Below are positions 1-34,236 of a DNA stretch of 34,236 bases, piece after piece; position 1 is the stretch's first letter; each line of letters starts with the position of its first letter. The position numbers and the translations under genes are program-made. The notes under the pieces are model-generated. The model ran no database searches. It was not told where the DNA came from and was given only the letters and a program-made list of their open reading frames with translations. The DNA comes from Oscillospiraceae bacterium (GTDB lineage Bacteria; Bacillota; Clostridia; Oscillospirales; CAG-272): NCBI GenBank assembly GCA_015065215.1, contig SVQT01000001.1:1-34236 (forward strand). The letters are read 5' to 3'.

Positions 1-726
1 GCCGACCTGTTTGACAGCCCGGAGACCCTGATCCGCCTGGATATGTCCGAGTTTATGGAAAAGCACTCTGTTTCCCGCATCATCGGCGCCCCTCCCGGAT
101 ACGTGGGGTATGACGAGGCGGGACAGCTGACCGAAAAGATCCGCCGCCGCCCCTATTCTGTGGTGCTGTTCGACGAGATCGAGAAGGCACACCCCGACGT
201 GCTGAATGTGCTTTTGCAGATCCTGGACGACGGCAGAATTACCGATGCCAGAGGAAAAACGGTCAATTTTGAAAACACCGTGCTGGTTATGACCACCAAT
301 GCAGGCTCTGATAAGGCGGGCGCTCTGGCAGGCTTCCTCACCGAGGAGCGCAGCGGTAACGACGCCCGCACCGAAAAGGCACTTGCCACCTTCCTGCGCC
401 CCGAGTTCCTCAACCGCGTGGATGAGGTCATCACCTTCCGCTCACTGGATGAAGCCGATTTCACCCGTATCGCGGGCATCATGATGGGCGAGCTAAAGAC
501 CGCGTTGGAAGAAAAGGGCATCTCCCTCTCCTACAGCGACGAAGCCCTCTCCCACATCGCCCAAAATTCCTATTCTTATAAATTTGGCGCGCGTAATATG
601 CGCCGCTATATCCAGACCCACGTAGAGGATGCCCTGGCAGAAAAGATCATCGCTGACTACAACCGCAGCATCACCCACGCCAGCGTCACCGTCAAGGACG
701 GGGAACTCAGCGTGAACGCGCTGTAA
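1..726 (+). CDS. ClpC-type AAA+ unfoldase, ATP-binding subunit, 3' part (5' partial)
   Basis: The reading frame is open from base 1, so the gene begins upstream of the window and only the last 241 residues (second AAA+ module) are seen. Visible elements in order: the substrate pore loop GAPPGYVGYDEAGQLTE, Walker B VVLFDEIEKAHPD, sensor 1 (VLVMTTNAGS), the arginine-finger segment FLRPEFLNRVDE and the sensor-2 GAR motif before a helical C-terminal domain. Between sensor 1 and the arginine finger there is an Ala-Gly-Phe tripeptide where ClpA and ClpC carry the [I/V]G[F/L] loop that docks on ClpP; ClpB disaggregases lack this loop. This favours a protease-linked ClpC-like protein, but the N-terminal domain that would settle ClpC against ClpB or ClpE is outside the window. 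Such proteins are cytosolic hexamers that unfold substrates for degradation. A hairpin terminator follows directly. Confidence 0.93.
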   Translation, partial: ADLFDSPETLIRLDMSEFMEKHSVSRIIGAPPGYVGYDEAGQLTEKIRRRPYSVVLFDEIEKAHPDVLNVLLQILDDGRITDARGKTVNFENTVLVMTTNAGSDKAGALAGFLTEERSGNDARTEKALATFLRPEFLNRVDEVITFRSLDEADFTRIAGIMMGELKTALEEKGISLSYSDEALSHIAQNSYSYKFGARNMRRYIQTHVEDALAEKIIADYNRSITHASVTVKDGELSVNAL

Positions 727-742
727 TTCATACCATCATATT

Positions 743-772
743 AGCAGCCGCCGAATTTCGGCGGCTGCTTTA
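743..772 (+). terminator. Hairpin terminator after clp gene
   Basis: A perfect 13-bp inverted repeat (743-755 with 757-769) lies 17 bp after the clp stop codon. The U-tract is short (TTTA), so termination may be modest, but position and GC-rich stem fit an intrinsic terminator. Confidence 0.75.
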
Positions 773-833
773 CCATCAAGGCATTGATATCTAAATTAGT
801 GCAATTCGTATTATTGAAACCGAGGGGAAGATT

Positions 834-1985
834 ATGTTTAATTCACATTATGTACCGCAATCTGTTTTGCGAAAATGGGCAGATCGAATCTGTGTGTATA
901 ATTTAGAAAGCAAAACTTTGACAGAAAATATAAAAACAGAGGACGTTTTTGCAAGCAAGGGCTTTTATAGCGATGAGATCGAAGAAAAATTACATTTGCA
1001 GATTGAGTCGCAGTTCGGAAATTTGCTGTCGAATATAATTTTGAAATCGGAGGAAAGTGTACGTTTATATAAAGAGCAGTTGAAGATAGTCAAAAAATTT
1101 CTGTTGATAGAAGTTTTGCGTAGTCTTGGCGGTGAAGAGTTTATGCAATTTGAAAAGAGTTTATCAAAACGTCTCGAGCTACCGTTCGAAGAAAAGGATG
1201 TCGAAGGAGAAACCTCCTTTGATTACTGGATGCGCACGCTAAGGGTTGTGTTGGAAACCGATGGAACTCCGGAGGAAATTTTGAAAAGAGACGATAAAAC
1301 ATATCCCGCTTATCGGTGGGCTATGGTGGTTTATACGGCTCGCTTGGGATTCTGGGATGCCCCCGACAAAGGAGATGAGTTTTTAATTACAGATGCTGGC
1401 ATGACATCGGAAAACGAGTTGGGGTGGGACGGCTTTTCGGTTCAAAACTATAAAAAGCTTTATTGCGTAGCCTCGTGGTTGATGAGGGAGATTTGTGGGG
1501 GGATTTTTAAAGAAGATCTTATCAAATTGTTTCAAGCAACGGTATATTTCCACGAGAATTTTCAAATGTTTCCAATCTCTCCTAAACGAATGATTGTGCT
1601 AATTTCTCCGTTTTACAATATGTGGTCTGTTTTGAAAAAGTTTGGTTGTATGGTACCGCCTCTTACAGAATTAACACGCCTCCCCAACGAGTCACTATTT
1701 GTGGCTATGCCCAGAACTCAAGGAGAGATCAGCGGTGATGCTTACAACAATAATGAATATATTTATCCCGTTCAAAAGTTGTCACGCAAAGAAATTAGAT
1801 ATTGTAACTGCTTATTTTTGGATAGAATACATGCAGATTTAGGGTTTTCGTCATTAGAAAATGCGGCAGGAAGCATTTTCACATATTGTAATGCTCCACA
1901 TGCTCCTCGCGTAGATTATACGGAGCTTTACAATATTATCCAAGACAGGATTCCAGGTAAATTTGAAATGATAAATAGAAACTGA
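834..1985 (+). CDS. DUF4238 domain-containing protein
   Basis: A 383-residue cytosolic protein with no signal peptide or membrane segment. The N-terminal NSHYVPQSVLRKWADR followed by ICVYNLESK matches the signature start of the DUF4238 family (HYVPxxxLRxF then a VYxK strand); the next stretch (ENIKTEDVFASKGFYSDEIE) fits the family's conserved segment before a helical region. The function of DUF4238 is unknown to me; members are often scattered in accessory regions. The start at 834 is chosen from the purine-rich GAGGGGA about 6 nt upstream. Base composition and codon choice (many AAA, TTT, ATA) are clearly more AT-rich than the clp and rpsB genes on either side, suggesting horizontal acquisition. 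It sits upstream of the viperin cassette, which has its own promoter, so the two may be independent cargo. Confidence 0.75.
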   Translation: MFNSHYVPQSVLRKWADRICVYNLESKTLTENIKTEDVFASKGFYSDEIEEKLHLQIESQFGNLLSNIILKSEESVRLYKEQLKIVKKFLLIEVLRSLGGEEFMQFEKSLSKRLELPFEEKDVEGETSFDYWMRTLRVVLETDGTPEEILKRDDKTYPAYRWAMVVYTARLGFWDAPDKGDEFLITDAGMTSENELGWDGFSVQNYKKLYCVASWLMREICGGIFKEDLIKLFQATVYFHENFQMFPISPKRMIVLISPFYNMWSVLKKFGCMVPPLTELTRLPNESLFVAMPRTQGEISGDAYNNNEYIYPVQKLSRKEIRYCNCLFLDRIHADLGFSSLENAAGSIFTYCNAPHAPRVDYTELYNIIQDRIPGKFEMINRN

Positions 1986-1999
1986 ATTTGTCAATTTTT

Positions 2000-2016
2000 T
2001 CAAGCATCTTGCTTGA
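2000..2016. promoter_or_regulatory. Candidate operator palindrome over the HTH-gene promoter
   Basis: TCAAGCA-TCT-TGCTTGA is a perfect 7-bp inverted repeat with a 3-bp spacer. It overlaps the -35 hexamer (2013-2018) of the promoter for the small HTH regulator. There is no U-tract downstream, so it is not a terminator. The placement suits autorepression by the dimeric HTH protein encoded next; this is inference. Confidence 0.55.
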
Positions 2017-2041
2017 CTTACTGTTTAAAATGTGATATAAT
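2013..2041 (+). promoter_or_regulatory. Sigma-A promoter of viperin cassette
   Basis: TTGACT (2013-2018), 17-bp spacer, TATAAT (2036-2041), with a TG just upstream of the -10 (extended -10). Predicted transcription start is about 2048. Confidence 0.8.
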
Positions 2042-2047
2042 GCAAAT

Positions 2048-2106
2048 GTCATATTCGAAGCCTTTGGCGCATTGCATTGCCTCTGCAAAGGAGGTTTGCG
2101 AATATG
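2048..2106 (+). promoter_or_regulatory. Leader hairpin enclosing RBS and start codon
   Basis: At the predicted mRNA 5' end, CATATTCG (2050-2057) is a perfect complement of CGAATATG (2099-2106), which contains the ATG at 2104. Inside, CCTTTG (2061-2066) pairs with CAAAGG (2086-2091), overlapping the AGGAGG ribosome binding site (2089-2094). The nested stems could hold both RBS and start codon closed. Structure is inferred by eye. Confidence 0.5.
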
Positions 2107-2322
2107 GGAAATGAGAATCGAAAAATCGATCGCAAAAGGGGTAGCTTTTATCGAAGTATAATGGAACCAAAATTCTCGCAAGAGAAATGGGCGGAATTAC
2201 TTAATGTTTCCGCTCGAACCGTGGGCTATTATTATTCTGGTGAAAGAGAACCCGGGTTTTGGAGACAAATGATGATTTTTCAGATTATCGGAGGTCTCAA
2301 AGCAGAGGATATCCCTTCTTAA
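2104..2322 (+). CDS. Small XRE-like helix-turn-helix regulator
   Basis: A 72-residue protein. Residues 25-50 (SQEKWAELLNVSARTVGYYYSGEREP) form a Cro/cI-type helix-turn-helix: helix 2 start SQEKWAELL, turn NVS, recognition helix RTVGYYYSG. The start at 2104 is preferred to an in-frame ATG at 2077 because a perfect AAAGGAGG lies 7 nt upstream of 2104 and after 2077. It is the first gene of the cassette, with a strong promoter, a palindrome on the -35 box and a terminator-like hairpin over its stop codon, so it probably regulates itself and perhaps the HNH-viperin genes behind it. No second domain is present, so it could need a partner or act as a simple dimer. Target and signal are unknown. Confidence 0.75.
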   Translation: MGNENRKIDRKRGSFYRSIMEPKFSQEKWAELLNVSARTVGYYYSGEREPGFWRQMMIFQIIGGLKAEDIPS

Positions 2323-2343
2323 GGGGTATCCTTTGTTTTTTTT
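2307..2343 (+). terminator. Intrinsic terminator overlapping HTH gene stop
   Basis: An 11-bp stem (2307-2317 with 2321-2331, one G-U pair), 3-nt loop, then TTTGTTTTTTTT. The TAA stop codon (2320-2322) is in the loop and stem. It would attenuate transcription from the regulator into the HNH and viperin genes. Confidence 0.75.
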
Positions 2344-2358
2344 GAACCACATGGTTCA

Positions 2359-2387
2359 TGGAAAATGCCTCTTTCATGTGAGATAAT
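2359..2387 (+). promoter_or_regulatory. Possible weak promoter for HNH-viperin genes
   Basis: TGGAAA (2359-2364), 17-bp spacer, GATAAT (2382-2387). The -10 surroundings (TGTGAGATAATGTAAATG) closely match those of the cassette promoter at 2031-2048 (TGTGATATAATGCAAATG). An inverted pair CACATG/CATGTG (2348-2353, 2375-2380) flanks the spacer and could be an operator. Confidence 0.45.
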
Positions 2388-2419
2388 GTAAATGAAATCT
2401 TAGAAAGGAGGTAATCAAA

Positions 2420-2743
2420 ATGTCGAACTATCGTACCATAGACGTGTGGAACGAGCGCTATGGAAATAAGGAAGCCGTGTATGATTACGCAGGACGATTG
2501 ATGAAAAAGTCAGCTTGTGGAGATCCAAACAGTGCTTTTCATCCAACGCTCGACCACATTCGTCCGCTGTCTGCCGGCGGAAGCGACGTTCTCGGGAATA
2601 TCGAAATTTGCCATCGTGATACCAATGAGGAAAAAGCGGATAGTTATACTCACTGGAAGGCAAACGGAAGAAGATTTCGTGCAGAGCGCATCAAAGGCAA
2701 AAGAACTGATTATAGAATCACTGAACTGAAAAAGGAGGACTAA
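2420..2743 (+). CDS. HNH nuclease-like protein
   Basis: A 107-residue protein with a single HNH-type beta-beta-alpha core: LDHIRPLSAGG (Asp45-His46), central Asn60 in LGNIEICH, and Asn69-x-x-Lys72 in DTNEEK, i.e. the DHxxPLSxGGxxxxxN...N..K pattern of HNH endonucleases (HNN variant). The usual second Zn-binding CxxC pair is absent; only Cys33 and Cys64 are present. HNH proteins cut DNA or RNA with one metal ion. No extra DNA-binding domain is seen, so specificity is unclear. RBS AAAGGAGG lies 8-9 nt upstream of 2420. The gene ends 15 bp before the viperin start and the two are in the same frame, so they are surely co-transcribed. A role in phage defence with the viperin is inference from neighbourhood. 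Confidence 0.75.
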   Translation: MSNYRTIDVWNERYGNKEAVYDYAGRLMKKSACGDPNSAFHPTLDHIRPLSAGGSDVLGNIEICHRDTNEEKADSYTHWKANGRRFRAERIKGKRTDYRITELKKED

Positions 2744-2758
2744 AAAAGAGAGAAGTTT

Positions 2759-3580
2759 ATGAAGGTGATCAATTATCACATCTGCGGCACCTGTAATTAT
2801 CAATGCAAGTACTGTTTTGCTAATTTCGGTGAAAGAGATCCATCAAAAGAAGTTGCAATGAACATTATCAAAGAGATCCATAATTTTTTTATGAGAAGCG
2901 GTGTTTCTGATGGAAGGGTCAACATTGCGGGTGGGGAACCGTTGTTATATCCGTATTTGACCGATGTTATTGAATGCATCAGTGGATTAGGGATGAAAGC
3001 TTCGGTGATAACCAATGGGTCTCTACTCAGCGAAAAATTATTATCTAAATGGTCACAAAAAGTGGAAATGATAGGTATTAGTATCGATGCTGTGAGCGAA
3101 CAAGGTAACGTACGTATCGGACGCAACCAACAGGGAAGTATTTTGACTACCGAACAACTGATTCGCAAAGCGCACTTGATTCGCAAATATGGAATTCAAC
3201 TGAAAGTTAATACCGTAGTTTCAAAACTCAATCTTGAGGAAGATATGCTTTCGATTTATCGAAGGATGAATCCGGATAAGTTGAAATTTCTGTGTGTGCA
3301 TGTTTTAGAGAATGTGAATGCAGAAGCTGAACGATTACAACCTACACAAGAAGAATTCGATGCTTTCGTGGCAAAAAATCGATATAATGAATCATGTAAG
3401 GTGGTTGTAGAGCCTAAGGGTGCTATGCAAAATTCTTATCTCATGATAAGTCCACAGGGAACTGTCTTTTTAAACGAAGGTGGAAGGGAGAAAAAATACG
3501 GAAACTGTTTAAACAACGAGTTGTATGAAATTTGTGAACAACTTCCGTTTGATAGCAACAAATACAACTTGAGATATTGA
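2759..3580 (+). CDS. Prokaryotic viperin (radical SAM ddhNTP synthase)
   Basis: A 273-residue radical SAM enzyme. Cys12-x3-Cys16-x2-Cys19 (CNYQCKYC) binds the 4Fe-4S cluster; NIAGGEP (55-61) contacts S-adenosylmethionine; TNGS (85-88) follows. Beyond the generic fold it shares viperin-specific signatures: GISIDA (106-111) then NVRIGR (117-122), KVNTVV (149-154), NLEEDM (158-163), a MNPDKLKFLCVHVLE strand matching LNPxRWKVFQCLLIE of animal viperin, the EEFDAFVAKN helix, a KGAMQNSYLMISP segment like KMKDSYLILD, and a C-terminal FDSNKYNLRY. Viperins convert CTP, UTP or GTP to 3'-deoxy-3',4'-didehydro nucleotides that terminate viral RNA synthesis; bacterial ones protect against phage. Which NTP this one uses cannot be read. 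The animal N-terminal amphipathic helix is absent, as in bacterial forms. The RBS is weak (GAGAGAAG), suggesting coupling to the HNH gene. No nucleotide kinase partner is in the cassette. Confidence 0.9.
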   Translation: MKVINYHICGTCNYQCKYCFANFGERDPSKEVAMNIIKEIHNFFMRSGVSDGRVNIAGGEPLLYPYLTDVIECISGLGMKASVITNGSLLSEKLLSKWSQKVEMIGISIDAVSEQGNVRIGRNQQGSILTTEQLIRKAHLIRKYGIQLKVNTVVSKLNLEEDMLSIYRRMNPDKLKFLCVHVLENVNAEAERLQPTQEEFDAFVAKNRYNESCKVVVEPKGAMQNSYLMISPQGTVFLNEGGREKKYGNCLNNELYEICEQLPFDSNKYNLRY

Positions 3581-3599
3581 ATGTATTTTAGGGTCAAGA

Positions 3600-3845
3600 A
3601 TGAAGAAAGCAAAACTTGATACACAGGGCAGAATTGTTATTCCAAAGCCGTTTCGTGCAGAGTTGAATATTGTAGAAGGAGCGCCGTTGATGATTACGTG
3701 TGAAGGAGGCGCTGTTATTGTTAGACCGGACAAGAGTACATGCGCACTTTGCGGTTCCCATATGAAATCCGACAACAAAATGCGGTTATGTGACAAATGC
3801 ATAAAAGATGTTCTGGAATACTGTGGTGTTCAAAACAAAAAATGA
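3600..3845 (+). CDS. AbrB/SpoVT-type DNA-binding protein with Zn-ribbon-like tail
   Basis: An 81-residue protein. Residues 1-43 are a swapped-hairpin AbrB/MazE/SpoVT domain (KLDTQGRIVIPKPFR, then a two-strand segment ending AVIVRP). Residues 48-67 carry two CxxC knuckles (Cys48/Cys51 and Cys64/Cys67), a plausible zinc-binding ribbon. AbrB-type proteins bind DNA as dimers or tetramers, either as transition-state regulators or as antitoxins; no toxin gene is next to it. It starts 19 bp after the viperin stop with a poor RBS, so it likely belongs to the viperin transcript, and it is followed by the terminator that closes the island. It could regulate the cassette or be unrelated host cargo; similar short AbrB-CxxC proteins also occur as ordinary clostridial regulators. 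Confidence 0.8.
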   Translation: MKKAKLDTQGRIVIPKPFRAELNIVEGAPLMITCEGGAVIVRPDKSTCALCGSHMKSDNKMRLCDKCIKDVLEYCGVQNKK

Positions 3846-3852
3846 TACACAT

Positions 3853-3893
3853 AAAAAATTGCACCTTCGCGCAAACGAAGGTGCAATTTTTTA
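3853..3893. terminator. Strong (bidirectional) terminator closing the island
   Basis: A perfect 17-bp stem (3853-3869 with 3876-3892), 6-nt loop, with an A-tract on the left and a T-tract on the right. It separates the viperin cassette from rpsB. Confidence 0.92.
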
Positions 3894-3960
3894 TTGAAGA
3901 GATGGCCAAACCGCACAAAGTCTTTAATTGTAAAAAAAATGTAAACAGTGCTATTTCTTC

Positions 3961-3989
3961 TTGCAAAGAGAAAAACTATATGATATAAT
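3961..3989 (+). promoter_or_regulatory. rpsB-tsf promoter
   Basis: TTGCAA (3961-3966), 17-bp spacer, TATAAT (3984-3989) preceded by TGA (extended -10). Transcription start is about 3996. Confidence 0.82.
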
Positions 3990-3995
3990 AATGCC

Positions 3996-4114
3996 CGCTT
4001 GCGTGATGGCGAGCAAAAACACACACGGGTTCGGATGCAGGGTCGGTGCCTCGCTTTGGTGAGGTTGCCTTGTGAGATCACCGTGGTGGAAAAAACCATA
4101 AGGAGGACATTAAA
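3996..4114 (+). promoter_or_regulatory. rpsB 5' leader, possible S2 autoregulatory RNA
   Basis: An untranslated leader of about 119 nt between promoter and rpsB, containing a hairpin formed by CCTC/GAGG arms around 4051-4066 with extra GGT/GCC pairing, and AAGGAGG just before the start. S2 genes in several phyla are autoregulated through leader structures; whether this one is can only be inferred from its length. Confidence 0.35.
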
Positions 4115-4855
4115 ATGTCTGTTATCACCATCAAACAGCTGCTTGAAGCAGGCGTCCATTTCGGACATCACACCAGAAGATGGAACCCCAAAATGCAGGA
4201 GTACATCTTCACCGAGCGTAACGGTATCTACATCATCGACTTGCAGAAGACCGTTAAGAAGTTCGAGGAAGCTTACGCTTTCGTTCGTGACCTTGCCGCG
4301 GGCAACGGCACCGTCCTGTTCGTAGGCACCAAGAAGCAGGCTGCCGACGCCATCAAGGAAGAGGCTACCCGTTGCGGCCAGTACTACGTGAATATGCGTT
4401 GGCCCGGCGGCATGATGACCAACTTCAAGACCATCAAGAAGTCCATCGCTCGCCTGAACGCCCTGACCAAGATGCAGGAGGACGGCACCTTTGAGCTGCT
4501 GCCCAAGAAAGAAGTTGCCGCAAAGCAAAAGGAGATCTTCGACCTGGAGAAGTCCTACGGCGGTATCAAGACCATGGAGCAGCTCCCCTCTGCTGTGTTC
4601 ATCGTTGACCCCCACAAGGAGCACAACGCAGTGCTTGAGGCTAAGAAGCTGGGCATTCCGGTCATCGCTATCGTTGACACCAACTGCAACCCCGATGATG
4701 CTGACTACATCATCCCCGGCAACGATGACGCGATCCGCGCCATCAAGCTGATCTCCTCTGTCATTGCCGACGCCGTGATCGAAGGCAAGCAGGGCGAGGA
4801 CACCGCCGCTACCGAGGCTCCCGCTGAGGAAGCTGAGGCTACCGACGCTGAATAA
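4115..4855 (+). CDS. rpsB: 30S ribosomal protein S2
   Basis: A 246-residue protein with the classic S2 start ([20 protein letters not shown]), [17 protein letters not shown], the [12 protein letters not shown] segment and the [13 protein letters not shown] and [11 protein letters not shown] motifs. S2 is a late-assembling protein at the head-platform junction of the small subunit, needed for binding S1 and mRNA. The acidic Ala/Glu-rich C-terminus (after about residue 228) is a common variable tail. AAGGAGG lies 8 nt upstream. It is followed after 22 bp by tsf, the near-universal rpsB-tsf pair. GC-rich codon use is typical of a highly expressed host gene and contrasts with the AT-rich island upstream. 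Confidence 0.98.
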
Positions 4856-4877
4856 TTAAAATAAGGAGAGAACGAAA

Positions 4878-5807
4878 ATGGCTAACATTACCGCAAAGGA
4901 CGTTGCTGCTCTGCGTGCTAAGACCGGTCTTGGCATGATGGACTGCAAGAAGGCTCTCGTTGAGGCTGAGGGCGACGTAGAAAAGGCTGTTAAGATCCTC
5001 CGTGAGAAGGGTCTGGCTACCGCTGAGAAGAAGGCTGGCCGTGTTGCCGCCGAGGGCCGTGTTGACATCATGACCAAGGACGGCGTAACCGCTATGGTTG
5101 AGGTAAACTCCGAGACCGACTTCGCTGCCAAGAGCGATGCCTTCAAGGCATTTGTGACCGGCTTGCTGGAGACCATCATTGCAAGCAAGCCCGCCAACGT
5201 GGCCGCTCTCATGGAGCTGCCCTTCCAGGGCGGCGCCCTGACTGTTCAGCAGACCCTTGTTGAGCAGATCGCTATCATCAAGGAGAACATCTCCGTTCGC
5301 CGTTTTGTGATCGTTGAGGGCATCACCTCCACCTACATCCACGGCATGGGCGGCACCGGCGTTATCGTCAAGTTCGAGACCAATGTTGCCGATAAGGAAG
5401 GCTTTGCCGAGTACGCCAAGAATATCGCTTTGCAGATCGCCGCAGGCAATCCTCCCCAGTACGTGAACATTGAGGATGTTCCCGCTGAGGCTGTTGCCGA
5501 GGAAAAGGCCGTTCTGATCGCGCAGATGAAGAACGATCCCAAGAACGCCAACAAGCCTGATGCGATCCTGGAGAAGATCGTTTCCGGCCGTCTTGGCAAG
5601 TTCTACGAGCGCGTTTGCCTGGTTGAGCAGGGCTACGTCAAGGAAGACAGCATGACTGTTGGCGCTTACACCAAGGCTACCGCAAAGGACTTGGGCGGCG
5701 ACATCAAGATCGTTTCCTTCGAGCTGTTCGAGAAGGGCGAGGGCATTGAGAAGGTAGAAGAGGACTACGCCGCCGAGATCGCAAGACTCTCCGGTGTGAA
5801 GCAGTAA
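4878..5807 (+). CDS. tsf: Translation elongation factor Ts
   Basis: A 309-residue EF-Ts, the nucleotide exchange factor for EF-Tu. The N-terminal UBA-like domain carries VAALRAKTGLGMMDCKKAL and the core has VNSETDFAAKSDAF, corresponding to the conserved TDF motif that inserts near the EF-Tu nucleotide site. Two core subdomains follow in normal order, and the C-terminal VSFELFEKGEGIEK is typical. Length is usual for the family. AAGGAGAG lies 8-9 nt upstream of the ATG. Unusually, the next gene is not pyrH: the transcript ends in a strong terminator and a surface-protein gene intervenes. Confidence 0.97.
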   Translation: MANITAKDVAALRAKTGLGMMDCKKALVEAEGDVEKAVKILREKGLATAEKKAGRVAAEGRVDIMTKDGVTAMVEVNSETDFAAKSDAFKAFVTGLLETIIASKPANVAALMELPFQGGALTVQQTLVEQIAIIKENISVRRFVIVEGITSTYIHGMGGTGVIVKFETNVADKEGFAEYAKNIALQIAAGNPPQYVNIEDVPAEAVAEEKAVLIAQMKNDPKNANKPDAILEKIVSGRLGKFYERVCLVEQGYVKEDSMTVGAYTKATAKDLGGDIKIVSFELFEKGEGIEKVEEDYAAEIARLSGVKQ

Positions 5808-5826
5808 TTCAAGCTTCATTGAATAC

Positions 5827-5859
5827 AAAAAGCGCAACGCTGCGACGTTGCGCTTTTTT
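5827..5859 (+). terminator. Intrinsic terminator of rpsB-tsf
   Basis: A perfect 13-bp stem (5827-5839 with 5846-5858), 6-nt loop and a TTTTTT tract, directly after tsf. Confidence 0.93.
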
Positions 5860-5862
5860 CTC

Positions 5863-5891
5863 TTTACAAATTTTTCTCTTTGTGATATACT
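5863..5891 (+). promoter_or_regulatory. Promoter of the BspA-like gene
   Basis: TTTACA (5863-5868), 17-bp spacer, TATACT (5886-5891). The predicted start near 5898 coincides with the first base of the 15-bp leader stem. Confidence 0.78.
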
Positions 5892-5897
5892 GAAGAA

Positions 5898-6066
5898 GCC
5901 AAACAAAATTCAATATTTACCTCCAAGGGATACGTGTTTTTATTTAGGTAAAAACGCTATGCCTGTTTTTCCGTATTCTTATTGGGGAAATGAATTTTGT
6001 TTGGCGACAATTCGGGGCTATGCGTTTTTCGGTGTGTGGCTCCTCGTTGGGCCACGCACTTTTTTG
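5898..6066 (+). ncRNA. Structured leader with terminator hairpin (riboswitch-like candidate)
   Basis: The leader begins with GCCAAACAAAATTCA (5898-5912), perfectly complementary to 5991-6005, enclosing 78 nt. Inside, TTTACCT (5916-5922) pairs with AGGTAAA (5946-5952). AAAAACGC (5950-5957) is complementary to GCGTTTTT (6022-6029) outside the closing stem, giving a possible pseudoknot that competes with part of the inner stem. A 9-bp hairpin (6032-6040 with 6051-6059, one G-U) followed by six T (6060-6065) then sits about 5 nt before the GGAGG of the downstream lipoprotein gene. This aptamer-plus-terminator layout is riboswitch-like, but I do not recognise a known class. Folding was done by eye. 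Confidence 0.55.
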
Positions 6067-6081
6067 TTCGGAGGAAAAAAC

Positions 6082-9000
6082 ATGAAAAAAAGAGGACTTT
6101 TGATTTTGTTGGCGGCGTTTCTTTGTCTCGTATGTGTGTTCATGCTTGCAGCATGTGACGAATCTGATACGCCCAACGCTGGCGACGGTTCCGACCCCAT
6201 CCACACCCACGCATGGGGTGAATGGCAAGTTGAAACCGAAGCTACCTGTCAGTCTTTGGGAAAAGAAACGCGAACCTGTAATTGCGGTGAGAGCGAAACG
6301 AGAACAATTCCTGCAACAGGGCATCACTACAATACAGACAATATTTGTATTGATTGTAATACCGAATTACAGTATTCTAATTCTTTGTTGTACGAATTAA
6401 ATCAAGAAGAAAATGCATACACGGTTGTTGGTATGAGTGAAATGACAACTGTGGTTGTGATTCCAAATTACTACAAGGGACTTCCCATAACCTGTATTGC
6501 CGAAGGTGCTTTTGATAATTGTGGTTTTATTACTGATTTACAAATATCTGCTACAATATCCAACATAGAGGGATTTTTGTTTGGAGAGGGACTGTCAGGG
6601 CTATCGAGTGTCAGTGTCGAAAAGGGAAATGCTGTTTATTACAGTGTAGATAACTGTGTGATACAAACTGCAAACAAAACTTTAGTTTTGGGCTGTAAAA
6701 ATAGTATTATTCCAACGGACGGCAGTGTAACCAAACTTGGAGATACTGCGTTTGTGGGTTGTATAGAATTAACTGAGATTACGATCCCTTCGAAAATCAC
6801 GGAAATTGGGATGTATGCTTTTGCGAGCTGTATTAACCTAACCTCAATTACCATCCCCGCAAGAGTGACAAGCATTGGTGAACGGGCATTCGACGGTTGC
6901 GAAAAGCTGATTGAGGTGTATAATCTTTCTTCTATAGATGTTGCTGGATACTTTGAAAATGTCAAAATGATTCATACCACAGCTACAGCAGCGAGTAAGC
7001 TGTTTACCGATGAAAATGGATTTCGCTTCTATGACGATGGAGTAGAGCGCTATTTAATGGGTTATAACGGTAATGATACGGCATTGGTTCTGCCCACAAG
7101 CTGTAATGGAAACAATTATGCGGTTTGGGATTATGCCTTTTATGGTCACAGCGAATTCCAAAGCGTTACGATTCCTGTTGCTGCGAGATGGTTTGGCAAT
7201 GAAGTATTTCGTGGTTGCGAGAATGTCAAAGCTGTATATTATACTGGAGATGTTGCCTCTTGGTGTAATATATACTTTTATTACATCCACTCTAATCCGC
7301 TAGCTTATGGGGCAGATTTGTATATGGGTGGTGATCTTGTGACGTTTTTGGAAATACCAAATGGCGTAACCGAAATCAAAGAGTGCGCTTTTTTTGGCTG
7401 CACAAGCATTATCAGTGTTACAATTCCTGCAAGTGTAACCGCTATTGGTAGTAGCAATCGTGCTTTTCAAGATTGTTATAAGCTGATTGAAGTGTACAAT
7501 CTGTCACCCCTCAATATTAGAGCGGGTGAAAGTTGGTATGACAATGGCTCCATTGGCACTTATGCTAAAAATGTATATACCGCATCCCAGGGTGAAAGCA
7601 AGCTGTTTACCGATGACAATGGCTTTATTTTCTACGATGACGGCACCAACCGATATTTATTGGACTATATCGGTACCGATACGGCTTTGACACTACCTGT
7701 GGGCTGTAAGGGGAATAATTATAAGATTTATGAACTTGCATTCTGTCACCGAAATGATCTTACCAGTATAACGATTCCTGACGGCGTGACTGGGATTGGC
7801 GTGAATGCTTTTTCCGGCTGTGTGGGCATTGTTCAAGTGGAAAATGGTGTTTCCTATGTTGATAAATGGATTGTTGGCTGCGATACCGGCGTTACAACCG
7901 TTACGTTGCGTTCTAATACGGTCGGGATATGTACTTCTGCATTCGAAGGATGTAGAAATTTAATCTCTATCTCCATTCCTGCAAGTGTAAGAAGCATCGG
8001 TGATTCGGCATTCTACCAGTGTTATAATCTAACGACAGTGAACTGCGGAGATAATAACCAACTAACAAATATCGGGGATAAAGCATTCTTTCTTTGCAAC
8101 GGCCTGACCACGATGAACTTCGGCACAAATAGTCAGTTGACCACGATTGGTTACGAAGCGTTCTCTTATTGCGATAGCCTGACCACGCTCACCATTCCTG
8201 CAAAAGTAACGAATATTGGTGACTATGCGTTCGTCAGTTGCAGTAATCTGACTACAGTCAATTTCCACGATAATAGCGAACTGGAGAGTATTGGAGAGTA
8301 TGCTTTTGAAATTTGTAGCAGTTTGACCACGGTGAATTTTGGAGATAATAGTCAGTTGACAACTCTCGGCGCCGGTCTGTTCTCTCGCTGCAATAGCTTG
8401 ACCTCAATCACTATTCCCCCAAGCGTAACGAGCATCGGCAAGCGTGCGTTTGAGTTTTGCAATAGCCTAACCGCTGTTTATATTACCGACATTGCGGCGT
8501 GGTGTAATATAGAATTTGATGATTATAATAACAATCCGTTGTATTATGCGCAAAATCTATATTTCGATAATACGCTTATAACGCATTTGGAAATTCCGAA
8601 TACGGTGACAAGCATTAAGAATTACGCTTTTTACGGTTGCACAAGCATCATAAGTGTGACTATCCCCGCAAGTGTGACAAGTATCGGCAATTCTGCATTC
8701 TACGAATGTGAAGGCTTGACCGGAGCGATTTTCGAAGATAATAGCCAATTAACGAGTATCGGCAATTTTGCATTCTACGAATGTGAAGGCTTGACCAGAG
8801 TGGTTTTCGGAGATAATAGCCAATTAACGAGCATTGACTTTTCTGCGTTCTACAATTGCAGAAATCTTAGTACAGTTGATTTTGGCGAGAACAGTCAATT
8901 AACGAGCATTGGCAACAATGCGTTTTCTAACTGCGAAAATTTAACTTCGATCATGATTCCCACCAACGTGACGAACATTGGCTTTTCTGCTTTTTCTGGT

Positions 9001-10311
9001 TGCTTCAAGTTGATTGAGATATATGATCTGTCTACTGCATTAGAAATTACAGCCGGTTCTTGGGATTACGGCGATATTGGACGGTACGCTGAAATCGTAC
9101 ATACTACGGCTACAGTAGAAAGCAAAGTGTCTACCGACGATAACGGCTATATCTTCTATGATGACAATACCAATCGCTATTTGGTAGGCTATACGGGTAC
9201 CGATACTGCATTAACCCTGCCTGCAAGCTGTAATGGGAACAATTATAAGATAAACCGATATGCGTTTTATAAATGTGACGATCTAACAAACGTGATCATT
9301 CCGTCGAGCGTAACGAGTATCGGCTCTTGGGCGTTCGCTTATTGCGACAGTCTGGCCTCGGTAACATTTAAAGATAACAGTCAACTGAAAAGCATCGACT
9401 CTTATGCATTCGAGAGTTGCGATAGCCTGACCTCAATCACAATTCCCGCAAGCGTAATCAGTATTTACGAACAAGCGTTTTTGGGTTGCTTTAGGCTGAT
9501 TGAGGTTTACGATCTGTCTACTGTATTGGAAATCACGGCGGGTTCTGATCTTTATGGTCAAGTGGGCAAATATGCTAAGATTATCCATACCACATCCACG
9601 GCGGAAAGTAAGCTGTTTACCGACAGTAATGATTATGTCTTTTATGATGACGGTACAAACCGTTATTTAATGGGCTATACCGGTACTGATACGGTATTGA
9701 TCTTGCCCACAAGTTGTAACGGAAATAGTTATGAAATTTGGCAATATGCATTCTCTCGTTGCCAAAATCTGACTTCCATCACGATTCCCGCGAGCGTTAC
9801 AAGCATTGGCGAAGGTGCATTCTCCGGTTGTGAAAACTTGACTACAGTAACATTCGCAGACAACAGCCAACTGACAAGAATTGATAATTATACATTCGGC
9901 TCCTGCCATGGCCTAACCTCAATTATTATTCCCGCAAGCGTGACAAACATTGGCGAAAGTGCATTCTCCAATTGCACAAGCTTGACAGCGGTAGCGTTGG
10001 GAGAAAACAGTCAGTTGACAACAATTGGCACACGGGCTTTCAGCTGGTGTGACAGCCTGACGGCTATCATCCTTCCTGTTAATGTAATGAGTATCGGCGA
10101 GAATGCATTTGAGTACTGTTATAATCTGTTCTTTGTTTATTACGGCGGTAGAGAAAGTGATTGGAATAATATTTCTATTTTCTCTTCTAACTACTACTTA
10201 ACCGATGCCCCCCGTTACTACTACTCCGAAAATTCACCCACAATGGCAGGGAATTGGTGGCACTACGATAACGACGGTAAGCCCATCGTTTGGCCCTCGG
10301 TAGCGGGTTAA
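6082..10311 (+). CDS. BspA-like leucine-rich repeat lipoprotein
   Basis: A 1409-residue surface lipoprotein. The start at 6082 has GGAGG 7-8 nt upstream and gives a lipoprotein signal peptide with lipobox LAAC (Cys25); the frame stays open 234 nt upstream but that part is leader. After the lipid anchor comes a HAWGEWQVETEATC...RTCNCGESE...IPATGHHY module common in clostridial surface proteins, then about 30 BspA/TpLRR-type repeats (consensus AFxxCxxLTSITIPASVTSIG). Four copies of an island module (ESKLFTDDNGFIFYDDGTNR ... LPxSCNGNNYxI) interrupt the repeats at about 6993, 7590, 9118 and 9603, and two WCNI...NPL modules precede others. The C-terminus (GNWWHYDNDGKPIVW) resembles the end of many BspA paralogues. 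BspA proteins mediate adhesion to host proteins or other bacteria; ligand unknown. Confidence 0.92.
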   Translation: MKKRGLLILLAAFLCLVCVFMLAACDESDTPNAGDGSDPIHTHAWGEWQVETEATCQSLGKETRTCNCGESETRTIPATGHHYNTDNICIDCNTELQYSNSLLYELNQEENAYTVVGMSEMTTVVVIPNYYKGLPITCIAEGAFDNCGFITDLQISATISNIEGFLFGEGLSGLSSVSVEKGNAVYYSVDNCVIQTANKTLVLGCKNSIIPTDGSVTKLGDTAFVGCIELTEITIPSKITEIGMYAFASCINLTSITIPARVTSIGERAFDGCEKLIEVYNLSSIDVAGYFENVKMIHTTATAASKLFTDENGFRFYDDGVERYLMGYNGNDTALVLPTSCNGNNYAVWDYAFYGHSEFQSVTIPVAARWFGNEVFRGCENVKAVYYTGDVASWCNIYFYYIHSNPLAYGADLYMGGDLVTFLEIPNGVTEIKECAFFGCTSIISVTIPASVTAIGSSNRAFQDCYKLIEVYNLSPLNIRAGESWYDNGSIGTYAKNVYTASQGESKLFTDDNGFIFYDDGTNRYLLDYIGTDTALTLPVGCKGNNYKIYELAFCHRNDLTSITIPDGVTGIGVNAFSGCVGIVQVENGVSYVDKWIVGCDTGVTTVTLRSNTVGICTSAFEGCRNLISISIPASVRSIGDSAFYQCYNLTTVNCGDNNQLTNIGDKAFFLCNGLTTMNFGTNSQLTTIGYEAFSYCDSLTTLTIPAKVTNIGDYAFVSCSNLTTVNFHDNSELESIGEYAFEICSSLTTVNFGDNSQLTTLGAGLFSRCNSLTSITIPPSVTSIGKRAFEFCNSLTAVYITDIAAWCNIEFDDYNNNPLYYAQNLYFDNTLITHLEIPNTVTSIKNYAFYGCTSIISVTIPASVTSIGNSAFYECEGLTGAIFEDNSQLTSIGNFAFYECEGLTRVVFGDNSQLTSIDFSAFYNCRNLSTVDFGENSQLTSIGNNAFSNCENLTSIMIPTNVTNIGFSAFSGCFKLIEIYDLSTALEITAGSWDYGDIGRYAEIVHTTATVESKVSTDDNGYIFYDDNTNRYLVGYTGTDTALTLPASCNGNNYKINRYAFYKCDDLTNVIIPSSVTSIGSWAFAYCDSLASVTFKDNSQLKSIDSYAFESCDSLTSITIPASVISIYEQAFLGCFRLIEVYDLSTVLEITAGSDLYGQVGKYAKIIHTTSTAESKLFTDSNDYVFYDDGTNRYLMGYTGTDTVLILPTSCNGNSYEIWQYAFSRCQNLTSITIPASVTSIGEGAFSGCENLTTVTFADNSQLTRIDNYTFGSCHGLTSIIIPASVTNIGESAFSNCTSLTAVALGENSQLTTIGTRAFSWCDSLTAIILPVNVMSIGENAFEYCYNLFFVYYGGRESDWNNISIFSSNYYLTDAPRYYYSENSPTMAGNWWHYDNDGKPIVWPSVAG
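8686..8835 (+). repeat. 75-bp tandem duplication inside BspA-like gene
   Basis: Bases 8686-8760 and 8761-8835 are adjacent direct copies differing at about 7 of 75 positions, each encoding one 25-residue LRR unit (starting GNSAFYECEGLT and GNFAFYECEGLT). They are much more alike than other repeats in the gene, so the duplication looks recent. Confidence 0.85.
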
Positions 10312-10328
10312 AACAACGAAATTTTTCC

Positions 10329-10363
10329 TCGCCCCAAGCGCATAAATGCGCTTGGGGCGACTT
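10329..10363 (+). terminator. Terminator of BspA-like gene
   Basis: A perfect 14-bp GC-rich stem (10329-10342 with 10347-10360), loop TAAA, then CTTTG. The U-tract is short but the stem is strong; an opposing T-run (10322-10326) precedes it. Confidence 0.75.
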
Positions 10364-10443
10364 TGCTGTTTGCATTATTTTTGATATATATATACATTGC
10401 ATATATTTTCAAAAGAAATTCACGCTTTTTTCGCGTTTTGCCC

Positions 10444-10472
10444 TTTACAAATAAGTAAAAATAAGGTACAAT
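10444..10472 (+). promoter_or_regulatory. Promoter of pyrH operon
   Basis: TTTACA (10444-10449), 17-bp spacer, TACAAT (10467-10472), about 34 bp upstream of the pyrH start. It makes the downstream run independent of rpsB-tsf. Confidence 0.78.
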
Positions 10473-10505
10473 ATATAGGAATATAAATATAAGTGAGGTA
10501 TTGCG

Positions 10506-11216
10506 ATGGCTACTCCAAAATACAAGCGCATTCTTCTAAAGCTTTCCGGTGAGGCACTGGCCGCCGGAGGGAATGGGATCCTCAACTTTGATTTTATCGA
10601 CAGTATCGCCAAGGTGCTTGTTCGTTGCAAGGACGCGGGTGTTGAGATCGGTGTGATCGTTGGCGCCGGTAACATCTGGCGCGGCCGCCAGGGCGGTGAA
10701 ATGGACCGCACCCAGGCGGATCACATGGGCATGCTGGCAACCGCCATCAATGCGCTGGCCTTGCAGGATCGCTTCAACGCCGCGGGTCTTAGCACCATTG
10801 TAATGAGCGCGGTGGAAATGCCCGCCTTTGCCGATGCCTTTACCGTGCGTGACGCCAAGCGCGCCCTGGAAAAGGGAAAAACCGTAGTCTTTGCCTGCGG
10901 TCTTGGGCAGCCCTTCTTTTCCACTGATACCGCCGCCGTGCTCCGCGCCGCCGAGATTGGCGCTGACGCGGTGCTGATGGCCAAGAATATTGACGGTATC
11001 TACAGCGCCGATCCCCACAAGGATCCCACAGCCGTTCGCTATAAGGATATTACTTACAAAGAGGTGCTGGCAAAAGAGCTCAAAGCCCTTGACCTTTCCG
11101 CCACCACCTTCTGCATGGATAACGGCATCTGCTGTTACGCCTTTGAGCTTCGTGACCCCGAAAATATTTACCGCGTGGTCATGGGCGAGCATATCGGTAC
11201 CGAGCTACACCTCTAA
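10506..11216 (+). CDS. pyrH: Uridylate kinase (UMP kinase)
   Basis: A 236-residue bacterial UMP kinase of the amino acid kinase fold, hexameric and cytosolic, phosphorylating UMP to UDP with ATP. Seen: KRILLKLSGEAL at the N-terminus, VIVGAGNIWRGR (glycine-rich loop), DHMGMLATAINALAL, VFACGLGQPFFSTDTAAVLRA and the LMAKNIDGIYSADP segment. RBS is GTGAGG. It is followed after 21 bp by frr, the standard pyrH-frr pair. It is a housekeeping nucleotide kinase and should not be taken as a dedicated partner of the viperin about 7 kb upstream. Confidence 0.97.
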   Translation: MATPKYKRILLKLSGEALAAGGNGILNFDFIDSIAKVLVRCKDAGVEIGVIVGAGNIWRGRQGGEMDRTQADHMGMLATAINALALQDRFNAAGLSTIVMSAVEMPAFADAFTVRDAKRALEKGKTVVFACGLGQPFFSTDTAAVLRAAEIGADAVLMAKNIDGIYSADPHKDPTAVRYKDITYKEVLAKELKALDLSATTFCMDNGICCYAFELRDPENIYRVVMGEHIGTELHL

Positions 11217-11237
11217 TACACAAAGGAGAGAAATGAT

Positions 11238-11792
11238 ATGAAACTGAACACCAAGGATTTTGAAGAGAGAATGAGTAAGGCAATCGTTGCCCTGGATAAC
11301 AATTTTGCCACCATCCGCGCGGGCCAGGCAAGCGCCTCTGTGCTCAACCGTGTCACCTTTGAGTATTACGGCTCGGCCACCCCGCTCGCTTCTATGGCGG
11401 ATATTCGTCAGGCAGACGCCAGAACGCTCGTGATCAAGCCCTACGATGGCTCTACCCTCAAAGCGATGGAAAAGGCCATTCTGGCCTCTGACGTGGGTAT
11501 CACGCCCTCCAATGACGGTCAGGTAATCCGTCTTGTTTTCCCTCAGCTGACCGAGGAGCGCCGTAAGGAACTTTGCAAGCAGGTTACCAAAATGGGCGAA
11601 GAGGCAAAGGTTGCGGTTCGTAACATTCGCCGTGACGCCAACGATCTTTGCAAAAAGATGCAAAAGAACGGCGATATGACCGAGGATGAGGGCAAATCCT
11701 CTGAAAAGTCTGTGCAGGATCTGACTGACAAGTATGTCAAGCAGATCGATGCCGCTGTTGCAAAGAAGCAAAACGACGTTATGGCAATTTGA
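11238..11792 (+). CDS. frr: Ribosome recycling factor
   Basis: A 184-residue RRF that splits post-termination ribosomes together with EF-G. The expected motifs are present: ATIRAGQASASVLNRV, VEYYG-like FEYYGSATPL, IKPYD, EKAILASDVGITPSNDGQVIRLVFPQLTEERRKEL, RNIRRDAND and the TEDEGKSSEKSVQDLTDKY helix. Length is exactly typical. RBS AAAGGAGAG lies upstream of the ATG. Confidence 0.98.
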   Translation: MKLNTKDFEERMSKAIVALDNNFATIRAGQASASVLNRVTFEYYGSATPLASMADIRQADARTLVIKPYDGSTLKAMEKAILASDVGITPSNDGQVIRLVFPQLTEERRKELCKQVTKMGEEAKVAVRNIRRDANDLCKKMQKNGDMTEDEGKSSEKSVQDLTDKYVKQIDAAVAKKQNDVMAI

Positions 11793-11800
11793 CAAGAGAG

Positions 11801-11841
11801 GCGGAAAGACACCGAAAGGCGACTTTCCGCTCTCCGATTTT
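11801..11841 (+). terminator. Possible weak intercistronic hairpin after frr
   Basis: An 8-bp stem GCGGAAAG/CTTTCCGC (11801-11808 with 11823-11830) with a 14-nt loop, followed at some distance by GATTTTTC. It may be a partial terminator or an mRNA processing or stability element between frr and uppS. Confidence 0.35.
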
Positions 11842-11853
11842 TCGAGGTGAAGA

Positions 11854-12558
11854 ATGAAAACAACTGTGACCGCAAAAGAGCGCAAGCCTATAGAGCATAT
11901 CGCTTTTATCATGGACGGCAACGGCCGTTGGGCAAAAAAGCGGGGCATGCCGAGAGAGCAGGGACACCGTTTTGGTGTCAAGGCTTTTCAGTCGATTTTA
12001 GAGCATTGCCGAGACATCGGGGTGCACACCATTACCGTTTATGCTTTTTCCACCGAAAACTGGAAGCGGCCTGAAAAAGAAGTGAAGTCGATCATGCGGC
12101 TGATGGATCGCTATCTTTCGGATTTTGAAAAAAACATGGATCGCTATCAAATGCGTTTGTGTTTCTTGGGTGATAAAGCGCCTTTTGACGCCAAATTGCG
12201 GGCCAGAATGGAGCAAATGGAGCAGGCGAGCAAAGACCGTGAGCGGATTTTGAATATCGGCTTTAATTATGGCGGCAGAGATGAGATTGTACATGCCTGT
12301 AATCGCTTGATCGCGCAGGGCGTGAAGGAAGTGAGTGAGGACAGCATTTCCGGCGCGCTGTATACCGCGGCCAGCTCGGATCCGGATTTAATCATTCGCA
12401 CCGGCGGCGATCTGCGCATTTCTAACTTTATGCTCTGGCAGGCGGCGTATGCCGAGCTTTATTTTACCGATGTGCTTTGGCCGGATTTCGGTCCTGCTGA
12501 GTTGGATGCCGCCATAGAGGAATTTTACACACGCCAACGCCGATACGGCGGCGTGTAG
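11854..12558 (+). CDS. uppS: Isoprenyl (undecaprenyl) diphosphate synthase
   Basis: A 234-residue cis-prenyltransferase that extends farnesyl diphosphate to the C55 lipid carrier for cell wall synthesis. The catalytic P-loop-like IMDGNGRWAKKRG holds Asp21; TVYAFSTENWKRP, GFNYGGRDEIVHA and DLIIRTGGDLRISNFMLWQ are all in the normal order, ending with the conserved LYFTDVLWPDF. Homodimeric and peripheral to the membrane. RBS GAGGTGA lies upstream. A 15-bp gap leads to cdsA. Confidence 0.97.
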   Translation: MKTTVTAKERKPIEHIAFIMDGNGRWAKKRGMPREQGHRFGVKAFQSILEHCRDIGVHTITVYAFSTENWKRPEKEVKSIMRLMDRYLSDFEKNMDRYQMRLCFLGDKAPFDAKLRARMEQMEQASKDRERILNIGFNYGGRDEIVHACNRLIAQGVKEVSEDSISGALYTAASSDPDLIIRTGGDLRISNFMLWQAAYAELYFTDVLWPDFGPAELDAAIEEFYTRQRRYGGV

Positions 12559-12573
12559 AAGGGGAGTTTCTAA

Positions 12574-13446
12574 ATGAAAGTTCGTATTATCACTTCGATC
12601 GTGGCGATTATAGGTATTTTTCCGTTCTTTTGGCTTTCGGATGCCGTGGGATTGGATCACCCGCTTCATTACGTGTTTCCGCTTCTGATTTGCGCCATTG
12701 CCGTTGTTTGCACATGGGAGCTGCTGCACTGTATCGGTCTTGAAAAGAACTATTTTGTCGCGACGCCTCTTTATTTGGCCGCATTGTGCTTTCCAATGCT
12801 GGCACGTGTGATGTATCAGCACAATGATGCTTATATCAAGGTTGCCATTTTGACCGTTTTGGCACTGATCATTTACTTGTTTGGCGTGATCGTTTTCCGT
12901 TTTGGCAAAGAGGATAGCGGTAAAATCGCGTTGATGTTTATGACATCGCTGTATGTGATCGGCTCCTTTTCCGCGATCGTTATTCTGCGCGATAGTATCG
13001 CCTTGCCCGAGGCGGGGAGATATTTGTTCCTCATGCCGTTCATTTTCTCTTGGACGACCGATACCTTTGCTTACTTTACCGGCCGCCTGTTTGGCAAGCA
13101 CAAGCTGATCCCCCAGGTTAGCCCCAAAAAGACGGTAGAGGGGTCGATTGGCGGCATGGTGTTCTGCGTTGCTACTGCCTGTCTTTACGGTTTGATTGTC
13201 AAATCTGCCTTTGGCGACGTGGCCCCGAACTATATTGCCTTGATCGTGGGCGGTCTGCTCGCCTCTGTGGTTTCTCAAATTGGCGATTTGGTGATGTCCG
13301 CGATCAAGCGGCAGTACGGCATCAAGGATTTTGGTATCTTTCTGCCGGGACACGGCGGCCTGCTTGACCGGTTTGACTCCAGCATCGCGGTTACCGTTTT
13401 ACTGGTAATCATTAACACTTATTATCCTTTCTTTACGGCGGTTTGA
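12574..13446 (+). CDS. cdsA: Phosphatidate cytidylyltransferase
   Basis: A 290-residue polytopic membrane enzyme making CDP-diacylglycerol from phosphatidic acid and CTP. Hydrophobic segments alternate through the whole length (about eight). The C-terminal part holds PKKTVEGSIGG and the full CDS signature S-x-x-K-R-x4-K-D-x-G-x2-L-P-G-H-G-G-x-x-D-R, seen as SAIKRQYGIKDFG then IFLPGHGGLLDR. It ends 1 bp before dxr, implying translational coupling. Confidence 0.96.
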   Translation: MKVRIITSIVAIIGIFPFFWLSDAVGLDHPLHYVFPLLICAIAVVCTWELLHCIGLEKNYFVATPLYLAALCFPMLARVMYQHNDAYIKVAILTVLALIIYLFGVIVFRFGKEDSGKIALMFMTSLYVIGSFSAIVILRDSIALPEAGRYLFLMPFIFSWTTDTFAYFTGRLFGKHKLIPQVSPKKTVEGSIGGMVFCVATACLYGLIVKSAFGDVAPNYIALIVGGLLASVVSQIGDLVMSAIKRQYGIKDFGIFLPGHGGLLDRFDSSIAVTVLLVIINTYYPFFTAV

Positions 13447-13447
13447 T

Positions 13448-14605
13448 ATGACAAAATCTGAATTTCCGACCATTTTGGTGCTTGGCTCTACCGGTTCTGT
13501 CGGTGAGCAGGCTTTGGATGTTGCCGCGCAGTGCGGCATTACCGTTCTGGGTATCAGCGCCAACCGAAATTGGCGGCGTGTTGCTGAGCAGGCACGTCAA
13601 TTTGGCGTAAAGGCGGCCGCCATGTCTGATGAGGGTGCCGCACGGGAATTGCGCGCGGCACTTGCTGACACCGATATTCGTGTATTCGGCGGCAGTGAAG
13701 GTATTTTGGAAATGATTCGTGAAAGTCGGGCGGCGTTTGCCGTCAACTCGATTTTGGGTGAAGCGGGTCTGTTACCAACCCTGGCGGTTTTGGATGCCGG
13801 CATGGATATGGCGCTTGCCAATAAGGAATCCCTTGTGGTTGCCGGTGAGATCGTTATGCGCAAAGCGCGGGAAAAGCAAAGAAGAATTACCCCTGTGGAC
13901 AGCGAGCACTGTGCCATTTATCAGTGCCTGCGTTCCGGCGAGCCAAAGGAGATCAAAAAGCTGATCCTGACCGCTTCCGGCGGCCCTTTCTTTGGCAAAA
14001 CGACCAACGAATTGCAAGGCCTGACGGTGGATGATGCTTTGGCCCACCCTACTTGGAGTATGGGGGCCAAAATCACGGTGGATTCCGCCACCTTGATGAA
14101 TAAAGGCTTTGAGGTTATCGAGGCGGCCCATCTTTTTGGTGTGGGGGCGGATCGCATTGACGTGGTCGTCCACCGTGAGAGTATAATTCACTCTATGGTG
14201 GAATATATTGATAACAGTATCATTGCCCAAATGTCGGTGCCGGATATGCGTCTTTGCGTGCAGTACGCCTTGACAGCGCCTCGCCGCACGCCCGCGGTCA
14301 TTCCACCGCTTGATCTTGTTTCGATCGGAAAGCTATCCTTCTTCCCCCCGGATGAAGAGACCTTCCCGCTACTTGCGGCCGCGCGCCGCGCGTTAGCCGC
14401 CGGCGGTGCCGCTCCTGCCGCTCTCAACGCGGTCAATGAAATCGCCGTAGGCGCTTTCTTAGAGCGGCGCATCTCGCTGCTGCGGATTTTTGAAATTGTT
14501 TTGGGTGTGATGGAGGATATGCCGCATGCGCAAAACGCGCACACGCTTTCCGAGATTCTTGACATTGACCGTGAGGCAAGAGAAAAGGCTTTGACAAGAA
14601 TTTGA
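13448..14605 (+). CDS. dxr: 1-deoxy-D-xylulose 5-phosphate reductoisomerase
   Basis: A 385-residue enzyme converting DXP to 2-C-methyl-D-erythritol 4-phosphate with NADPH, the second step of the non-mevalonate pathway. NADPH-binding LGSTGSVGEQALDV is at the N-terminus, then LANKESLVVAG, the metal-binding VDSEHCAIYQCL, SGGPF, HPTWSMGAKITVDSATLMNKG and the catalytic-loop VHRESIIHSMVEY. Length is typical. It starts 1 bp after cdsA with no clear RBS of its own. The same pathway is represented by ispG two genes on. Confidence 0.97.
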   Translation: MTKSEFPTILVLGSTGSVGEQALDVAAQCGITVLGISANRNWRRVAEQARQFGVKAAAMSDEGAARELRAALADTDIRVFGGSEGILEMIRESRAAFAVNSILGEAGLLPTLAVLDAGMDMALANKESLVVAGEIVMRKAREKQRRITPVDSEHCAIYQCLRSGEPKEIKKLILTASGGPFFGKTTNELQGLTVDDALAHPTWSMGAKITVDSATLMNKGFEVIEAAHLFGVGADRIDVVVHRESIIHSMVEYIDNSIIAQMSVPDMRLCVQYALTAPRRTPAVIPPLDLVSIGKLSFFPPDEETFPLLAAARRALAAGGAAPAALNAVNEIAVGAFLERRISLLRIFEIVLGVMEDMPHAQNAHTLSEILDIDREAREKALTRI

Positions 14606-14622
14606 TGTAGGAGATCTATAAT

Positions 14623-15780
14623 ATGACGGTGCTTTATGTTTTGCTGGCGCTTTTTGTGTTTGGCTTGCTGGTTTTGATCCACGAGCTGGGGCATTTCTTA
14701 GTGGCCAAAGCCTTTGGTGTCGGCATTCGTGAATTTTCTATCGGCATGGGACCCAAGCTCTTTTCCTGGAAGGAAAAAAAGAAATGGGGAGAAGCGGATG
14801 AACCTCAACCTACGCAATCTGAGCCTGATCAGGACGCAAACGCTATCGAACCAACCAATACCGATGAGATACCAGAACCCGAGGAGCGGGTGACCACCTA
14901 TTCCTTACGCGCCTTTCCGATTGGCGGCTATGTGAGCATGGTAGGGGAGGATGAAGAGTCAGAATCCTTGGCTTCTTTCGAAAAAAAGAATGTGTGGAAG
15001 CGGATTGCGATTGTGTTAGCGGGGCCTTTGATGAACATTTTGCTTGGCTTTTTGCTGATGCTGATTTTAGTACTTTCCACCGTTCACCCTGAAACAGGAA
15101 AAACTGTTTTACTCTCCAATCAGATCGGCGCTTTTCAAGAGGGCTCGGTTAGTCATACCGTTTTGCAGGTAGACGACGTGGTAACACATGTCAACGGCGT
15201 GCGGGTGCGTACCGGCAATGAATTGGTTTATGAAATCATGAATCAGGGCTATCGTCCATTGGATTTAAAGGTCATTCGCGGCGGGGAAAAGGTGTTGCTG
15301 GAGGATGTGGTTTTTCCGGGGATGGAAGCGGAGGGTATCTCCTTCGGTTCTGCTGATTTTAAGCTGTATGCTGAAAAAATCACCTTTGGCAATGTGCTCA
15401 AGCATACCTTCTTTCGGTCAGTTTCCACTGTGAAAATGATCTTTGACCAGTTGGGAGATCTGCTGACCGGTCGCTTTGGCCTGAATGCTGTTTCCGGCCC
15501 CATTGGCGTGACAGAGGTTATGGGAGATGCCGCCAAAGACGGGTTTACCACGTTTCTTAATTTGGTGATTATTATCACCATCAATCTGGGCGTGTTCAAT
15601 CTGTTGCCGATTCCCGCTTTGGATGGCGGCCGCTTGCTCTTTTTGCTGGTGGAGGCGATCACGCGCAAACCGTTAAACAAAAAAATAGAAGGATATATCA
15701 ATTTGGCGGGTTTAATGATTTTGTTTTTGATTATGATCATTGTAACCGGCAAGGATATAGTAGGGCTGTTTATCAGATGA
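14623..15780 (+). CDS. rseP: RIP (site-2) zinc metalloprotease, RseP/RasP family
   Basis: A 385-residue intramembrane protease that cuts anti-sigma factors and signal-peptide remnants. The first transmembrane segment carries the zinc motif HELGH (20-24); the family's second motif NLLPIPALDGGRLLF (about 325-339) supplies the third metal ligand. A PDZ domain (about 170-235) lies between membrane segments, and at least four hydrophobic segments are seen. Odd feature: an acidic, proline-rich stretch at about 48-86 (EADEPQPTQSEPDQDANAIE and on) between the first helix and the conserved YSLRAFPIGGYVSM, longer than in RseP or RasP as I remember them. Its stop overlaps the ispG start by 4 bp. Confidence 0.95.
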   Translation: MTVLYVLLALFVFGLLVLIHELGHFLVAKAFGVGIREFSIGMGPKLFSWKEKKKWGEADEPQPTQSEPDQDANAIEPTNTDEIPEPEERVTTYSLRAFPIGGYVSMVGEDEESESLASFEKKNVWKRIAIVLAGPLMNILLGFLLMLILVLSTVHPETGKTVLLSNQIGAFQEGSVSHTVLQVDDVVTHVNGVRVRTGNELVYEIMNQGYRPLDLKVIRGGEKVLLEDVVFPGMEAEGISFGSADFKLYAEKITFGNVLKHTFFRSVSTVKMIFDQLGDLLTGRFGLNAVSGPIGVTEVMGDAAKDGFTTFLNLVIIITINLGVFNLLPIPALDGGRLLFLLVEAITRKPLNKKIEGYINLAGLMILFLIMIIVTGKDIVGLFIR

Positions 15781-16865
15781 AATATCAGAACATTCGTCGC
15801 GCCGCAAGAAGCGTGACAGTAGGGAATACCGTCATCGGCGGTCAGGCCCCCATTGCCATACAGTCGATGACCAACACCGATACGCATGATGTCAAAGCCA
15901 CCCTGGCGCAGATCCGCGCTTTAGAAAATGTTGGGTGCGACATCGTACGGCTCACGGTGCCGGATCTGGCCGCGGCCGATACCGTCTTTGCGCTCAAAGA
16001 GGCCGGCGTCCATATTCCTTTGGTAGCGGATATTCACTTTGACTACCGTGTGGCCATCGCCTGTGCCGAGCGTGGCGTGGATAAAATCCGCATCAATCCG
16101 GGCAATATCGGCGGTGAGGAAAAGGTAAGGGCGGTTGTAGACGCTTGCCGCGCCAAGGGTATTCCAATTCGCATTGGCGTAAACGGCGGTTCTTTGGAAA
16201 AACATATTCTGGCAAAATACGGCGCCCCCACGGCAGACGCGCTGGTAGAAAGCGCTTTATACCACGCCAAGTTGCTTGAAAAATTTGATTTTTACGATAC
16301 GGTCATTTCAATCAAGGCCTCTGAGGTCTCTGTGATGATTGCCGCAAACCGCGCGCTGGCCGCTCGTTGCGATTATCCTTTACATTTGGGCGTTACCGAG
16401 GCCGGCGCCCGTGAAATGGGCCTTGTCAAGAGCGCAATCGGCATTGGCGCTCTGCTCGCGGATGGAATCGGTGACACGGTGCGGGTTTCGCTGACCGCTG
16501 ACCCCGTAGAAGAGATCGGTGCCGCGAGAAGGATCCTTTCCGCGCTTTCGATTGAGGGACAATCCAGTATGAATGTGGTGAGCTGCCCCACTTGTGGGCG
16601 TACACGCATTGACCTGATTTCACTTTCCGCGCGTTTTGAAGACGCGGTAAAGCGTGAGGGGCTGACCGACCTGCCATTGCGTGTTGCATTGATGGGCTGC
16701 GCTGTCAACGGTCCAGGCGAGGCAAGAGAAGCGGATATAGGCATTTGCGGCGGTGACGGAGAAGCGTTGCTGATTGCCAAAGGAAAAATTTTGCGAAAAA
16801 TTCCGGAAGCGGACGTGATTCCGGTGCTGATCGCGGAAATCAAAAAAATAAAGGAAAAGATGTAA
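15777..16865 (+). CDS. ispG: 4-hydroxy-3-methylbut-2-en-1-yl diphosphate synthase
   Basis: A 362-residue [4Fe-4S] enzyme of the non-mevalonate pathway, converting MEcPP to HMBPP. An N-terminal TIM barrel (VGGQAPIAIQSMTNTDTHD, VPDLAAADT, ADIHFDYRVAIA, KIRINPGNIG) is followed by a C-terminal iron-sulfur domain whose cluster ligands lie in SCPTCGR (about 269 and 272) and GCAVNGPGEA (about 307, with the conserved Glu after it). This is the short bacterial form without the middle insertion. ATGA overlap with rseP indicates translational coupling. Two hairpins follow. Confidence 0.97.
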   Translation: MKYQNIRRAARSVTVGNTVIGGQAPIAIQSMTNTDTHDVKATLAQIRALENVGCDIVRLTVPDLAAADTVFALKEAGVHIPLVADIHFDYRVAIACAERGVDKIRINPGNIGGEEKVRAVVDACRAKGIPIRIGVNGGSLEKHILAKYGAPTADALVESALYHAKLLEKFDFYDTVISIKASEVSVMIAANRALAARCDYPLHLGVTEAGAREMGLVKSAIGIGALLADGIGDTVRVSLTADPVEEIGAARRILSALSIEGQSSMNVVSCPTCGRTRIDLISLSARFEDAVKREGLTDLPLRVALMGCAVNGPGEAREADIGICGGDGEALLIAKGKILRKIPEADVIPVLIAEIKKIKEKM

Positions 16866-16888
16866 AAACGGCGTTTTCTGCCGTTTTT
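16864..16888 (+). terminator. Terminator after ispG
   Basis: A 9-bp stem AAAAACGGC/GCCGTTTTT (16864-16872 with 16880-16888), 7-nt loop, ending in a T-tract and overlapping the ispG stop. Confidence 0.75.
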
Positions 16889-16894
16889 GATACC

Positions 16895-16930
16895 AACATG
16901 GCCCCACTTTGGATGAAATGGGGCCATGTT
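16895..16930 (+). promoter_or_regulatory. Second intercistronic hairpin before polC
   Basis: A perfect 12-bp stem (16895-16906 with 16919-16930), 12-nt loop, no T-tract. It lies between the terminator and the polC RBS and may protect the polC 5' end, mark a processing site, or regulate translation. Confidence 0.5.
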
Positions 16931-16951
16931 AAATGACGAAGAGGTGAAAAA

Positions 16952-19900
16952 ATGGCGGGCAAAACCCTTTTGGAAATTTTTTCGAAATATCAGCCAAGCG
17001 AGTCGAATGCCAAATGGTTAGTAACGGCTACCGACATCCGCTTGCGCGCGGACAAAGAGCGGCGAATGATCGAGGTCAGCGCCGCTTTTCCCGACCTTGT
17101 CGCAAAAAGCACGCTTTATACGGTAGAAGCGGAGATTGAAAAGGCATATCAACTCAATTTGGTTCGTATTTTGCCTCGCTATCCCGCAGAGCTGTTTTCA
17201 CAGGGCTATATTGATGAATTGATCAAAGAAACAGAGCGTGTCGGCATTGTGGCACGGGGCTTTTTCCACTCCTACCGAGGGCATTTAGAGGGGAATCAAC
17301 TGATCATTGAGATGCCCTATATAGATGAAGGCCTGCTTTTAATGGAAGCGGGCAAGACCCCGGAAGTGATCGAAGGGATCATCCGCAGTGAGTTCGGGCT
17401 TTCTGTTAAGGTGCGGCTTTGCCACGCGCCGGATCTGGCGGCGGCCTATTCTTTTCAAGATACCGAAAAAGAGCTGGCCGTGTGGGATGCCAGATTAAAG
17501 CAAAGCAGTGTAGCATATGACCGCATGCAGGAAAGCCGCCGCAGTGCCGGGCCCAGCGAGTCAGCACCTGCTCCGGCGCCTGTAAACAGCAACCCGGACG
17601 CGGTGCGTAAAATGAGCCTTTTGGGTGATCTGGGTGATGCGGAGATCGCAGACGGTGTTTGCCGCATCGGCGCCCGCTCTTATGATATTTCAGAACCGAC
17701 TTTCGCCATTGGCGGTAGCTTTGAAATCCGCCCGGTTCCCATTGCTTGGGTGAACAAGCCGATGCGGAATGTGGTGATTCTTGGCGAGGTGTTCGGCTAT
17801 ACGGCAGAGGCGAACCGCTCCGGGGATAAGATCAACGTCAATTTTGGCCTCACCGACGGCAATTCCTCCATCATGGTAAAAAAGTTTTCGATGGAGCCTG
17901 AGGATGCCAAGGCGCTTGGTGACGTGGTGCGGGACGGCGCTTATATCGCGCTCAAGGGCTATGCCAAAAATGATATTCACCGCGATGTGGTGGATGAGGA
18001 TCTTACTTTTTATTATAGCGACATCGCCGTGATCAAGCGCTTGATGCGGCAGGATAACGCCCCCGTGAAGCGTGTGGAGTTGCATTTGCACACCACCATG
18101 TCAAATATGGATGCTTTGATTGAGCCTAACGTAGCGGTCAAAATGGCCAATAAATGGGGGCACCCCGCTGTAGCCATCACCGACCATGGCAATGTGCAAG
18201 GCTATCAGGATGCCATGCTCGCCTCTGAAAAGATCGGTCAAAAGGTCATTTACGGTATTGAAGCGTATTTTGTCAATGATACCGCCAGCGCGCTTTCCGG
18301 CACCTATCACGGTAGCTTTGAGGATGAGTTTGTTGTTTTTGATATTGAGACCACAGGACTTTCCAATGTAAGCTGCGGTATTACCGAGATTGGCGCTGTT
18401 AAGGTAAAAAACGGGGAAGTGCTCGAGCGTTACAATACCTTTGTCAACCCCGAAATGCCAATCCCCGCTGAGATCACCAAGCTGACCTCTATTACCGACG
18501 ATATGGTCAAGGATGCCCCCGTGATTGCCGAGGTTTTGCCTCATTTTCTTGATTTTGTGGGGGATCGCTTGCTGATCGCCCACAATGCGGATTTTGATAT
18601 TGGTTTTATTCGTGAGGCGGCCAAGCGCTGTGCCATTCCCTTTGATCACCCTTATCTGGATACCGTGGCACTTTCACGCCATTTGAATACCGATCTGAAG
18701 AGCCACAAGCTGGATGTTCTGGCCAAATACTTCAAGCTCGAGGACTTTCACCACCACAGAGCCTGCGATGATGCCGAGATCCTTGCCAAGATCTACTTCT
18801 GCATGCAGGAAAAGATGAAAAACATAGAGATCCGCAATTTTAAGGATCTGCAAAATGAAATGAGCGCTTCGGCGGATCCGATGCGCCTACCCACCTATCA
18901 TCAGATTCTGTTGGTTAAGAACAAGATCGGTTTGAAGAATTTGTACAAGCTGGTTTCTTACGGTTATTTGCAATACTTCCGCAAGGTGCCCCGTGTACCC
19001 AAAACCGTTTTGGAAAAACACAGAGAGGGGCTGATCGTCGGCTCTGCCTGCGAGGCGGGCGAGCTGATCAGCGCTATGCTGGAAAACAAGCCGGAGAGCG
19101 AAATCGAGGAAATTGCCAAGTTCTATGACTATCTGGAAATCCAACCGATCAGCAACAATCGCTTTATGATTGACAAGGGCCTAATGGCAGATGAAGAAGC
19201 GCTCCGTAACCTCAACCGCCGTGTGGTGGCGCTTGGGGATAAGCTCGGCATTCCGGTTGTGGCCACCTGCGATGCCCATTTCGCTGAGGATGAGGATGAG
19301 ATTTTCAGAAAAGTTCTTGTCAGCGTCAAGTTCAAAAACGAGGATCAGGATTCGCATCTGTATTACCGCACCACCGAGGAAATGTTAGAGGAATTTGCCT
19401 ATCTGGGAAAAGAAAAGGCATACGAGGTGGTAGTCACCAATACCAACGCCATCAATGATCAGATTGACAGCGATATTCGCCCCTTTCCTAAAGGAACCTT
19501 TACCCCGAACATGGAGGGAGCCGAGGAGGATTTGCAGCGAATTTGTTATGAGCGCGCCAAGTCAATGTACGGCGATCCGCTCCCCGATGTGGTGGGTAAA
19601 CGCCTGGATAAAGAGCTGACTTCGATCATCAAAAACGGCTTTGCCGTGCTGTATATGATTGCTCAAAAGCTGGTTTGGTATAGCGAAAGTCAGGGCTATT
19701 TGGTAGGCTCCAGGGGCTCGGTCGGATCTTCTTTTGTCGCCTCGATGGCGGGCATTTCAGAGGTCAATCCGTTGCCGCCGCATTATTGGTGCCCCCAGTG
19801 CCAGTATAATGATTTTTCCAATCCCGATAAGGCGGGCTCCGGTTTTGATCTCCCCGACAAAAATTGCCCCCGTTGCGGTAGCAAGCTGAACAACGACGGC

Positions 19901-21376
19901 CACGATATTCCCTTTGAGACCTTTCTTGGCTTTTACGGTGATAAATCCCCCGATATTGACCTGAACTTTTCAGGCGAGGTGCAGGGCAGAGTACATAAAT
20001 ACACCGAGGAATTGTTCGGCGCCGAAAATGTATTCCGTGCCGGTACCATCGGCGGTATCGCGGAAAAAACCGCGTTTGGATTTGTACTCAAATATCTGGA
20101 GGAGAAAAAGCTGTCGATTCCACGCGCCGAAATGAACCGCCTCGCCAAGCATTGTGAGGGTGTAAAGCGCTCTACCGGTCAGCATCCCGGCGGGATTGTA
20201 GTTGTACCCAAGGAGTATGAAATTTATGATTTCTGCCCGGTACAGCATCCCGCTGACGATCCCAATTCGGATATTGTAACCACCCACTTCACCTTTGAAT
20301 ATCTCCACGATACCTTGCTGAAATTGGACGAGCTGGGACACGATATTCCGACCAAGTATAAATGGATCGAGCGTTTTTCGAATACCAGTGTGATGAATGT
20401 ACCGATGAACGCGAGAGAAGTCTATGATCTGTTTCTTTCCACAAAACCTTTGGGCATTTCTCCCGAGGATATTGATGCCCAACTCGGCACCTACGGCTTG
20501 CCTGAGTTCGGTACACGCTTCGTTATGAAGATGGTAGAGGAGGCAAAGCCCCGCTCTTTTGCCGATCTTTTGCAAATTTCAGGCCTGTCTCATGGCACTG
20601 ATGTGTGGACAAACAATGCGCAAGACCTGATCAAAGAGGGAATTTGCGATATTTCTCAAGTGATCGGATGCCGTGATAATATCATGAATGACTTGATCCG
20701 CTACGGCCTTGAAAACGCCCATGCGTTCAAGATTATGGAAGCCGTGCGCAAAGGCAAAGGCCTGACCCCGGAATGGGAGGCAGAAATGCGGGAACACAAT
20801 GTTCCGGAATGGTATATCGGCTCTTGTAAAAAGATCAAATATATGTTCCCGAAGGCCCATGCCGCCGCGTATGTGATGTCGGCAATCCGACTGGGATGGT
20901 ATAAGGTGCATATGCCGCTTGCGTTCTATTCGGCCATGTTTACCGTTGCGCCCGGCGGATTTGATGCCGCCATTGTGATGGGTGGAAAATCCAAGGTGGT
21001 TGCGACCATCAAGGATATTGATAAGCGCACGAAGGAACGCACCGCGACACCAAAAGAACAGGCCTCTGTGCCCACCCTTCAGCTGATCAATGAGGCTATG
21101 GCACGCCATATCCGCTTTTTGCCCATTGATATTGAAAAATCAGATGCCAGAGCCTTTTTGCCTGAAAACGGCGCCATCCGTATGCCCTTTTCGGCATTGG
21201 CGGGCGTTGGCGAAAACGCGGCGGAAAACATCATCAAAGCGCGCAATGAAGAGCCCTTCTTTTCGGTTGAGGATTTGCAGATCCGCGCAGGTCTCAATAA
21301 GAGCGTGATCGAAACGCTCCGTCAAGCGGGGGTTCTGGATCATATCAATGAGACAGACCAACTCACGATGTTTTAA
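16952..21376 (+). CDS. polC: DNA polymerase III alpha subunit, PolC type
   Basis: A 1474-residue replicative polymerase of low-GC Gram-positives. Domains in order: N-terminal domain and OB fold (about 1-365), PHP domain starting VELHLHTTMS (about 374) with AITDHGN, an inserted DEDDh 3'-5' exonuclease (about 460-630: FDIETTGL with Asp464 and Glu466, HNADFD at about 543, HRACDDAEI at about 602), the PHP remainder, a zinc site (CPQC about 948, CPRCGSKL about 972), the catalytic DIDLNFSG (about 1000), GTIGGIAEKTAF, and C-terminal helix-hairpin-helix (ALAGVGENAAENIIKAR). The exonuclease insertion within PHP is diagnostic of PolC against DnaE. RBS GAGGTG precedes the ATG. birA follows after 8 bp. 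Confidence 0.98.
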   Translation: MAGKTLLEIFSKYQPSESNAKWLVTATDIRLRADKERRMIEVSAAFPDLVAKSTLYTVEAEIEKAYQLNLVRILPRYPAELFSQGYIDELIKETERVGIVARGFFHSYRGHLEGNQLIIEMPYIDEGLLLMEAGKTPEVIEGIIRSEFGLSVKVRLCHAPDLAAAYSFQDTEKELAVWDARLKQSSVAYDRMQESRRSAGPSESAPAPAPVNSNPDAVRKMSLLGDLGDAEIADGVCRIGARSYDISEPTFAIGGSFEIRPVPIAWVNKPMRNVVILGEVFGYTAEANRSGDKINVNFGLTDGNSSIMVKKFSMEPEDAKALGDVVRDGAYIALKGYAKNDIHRDVVDEDLTFYYSDIAVIKRLMRQDNAPVKRVELHLHTTMSNMDALIEPNVAVKMANKWGHPAVAITDHGNVQGYQDAMLASEKIGQKVIYGIEAYFVNDTASALSGTYHGSFEDEFVVFDIETTGLSNVSCGITEIGAVKVKNGEVLERYNTFVNPEMPIPAEITKLTSITDDMVKDAPVIAEVLPHFLDFVGDRLLIAHNADFDIGFIREAAKRCAIPFDHPYLDTVALSRHLNTDLKSHKLDVLAKYFKLEDFHHHRACDDAEILAKIYFCMQEKMKNIEIRNFKDLQNEMSASADPMRLPTYHQILLVKNKIGLKNLYKLVSYGYLQYFRKVPRVPKTVLEKHREGLIVGSACEAGELISAMLENKPESEIEEIAKFYDYLEIQPISNNRFMIDKGLMADEEALRNLNRRVVALGDKLGIPVVATCDAHFAEDEDEIFRKVLVSVKFKNEDQDSHLYYRTTEEMLEEFAYLGKEKAYEVVVTNTNAINDQIDSDIRPFPKGTFTPNMEGAEEDLQRICYERAKSMYGDPLPDVVGKRLDKELTSIIKNGFAVLYMIAQKLVWYSESQGYLVGSRGSVGSSFVASMAGISEVNPLPPHYWCPQCQYNDFSNPDKAGSGFDLPDKNCPRCGSKLNNDGHDIPFETFLGFYGDKSPDIDLNFSGEVQGRVHKYTEELFGAENVFRAGTIGGIAEKTAFGFVLKYLEEKKLSIPRAEMNRLAKHCEGVKRSTGQHPGGIVVVPKEYEIYDFCPVQHPADDPNSDIVTTHFTFEYLHDTLLKLDELGHDIPTKYKWIERFSNTSVMNVPMNAREVYDLFLSTKPLGISPEDIDAQLGTYGLPEFGTRFVMKMVEEAKPRSFADLLQISGLSHGTDVWTNNAQDLIKEGICDISQVIGCRDNIMNDLIRYGLENAHAFKIMEAVRKGKGLTPEWEAEMREHNVPEWYIGSCKKIKYMFPKAHAAAYVMSAIRLGWYKVHMPLAFYSAMFTVAPGGFDAAIVMGGKSKVVATIKDIDKRTKERTATPKEQASVPTLQLINEAMARHIRFLPIDIEKSDARAFLPENGAIRMPFSALAGVGENAAENIIKARNEEPFFSVEDLQIRAGLNKSVIETLRQAGVLDHINETDQLTMF

Positions 21377-21384
21377 GGAGAGCT

Positions 21385-22104
21385 ATGGACATTCATTTTT
21401 ATGAGGAGCTGCCCTCAACCAACCGAACCGCTTCCGAGGCGGCGAGAGGGGGAGCGGAGGAATTCTACACGGTGGTTGCCAATCGGCAAAGCGTCGGTCG
21501 AGGGCGAATGGAGCGCAGCTTCTTCTCGCCGATGGGTGGCACCTATTTCAGCACCGTGCTGCGCCCCAAGATGCCAATCGGACATTACGGTCAGATTACG
21601 CCAATGGCGGCGGTAGCCGTCCATCGGGCATTATACCGTTTGACCGGAACTGTAACCGAGATCAAATGGATCAACGATTTGCTCTTAAACGGCAAAAAGG
21701 TTTGCGGTATTTTGGCGGAATCGGGCACCGATGAAAAAGGGAAGCCTTTTGTGATCCTGGGGATCGGTATCAACACAGCTCATGTGGATTTTCCGCCTGA
21801 GCTGTGCCATACGGCTACCTTTATTCCCTGTGCAGATCGAGTAGGACTGATCAATGCCATTCTAACCGAGCTCGCCGCGTATGAGCAGCTGATCAAAAAC
21901 GCCGCTTGGCTCCCTTACTATCGGGAGTACTGCGGGTTTCTTGGCAATGCGGTCTTGGTGTGCGAGGGCAATCAAAGTCGTGTCGGCGTGGCGTTGGATA
22001 TTCTTGGTGACGGTGCCTTACGCGTGGATTTTGGTGATGGCCGAATAGAGGATTTGCGTGGTGGCGAAATTTCTTTGCGCTTCGCACATTCAGCCGAAAT
22101 ATGA
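21385..22104 (+). CDS. birA: Biotin--[acetyl-CoA-carboxylase] ligase
   Basis: A 239-residue biotin protein ligase forming biotinyl-AMP and attaching biotin to the acetyl-CoA or pyruvate carboxylase carrier. Seen: LPSTNRTASEAA, the biotin/ATP loop GRGRMERSFFSP, GGTYFSTVL, KWINDLLLNGKKVCGILAE and VILGIGINTAHVDFP, then a small C-terminal SH3-like domain. There is no N-terminal winged helix, so it is monofunctional and not a repressor. It starts 8 bp after polC (RBS AAGGAGAG overlaps the polC stop), probably co-transcribed. Confidence 0.93.
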   Translation: MDIHFYEELPSTNRTASEAARGGAEEFYTVVANRQSVGRGRMERSFFSPMGGTYFSTVLRPKMPIGHYGQITPMAAVAVHRALYRLTGTVTEIKWINDLLLNGKKVCGILAESGTDEKGKPFVILGIGINTAHVDFPPELCHTATFIPCADRVGLINAILTELAAYEQLIKNAAWLPYYREYCGFLGNAVLVCEGNQSRVGVALDILGDGALRVDFGDGRIEDLRGGEISLRFAHSAEI

Positions 22105-22124
22105 CATAATCTGTAGTAGACGGT

Positions 22125-22282
22125 AAAAGGGGCTACCGCATTTATCGCAGAACAAAAACACACGAAAAAGAAAAATTAAGATGCCGCTTTTGCTATCAAA
22201 AAAGATAGTGAAAGCGGCTTTTAAGCAGAAATTCTAACGAATTTCATTTTTTGTTATTGATGTGTGTTTTTTATTTGCTCTT
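22125..22282. repeat. Palindromic dispersed repeat, copy 1
   Basis: Shares with copy 2 (32419-32556) the left block GAACAAAAACACACGAAAAA, an internal hairpin (GCCGCTTTTGCTATC pairing with GATAGTGAAAGCGGC around loop AAAAAA, 22183-22218), AGAAATTCTAACGAATTTC with GAAATT/AATTTC arms, and the right block TGTGTGTTTTTTATTTGCTC. The ends are roughly inverted copies of one another. Stem changes against copy 2 keep pairing through G-U pairs. No coding capacity; MITE-like or REP-like. Copy 1 has about 16 extra bases near its right end. The rest of 22105-22365 shows no gene. Confidence 0.8.
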
Positions 22283-22365
22283 ACCGGACCAAGTACGCCT
22301 ACAGAGCAAAGATGCATCTGAATCCGACATCCCCTTTATTTGCCGAAAAAAGTGAGGATTATGTC

Positions 22366-23235
22366 ATGACGAGAACAATTGCGATTTTAGGGGGAGATAC
22401 TCGCCAATTGGCGCTTGTCTCTTATCTTCAAAAAGCAGGGCTTGCGGTGCGTTGCTACGGCTTGCCCATAGAAAACGAGATGGCAAGCTGGCAGGAGGCG
22501 GTGAAAGACGCCGCGGCAGTCATATTACCATTGCCTGCCTCACCCGATGGGCGATTTGTGCATCAACCGTTGGTCAGAGAAAAAGAGGCGCCACTGTTAT
22601 CAGATCTGCTTGCCGCCATGCCAAAGGAAGTGCCGATATTTGGGGGAAAATGCGGTTCGACGGTAAAGAAAAAGGCTGAGTCGGCTGAAATCCGGCTGAT
22701 TGACTATTTTGAAAGTGAGGAATTTCAACAAAAGAATGCGTTACCCACCGCCGAGGGCGCGGTTTCAATTTTGATGCGTGAAAGCCAACGTACCGTGAAG
22801 GGCTTACCGGTAGTCGTTACCGGATATGGCAGAGTGGCAAAAGCGCTGACCAAATTACTTGTGGCAATGGAAGCAAAGGTCACGGTGATCGCGCGGAATA
22901 GCGACGCTGTGCGCGCAGCCACCGCTAAGGGCGCGCTTGGCATACAGCTAAAGGATGAAGCGTCTGTCAAACAGGCAATAGCGGGGCAAGCCGCCGTCTT
23001 TAATACCGTTCCGTGCCGGCTCTTTAGCGCTGATATTCTGGAAAGTATGGAAAAAAACATTTTGATCATTGATCTTGCCTCCGCCCCGGGCGGTGTGGAT
23101 AGTGAGGCGGCAAACGCCTTGGGCATTAAAGTGATTTGGGCCCTATCCTTACCGGGTAAATATGCGCCGCAGACAGCGGGCGAGATCATTGGTGAAACCT
23201 TATTAACCGCCCTTCAAAAGGAGGGGATCCTATGA
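22366..23235 (+). CDS. dpsA: Dipicolinate synthase subunit A
   Basis: A 289-residue protein of the SpoVFA/DpsA family, which with DpsB makes the spore-core chelator dipicolinic acid in the mother cell from a lysine-pathway intermediate. N-terminal TIAILGGDTRQLALVSYLQK and a central Rossmann motif (VVTGYGRVAKALTKLLVAM) are characteristic, as are IDLASAPGGVD and the final GKYAPQTAGEII. The start at 22366 has GTGAGG upstream and begins the family motif right away; an earlier in-frame ATG at 22264 lies inside the repeat element and is unlikely. The stop overlaps the dpsB start by 4 bp. Expression is expected late in sporulation; no clear sigma-K promoter was found. Confidence 0.94.
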   Translation: MTRTIAILGGDTRQLALVSYLQKAGLAVRCYGLPIENEMASWQEAVKDAAAVILPLPASPDGRFVHQPLVREKEAPLLSDLLAAMPKEVPIFGGKCGSTVKKKAESAEIRLIDYFESEEFQQKNALPTAEGAVSILMRESQRTVKGLPVVVTGYGRVAKALTKLLVAMEAKVTVIARNSDAVRAATAKGALGIQLKDEASVKQAIAGQAAVFNTVPCRLFSADILESMEKNILIIDLASAPGGVDSEAANALGIKVIWALSLPGKYAPQTAGEIIGETLLTALQKEGIL

Positions 23236-23792
23236 TTGGTTTTGCTTTTTGTGGCTCCTTTTGCACGCTGCGCAGGGCATTGACCGAATTGGAGCGTTTA
23301 ACAGAACGGTATGATGTACAGGGTATTGTCAGCGAAGCGGTTTATCAAACCGATACACGCTTCGCGCCTGCCAGATTGATCCTTGACGAAATTGTGCATT
23401 TGACAGGGCGAGAGCTGATACACGACATCGTCGGCGCCGAGCCCTTAGGTCCCAGTTCACCCCTTGAAGCGCTGATTCTTTGCCCCTGTACCGGTAACAC
23501 ACTTGCCAAAATGGCAAACGGCATCACCGATTCCTCTGTAACAATGGCGGCAAAAGCGCATTTGCGTAGCAATCGCCCGCTTGTAATCGCGCTGGCTTCT
23601 AATGACGCGCTTTCTGCCAATTTGAAGAATATCGGAGCACTGCTTTCCAGAAAAAACGTCTATTTTGTGCCAATGAAGCAGGATGACCCCGAGCAAAAGC
23701 CGCACTCTTTGGTGGCTGATTTCTCGCTCCTGCCACAAACACTGGAGGCGGCCCTGAAAGGGAAGCAATACCAACGGCTGTTTCAATGCTGA
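23232..23792 (+). CDS. dpsB: Dipicolinate synthase subunit B
   Basis: A 186-residue flavoprotein-fold partner of DpsA (SpoVFB family). Visible family features: N-terminal GFAFCGSFCTL, VSEAVYQTDTRF, LILCPCTGNTLAKMANGITDSSVTMAAKAHLRSNRP and LASNDALSANLKNIG, ending with the KNVYFVPMKQDDP stretch. AAAGGAGG lies upstream and the ATGA overlap shows coupling to dpsA. Together the pair marks the organism as an endospore former. Confidence 0.95.
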   Translation: MIGFAFCGSFCTLRRALTELERLTERYDVQGIVSEAVYQTDTRFAPARLILDEIVHLTGRELIHDIVGAEPLGPSSPLEALILCPCTGNTLAKMANGITDSSVTMAAKAHLRSNRPLVIALASNDALSANLKNIGALLSRKNVYFVPMKQDDPEQKPHSLVADFSLLPQTLEAALKGKQYQRLFQC

Positions 23793-23838
23793 AAAAGGAC
23801 CACTGGCTTGACCGGTGATCCTGACTGCTGATACCAAA

Positions 23839-23880
23839 TAACAAAAGCGAGAGAATCCTCAGATTCTCTCGCTTTTGTTA
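23839..23880. terminator. Bidirectional terminator between dpsB and SGNH gene
   Basis: A perfect 19-bp stem (23839-23857 with 23862-23880) and 4-nt loop between convergent genes, with the right arm abutting the minus-strand stop codon. The stem includes AAAA/TTTT, but tracts on both sides are short. Confidence 0.85.
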
Positions 23881-24774
23881 TCAGGAATGTGCCATTTCCA
23901 GGGTGAGCCGCACCAGCTCGGTTTCATAATCCAGCTTGTTTTCTACAATATTTAAATAATTGCTGTACCAGCCGACCTCTCGCTGATTGTCCGTCTCACG
24001 GGCGGCGGCAAGACGGCTTTCAGCCAGGGAGAGGAAATCCGCGTGGGTCATTTTGCGCTTCATACGCTCACCGTACATCTGGTTCCATTCAATAAATTCG
24101 ATCTCGCGGGCATTTTGCTCTACGTTGAAGCGCGCCTGCTGCTGCTCACTCAAGGGAAGAAAGGGGGTAGGATCGATTTCCGTGATCCAGCCCAGATCGC
24201 GCATAAAGCACTGTGCCATAGCATGATGGCTTTCCGGGGTGGGATGCACACGGTCGGGCAGGGTCTGATATTCTTTACCAAGCAATGGGCGCAGATAGGC
24301 GAAAAAGTCCACGCAGGGAACAGAAAGCTCGGCGGCGAGGTTGCGCACGATCTCGGCACACTTGGCAAGTCCGTCATTGCAGGTGTTGACTACGGGAGCG
24401 TTCGGCGTTACGTCGTCGCAGGGGGTAGGAGTGCATAGGATCAACTCAGCACCCGCCTTGCGGATCAGCGCAGTCAGCTGCCGCAGAGAAGCCTCAAATT
24501 TTTCAATGCGATGCTGCTTCTTTTCAGACTCATCCGGTCTGCCCTCGTCATAAAGCGTTCGCCCCACGTCGTTCATACCGAACATGACCACAACGGTGTC
24601 GGGGGTGCGGTGCATGCAATCACTATAAAGTCGGGAAATGGCACCGGTGGCGGAATCCCCGCTGACACCGCAGTTCCAGGCAACGATGCCGTCTTTTCTT
24701 AAATATTCGAAAATTTCCGCGATCCAGTATCCGCGGCGAGTGATGCTGTCGCCCAAAAAGCAAATAGTTCTCAT
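23881..24774 (-). CDS. SGNH/GDSL hydrolase (carbohydrate esterase-like)
   Basis: A 297-residue hydrolase without signal peptide. SGNH blocks: ICFLGDSITRRGYW (block I, nucleophile Ser10), WNCGVSGDSA (block II Gly), MFGMNDVGR (block III GxND) and DRVHPTPESH (block V Asp-x-x-His). The C-terminal third (about 205-297) is helical and charged, with no recognised domain. Such enzymes remove acetyl groups from polysaccharides such as rhamnogalacturonan or xylan; its position downstream of a GH106-like hydrolase on the same strand fits pectin-type side chains. RBS GAGGAAG precedes the ATG. The 140-bp gap to the upstream gene is AT-rich and could hold a separate promoter. Confidence 0.88.
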   Translation of the reverse strand: MRTICFLGDSITRRGYWIAEIFEYLRKDGIVAWNCGVSGDSATGAISRLYSDCMHRTPDTVVVMFGMNDVGRTLYDEGRPDESEKKQHRIEKFEASLRQLTALIRKAGAELILCTPTPCDDVTPNAPVVNTCNDGLAKCAEIVRNLAAELSVPCVDFFAYLRPLLGKEYQTLPDRVHPTPESHHAMAQCFMRDLGWITEIDPTPFLPLSEQQQARFNVEQNAREIEFIEWNQMYGERMKRKMTHADFLSLAESRLAAARETDNQREVGWYSNYLNIVENKLDYETELVRLTLEMAHS

Positions 24775-24914
24775 TGATCTTCCTCACAGTTCACTTGATT
24801 TTTTGGCATTGAGAAGAAACAAATATCAACAAACAATAGAACAAATATTATCTAAATATAATGTTTAAAGGGAAAGTGCCGTTGTAACGTAAGCCGAAAT
24901 ATGTCGGGTGCCGA

Positions 24915-27900
24915 TCAGTCCTTGGTGAAGCTTTCGATCACAGGCGAGGAGCAAATGCCTTCTTCTTGCAGGAGGTACTCATAGGTCCAAGCATCCTCCT
25001 TTGTGCGCCAGCCGGAGGGGCTGACATAGGGCAATTTGCGATCCGCCAGATGAACAGGACCAAAGCCATTGGTGCGGCTGATGTAGGCGTCAACATCCAC
25101 GGTGTTGATGCCGTCCTTGGCATCAAGCAGAACGGTGAAGGGGGCAAGGGAGGCTTGTTGCGGCTTGCCACCGTTGGCGCTGACCAGTACCGTAGAGGCA
25201 CGATATTGGCACACGCGCACCTTCAGCTTGCCGGCCTTGGCCTCTACCGGGATGTGGTAGGTCAGCTTGCCGCTGTAGAAGGGCAGGAATTGCTTGGTAA
25301 TGTCGGTAAAGCCCAGCTTTTGGGGCAGCTTGGTGATGAGATTGTAGCGCCCTGCGTTATATACACCAAATTCGCCCAGAATATAGCACCATTCCAGAGC
25401 CGAATGGGTATCGTAATTAAAGCAAAGCTCCAATTGATGCGTGCCGACAGAAAGCGTGGGCAAGGCGTAGGTGCGGATGTCACGGTCCACATAATAGCCG
25501 ATCGGGCGGTTGGAAACAGGCTTGCCATCCAACACAATGGCGGCATCATCAGGCAGCTCAGCGGCCAGCTTCGCGTCCGCGACCTCGATCTCGGTTTCAA
25601 AGCCAAAGCGCAGGCAAACCTTATGCACATCGGTCTTGCCCTCCATGCACCAGGGCTGACAATGGGAGGAGCCCCATACGTCATAGCCCAGCTGACGGCG
25701 GATGGCGGTGTCAGCACGGAGCAGCTCCTCTGTGGGGCGCCAGTCCTCGTCATCCAATTTCAGTTCCGCCATATCCAAAAGCAAAGCGTTGGGCTCATCC
25801 AGCGTGTAGGCGACACGGGCAGGTACGGCAACGGGCACGGTGGTAATGGGCGCTTTTGCGGTGTCTACCGCGCAATCACCCACATAAGGTGTCAGCTTCA
25901 GCAACAAGCTGTCATGGCAAAATACATCGAATGACAAATAAGTCTTACCGTTTTTCTGTGTAGTCCCGGCTTTTTGGATGCTGCCGTCCAGCGAATTGTA
26001 AAGCTCGGCGGCCCAAAGGCCGTTGACGGCAATACGGATACTCTGCTTTTGGGCAAGATCGTGATTGTAGGGATACTTGCCCTGCGCCACGAAGAGCCAG
26101 CGGCAATCGCCGTCCTGACGCATCTGGTAGAGCAGATTGTCGGCAAGAGATCCGCTGTCGTTACGGATCTCGACAGTACGGTATTCATTGAGCGTATCCA
26201 ACAGCGCGGAGCGGGAGAAGGCGATGGCGTCAGAGACCTGGTAAAGCGCCCGCGGACGGTCGCTTTCCATGGCATCCGCGTAGCGGGGGGCGTTCCCCAT
26301 AAAGACCAGCTTACCGCCCGCCCTCTGGAAGGCCTCCAGCCGCTCCAGCGTGCTGGTGCGCAGGGTTTCGCAGCCGGGTACCACGATCACGTCGTAGGCC
26401 ATTTTACCTACCCGCAGGGGGGCAGAGCCCTTTTCGCAAAGCTCCGGCAAAAGCGACTCGCTGATATAGTCAAAATCCATACCGCCAAACAGCAACCATT
26501 CGGTCACCTGCTTGAAATTTTGATCCAGCTGATCGCGCACGAGGGCGGTTTGCTCAGCAGGGCCCCAATGTAACCAGTAGCTCTCTACCGGATGGATCAC
26601 GCCGATGCGCACAACGGGCGTACCACGGGTGAGGGCAGTGTGTACGCGGGAGAAGTGATCCTCAATATAATTATATTCCGCATACCATGGGGATTGGTAG
26701 TTGATCGAGGCCGGATAGTCACGCTTGGCCTCGCCTTTCATTGATACCCAAGAAAGGTGGGGGACGCGGATGGTGACACCAAGGGCAGTTTGCCAGTCAC
26801 CGGCGATTTTATGACGGCGGAAGTCAAAGTCCCAGCCGGTCACGCCGTACAGCTCACTCATCACGCCCTCGCAACCGTACTGATGCGCGGCGGATTGCGC
26901 TTGCTTTGCGGTGGTGTACTCACGTCTGTCGGCCAGCATATCGATGCCGGGCAGATCAAAGCCGCGGAAAGCACGCATAACCTCGCCAACAGCGCCGGTC
27001 TGGGATTTGAGCGTGGGCTCCTGCATCATGTGACCGGTCAAAGCCAAGCCGTTTTTGCGGCACCACGCGCCGCAGTTGTCGGCAAAGGCCTCGGTAAAGC
27101 GCTCGCAGGCGTGGTCATGATAGTGGTAACGAATGGTAGAAGGCTTGCCATCGGCTTGCTCCCAGATCAGCTCAGGGAGGTGAGCGATCAGATCCTCGCC
27201 ATAGGCCTTCTCAAAGGTCTCGGGCAGGTCGTCTGTCCAAGGCAGCAGCACCGTTTTCAGGCTTTGCGCAAAGGGCAGGGTGGTTTTGCGGGCAAACTGG
27301 GGTTCGTCGGTAAACATGGCGGGAATCACGCCGCCAAAATCCTTGCCCACGCGCTTTTTGTAGGTTTCGTAGGTGATTTCAATAAAGCGATCCATCGCCT
27401 TTTTATCCAACGTGTTGACATAGGCTTGATTATTAAAGCGGGGAGAGGTCGGGGAAATCTGCATAAATGCCTGCCAGATCACGCCCTCGGGCTGCTCGCC
27501 TTCCTTCAGCATACGGTAGGACTTCAGTGCGCCGTTTTCATCCAGCACGATGTCGTAATTGCCGAGCAAGCGTTCCTTATCATTGTTGATCCTTACGCCG
27601 TCGGCGCTGATGGTCTTGCTGAATTCAAAGGAGTAAGTACCACCGTTTTCGTCCAGCATGGGTGCGAAGATAAGGAAGCGCTGACGAAAGGCGGGATCCT
27701 TGGTTACAAGACCGCCCGCAAAGCCGGAGGGCCAGCGGTCCTCGTCATACAGCCAGGCCAGCATCTTGTTGTCTCTTGCCTTTTCGACGCAGGCGGCGAC
27801 CAAATCCATAAATTCCTTGGAAAGATACGGAGTGGACATACCGGCGCGCACATGCATATGAAAGCCGCCAAAGCCCATTTGCTGTAAAATGTCGATCTGA

Positions 27901-28025
27901 CGGGTCAGCTCTTTTTTGTCAAGATCACAGTTCCACGCCCAAAAAGGGGTACCCCTGTACTCACTGGTGGGATTTTGGAAAAGTGACTTGGAAAGTGACT
28001 TTTCTTTGGATTTTGGGTAAAGCAT
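24915..28025 (-). CDS. GH106-like glycoside hydrolase (putative alpha-L-rhamnosidase)
   Basis: A 1036-residue intracellular protein (no signal peptide). The N-terminal half reads as a TIM-barrel hydrolase: YRGTPFWAWNCDLDK, MGFGGFHMHVRAGM, LYDEDRWPSGFAGG, FTDEPQFA and TGHMMQEPTLKSQ, with acidic residues at strand ends. The middle has an amidotransferase-like alpha/beta segment (YDVIVVPGCETL ... GKLVFMGNAPRYAD), and the C-terminal third is beta-rich, carbohydrate-binding-like. This layout is that of the large GH106/related alpha-L-rhamnosidase families; exact CAZy assignment is uncertain. The start at 28025 is chosen because AAGGAGG lies just upstream of it and downstream of the alternative ATG at 28049. 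Cytosolic location implies action on imported oligosaccharides. Confidence 0.8.
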   Translation of the reverse strand: MLYPKSKEKSLSKSLFQNPTSEYRGTPFWAWNCDLDKKELTRQIDILQQMGFGGFHMHVRAGMSTPYLSKEFMDLVAACVEKARDNKMLAWLYDEDRWPSGFAGGLVTKDPAFRQRFLIFAPMLDENGGTYSFEFSKTISADGVRINNDKERLLGNYDIVLDENGALKSYRMLKEGEQPEGVIWQAFMQISPTSPRFNNQAYVNTLDKKAMDRFIEITYETYKKRVGKDFGGVIPAMFTDEPQFARKTTLPFAQSLKTVLLPWTDDLPETFEKAYGEDLIAHLPELIWEQADGKPSTIRYHYHDHACERFTEAFADNCGAWCRKNGLALTGHMMQEPTLKSQTGAVGEVMRAFRGFDLPGIDMLADRREYTTAKQAQSAAHQYGCEGVMSELYGVTGWDFDFRRHKIAGDWQTALGVTIRVPHLSWVSMKGEAKRDYPASINYQSPWYAEYNYIEDHFSRVHTALTRGTPVVRIGVIHPVESYWLHWGPAEQTALVRDQLDQNFKQVTEWLLFGGMDFDYISESLLPELCEKGSAPLRVGKMAYDVIVVPGCETLRTSTLERLEAFQRAGGKLVFMGNAPRYADAMESDRPRALYQVSDAIAFSRSALLDTLNEYRTVEIRNDSGSLADNLLYQMRQDGDCRWLFVAQGKYPYNHDLAQKQSIRIAVNGLWAAELYNSLDGSIQKAGTTQKNGKTYLSFDVFCHDSLLLKLTPYVGDCAVDTAKAPITTVPVAVPARVAYTLDEPNALLLDMAELKLDDEDWRPTEELLRADTAIRRQLGYDVWGSSHCQPWCMEGKTDVHKVCLRFGFETEIEVADAKLAAELPDDAAIVLDGKPVSNRPIGYYVDRDIRTYALPTLSVGTHQLELCFNYDTHSALEWCYILGEFGVYNAGRYNLITKLPQKLGFTDITKQFLPFYSGKLTYHIPVEAKAGKLKVRVCQYRASTVLVSANGGKPQQASLAPFTVLLDAKDGINTVDVDAYISRTNGFGPVHLADRKLPYVSPSGWRTKEDAWTYEYLLQEEGICSSPVIESFTKD

Positions 28026-28061
28026 TCTGTTTCCTCCTTGAAAATCCATTGATGCAAGTTA

Positions 28062-28070
28062 ATTGTAACA
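28062..28070 (-). promoter_or_regulatory. Possible extended -10 for glycoside hydrolase gene
   Basis: Reading the minus strand, TGTTACAAT lies about 37 bp upstream of the start codon at 28025: a TG plus a TACAAT hexamer. No good -35 is seen 16-18 bp upstream. Confidence 0.35.
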
Positions 28071-28173
28071 CAGAAAAAACCAAAGAAAAAGAACGGTTTT
28101 AAATTTATTTTGCGTCATTTTATCATTTTAAGGGCTATTGTTTTGCGGTTTTTGACAATGTTCGTAAAATGTC

Positions 28174-28202
28174 TTTTCAAATTCTAATTTTTATGATATA
28201 AT
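28174..28202 (+). promoter_or_regulatory. Promoter of large exported protein gene
   Basis: TTTTCA (28174-28179), 17-bp spacer, TATAAT (28197-28202) preceded by TGA. Transcription start is about 28209, leaving a short leader before the TTG start at 28236. Confidence 0.65.
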
Positions 28203-28235
28203 AATCTAAATATGTGTGAAAGGAGGAAGATTGCT

Positions 28236-30950
28236 TTGAAAAAAAGCTTTTTTCGTGTTCTGTGCCTCTCCCTTTGCTTTTGTATGCTTTGTCCTGTCCT
28301 TGCCGCGCTTGGCACACAGAAAGCTTCTGCCGCCACGGATGAGCGACGCTTTATCTTTGGCGCTTTGCAAGCGGAAAACGGTTCTTCGTATACCGCCACA
28401 GTAGAGGCTCCTCTTTCATTGGCAATTTCCGCCGATCAAAATATTTTTGACGCATTGGATGTTTCGCTTGCGGGCAATACAGAAAGCAACGCGCTGTATA
28501 TTGCGCTGACCAACCACTCAAACGCCTCGAAAATAGAAATTACCTATGGCTATGCCGTAAATCAATCCATCGCTTATCATACCGTTTCGCAGGAGCTCAG
28601 ACCCAACCAAACAGAAAGCCAATCTTTTGTTTTGCCCACGCCGCTGATCGGTCAAGAGACAAGCAGCATTACCATTACCTTTTCGGCGACCGATCGGGCT
28701 GTATCCGGCACGGTTTTGCTGGAATCCTTTTTTGATGTATCGGTCTATACCTCCGAAGAGGAGAGCGAAGCAACTTTTGATACCTGCCGTTTTGTCAAAG
28801 AAACGCAAACCGTTGAAATCTCGGGCGAGCTCAGCTATGCCGCCACCTCCCGCTATGCCGATGCCTCCCTGGAGCTGTTTGCGTTGGATCCGGGTGAGGA
28901 GCTGTATCTGCCAAACAAAATGCCGGTGGCAAGCATGAACGTTTCTTTGAATTTTTCCTTTTCTGTAGAAATCGAATACAGCGAGCTGATCTATTCCCGT
29001 TATGTCATCGCCGCCGTTACCAAAAAGGGTGAGCGTATTCCGTTATGCGCGCCGATCTATCCGGATGTTCCGGCCGAAGCTATCCAACAGGGAATCGGCT
29101 TTAAGGGCTTTCATACCGGGTCGCTGTTTACCGTAGTGGATAGTGGCGCCAACATCGAGATGGTCGATGTCTATCTGGACCGGTTGCTTGGGGATCGCGA
29201 TAGCGGTATTCTTTATATCGGCTCACACTCCTATTATCATTTTGATGAAGCTTATATCCAAACATTAGACCATCGTATTAAAAATTTGACCGGTGCCGGT
29301 TGCAGCGTGTACCTGCGTTTTCTGGTCTCTGCCGATGCCAACGACAATCAAGCGGATCTCAGAGATTATCCGTATGTGACCGACCAAGTGGAGGGAATTG
29401 TCAACAAAGGTATTTCCATTAACAGTCAGACCGATCTTTTGACGATAAACGCCTTCACCGATTTTTTGACCGCTCGCTATTCTGATCCCGCGCAAGGCAA
29501 AATCAGCGGTATTATTCTGGGCAGAAAAGCGGACAGAGCCTCGATTTACGGCTATGTTGGACCGATGAGCCTTGCCAGCTACGCTGAGCAGTATGCCATC
29601 TCACTAAACGTCATTGCCGGCTCGGCCCGCAAAAATAATCCGAACATCCAAATTGTGGTACCGCTATCTGATCGGATGTGGCCGAACACGGTTATGACCG
29701 AAAATCTGACCGGCGATTATTTTGCCGAGCTCTTTTTGCTTTCGCTCTTAGAGGTTTTGCGCACCAATATGCTGCATCCGCCCGCCTTTTGCGTCATGGT
29801 GGAATCCGAAGCGGTGCCGGATCGTTTGGGCGTTACCGGCGAGCATACTTACGGCACTGACCGTCTTTCCGCCCTTCTTTCTATCATCGAACAATATCAT
29901 CATTACTACAATTTTTTAAACAGCGATATTTTGTATGCCTGGTCACCTGCCGCGTCGCTGTCGGATTCCCAGCTGTGCGCGGCGTTTGCGTTGCAATATT
30001 TAGAGCTTTTCTTCCAGGATCGGGTGCAAAGCTTTTTTGTAGATCTCTCTTTGCGTGAAATAGAGGGAAATACCGATATGGCCGCCGCTTTACAATATTT
30101 GGTATCGAATATTGACACGGCGCAAAGTGACACGGTGATCCGCACCGCGTTGCGAGAGTTGGGCGTTACCCATATCGTTGATATTTTCCCTGCGTATACA
30201 GCTGAGAAAATGTTAAAACGCAAGGTGCTGGAGCTGCGCTTAAACGATACGGGCTACAGCGGCGAAAAAACCGTCATTGGCAGCTATGAGCTGTGGAATT
30301 TTTCAAAATCAACCGATCTGCTGGGCTGGTACTCGGGCAACGCTTGCGAAAACCTTTCGGTTATGGGGCGTGCCCTGAACGCCAAATTTTTGCCGACGGC
30401 TAATGGCGAATATGCCGATATTGCCTATCATTTCACTAACCTGACCGACTATTCCTTCGCGCCGCTCCTGCGGTTTAATCTCTGCGTGAAGGGCACTGAC
30501 AACACCCCTTATGAAATACGCGTCTGCCTGTTGGGTGACGGTGTAAATATTGCGGCTTCTATGGTTACTGTAACCGGGGACGCAAGGGACATTTATTTGG
30601 ATCTCACCGCCTATGCGCAGGACATTGACGCTTTGCGCAGTATTCGCGTGATGGCGCGACCACTGAACGGTGACACGGCAGCGTTTGACCTGTGCTTGCA
30701 CGCGGTTTATTTGGAAAGCACTCAACTGGATAACCAGGCGCTGTCAGATCGGATTGCCGCCAGCCAAACCAACGCCCCCACCAACGATCGGAATGATCGT
30801 GACCTAACAACACCGATCCTGATCACAGTGCTGATTTTGATTTGTAGCATTTCGATCACCGCTATCCTGATCGTTCGCCATCAAATCCGCAAAAATAAAA
30901 AGGCTTCCGACAAAAGCGCGCACTCGGATCATGCCGGAGATGAAAAATAA
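28236..30950 (+). CDS. Large exported, membrane-anchored protein (possible DUF5722-like)
   Basis: A 904-residue protein starting at TTG 28236, chosen because AAAGGAGG sits about 9 nt upstream and the product then has a clean signal peptide (KKSFFRVLC, hydrophobic core, cleavage near ASAA at about 31). The ATG at 28212 precedes the RBS and almost coincides with the transcription start. Residues about 40-280 are beta-rich; about 285-650 look alpha/beta, with KGFHTGSLF, YYHFDEAYIQTLDHRIKNLTGAGCSVYLRF and GIILGRKADRAS, resembling TIM-barrel DUF5722/GH-A-like proteins as I recall them, but a catalytic Glu in a GNE-type motif is not evident (LGRKAD instead). A beta-sandwich-like segment follows, then one transmembrane helix near 860-882 and a basic tail. 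Probably an extracellular enzyme or binding protein held by its C-terminus; function unknown. Confidence 0.8.
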   Translation: MKKSFFRVLCLSLCFCMLCPVLAALGTQKASAATDERRFIFGALQAENGSSYTATVEAPLSLAISADQNIFDALDVSLAGNTESNALYIALTNHSNASKIEITYGYAVNQSIAYHTVSQELRPNQTESQSFVLPTPLIGQETSSITITFSATDRAVSGTVLLESFFDVSVYTSEEESEATFDTCRFVKETQTVEISGELSYAATSRYADASLELFALDPGEELYLPNKMPVASMNVSLNFSFSVEIEYSELIYSRYVIAAVTKKGERIPLCAPIYPDVPAEAIQQGIGFKGFHTGSLFTVVDSGANIEMVDVYLDRLLGDRDSGILYIGSHSYYHFDEAYIQTLDHRIKNLTGAGCSVYLRFLVSADANDNQADLRDYPYVTDQVEGIVNKGISINSQTDLLTINAFTDFLTARYSDPAQGKISGIILGRKADRASIYGYVGPMSLASYAEQYAISLNVIAGSARKNNPNIQIVVPLSDRMWPNTVMTENLTGDYFAELFLLSLLEVLRTNMLHPPAFCVMVESEAVPDRLGVTGEHTYGTDRLSALLSIIEQYHHYYNFLNSDILYAWSPAASLSDSQLCAAFALQYLELFFQDRVQSFFVDLSLREIEGNTDMAAALQYLVSNIDTAQSDTVIRTALRELGVTHIVDIFPAYTAEKMLKRKVLELRLNDTGYSGEKTVIGSYELWNFSKSTDLLGWYSGNACENLSVMGRALNAKFLPTANGEYADIAYHFTNLTDYSFAPLLRFNLCVKGTDNTPYEIRVCLLGDGVNIAASMVTVTGDARDIYLDLTAYAQDIDALRSIRVMARPLNGDTAAFDLCLHAVYLESTQLDNQALSDRIAASQTNAPTNDRNDRDLTTPILITVLILICSISITAILIVRHQIRKNKKASDKSAHSDHAGDEK

Positions 30951-30968
30951 GGTGAAAAGAGGACTGTT

Positions 30969-32420
30969 ATGAAAGATATTTCACGCAATCTTACAATGCT
31001 GGTCGATTATTATGAATTGACAATGGGCAATGGCTATTTCCGTAAAAATATGAAGGATAAAATCGCCTATTTTGACGTGTTTTACCGCAAGAATCCGGAT
31101 GACGGCGGCTATGCGATCGCGGCCGGTCTTGAGCAGGTGATCGAATATGTCAACGATTTGCATTTTGATAAAGAGGATATTGACTATCTTCGTCGGCGCG
31201 GATGCTTTCAGGAGGATTTTTTAGAGTATTTGCGGGGCTTTCATTTTACCGGCGATATCTGGGCCGTTCCAGAAGGAACTGTTGTTTTTCCGGGCGAACC
31301 GTTGATGACGGTTCGCGCCCCCGCTATTGAAGCGCAGTTTATCGAGACCTATTTGCTCATGATGCTCAATCACCAGTCACTGATCGCCACAAAGGCGGCA
31401 CGTATTACCAGAGCCGCGAAGGGCAGGGCTATCAGTGAGTTTGGTTCCCGCCGCGCACAAGGGGCCGACGCCGCCATTCTGGGCGCCAGAGCCGCCTATA
31501 TCGGCGGTGTATCCGGTACCGCCTGCGCAATTGCGGATACCGCTTTCGGTGTACCCGCTACCGGTACGATGGCTCACTCCTGGGTACAGATGTTTGATAG
31601 CGAATATGAGGCGTTTAAGGCCTATTGCCAGATTTATCCAAATGACGTTACACTACTGGTTGATACCTATAATGTACTGGAATCCGGTATTCCCAACGCC
31701 ATTCGCGTTTTCAAAGAGGTGTTGGAGCCCCAAGGGATTACCAAATGCGCCGTACGCATTGATTCTGGTGATATTGCCTATCTATCCGGCAAAATCCGCA
31801 AAATGCTGGATGAGGCGGGATTCCCCGATTGTAAGATTGTTGCCTCCAATTCGCTGGATGAATATATCATTCGCGGGCTCATTCATCAAGGCGCGCAAAT
31901 CGACGCCTTCGGTGTCGGCGAGCGACTGATCACCGCCAAGAGCGCTCCCGTTTTCGGCGGGGTTTATAAGCTTTGTGCCGTAGAGGATGCTCAGGGCAAT
32001 ATCATACCCAAAATCAAGCTCAGCGAAAATGTGGGGAAAATTACAACGCCTCACTTTAAAAAGGTCTACCGCTTGATTGGAAAAGACACAGGAAAGGCCG
32101 AGGCAGACCTGCTTTGCGTTTATGATGAAACGATCGATGATACCAAGCCCTTAGAAATTTTTGACCCCGAGAACACCTGGAAAACAAAGATTTTGGAAAA
32201 TTTCAAAGCAGTGGAGCTATTGGTGCCGATCTTTAAAGATGGCAACCAGGTTTACGAATTGCCAAACATTGAGCAAATTCGCGCCCATTGCAAGGCCTCG
32301 CTTGAGAGTATGTGGGATGAGATCAAGCGCTTTGAAAATCCGCACAACTACTATGTGGATCTCTCGCAAAAGCTCTGGGATATAAAATATGGCATGATCA
32401 AGGCACAAAGACACAAATAA
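30969..32420 (+). CDS. pncB: Nicotinate phosphoribosyltransferase
   Basis: A 483-residue NAPRTase of the long bacterial type, making nicotinate mononucleotide from nicotinate and PRPP in NAD salvage. Motifs: LVDYYELTMGNGYF at the N-terminus, YFDVFYRKNPDDGGYAI, ISEFGSRRAQGADAAILGAR, VPATGTMAHSWVQMF, RIDSGDIAYLSGKIR (phosphate-binding) and FGVGERLITAKSAPVFGGVYKL. A weak AGAGGA precedes the ATG, 18 bp after the upstream gene, so the two may be co-transcribed although functionally unrelated. Confidence 0.96.
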   Translation: MKDISRNLTMLVDYYELTMGNGYFRKNMKDKIAYFDVFYRKNPDDGGYAIAAGLEQVIEYVNDLHFDKEDIDYLRRRGCFQEDFLEYLRGFHFTGDIWAVPEGTVVFPGEPLMTVRAPAIEAQFIETYLLMMLNHQSLIATKAARITRAAKGRAISEFGSRRAQGADAAILGARAAYIGGVSGTACAIADTAFGVPATGTMAHSWVQMFDSEYEAFKAYCQIYPNDVTLLVDTYNVLESGIPNAIRVFKEVLEPQGITKCAVRIDSGDIAYLSGKIRKMLDEAGFPDCKIVASNSLDEYIIRGLIHQGAQIDAFGVGERLITAKSAPVFGGVYKLCAVEDAQGNIIPKIKLSENVGKITTPHFKKVYRLIGKDTGKAEADLLCVYDETIDDTKPLEIFDPENTWKTKILENFKAVELLVPIFKDGNQVYELPNIEQIRAHCKASLESMWDEIKRFENPHNYYVDLSQKLWDIKYGMIKAQRHK

Positions 32421-32556
32421 AGGGCTGCGTCATGAGCGCCGAACAAAAAACACACGAAAAAGAATAGAACAAGCCGCTTTGCCATCAAAAAAGTGATGGC
32501 AAAGCGGCTTTTCGGTAGAAATTCTATCGAATTTTGTGTTTTTTAGTTGCGCTCTT
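32419..32556. repeat. Palindromic dispersed repeat, copy 2
   Basis: Second copy of the element at 22125-22282: left block GAACAAAAAACACACGAAAA, a perfect 14-bp internal hairpin (GCCGCTTTGCCATC with GATGGCAAAGCGGC, 32473-32507), GAAATTCTATCGAATTTT and the right block TGTGTTTTTTAGTTGCGCTC. The outer ends (GAGCGC...AAAAAACAC and its inverted GTGTTTTTT...GCGCTC) are terminal inverted repeats. It starts at the pncB stop and may also serve as a terminator for pncB. Bases 32557-32609 show nothing else. Confidence 0.82.
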
Positions 32557-32609
32557 GGCACTCGACGTATATTATACACCTATCGTACCCAGATCACATC
32601 TTCTGCATC

Positions 32610-33083
32610 TCATGGCTCAGCCCTTTTCAAGCCTTTTAACAGCCGCTGTGCCACATCTCGCTCGGCGATGAAATAATAAACCAAATCGCCGGTAGTGCCA
32701 ACGGTGGCGCTGTCATAGCGGGAAAGTCTGGCGTTGAGCTCCTCTCCAGGATAAAGGGCGGCAAGAGAGAGAACCTGCTGCCGTTCGCTTGCGATATACT
32801 CCCGAATGTTGGCTTGCGCCTCGTTCAGCCTGCTTTTATCCGAAAGCGCGAAAAAGCCAAACTCGGTGCCGTCGTTTTCCTCTGATAGATACACCGCCGC
32901 ATCCTTTACTCCATCAAGGTCAGCAAAGTTGGTTCGCACAAAATCCTCATCGGCACGCACAAAGGGGATCGCCCATTCAGCTAACACTCGTTCCGCTGCC
33001 GTTTCCGGCGTGAGGGTTGTCTCTTTTTTGCAAGAGGGGAGAAAAAGCAGCAAAACGGTGAGCAGTAAAAGAATTTTTTTCAT
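32610..33083 (-). CDS. DUF4358 lipoprotein
   Basis: A 157-residue lipoprotein: signal peptide with lipobox LPSC (Cys18), then a single globular domain with TPETAAERVLAEWA, AAVYLSEENDGTEFGFFAL and the C-terminal DLVYYFIAERDVAQRLL, matching the DUF4358 family of Clostridia. Function unknown; in this class it is often encoded beside SGNH and MBOAT proteins in probable cell-envelope O-acetylation loci. The start overlaps the stop of the SGNH gene by 4 bp, so the two are coupled. Confidence 0.85.
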   Translation of the reverse strand: MKKILLLLTVLLLFLPSCKKETTLTPETAAERVLAEWAIPFVRADEDFVRTNFADLDGVKDAAVYLSEENDGTEFGFFALSDKSRLNEAQANIREYIASERQQVLSLAALYPGEELNARLSRYDSATVGTTGDLVYYFIAERDVAQRLLKGLKRAEP

Positions 33084-33799
33084 ACACGACCTCGAATCTC
33101 TGCTTCCATTGTAACAATATGCTTTAAAATGGCGTCATAAGCAGACGCTGTTAAGTGAATTCCATCCTCGCTATAGCAGTATTCCGGTTTGAGATACCCC
33201 TCCGCGTCTGACAGCACAGGGGTTTGGTCCACAAAAACAAGTCCGCGCTTGAAAGCGATACCGCGGATCACATCGTTGGCGCTTTGGATCATTTGGTTGG
33301 TGATCGCCACCGCGTTTCGCCCCACCGGAAAGATAGATTGTAAAATCAGCGTGGTACTTTCTGAAGCGTTTGAGATGGCGGAAAGCAATTTTTCATAATA
33401 GTGAGCGAAAGTTTGCGGCTCGTCACGGTAATAATAAACACCGTAATCCACGCCAAGCGTGATCACCAGATATTTCGGTGACAGTCTTTGCGCCACCTCG
33501 GCAATGGTTTGCTCCTGGCCGGTATCCGGCGCTATGATTTTTGCGTAGGTGACACGGCTATCCAGATTGAGATAACGGTTTTTGGCCGCCCAAATCTGAT
33601 CAACACGCAATTTAGAGCGTTGCTGCATATGGGCGGTCGTAGAATCACCGAGAAAGGTTAGCACATCCAGAAAATCGCTATCATCGCCGGCGCTGTCTGC
33701 CGCTGGATGATGCGCGGCTTGCGCTTTGTCGCATCCGTTTACGGCGGCCCCCAGCAGCGAAAAAATCACAATAAAAAGAAGAATACGGTTTAAACGCAT
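33080..33799 (-). CDS. SGNH-like lipoprotein
   Basis: A 239-residue protein with a signal peptide and probable lipobox VNGC (Cys23). SGNH block I is FLGDSTTAH and block V is DGIHLTASAY (Asp-x-x-His). Block III, normally GxND, reads LGVDYG, so the oxyanion-hole Asn seems replaced; substrates or activity may differ from canonical esterases. It is likely extracytoplasmic, working with the overlapping DUF4358 gene. GGAGG lies 8 nt upstream of the ATG but is placed inside a hairpin (33778-33838). Confidence 0.85.
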   Translation of the reverse strand: MRLNRILLFIVIFSLLGAAVNGCDKAQAAHHPAADSAGDDSDFLDVLTFLGDSTTAHMQQRSKLRVDQIWAAKNRYLNLDSRVTYAKIIAPDTGQEQTIAEVAQRLSPKYLVITLGVDYGVYYYRDEPQTFAHYYEKLLSAISNASESTTLILQSIFPVGRNAVAITNQMIQSANDVIRGIAFKRGLVFVDQTPVLSDAEGYLKPEYCYSEDGIHLTASAYDAILKHIVTMEAEIRGRV

Positions 33800-33838
33800 G
33801 ACACATACCTCCGTGTGTTGGGTCTAACCGTATTCTTC
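33778..33838 (-). promoter_or_regulatory. Inverted repeat enclosing RBS and start of SGNH-like gene
   Basis: GAAGAATACGGTT (minus-strand 33838-33826) is perfectly complementary to AACCGTATTCTTC in codons 4-8 of the gene (33790-33778). The 35-nt loop contains the GGAGG and the ATG, and within it ACACA/TGTGT arms present the RBS in a small hairpin. It could be a translational control or a terminator for the upstream gene, which ends 5 bp earlier. Confidence 0.45.
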
Positions 33839-33842
33839 CCGC

Positions 33843-34236
33843 TTATTTCTTTTTGAATACATTCTGATAGTCGTCCGCATCCTGTGCTTTGGATTTGTTC
33901 GGCTTTTTGTTGGTGATCTCCTTGTGATTGGGGAGATCCTTTTTCTGCTTTTCGTTGTCTTTATTTTGATATACACCCTTATAGTGTTTGGTATCTCGCC
34001 TCACGCGCTGAATGCGTGCGCGAAGAATAAGAAGGATGCCCATCACGATGGCGTAAATAAAGGTCAAGCCAATAAAAAGGAAAAGCCCTTGCGAGGCAGT
34101 TGCCCCGGGTGCCTTGTTGGGCAAATAGAGCAGACAGAACATACCGCCTACTGTCAACGCATAGTGAATGACGACTCGCCAAGCAATTTTGATTGTGGCA
34201 TGCTGAAACTGCACGTTCGCGAGGGCAAACAGCAAC
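33843..34236 (-). CDS. Small membrane protein, 5' partial
   Basis: The frame is open to the window edge, so the true start lies beyond it; 130 residues are visible. Two hydrophobic segments (about residues 18-40 and 48-71) are followed by a basic, lysine- and asparagine-rich cytoplasmic tail of about 55 residues ending NVFKKK. The layout vaguely resembles DUF3021-type membrane proteins, but I cannot assign a family. It is 43 bp upstream of the SGNH-like gene on the same strand and probably in its operon. Confidence 0.65.
   Translation of the reverse strand, partial: LLFALANVQFQHATIKIAWRVVIHYALTVGGMFCLLYLPNKAPGATASQGLFLFIGLTFIYAIVMGILLILRARIQRVRRDTKHYKGVYQNKDNEKQKKDLPNHKEITNKKPNKSKAQDADDYQNVFKKK

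Follow-up and report, generated by a model that had tools for sequence, protein, structure and literature searches.

Prokaryotic viperins (pVip) were reportedly described by Bernheim and co-workers in 2021. Two questions about them are, to our knowledge, still open: how cells survive while making chain-terminating nucleotides, and what switches prokaryotic viperins on. Another system of relevance here is Septu, in which the ATPase PtuA is paired with the HNH protein PtuB. The accessible part of one published study describes the RNases HicA and RelE beside pVips (PMC10865869), and that of another describes protection against T7 by a DUF4238 protein other than the one considered here (PMC9122126).

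The window (the whole analysed stretch of DNA, 34,236 nucleotides) comes from a gut bacterium and carries a low-GC, putative defence islet of about 3.1 kb, placed between a clp gene and rpsB. This interval is variable within the genus: none of the five islet proteins had a match in the clp-rpsB stretch of six genomes of the same genus, in line with a mobile islet. Four genes listed by a sequence-only reading were confirmed at their positions, namely those for the HTH, HNH and radical SAM proteins and for the AbrB protein with its CxxC knuckles. Three features were missing from that list: the DUF4238 gene 5′ of the HTH gene, a predicted terminator that covers the HTH stop codon, and the operator-promoter ahead of the HNH gene (Table 1).

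Table 1. Genes and regulatory features of the islet, in coordinates of the window; promoters and terminators are predictions.
Feature	Position	Strand	Basis
DUF4238 protein, 383 aa, related to an anti-T7 protein that defends as a single gene	834..1985	+	PF14022
Putative HTH-gene promoter, TTGACT-17-TATAAT, TG before second hexamer	2013..2041	+	pattern scan, 11/12 matches
Small XRE-like HTH protein, 72 aa, suggested to switch the downstream operon	2104..2322	+	
Predicted intrinsic terminator, overlaps HTH stop codon	2305..2343	+	hairpin -17.7 kcal/mol, then T run
Operator-like 14-bp palindrome GAACCACATGGTTC	2344..2357	+	exactly 24 nt before operon's -10
Predicted extended -10 hexamer GATAAT, preceded by TG, of HNH-viperin-AbrB operon	2382..2387	+	
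Small HNH nuclease, 107 aa	2420..2743	+	relatives, invariant residues, PHROG
Prokaryotic viperin, 273 aa, radical SAM C12-C16-C19	2759..3580	+	NF038283, PADLOC pVip, PDB matches, tree
AbrB/MazE-like protein, C-terminal zinc-knuckle pair	3600..3845	+	TIGR01439
Strong predicted terminator after AbrB, symmetrical stem, ends operon	3851..3894	.	hairpin -25.6 kcal/mol, then T run

By its sequence the radical SAM protein is a prokaryotic viperin, as had been proposed from the DNA alone; the curated viperin profile and the tree agree on this. The protein scored 260.8 bits (E 1.3e-77) against NF038283, for which the cut-off is 180, and PADLOC assigned it to pVip at 6.7e-75. Viperin and viperin-like structures are among its nine best PDB matches, and the cysteines of the CxxxCxxC motif are invariant in six aligned viperins. 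The tree placed it among clostridial viperins and separately from the other radical SAM proteins, within a clade of nine (support 97/93) and a set of four (100/99); the outgroup branches of this tree are long and a Treponema plasmid sequence is poorly separated from the outgroup. Judged by these matches its chemistry would be ordinary, that of an enzyme of known kind, and it probably makes chain-terminating nucleotides. Our searches found no literature on viperin active-site residues.

A search of 394 genomes of the order at 1e-45 returned the window as the only match. Phage records gave none at 1e-10; viral contigs gave none with the single sequence and five with an alignment, three of which cover residues 1-115 only. 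No nucleotide kinase is present among the five islet proteins. An AA_kinase gene at 10506-11216 is about 7 kb distant and close to a gene for undecaprenyl diphosphate synthase.

The HNH protein scored 20.4 bits against PF01844, just below the cut-off of 21.4, and matched a PHROG HNH endonuclease at 6e-7. An alignment of 13 sequences shows no variation at H46, N60 and N69, which we take to be the residues of the HNH active site. PADLOC returned no match for this protein, PtuB included, and its structure model (pLDDT 46.9) was unusable. There are 13 close relatives, with about 55-84% identity. A tblastn search of phages gave 156 records, all distant and partial, below 60% identity and short of 80% coverage; plasmids gave a single record, from Mycoplasmopsis cynos (44.8% over 90%), and viral contigs none by single sequence and three partial matches by alignment. 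Genes preceding the HNH gene are of at least three unrelated kinds: an ATPase, a 370-aa protein and DUF4238. The HNH family illustrates how one small nuclease gene can be common to unrelated defence genes, with similar regulatory layouts upstream.

At the 5′ end of the islet, the DUF4238 protein matches PF14022 with 69.1 bits (E 5.3e-19; cut-off 27). Its structure model has a pLDDT of 73.2, and none of the PDB matches had an E value below 0.38. Relatives occur in 4 of 394 other genomes of the family, and in two of these the same HTH gene follows. The AbrB protein at the other end (TIGR01439, 41.1 bits against a cut-off of 28.3) is of a type common in the family, being found in 29 of 196 genomes including its own, the best other relative having 39% identity; its probable role is that of an accessory regulator or of a protein akin to antitoxins.

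The HTH protein matched HTH_3 with 14.1 bits only (cut-off 23) and is nevertheless conserved across six loci, being 50-51% identical to the proteins of L128 and L088 and 34-40% identical to those of L081, L085 and L091. All six loci, the window and five others with related HTH genes, share a layout in which a predicted terminator lies over the HTH stop codon and a palindrome is found 24 nt before the -10 hexamer; they all come from one bacterial family. They differ upstream (DUF4238 or the 370-aa protein) and in their cargo, L128 having a small Asn/His-rich protein where the others have HNH. In the window GAACCACATGGTTC is unique at up to two mismatches. The exact motif with its spacing was found at four places in 211 genomes, one of them in the window's own genome, and all four are HTH-HNH junctions, the loci on which the motif was defined being themselves among its exact matches. 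At up to two mismatches there were 24 places, whereas the backward control had 35 with all mismatch levels taken together. In viral contigs the exact motif turned up in seven stretches. At L039 and L042, which are two related sequences, a viperin gene follows a small HTH gene, with the stop codon in a hairpin, a palindrome-like element, 23 nt and a -10 hexamer. Since palindrome and spacing recur after related HTH genes in the five other loci, the HTH protein probably switches the HNH-viperin operon. Such a conserved operator-like element would be a direct handle on how prokaryotic viperins are switched on.

A terminator predicted across the HTH stop codon, together with the promoter predicted before the HNH gene, points to two adjoining units, DUF4238 with the XRE-like HTH gene and an operon of HNH, viperin and AbrB. 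The latter looks like one transcription unit, the gaps being 15 nt (HNH-viperin) and 19 nt (viperin-AbrB) and no plus-strand promoter being predicted from 2400 to 2758. Of the tight four-gene array proposed by the sequence-only reading, the HNH-viperin-AbrB part therefore stands, while the HTH gene goes with DUF4238 upstream.

The same proposal had HTH, HNH, viperin and AbrB as partners in one cassette and held that neighbours unconserved in related genomes would tell against it. No such recurrence was found. When the DNA around the 13 close HNH relatives was examined with tblastn, a viperin was near none of them, and none exceeded the cut-off anywhere in their 13 genomes; at the eight other clostridial viperin loci, tblastn with the window's HNH, HTH, AbrB and DUF4238 proteins gave no match. 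We therefore rejected HNH and AbrB as conserved viperin partners. The order HNH-viperin-AbrB is known from one locus only, and a functional HNH-viperin partnership, based on that single locus, is plausible. The more general idea, that a nuclease accompanies a chain-terminator synthase, is supported indirectly by other nuclease-type neighbours, present at all eight related viperin loci (RNase III and Smr proteins at five, a DEDDh exonuclease at three), and by the published cases of HicA and RelE. These tight arrays would offer a testable answer to how cells survive chain-terminating nucleotides.

We consider it fairly probable, taking all parts jointly, that the islet consists of the two units above, with an HTH-switched operon whose viperin makes ddh-nucleotides and whose HNH protein is an effector. 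The HTH protein would bind the palindrome, centred at about -43.5, and relief of repression on infection appears slightly likelier than activation. As in its family, the viperin would convert an NTP to the ddh analogue and so terminate phage transcripts. Less firmly, HNH may act as another effector, cutting nucleic acid and sharing this control. For the clostridial viperin clade at large we only tentatively suggest a two-step scheme, in which termination by ddhNTP would be joined to a dedicated, co-transcribed nuclease that destroys stalled nucleic acid or rescues that of the host, with an HTH operator switch in part of the clade. In the window that nuclease would be HNH, and elsewhere a DEDDh exonuclease or RNase III with Smr.

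Chance stacking of independent defence genes has an appreciable probability, though short of even: DUF4238-HTH-HNH would be a complete system, and the viperin gene, with AbrB, would have been inserted 3′ of it, read through from the HNH promoter and functionally unlinked. The lack of viperins around the HNH relatives is in line with this, as are L088, where DUF4238-HTH-HNH occurs without viperin, and seven plasmid viperin regions, two with a deoxynucleoside kinase and five with other neighbours. Against it stand the short HNH-viperin gap with no plus-strand promoter predicted from 2400 up to the viperin gene, the viperins of L039 and L042 behind an HTH gene in the same layout, and the nuclease-type neighbours of all related viperins. 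We regard as rather unlikely that HNH is the nuclease subunit of DUF4238 or of an ATPase sensor, as in Septu (PtuA/PtuB), with viperin a separate effector. An ATPase does precede HNH at 7 of the 13 other loci, all seven exceeding the cut-off of PF13175 (AAA_15), and the C-termini of these ATPases resemble the HTH group (profile-profile probability 91%). The one ATPase scanned with PADLOC, that of L084, matched PtuA at 4.8e-15, behind AriA (7.8e-24) and Old (4.7e-19). However, a protein with such varied upstream partners is not bound to one sensor, and the window's HNH had no PADLOC match.

Still less likely is that the nucleases next to clostridial viperins serve as safeguards and not as weapons, removing ddh-terminated host RNA ends or recycling stalled transcripts. 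The folds of RNase III and Smr domains serve in RNA processing, and the DEDDh exonuclease gene lies 3′ of viperin in L036, L039 and L042, the coronaviral nsp14 ExoN being presumably of DEDDh type as well. The usual substrate of HNH enzymes is DNA, so the window fits this explanation less well than its relatives do. According to the accessible part of one report, SARS-CoV-2 nsp14 ExoN excises ddhCMP from RNA (PMC9415739). An identity of the radical SAM protein other than viperin, such as MoaA, is extremely improbable: MoaA profiles did match it, far below their cut-offs, and on sequence grounds this identity is excluded by the viperin profile and clade, with the PADLOC and PDB assignments in agreement.

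In the literature searched, which did not extend to the chief pVip neighbour surveys, we found no pVip with HNH. Among the papers listed, none was relevant by title to viperin with RNase III or Smr domains, and none by title or start of abstract to viperin with an exonuclease or adjacent gene; nor, among further papers listed, did any title concern the neighbours of viperin genes. The pairing of viperin with a nuclease looks new for this bacterial group. Like known pVips, the window protein matches the curated viperin profile over its full length and has the radical SAM cysteines; it differs in having no adjacent nucleotide kinase and in being preceded by an HNH gene and by a conserved HTH operator-like element. 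The ATPases that precede HNH elsewhere, with their weak PtuA matches, resemble Septu, but the islet has no ATPase among its five proteins and its HNH no PtuB match. The upstream gene shares its Pfam domain with the anti-T7 DUF4238 system, which is a single protein as far as the available part of its description goes, whereas HTH and HNH follow in the window. As in the HicA and RelE cases, within what the accessible text covers, an unrelated nuclease gene directly adjoins the viperin gene; here that gene is HNH, and in the relatives it is RNase III with Smr or a DEDDh exonuclease.

The radical SAM protein of the islet is a viperin, as the sequence-only reading had claimed: its full-length match to the curated profile for prokaryotic viperins scored 260.8 bits (cut-off 180), and the PADLOC pVip models also matched it. 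The nine strongest PDB hits for it (1e-28 to 3e-25) included viperin and viperin-like enzymes; the first three carry only the name radical SAM core domain protein. Viperins as a kind are already known. Six of 395 genomes sampled from the bacterial family, the window's own counted, had one over the cut-off, and an order-level search of 394 genomes at 1e-45 detected viperin in the window's genome and no other. A scan of named genomes yielded 16 viperin loci, eight of them close clostridial ones and at least seven of these eight from ruminant guts, to judge by title. The close clostridial relatives were taken to be eight distinct loci: L035, L036, L037, L038, L039, L042, L043 and L045 (L numbers denote loci in other genomes or collections). 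Tree placement, proposed earlier as a check, put the window and these eight in one group of nine (97/93; 29 rows), where the window joins L036, L039 and L042 at 100/99; the six outgroup rows are long-branched and the viperin of a Treponema plasmid, L114, is not cleanly apart from them. Two further viperins, L056 and L057, are near-identical and lie on contigs that IMG/VR classes as viral.

Re-inspection of the window bore out the four gene positions proposed for the cassette (HTH, HNH, radical SAM and AbrB) and added an upstream gene, DUF4238 (PF14022, 69.1 bits; cut-off 27). On recurrence of the neighbours, a two-way locus survey found that HNH and AbrB are not conserved with viperin. HNH matches at 1e-8 occurred in 24 of 395 family genomes, 14 of them close (below 1e-35, own counted), and the survey covered these 14, the window's and 13 others. 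No viperin match was seen in any of the 13 stretches around close HNH relatives, although the contig stops within about 100 bases past HNH in L087 and L092 and within about 600 in L085; no viperin above the cut-off occurs anywhere in these 13 genomes. In the other direction, the window DUF4238, HTH, HNH and AbrB had no match at the eight other clostridial viperin loci or at 15 viperin loci outside the clade. The gene upstream of HNH could be identified in 12 of the 13 other loci (all but L092; see Table), and one 370-aa member that was scanned gave no family.

Table. Features of the islet and genes found upstream of HNH in other genomes.
Feature	Position or loci	Remark
DUF4238 gene	834-1985	
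Predicted promoter of HTH gene	2013-2041	
HTH gene	2104-2322	
Palindrome GAACCACATGGTTC	2344-2357	after the HTH hairpin, 24 nt before the -10
Predicted -10, GATAAT	2382-2387	HNH start comes next
HNH gene	2420-2743	
Viperin gene	2759-3580	
AbrB gene	3600-3845	
Upstream of HNH: AAA_15 ATPase, 7/13	L082, L083, L084, L086, L087, L089, L093	over Pfam cut-off in 7/7
Upstream of HNH: 370-aa protein + HTH, 3/13	L081, L085, L091	alike at 46-79%
Upstream of HNH: DUF4238 + HTH, 1/13	L088	
Upstream of HNH: protein without family over cut-off, 1/13	L090	

Proteins like the AbrB-zinc one are common, with matches at 1e-6 in 29 of 196 genomes (own counted; best other identity 39%), and the other four islet proteins had no match at 19 AbrB-zinc loci, mostly inspected for 1.5 kb on each side. 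DUF4238 relatives are present in four of 394 other family genomes; the same HTH follows in two of them, L088 and L128, and was not seen in L127 and L129, where the contig ends soon past the gene. The ATPase ends of other HNH loci matched the window HTH group (profile comparison, probability 91%), and a hairpin-like repeat, judged by eye, precedes HNH in most ATPase-HNH loci. In all seven ATPase loci the ATPase C-terminus resembles an XRE-type HTH, a Septu-like arrangement in which the regulator would be built in. At L085 (581-793) an in-frame stop probably breaks the HNH gene.

Other nuclease-type genes accompany the related viperins of the clade. In five of the eight loci (L035, L037, L038, L043, L045) an RNase III-domain protein of about 750-800 aa is encoded upstream of viperin and a Smr-domain protein downstream, both over cut-off in 5/5 (PF00636 for RNase III), and both genes overlap or abut viperin. 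The segments that we take to hold the catalytic acids, with residue roles assumed, look intact in four aligned RNase III proteins. The three genes form one tight array throughout this subclade (5795-9346 in L035). A DEDDh exonuclease is encoded downstream of viperin in three of the eight, L036 (8193-10133), L039 and L042 (PF21762 over cut-off in 3/3), with a 250-aa protein in between in two of them. No RNase III, Smr or DEDDh homologues were found beside 14 viperins checked among the 25 hits outside the clade; the clade sample is small and related, and the comparison carries no formal null. Nucleases are in any event frequent in defence islands. In seven plasmid regions of 12 matches, a deoxynucleoside kinase adjoins viperin in two and other genes in five. 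On the Treponema plasmid (L114:1444-5807) viperin is arrayed with a cysteine desulfurase, a PEP/pyruvate-binding dikinase-like protein and a cytidylyltransferase-family protein. A DEDDh exonuclease after viperin could remove ddh-terminated ends, for which SARS-CoV-2 nsp14 ExoN is given as a comparison (PMC9415739).

In the window the stop codon of the HTH gene falls within a hairpin (-17.7 kcal/mol) that is followed by a run of T. The succession of hairpin, palindrome, exactly 24 nt and -10 is common to all six examined loci with this HTH type (window, L081, L085, L088, L091, L128), whose weak -35 region lacks conservation; at L128 (4505-4760) the same operator-promoter precedes a small Asn/His-rich protein, not HNH. 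Exact motif and spacing were found at four places in 211 genomes, all four at HTH-HNH junctions, and the window's own genome holds one copy. The 20 further places at two mismatches were taken as chance, because the backward control gave 35 at up to two mismatches, a figure given without its split from exact matches. Assuming a transcription start 7 nt past the -10, the palindrome centre lies near -43.5, a location compatible with either class II activation or repression. Since a separate promoter is predicted for the HTH gene and the window contains no second palindrome, the sequence slightly favours a constant repressor over an activator. A strong symmetrical hairpin and T run after AbrB closes the putative HNH-viperin-AbrB operon. 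In L039 and L042 viperin itself comes after a different small HTH on the same plan, with the stop codon in a hairpin, a palindrome-like [G/C]GACATTTTCTGTCC, 23 nt and a -10, an element resting on these two related sequences only.

GC content is about 0.37-0.41 in the islet versus about 0.52-0.54 in its immediate flanks, where a Clp ATPase gene ends on one side and rpsB, then tsf, lie on the other; the window begins at a contig edge and the assembly is 84.6% complete. Eight same-genus genomes were queried; rpsB went unmatched in one and lay at the edge of a contig in another. In the other six, where both clp and rpsB could be reached, the distances from the clp match to the rpsB-leader match were 238, 433, 725, 814, 3761 and 4341 bp, and none of the five islet proteins had a match in this stretch. 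This makes the islet an insertion into an interval that varies within the genus. This interval (window 727-4115, L172-L177) is short or holds a HAD-like hydrolase, repeat-rich ORFs or the islet. A BspA-type leucine-rich repeat protein of 1487 aa (5848-10311) adjoins tsf in a lower-GC stretch.

Gene families, gene order, spacing and cis-elements make up the shown part of the model. On infection the HTH would release or activate the operon; viperin, judging from its family, would make a ddhNTP that stops phage transcription, HNH would add nucleic-acid cutting and AbrB would act as an accessory. The HNH-viperin partnership, with one locus behind it, is the weakest step. For bacterial viperins, ddhCTP, ddhUTP and ddhGTP are reported as possible products (PMC10732462). 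A DUF4238 protein by itself protects against T7 (PMC9122126), so the DUF4238 gene of the islet probably serves defence in its own right. Literature searches on viperin and neighbouring genes, outside the main viperin papers and judged mostly by title, turned up neither HNH, RNase III, Smr or DEDDh genes next to viperin nor the operator-like element; RNase-type genes beside pVips are already known, namely HicA and RelE (PMC10865869).
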